From assembly GCA_016209865.1 (NCBI GenBank), contig JACQVL010000323.1, positions 1-7,174 on the forward strand: a DNA stretch of 7,174 nucleotides. Direction: 5' to 3'. The position numbers and the translations under genes were made by a program. A model generated the notes under the pieces. That model did no database searches. It was not told the DNA's origin and saw only the letters and a list, made by a program, of their open reading frames with translations. Positions 1 through 7,174 of the stretch are shown here, one piece after another (position 1 is the first letter of the stretch; each line of letters starts with the position of its first letter). The DNA comes from Candidatus Latescibacterota bacterium. GTDB lineage: Bacteria > JAAXHH01 > JACQVL01.

Positions 1-2556
1 AGCCTCCGGCTCGACCCGAACGTCGCCCCGACGTTCGAGGGGATCACCTTACAGGTGGATGCGGATCAGCCTGATTATACCGGCTCTGTTCATATCGAGC
101 TTCAAGTCAAGAAGACCACCAATGCGTTCAAATTCCACGCGGCCGGGATGACGCTGCGTTCGGTCGTGCTCACGGGCGACCGGGGGGTGGTGCGATTCAG
201 CTATAGAGCCGGACAGACCGGGCTGATCCTCGTCACGACCGAATCCCCGCTCACGCCGGGGCGGTACACGCTCGACATCGAGTTCTCCAACCCCTTCAAT
301 ACGCAGGCGGTCAGCCTCTATCGGGTCGAGACCGGGGGGCAGGCGTACGCGTTCACGCAGTTTGAAGCCCAGGATGCCCGTAAAGCGTTTCCGTGCTGGG
401 ATGAGCCGATCTTCAAGATCCCGTACCAGGTGACGCTCACCGTGCCAGAAGGCCATCTGGCCATCGCCAACACGCCCATCCAGCAAGAAACGATCGCCGG
501 CGGACGGAAGACGATCGTGTTTGCCCGGACCAAGCCGCTCCCGTCGTACCTCTTAGCGATGGCGACCGGGCCGCTTGAGACGGTGCCGATTCCCGGCTTA
601 TCCATCCCCGGCCGGGTCGTGACGGTCAAAGGCCAGGCCAACCGCGCCGCCGAAGCGGCCAGGGTGACTCCCCCGATTCTGAAGGCGCTGGAAACGTACT
701 TCGGCCGCCCGTATCCGTACGAGAAGCTCGACATCATCGGGGTGCCCGAGTACCAGTTCGGCGCGATGGAAAACCCGGGGGCGATCACGTTCCTGGATCA
801 TTTGCTGCTGTTCGATTCCGCTACGGCGAGCGCGGACCAGCGCCGGACGTTGGCCAGCATCCTGGCGCATGAGCTCGCCCATATATGGTTCGGCGACTTA
901 GTGACGATGGCCTGGTGGGACGATGTCTGGCTGAATGAGTCGTTCGCGTCCTGGCTGGGGGATAAGATCACCGATCAAGTCTTCCCACAGTACAGGATCG
1001 CGCTCACCCAGGTGCGGGACGGACAACTGGCCATGCTCACGGATGCGAAGGTGTCCACCCGGGCGATCCGTCAGCCGGTGACCGCCGGGGATAACCCGGA
1101 GCAGTTCTTCGATGAGCTGGCCTACCAGAAGGGTCAGGCGGTCCTGGGCATGCTCGAACACTGGATGGGGCCGGAGAAGTTCCGGCGGGGGATTCTCGAC
1201 TATCTCAAGGCGCACGAGTGGAGGAACGCGGCGGCCAGCGATCTGTGGGCGGCGCTCTCGACCGTGGCTGGACGCGACATCGGCTCATCGATGTCGACGT
1301 TTCTCGACCAGCCGGGCGTCCCGCTGGTCAGCGCGGAACTCTTGCCGGATGGGTCTGTCCGGTTGAGCCAGCAACGGTTCTTGAACTACGGCATCCAGGC
1401 GCCCCGGCCAGCGCTCTGGGAGATTCCGGTCGTCCTGAAATACCCCGACGGGGCGGCCACGCGAACCCAGGAGGTGCTGCTGACGCAGCCGGTTCAGACG
1501 TTCGTCCTGCGGGCGCAGAAGCCTCCCGCTTGGATTCATCCGAATGCCGGGGAGAAGGGGTACTACCGCTGGACGGTGCCGCCCACGATGCTGCTATCCC
1601 TGGTGCAGCACTCCGTGGAGGTCCTGGATGTGCGCGAGCGTATGGGGCTGGTGAACAACCTCGCCGCGCTGCTGGATGCCGGCCAGATCAAAGGAGACGA
1701 CTATCTCCGGACGATCGGAGCGTTCGCGGACGACTCCCAGCCCGAAGTGCTCAGCGTGCTCGCAGACGATGGCCTCGGGAAAATCTGGTCGAACTTCGTC
1801 GCGGAATCGAGCGGCCTGAACGACGCGTTTGCTGCCTACGTCCGGAAGACCCTGAGTCCAGCGCTCACGCGCTTCGGGTTGGCGAAGAAGAACGGAGAAG
1901 CAGAAACGGTCTCGCTCTTCCGTCCCTCGTTGATGTTGTGGTTGGGGGATCAAGGTCAGGATGCGCGAGTGCTGGGGTATGCCGACTCCTTAGCCCAGGT
2001 GTATGTGCGGGAACCGTCGGCTATCGACCCCGCCTTAGCCGAGGTGGCTCTCCAGCTTTCGTCGCTTCGCGGGGATAGCACCCTGTTTGAGGGGTACCGG
2101 ACGAAATTCGAAACGACCACAATCCCCATCGAACGGCGTCAGTACCTTCGGGCGTTGGGGTATTTCAGGGCTCCAAACCTGGTCGAGCGGGCGCTGCAGT
2201 ACACGTTGAGCGGCCCGCTCCGCCCACAGGAACTGCTCACCATCCCGAACTTCATCAACTTCATTTCCCCCCAATACCGCGACCGGGTGTTCGAGTGGAT
2301 GACGGCCAACTACCAGACGATCACCTCCCGAATCCCGCCGGGCTTCGCCGCCTTAAACCTGCCGTGGCTGGCCAACGGGTGTTCCGTCACACGCCTCGAC
2401 ACGGCGCGGAGGTTTTTTGCAAACCCCTCCCACGCGCCGCCAGGGACGGAGAAAGAAGTTGAGAAGATGGCGGAGACGGTGATGCGGCGCGTGACCCTGC
2501 GTGAACGCGAAGGCCGGGCCGTGGCGAAGGCTCTCAGCCCCTTCGCCAGACCGTGA
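1..2556 (+). CDS. M1 family zinc aminopeptidase, 5'-truncated by window edge
   Basis: Metallopeptidase of the M1 family (gluzincin, aminopeptidase N/ERAP type), which removes N-terminal residues from peptides using one zinc ion. The frame is open from base 1. A GTG at 55 is not the real start, because the upstream codons (SLRLDPNVAPTFEGITLQV) already read as the conserved first strand of the M1 N-terminal beta domain. About 851 residues are visible. Numbering from base 1: N-terminal beta-saddle about 1-215; exopeptidase motif GAMEN at 254-258 (bases 760-774); zinc site HELAH at 290-294 (bases 868-882) with the third ligand Glu in NES 18 residues later (residue 313); transition-state tyrosine in ELAYQKG near 375; an ERAP1_C-like helical region from roughly 540 to the end, after the GYYRW segment. 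All catalytic residues are present, so the enzyme should be active. Location (cytoplasm, periplasm or anchored) cannot be told because the N-terminus is missing. The stop TGA at 2554 lies 8 bases before the palindromic element. Confidence 0.97.
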   Translation, partial: SLRLDPNVAPTFEGITLQVDADQPDYTGSVHIELQVKKTTNAFKFHAAGMTLRSVVLTGDRGVVRFSYRAGQTGLILVTTESPLTPGRYTLDIEFSNPFNTQAVSLYRVETGGQAYAFTQFEAQDARKAFPCWDEPIFKIPYQVTLTVPEGHLAIANTPIQQETIAGGRKTIVFARTKPLPSYLLAMATGPLETVPIPGLSIPGRVVTVKGQANRAAEAARVTPPILKALETYFGRPYPYEKLDIIGVPEYQFGAMENPGAITFLDHLLLFDSATASADQRRTLASILAHELAHIWFGDLVTMAWWDDVWLNESFASWLGDKITDQVFPQYRIALTQVRDGQLAMLTDAKVSTRAIRQPVTAGDNPEQFFDELAYQKGQAVLGMLEHWMGPEKFRRGILDYLKAHEWRNAAASDLWAALSTVAGRDIGSSMSTFLDQPGVPLVSAELLPDGSVRLSQQRFLNYGIQAPRPALWEIPVVLKYPDGAATRTQEVLLTQPVQTFVLRAQKPPAWIHPNAGEKGYYRWTVPPTMLLSLVQHSVEVLDVRERMGLVNNLAALLDAGQIKGDDYLRTIGAFADDSQPEVLSVLADDGLGKIWSNFVAESSGLNDAFAAYVRKTLSPALTRFGLAKKNGEAETVSLFRPSLMLWLGDQGQDARVLGYADSLAQVYVREPSAIDPALAEVALQLSSLRGDSTLFEGYRTKFETTTIPIERRQYLRALGYFRAPNLVERALQYTLSGPLRPQELLTIPNFINFISPQYRDRVFEWMTANYQTITSRIPPGFAALNLPWLANGCSVTRLDTARRFFANPSHAPPGTEKEVEKMAETVMRRVTLREREGRAVAKALSPFARP

Positions 2557-2564
2557 GCGCAAGG

Positions 2565-2684
2565 GTGTACGAGAAGCTCCGGTCGCCCGCCGCTCAAGCG
2601 GCGGGCTGAATAGACCAAGCCCCGTGAACGGGGCTTGGGATAGATGAGCACGCCCATTCATGGACGTGTGGACTTCTCGTACAC
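2565..2684. repeat. 120-bp cloverleaf-forming palindromic element
   Basis: The ends are a perfect 12-bp inverted repeat: GTGTACGAGAAG at 2565-2576 and its complement at 2673-2684. Past a single bulged C (2577) the closing stem continues for 3 more pairs (2578-2580 with 2670-2672). Inside are three hairpins: 2585-2606 (10 pairs, loop CA), 2615-2638 (10 pairs, loop TGAA), and 2649-2668 (8 pairs with one C-A mismatch, loop TC). The two linkers between hairpins both contain ATAGA. Nearly every base is explained by this four-way-junction fold. No ORF of note lies inside. Non-autonomous transposable elements (IS200/IS605-derived, REP/BIME-like, or palindromic MITEs) show this kind of architecture, but a structured RNA or a 3'-end stabiliser of the aminopeptidase mRNA is also possible. 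The structure is directly seen; the mobile origin is inference. Confidence 0.75.
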
Positions 2685-2704
2685 GTTCTCCCCCCGGTTT
2701 TCTT

Positions 2705-2723
2705 GTTGACAAAGTTTATCAAC
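2705..2723. promoter_or_regulatory. 19-bp near-palindrome over the -35 box (candidate operator)
   Basis: GTTGACAAAGTTTATCAAC is an inverted repeat with 8 of 9 pairs matching around a central G; the one mismatch is at the sixth position. It covers the -35 box and most of the spacer of the consensus promoter. A dimeric repressor bound here would block RNA polymerase. The size and position are typical of operators for small dimeric regulators (for example MarR, TetR or DtxR families), but no family can be assigned from the sequence alone, and a chance AT-rich palindrome is not excluded. Confidence 0.5.
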
Positions 2724-2734
2724 ATAATTATAAT
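2706..2734 (+). promoter_or_regulatory. Perfect-consensus sigma70-type promoter
   Basis: TTGACA at 2706-2711 and TATAAT at 2729-2734 are separated by exactly 17 bases, the consensus housekeeping promoter. It sits in a markedly AT-rich island in an otherwise GC-rich window. Expected transcription start is about 2741, giving an untranslated leader of roughly 66 bases before the ATG at 2807 of the thioredoxin-like gene. The promoter is placed just after the cloverleaf element, so the downstream gene is probably transcribed independently of the aminopeptidase. Confidence 0.85.
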
Positions 2735-2794
2735 GACAACTATGTATCGCTGATGCGCGGCTGTTTTTACCGGCCACCGGCCACTTTCTTTCAC

Positions 2795-2801
2795 GAGGAG
2801 G
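2795..2801 (+). promoter_or_regulatory. Strong ribosome binding site deciding the start at 2807
   Basis: GAGGAGG lies 5 bases upstream of ATG 2807. This site, followed immediately by a typical signal peptide, fixes the start. The same frame is open upstream to an ATG at 2660, but that would place the cloverleaf arm and the promoter inside the protein. Confidence 0.85.
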
Positions 2802-2806
2802 CATTT

Positions 2807-3571
2807 ATGCGACATCCATCATTCCGGCTGTTGGGTATGATGCTCGGTCTGCTTGCGGTGACGGGCCTGGCGGGCTCGTCCGGCGCCGGAGAGGCCGGGA
2901 AGACGATCGGCACAGAGATCGGCCAGTATGCCCCGAATTTTCAGGTGTACACGATGAACGGGGAGAAAGTCACCCTCGAAGATTACAAGGGAAAACTCCT
3001 GTTCGTGAACTTCTGGGCGTGGTGGTGCCCGCCGTGCCGGGATGAAGCCGAAGCCCTGATGAACTTAGAGAAGCGGTACGCGGGAAGAGTTGAGTTCGCC
3101 TACGTCGGCGTCGAGCGCTTCTGGCGTGATAAGAAATCCCTCGACCCGAAAGAGGTCGCGGATGGCCTCCGTCCCGAACTCAACGACTTCATCGAGGGCA
3201 CCAAGAAGACAAAATTTGTGAAGCCGGACTCCACCGTCCTGAAAGCCCATCCGGAGCGGGCAGCCGAGTATGGGGCACGCAATCAGGCGGTGATCGACCA
3301 TTTTCTCCAGCGCTCGTTCTTCGACTTCCGCGGGTATTGGGAACGGCAGTTCCGGGCGCAGACGAACGAGAAATACGGGATTCCCGTCACCTACCTGATC
3401 GACCGGGACGGGAAGATCAAGCTGGCCGTGCACCCCAACAAACAGAACTGGGACCGCAACGATGATATCATGGATGACTTCGTGGCCGGCCGCGATCTGA
3501 CGAAATACCAGTCACGCTTCCCCATCCCGCCTGAACTCCAACGGAAACCCGCCACCGCCGCCGGGCAATAA
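2807..3571 (+). CDS. Exported thioredoxin-fold protein (TlpA/ResA-like) with long insertion
   Basis: A 254-residue protein. Residues 1 to about 25-30 form a Sec signal peptide (MRHPSFR, then a hydrophobic run LLGMMLGLLAVTGLAG); there is no lipobox cysteine. The mature part begins with the redoxin/AhpC-TSA pattern (IGQYAPNFQVYTMNGEKVTLEDYKGK), followed by strand LLFVNFWA and the active site WCPPC with Cys74 and Cys77; an acidic Glu80 follows, as in ResA. The second half has the cis-Pro loop YGIPVTYLIDRDGKI (Pro193). TlpA/ResA proteins exchange disulfides in the periplasm, usually as reductants for cytochrome c maturation or for a client protein; here no cytochrome or Dsb gene is visible, so the client is unknown. 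About 116 residues separate Cys77 from Pro193, against roughly 65 in classic ResA; the extra segment is rich in charged and aromatic residues. The C-terminal tail (about 232-254) is Pro/Ala-rich. It has its own consensus promoter and possible operator. Confidence 0.93.
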   Translation: MRHPSFRLLGMMLGLLAVTGLAGSSGAGEAGKTIGTEIGQYAPNFQVYTMNGEKVTLEDYKGKLLFVNFWAWWCPPCRDEAEALMNLEKRYAGRVEFAYVGVERFWRDKKSLDPKEVADGLRPELNDFIEGTKKTKFVKPDSTVLKAHPERAAEYGARNQAVIDHFLQRSFFDFRGYWERQFRAQTNEKYGIPVTYLIDRDGKIKLAVHPNKQNWDRNDDIMDDFVAGRDLTKYQSRFPIPPELQRKPATAAGQ

Positions 3572-3595
3572 AGACAGGGGAAAAGTGGAAAAGAA

Positions 3596-3665
3596 GTATG
3601 GGGGTATGGGCGTATGGGGGAAACAGATCAGAGGCTCTGACTCCCACACTCCCACACTCCCATAC
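3596..3665. repeat. Inverted pair of octamer tandem repeats, large imperfect hairpin
   Basis: The left arm (3596-3620) is three copies of an octamer of the type GTATGGGG plus one G. The right arm (3641-3665) is three copies of CTCCCACA/CTCCCATA plus C. The right arm is the reverse complement of the left at 20 of 25 positions, and two of the five differences would be G-U wobbles in RNA. The 20-base loop ends in a smaller palindrome, TCAGAGGCTCTGA (3628-3640). It could act as a transcript 3' end, although no T-run follows. Confidence 0.7.
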
Positions 3666-3670
3666 GTTTC

Positions 3671-3725
3671 TGCTCCCATTCTCCCACTCCCCCACTCCCC
3701 CACTCATCCATTCTCTCATTCCCCA
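3671..3725. repeat. C-rich degenerate octamer repeat with G-quadruplex potential on the - strand
   Basis: A pyrimidine tract with units such as CCCCCACT and CTCATCCATT at about 8-base spacing. On the - strand, 3675-3701 reads as G-runs of 5, 5, 3 and 3 separated by AGT, AGT and AGAAT, which satisfies the standard quadruplex pattern. It continues the period of the adjacent right arm of the hairpin. Confidence 0.65.
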
Positions 3726-3765
3726 TTTTGCCCTTCCTGCTTTCGTCTCAGATTCGATAAAGACC

Positions 3766-3794
3766 TTGACAAAATAGCTGTCTCGATGTATGTT
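3766..3794 (+). promoter_or_regulatory. Possible sigma70-type promoter
   Basis: TTGACA (3766-3771) and TATGTT (3789-3794) are 17 bases apart; the -35 is perfect and the -10 matches 4 of 6. It lies at the left edge of an AT-richer stretch, about 110 bases before the small ORF at 3910, and could drive that ORF and the receptor gene. It shares TTGACAAA with the promoter at 2706 but lacks the palindrome. Confidence 0.45.
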
Positions 3795-3909
3795 TGTGAC
3801 TGCTCACCCGATACACAGGGGTTGTCGCCTGCAACGATCCCGGTATTGTCCGTCCTGTTTTTAGAAGATATTCATAACAGACTGTACTCTTACAACTAAT
3901 ATAGCCTTC

Positions 3910-4140
3910 ATGATTGACATTGATCTGCTTCATCCTCGAACGGTTGAGTCGTTCATCCTCACGACGGCAGTTCCGCGTCGACGGTGGCCTGTGATCACCC
4001 TCGTCATCCTCCTGCTCATCGGCGCCGCGATCGGAGCGGTTCTGGTCATCCCCCCTGAGCGTCATCCCCCGATCGTTCGAGAGGTCGTTCGCCAGGTCGA
4101 ACACGTGATGATCGGTGTCCTTACGATGATCCGGTCGTAG
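3910..4140 (+). CDS. Hypothetical small single-pass membrane protein
   Basis: A 76-residue frame, not recognised as any family. Residues 1-26 are hydrophilic and end in a basic patch (PRRRWP). Residues 27-48 form one strong hydrophobic helix (VITLVILLLIGAAIGAVLVI). The remainder (PPERHPPIVREVVRQVEHVMIGVLTMIRS) looks amphipathic. The positive-inside rule would place the N-terminus in the cytoplasm. In favour: a coherent membrane topology, a candidate promoter upstream, and a hairpin just after the stop. Against: no clear Shine-Dalgarno sequence before the ATG, short length, and an overlapping antisense frame. It could share a transcript with the receptor 160 bases downstream, but any link to it is inference. 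Confidence 0.45.
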   Translation: MIDIDLLHPRTVESFILTTAVPRRRWPVITLVILLLIGAAIGAVLVIPPERHPPIVREVVRQVEHVMIGVLTMIRS

Positions 4141-4141
4141 C

Positions 4142-4158
4142 CGGGGCATCACGCCCCG
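4142..4158 (+). terminator. GC hairpin just after the small ORF
   Basis: CGGGGC, loop ATCAC, GCCCCG: a perfect 6-pair GC stem beginning 2 bases after the stop of the small ORF. No T-run follows (CCATTCTTG), so it is a weak or Rho-assisted terminator at best, or an mRNA stability/attenuation hairpin in the receptor leader. Confidence 0.35.
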
Positions 4159-4286
4159 CCATTCTTGTCACACGAACCGAAGGAGGTGCCAGCCAGCAGA
4201 GAGAAGAAGATGGACGGCAGAACCGCGCGGGAAATTTTCTGTCGAATCGGGTCTTCATCGTTGTTGAGAGGCAGCAGGATTCAGGA

Positions 4287-4292
4287 AAGGAG
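4287..4292 (+). promoter_or_regulatory. Ribosome binding site of the TonB-dependent receptor
   Basis: AAGGAG with an 8-base gap to ATG 4301. Together with the signal peptide that follows, it settles the start. Confidence 0.8.
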
Positions 4293-4300
4293 ATGACCCC

Positions 4301-7096
4301 ATGTTCCGTCGGGTACTCGTGGGCGTGCTCATCAGCGTGTTCCTCCCGCTGGTAGCCATGGCAGGCACGACCGGGAAGCTCGCCGGCCTTGTGAAAGATA
4401 AAGAGACCGGTGTTCTCCTGCCCGCCGCCACCATCAGCCTCGTCGGCACGACGATCGGGACGGCCACCGACCGCGCTGGGCAGTACGTCATCATCAACAT
4501 CCCGCCCGGCCCCTACACCGTCCGGTGTACCTATGTGGGCTACCAGGAAGAACGCGTCCTCAACATCCACATCATCCCGGACTTCACCACCACCGTCAAC
4601 TTCGCCCTCACTCCGACCGTCCTGGCCACAGCCGGCCCGATCGAGGTCGTGGCCGAGCGGCCGATCATTCAGAAGGACGTGACCCAATCGGTGCGGTTCA
4701 TGACCGCCGAGGACCTCCAGCAGCGGCCGATCCGGGGGTATCAGGAGGCGGTGGCCACGCAGGCCGGGGTGGTCAACACGCAGTCCGTGGACAACCCGCT
4801 GAACATCCGGGGCGGGCGGGCGAATGAGATCGCGTACTTGGTCGACGGGTTTGTGCAGCAGGACCCGCTGTTCCACATCTCCAATACCCAGATCAGCAGC
4901 ATCGCCATCCAGGAGATCATCACGATCACCGGGGGGTTCAACGCAGAGTACGGCCGGGCGAACTCCGGGGTGGTGAACGTGGTGACGAAGGAAGGCGGGG
5001 AGAAATATTCCGGCACGGGGGAGTATGTGACGGATGAGCTAACGGGCGGGTTGGGGGGCACGGGGTATGGGTACAACTTAGGAGAGTTCTCCTTAGGCGG
5101 GCCGGTGCTGCCGGGGTACAAGGCGGTACGGTTCTTCGGGGCGGCGACCATCCGGCGGTTTGATGATTACCGGCCGAGCGCCTTAGGTGTCTTCCGCTGG
5201 CAGAATGGGGTGCGATCGCACCGGGAGAAGTTGCCCCATCAGGATCAGCGGGGGCAGACGATCCAGGGCAAATTGTCGTGGAAGCCGACGAGCAAAATCT
5301 CGGCGTACATCGGGTATCTGGGGTCGACCGACAAGTACAACGAGTTCGTCATGGATGACGGGCGCCAGTTCGCTGGACAATTCTTCAAGTTCGACCTGGA
5401 TCATGCGGACCGGCGGCGGGACCGGAATGACTCGTTTGCCGGGACGATCACCGGAGTGCTCAATCCGAAGACGTTCGTCACCCTGGAAGGGAACTACTAT
5501 CGCGTCAAACGCCGGATCGGGGATGCCAGTCTGTTCGACCTGCCCACCGATAGCGCTGCGGTCCGGTATAGCCTCAACGGGTTCGATACTGTCCGGGGCG
5601 GCCCCTTCCGGACGGACGTGTTCGACCTGTATGTCCTGCCTGGCGATGCTACGCATCCTGGCGCCTCCCCCAACCGGCTCCTCGACCGCAAGTCGGAGTA
5701 CGTTGGGTTCAAGGGGTCGATCACCAGTCAGGTGCTCCAGCATCATGAAGTCAAGGCCGGGGTCGAGTGGCAGCAACACGACATCGATTATTATAATAAC
5801 GGGTTGCCCTGGTCGGCGAACGCCCGCATTAACGCCTTCTACAAGACACCTCGCATCGCCGCCGGGTACGTCCAGGATAAGATCGAGTACGCGTCCCTGA
5901 CGGTCAACGCCGGCCTCCGGTGGGATTATCTGGACGCGAATACCCCGACGTATGCGGATGAAAAGAACCCGCTGAAGACGGCGGACAAGGCCCAGAACAA
6001 GACGGATACCCGGGTGAGCCCGCGCTTAGGGATCGGGTTCCCCATCTCGGATAAGATGCTGTTCCACTTCAGTTATGGCAAGTTCTTCCAGCCGCCCGAC
6101 CTGTTCGACCTGTACATCGGAGATAAGCGACTCCAACAGATCGTCGCGCAGGGCACCCCGGGCATCGTCGGGAACCCCAACCTGAAGGCGGAGAACACGA
6201 CCGCGTACGAAGTCGGGGTCACCCGCCAGCTCTCCGACAACATGGGGTTGGACATCACCACCTACTTCAAGGATACCGCCAACCTGATCAACGTCATCCC
6301 GGTCTTCGGCACGCCCGGAACGGATATCATCAACCGGATCGCCATTAAAGACAACTCGGATTTCGGGACGGTCAAGGGGATTGACGTGAAGCTGGAGCGG
6401 CGGCGGCAGAACTACGTCGCGGCGAACGTCGCGTACACCCTGAGCTATGCCACCGGGACCGGCTCCGGGGCCACTGATTCCTTCGATCAGATTTTCTTTG
6501 CCCTGGGGCCGAGCCCGACCGATGTGCATCTCCCCAAGGTGTCCGAACCGTTGAGCTTCGACCAGCGCCATACGGTCGTGCTCGACCTCGACATCCGAGG
6601 GGACGCGCTGGAGGGCAAGCCGCAGTGGGTGCGGCGAGTGCTGGCGAACGCCGGAGCGAACCTCCAGTTCATCGCGGGCAGCGGCCTGCCGTACACCCCG
6701 ACGACGGTCTTCCCGTCGGTCGGTGCCAGCCAGCAGCAGGGCCGCCCGATCGGCCGGCCGAACTCCGCCCGGCTGCCGTGGCAACTCCAACTCGACATGA
6801 AACTCAACAAGGTGTTCCGTTTCGGCGGACTCAGCGGGCTGAGCATCAACGCCTACGCCTGGGTGCTGAACGTCACCAACCGGACGAACATCCAGGTGGT
6901 CTACCCGGCCACCGGTCGGCCGGATGAGGACGGGTTCCTGGCCAGCCCGGCGGGCCAGCAGGCGATTAAAACGTTCGGGAATACAAAGAACCAGTTCGGC
7001 CAGACGTTCGAGCAAGCGTACCGCGACCTCCTGAACGACCCAGGTTTCTACGGCACGCCCCGTCAGATCCGGTTGGGCGTGGGCGTGAACTTCTAA
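4301..7096 (+). CDS. TonB-dependent outer-membrane receptor with N-terminal carboxypeptidase-regulatory-like domain
   Basis: A complete 931-residue outer-membrane transporter that would take up a ligand across the outer membrane using TonB/ExbBD energy. Order: signal peptide 1-21 (MFRRVL, hydrophobic run, cleavage after AMA); CarboxypepD_reg-like beta-sandwich about 23-105 (GKLAGLVKDKETGVLLPAATISL, then GTATDRAGQYVIINIPPGPYTV and YVGYQEE); a TonB-box-like stretch IEVVAERP near 114-121; plug domain about 122-232 with NIRGGRANEIAYLVDG and GGFNAEYGRANSGVVNVVTKEGG; then a 22-strand-type barrel to the end, with FSYGKFFQPP and LKAENTTAYEVGVTRQLSDNMGLDITTYFKD as typical barrel strands, and a C-terminal strand ending in Phe as required for outer-membrane assembly. 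Architecture matches Oar/SusC-like receptors. No SusD, TonB or ExbBD gene is in the window, and the substrate cannot be read from sequence. The neighbouring aminopeptidase would fit peptide use, but this is speculation. Confidence 0.97.
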   Translation: MFRRVLVGVLISVFLPLVAMAGTTGKLAGLVKDKETGVLLPAATISLVGTTIGTATDRAGQYVIINIPPGPYTVRCTYVGYQEERVLNIHIIPDFTTTVNFALTPTVLATAGPIEVVAERPIIQKDVTQSVRFMTAEDLQQRPIRGYQEAVATQAGVVNTQSVDNPLNIRGGRANEIAYLVDGFVQQDPLFHISNTQISSIAIQEIITITGGFNAEYGRANSGVVNVVTKEGGEKYSGTGEYVTDELTGGLGGTGYGYNLGEFSLGGPVLPGYKAVRFFGAATIRRFDDYRPSALGVFRWQNGVRSHREKLPHQDQRGQTIQGKLSWKPTSKISAYIGYLGSTDKYNEFVMDDGRQFAGQFFKFDLDHADRRRDRNDSFAGTITGVLNPKTFVTLEGNYYRVKRRIGDASLFDLPTDSAAVRYSLNGFDTVRGGPFRTDVFDLYVLPGDATHPGASPNRLLDRKSEYVGFKGSITSQVLQHHEVKAGVEWQQHDIDYYNNGLPWSANARINAFYKTPRIAAGYVQDKIEYASLTVNAGLRWDYLDANTPTYADEKNPLKTADKAQNKTDTRVSPRLGIGFPISDKMLFHFSYGKFFQPPDLFDLYIGDKRLQQIVAQGTPGIVGNPNLKAENTTAYEVGVTRQLSDNMGLDITTYFKDTANLINVIPVFGTPGTDIINRIAIKDNSDFGTVKGIDVKLERRRQNYVAANVAYTLSYATGTGSGATDSFDQIFFALGPSPTDVHLPKVSEPLSFDQRHTVVLDLDIRGDALEGKPQWVRRVLANAGANLQFIAGSGLPYTPTTVFPSVGASQQQGRPIGRPNSARLPWQLQLDMKLNKVFRFGGLSGLSINAYAWVLNVTNRTNIQVVYPATGRPDEDGFLASPAGQQAIKTFGNTKNQFGQTFEQAYRDLLNDPGFYGTPRQIRLGVGVNF

Positions 7097-7101
7097 AAAG
7101 C

Positions 7102-7142
7102 AGGGGTCAGGGGTCGGGGGTGAGGGGTCAGGAAACAGGGGC
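7102..7142 (+). repeat. G-rich tandem repeat after the receptor gene
   Basis: Degenerate units of the type AGGGGTC repeat at 6-8 base spacing immediately after the stop codon. G-runs at 7103-7106, 7110-7113, 7116-7120 and 7124-7127 with 2-3 base loops satisfy the quadruplex pattern on the + strand. A GACCCC at 7168-7173 near the window edge is complementary to GGGGTC at 7103-7108, so the tail may form part of a larger hairpin that runs out of view. Confidence 0.6.
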
Positions 7143-7174
7143 CAGAAACACACTTGTTCTGATACCAGACCCCC

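Follow-up and report, generated by a model that had tools for sequence, protein, structure and literature searches.

A gene-less inverted dimer of two-hairpin units in a Candidatus Latescibacterota genome, probably a REPIN-like element of a Y1 transposase lineage

Background

Several kinds of hairpin-forming repeats are associated with Y1 transposases. Biochemistry of IS608 and of REP sequences is the source of the model in which hairpins are bound, DNA is cleaved and gene-less copies are mobilised in trans (PMC6006769, PMC8266576). REP-type repeats lie in palindromes in the cases of T. roseum GTAG-23, A. variabilis GTAG-15 and H. neapolitanus CGTC-1 (PMC3733652), and an earlier proposal invokes deletion of the centre between inverted REP dimers (PMC6006769). 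In TIRtrons, a Y1 gene (TIRYT) is located between long inverted repeats, some of them self-complementary, and copies of these terminal inverted repeats (TIRs) are dispersed in the genome, single and paired (PMC3733652); the account of Di Nocera 2013 (PMC3733652) names 'double palindromic' TIRs among them. TnpAY1 transposases of subclass 1.2 (Quentin 2018, PMC6006769), mostly from Cyanobacteria and Bacteroidetes, are published as generally devoid of terminal structures.

The window analysed here is the whole 7,174-nucleotide stretch of contig JACQVL010000323.1 (assembly GCA_016209865.1, Candidatus Latescibacterota bacterium). We propose, with a probability of roughly three in four, that its positions 2581-2673 are a gene-less REPIN/MITE-like element, an inverted dimer of two-hairpin units, belonging to a Y1 lineage that resembles subclass 1.2.

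Results

Structure of the window copy

The 120 bp that contain the element have a minimum-energy structure of -77 kcal/mol, against -44.7 +/- 3.8 kcal/mol for shuffled sequences (z = -8.5), and none of 200 shuffles folded as well. A previous sequence-only reading had described a 12-bp perfect terminal inverted repeat, three more pairs beyond one bulge and three inner hairpins; all of these are present in the minimum-energy structure, where that reading had placed them. ATAGA, to which it had also drawn attention, does occur in both linkers, but other copies do not conserve it (alignment A1). It was consequently rejected as a common signal and is regarded as incidental. The features are as follows.

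Stop codon at 2556: M1 aminopeptidase gene, neighbour of the structure
2565-2576, no strand: left arm of the outer 12-bp inverted repeat, a host hairpin outside the mobile element (fold)
2581-2673, no strand: the element, an inverted dimer of the two-hairpin unit with putatively fused inner hairpins (model R1)
2585-2606, plus strand: hairpin H1 of the left unit, GCCCGCCGCT-CA-AGCGGCGGGC (fold, alignment, R1)
2607-2614, plus strand: linker 1, with ATAGA
2615-2638, no strand: central hairpin CCAAGCCCCGTGAACGGGGCTTGG, common to both units, a putative fusion of H2 and H2' (R1 overlap)
2639-2647, minus strand: linker 2, with ATAGA
2648-2669, minus strand: hairpin H1' of the right unit, GCACGCCCATTCATGGACGTGT (fold, R1)
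2670-2673, no strand: GGAC, the right end of the element (sequences of copies)
2673-2684, no strand: right arm of the outer repeat, which starts at the element end, C2673 being shared
ATG at 2807: thioredoxin/AhpC-like protein gene, neighbour of the structure

The covariance model R1 matches the window at 2581-2638 (plus strand, 74.2 bits) and at 2673-2615 (minus strand, 61.0 bits), both matches covering 2615-2638, the single central hairpin in whose place complete copies elsewhere carry two. Fusion of H2 and H2' by a central deletion would fit this overlap, and the cloverleaf shape of the window copy would be its consequence. At another place (L056, G000:C355:481-577) a unit is overlapped by a weak second unit (E = 0.006), possibly another fused dimer; L099 in genome G061, inspected as a possible second fused pair, was not convincing.

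A dispersed family in the host genome

The sequence-only reading had called for a search for dispersed copies, and the host genome indeed contains about 28 units, diverged in sequence and spread over about 20 places. A genome search with the stretch as a whole gave about 20 partial matches, nearly all to the inner part; the single match in the outer arm is at chance level (E = 0.56). A consensus of 116 bp, derived from the longer copies, gave 27 matches. Model R1, built from 19 half-units of the host genome only (alignment A1), returned 30 rows at E < 1e-3, and these give the number of units stated above after omission of one contig-end duplicate (C43 repeats C290); 19 of the rows are training rows that match by construction. 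Both units are present at 7 of the approximately 20 places. A complete copy has the arrangement H1 - linker - H2 - H2' - linker - H1', in which two units of two hairpins each are paired in inverted orientation between the ends GTCC...GGAC; in the alignment, the left end is commonly GTCC. The position of copies relative to genes varies (upstream, downstream, between), as does their orientation, and 12 of 15 lie outside every ORF call of at least 90 amino acids (the calls being rough).

The stems covary, the covariation being located in H1. Over the 19 half-units, 16 stem pairs hold in 92.6% of the cells, and the paired fraction falls to 24-54% in slid controls. In 14 cells both sides are changed, compared with 4.6 in shuffles, but the count of doubly changed pairs, 4, does not exceed that of shuffles (178/500), so the case for covariation rests on the cells and the score. 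The mean identity of the half-units, 0.72, implies that the family is old. Searches of 15 other genomes of the order yielded no copy of the repeat. A blastn search of phages and plasmids with the element gave no match either, and among viral contigs, for which the H2 pattern and the Y1 protein were used, there was no element and no relative.

A Y1 gene had no match in the window's genome (assembly 83% complete), a Y1 protein search across the phylum found none at E <= 1e-8, and no autonomous copy was found in the own genome, the order or the phylum. The source enzyme was thus lost, was never present in this genome, or is encoded in the 17% that the assembly lacks, and the link to a transposase is drawn by homology to other phyla.

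Units around Y1 genes in other bacteria

The H2 pattern matched seven stretches, from Planctomycetota, Thermomicrobiales and other bacteria. In one of them (L068, Thermomicrobiales), a unit lies about 45 bp ahead of the gene of a 140-aa Y1 transposase (Pfam Y1_Tnp), and an inverted copy follows directly behind it. Five of the six genomes with the H2 pattern yielded Y1 relatives, whose loci have inverted-flank scores of 32-65 (shuffle maximum 14), with the exceptions of L077, which scores 21, and L074, which has no inverted flanks.

Altogether ten loci carry oppositely oriented R1 units on both sides of a Y1 gene, plus before and minus after it. Three of the ten (L070, L071, L075) are in genomes first picked by the H2 DNA pattern. 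The remaining seven (L141, L142, L143, L144, L148, L149, L157) were fetched by protein similarity alone, in a search of 61 genomes from the order of G059, and they belong to the more independent set, on which R1 was run afterwards. L145 and L160 carry arrays of units; at the latter, in a Thermomicrobiales genome (G114), the array spans 752-2084 and has at least seven units, of either orientation, around a Y1 gene. R1 had no match at 12 controls (11 classical IS200 loci and E. coli rayT), nor at two Bacteroidota loci. Inverted-flank scores are 22-66 at most unit-bearing Y1 loci and 6-11 at classical IS200 loci, those of L145, L147, L150, L156 and L160 being near shuffle level (9-17).

Genome G061 contains two Y1 loci with flanking units and 43 unit matches in total, among them inverted pairs lacking a Y1 gene at L088/L094, L098 and L091. 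In G059 there are only two units, those around its Y1 gene; units therefore multiply in certain genomes only. In an Abditibacteriaceae genome (G060), each of several Y1 genes (L072, L076, L078, L079) is flanked by its own inverted two-hairpin repeat, different in sequence.

Since the host family occupies about 20 places, has covarying stems and has relatives that flank Y1 genes elsewhere, the earlier guess of a non-autonomous IS200/IS605-like or palindromic MITE came close; it erred in size and ends.

Relationships of the linked transposases

Two of the linked Y1 proteins score 74.8 and 75.8 with the NCBIfam IS200 model NF033573 (cut-off 55), and 44.4 and 34.9 with the NCBIfam RAYT model (cut-off 80). 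The linked proteins resemble subclass 1.2, an assignment made by motif only. Most of them carry Y---Q--[HR]H: Y---Q--HH is present at L072, L073, L078, L146, L148, L149, L151 and L153, and Y---Q--RH at L070, L071, L075, L076 and L141-L143. A tree of 41 proteins unites the 11 classical IS200 controls in one clade (100/100) and has the inverted-flank loci outside it. On this tree the flank label requires 8 changes, hence it is clustered and not of single origin; the placement of E. coli rayT, L074 and L077, all on long branches, is unsure.

These proteins bear on the alternative that survives best, a classical REP/REPIN family kept by a domesticated RAYT of TnpAREP class 2 whose gene the assembly lacks. 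Inverted dimers dispersed over some 20 mostly intergenic places would suit it, and so would the failure to detect a resident transposase, as REPtrons can be lost (PMC3733652). We nevertheless consider it unlikely: the ends are GTCC, with no GT[AG]G foot, the units are two-hairpin structures of about 55 nt and not one palindrome of 20-40 nt, and the Y1 proteins flanked by matching units fall below the RAYT cut-off and pass that of IS200.

Genomic setting

The element starts 25 bp past the aminopeptidase stop codon, and a promoter follows close behind. A scan of 2500-2850 found a 12/12 consensus promoter, start 2706. This perfect sigma-70 consensus, TTGACA-17-TATAAT, lies within 2704-2734, ahead of the thioredoxin-like gene. 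Its -35 box is overlapped by a near-perfect 21-bp palindrome, TGTTGACAAAGTTTATCAACA (2704-2724), possibly a repressor operator, for which there was no second occurrence among the fetched loci. A TonB-dependent receptor gene is a further neighbour in the window, and intergenic low-complexity tracts are located at 3590-3720 (CTCCCACTCCCC-like) and 7100-7174 (GGGGTCAGGGG-like).

The element may influence the end of the upstream mRNA. Insulation of the two genes, which had been suggested, finds no support, no intrinsic terminator or terminator-like site having been detected within 2500-2850. The same scan weakens the broader idea that the element acts as a structured RNA, a transcript end or an insulator, in which case its stems would be selected as RNA and any mobility would be incidental. 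Such an element could well have a very stable fold and covarying stems and sit between a stop codon and a promoter, but no Rfam family matches at gathering cut-offs, copies occur on all sides of genes in any orientation, units stand inverted on both sides of transposase genes, and covariation is equally expected of DNA hairpins read by a Y1 enzyme. The structured RNA that the sequence-only reading had listed is accordingly disfavoured, and we regard this whole class of explanation as improbable.

The outer repeat

The 120 bp consist of two nested things, an outer repeat of the host and an inner element of about 93 bp. What recurs in the genome is 2581-2673 only, without the outer repeat of 11-12 bp, and the boundaries first drawn, which took the 120 bp as one unit, were wrong. 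A comparable flanking repeat is absent at all 14 other copies tested, where the longest is 7 bp; about 0.07% of random flank pairs attain 11 bp. The right end of the element, GGAC, abuts the right arm of the repeat, and the flanks, when rejoined without the element, form a 12-bp stem. The absence of the repeat from the other 14 copies and the abutting right end indicate that the element, on the evidence of this one copy, probably inserted into a hairpin loop that was there before it. The idea that palindrome loops are targeted in general was rejected, as the window copy is the only one that fits it. Elsewhere in the fetched loci, GTGTACGAGAA has two single occurrences, neither with a hairpin. 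That all 120 bp, outer repeat included, are the mobile unit is highly improbable, for although all parts fold as one continuous structure, no other copy has the outer repeat and insertion of REP-type repeats into palindromes has the precedents cited above (PMC3733652).

Discussion

For the gene-less dimer proposed here, a mechanism can be modelled on the known systems. A Y1 enzyme would bind the end hairpins in single-stranded DNA, during replication, and cut beside the hairpins or foot, and the segment would move as single-stranded DNA; copies without an enzyme gene would be mobilised in trans. Binding, cleavage and mobilisation in trans are all transferred from IS608 and REP biochemistry. 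The window copy would have entered the loop of a pre-existing hairpin behind the aminopeptidase gene and have lost its centre, turning H2 and H2' into one hairpin. An inverted dimer can in this way collapse through a central deletion into a compact cloverleaf that resembles a structured RNA.

The results link an orphan dispersed repeat to a Y1 branch published as generally lacking recognisable ends. More tentatively, with odds slightly short of even, Y1 proteins of subclass 1.2 type may be the transposases of a distinct type of HUH element, which has inverted doubled-hairpin ends, occurs in several phyla and spawns gene-less dimers. H1-H2 units of both strands offer defined substrates for probing the activity of that branch.

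Comparison with known systems

The family shares with REPINs and BIMEs of RAYT short hairpins in inverted dimers, a dispersed and mostly intergenic distribution, related units that flank a Y1 HUH gene, and gene-less copies that outnumber the gene. It differs from them by two hairpins per unit, by GTCC ends in place of the GT[AG]G foot, and by linked Y1 proteins that are IS200-like (Y---Q) and not RAYT-like.

Genome G061, with Y1 loci between long inverted repeats and with dispersed unit matches, displays the arrangement of TIRtrons. Their enzymes, however, are mostly of subclass 2.1 (PMC6006769), and many, not all, published TIRs share GGGGWSAS, which is absent from the units described here, where H2 reads GGGGCTGG and similar (alignment A1).

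With TnpAY1 subclass 1.2 the linked Y1 proteins have in common DHVH, WQ and Y---Q--HH (or --RH). In contrast to what is published for that subclass (PMC6006769), most of the loci found here have long inverted two-hairpin flanks, and they belong to phyla other than Cyanobacteria and Bacteroidetes.

Finally, IS200/IS605 elements (subclass 1.1) and their MITEs are similar in the IS200-family Y1 protein (present in other genomes, not in that of the window), in hairpin ends and in possible gene-less copies. Unlike our loci, ten classical IS200 loci scored without long inverted flanks (at or below shuffles), and classical loci often carry tnpB; the ends of the present family, in place of classical IS200/IS605 ends, are inverted two-hairpin units.
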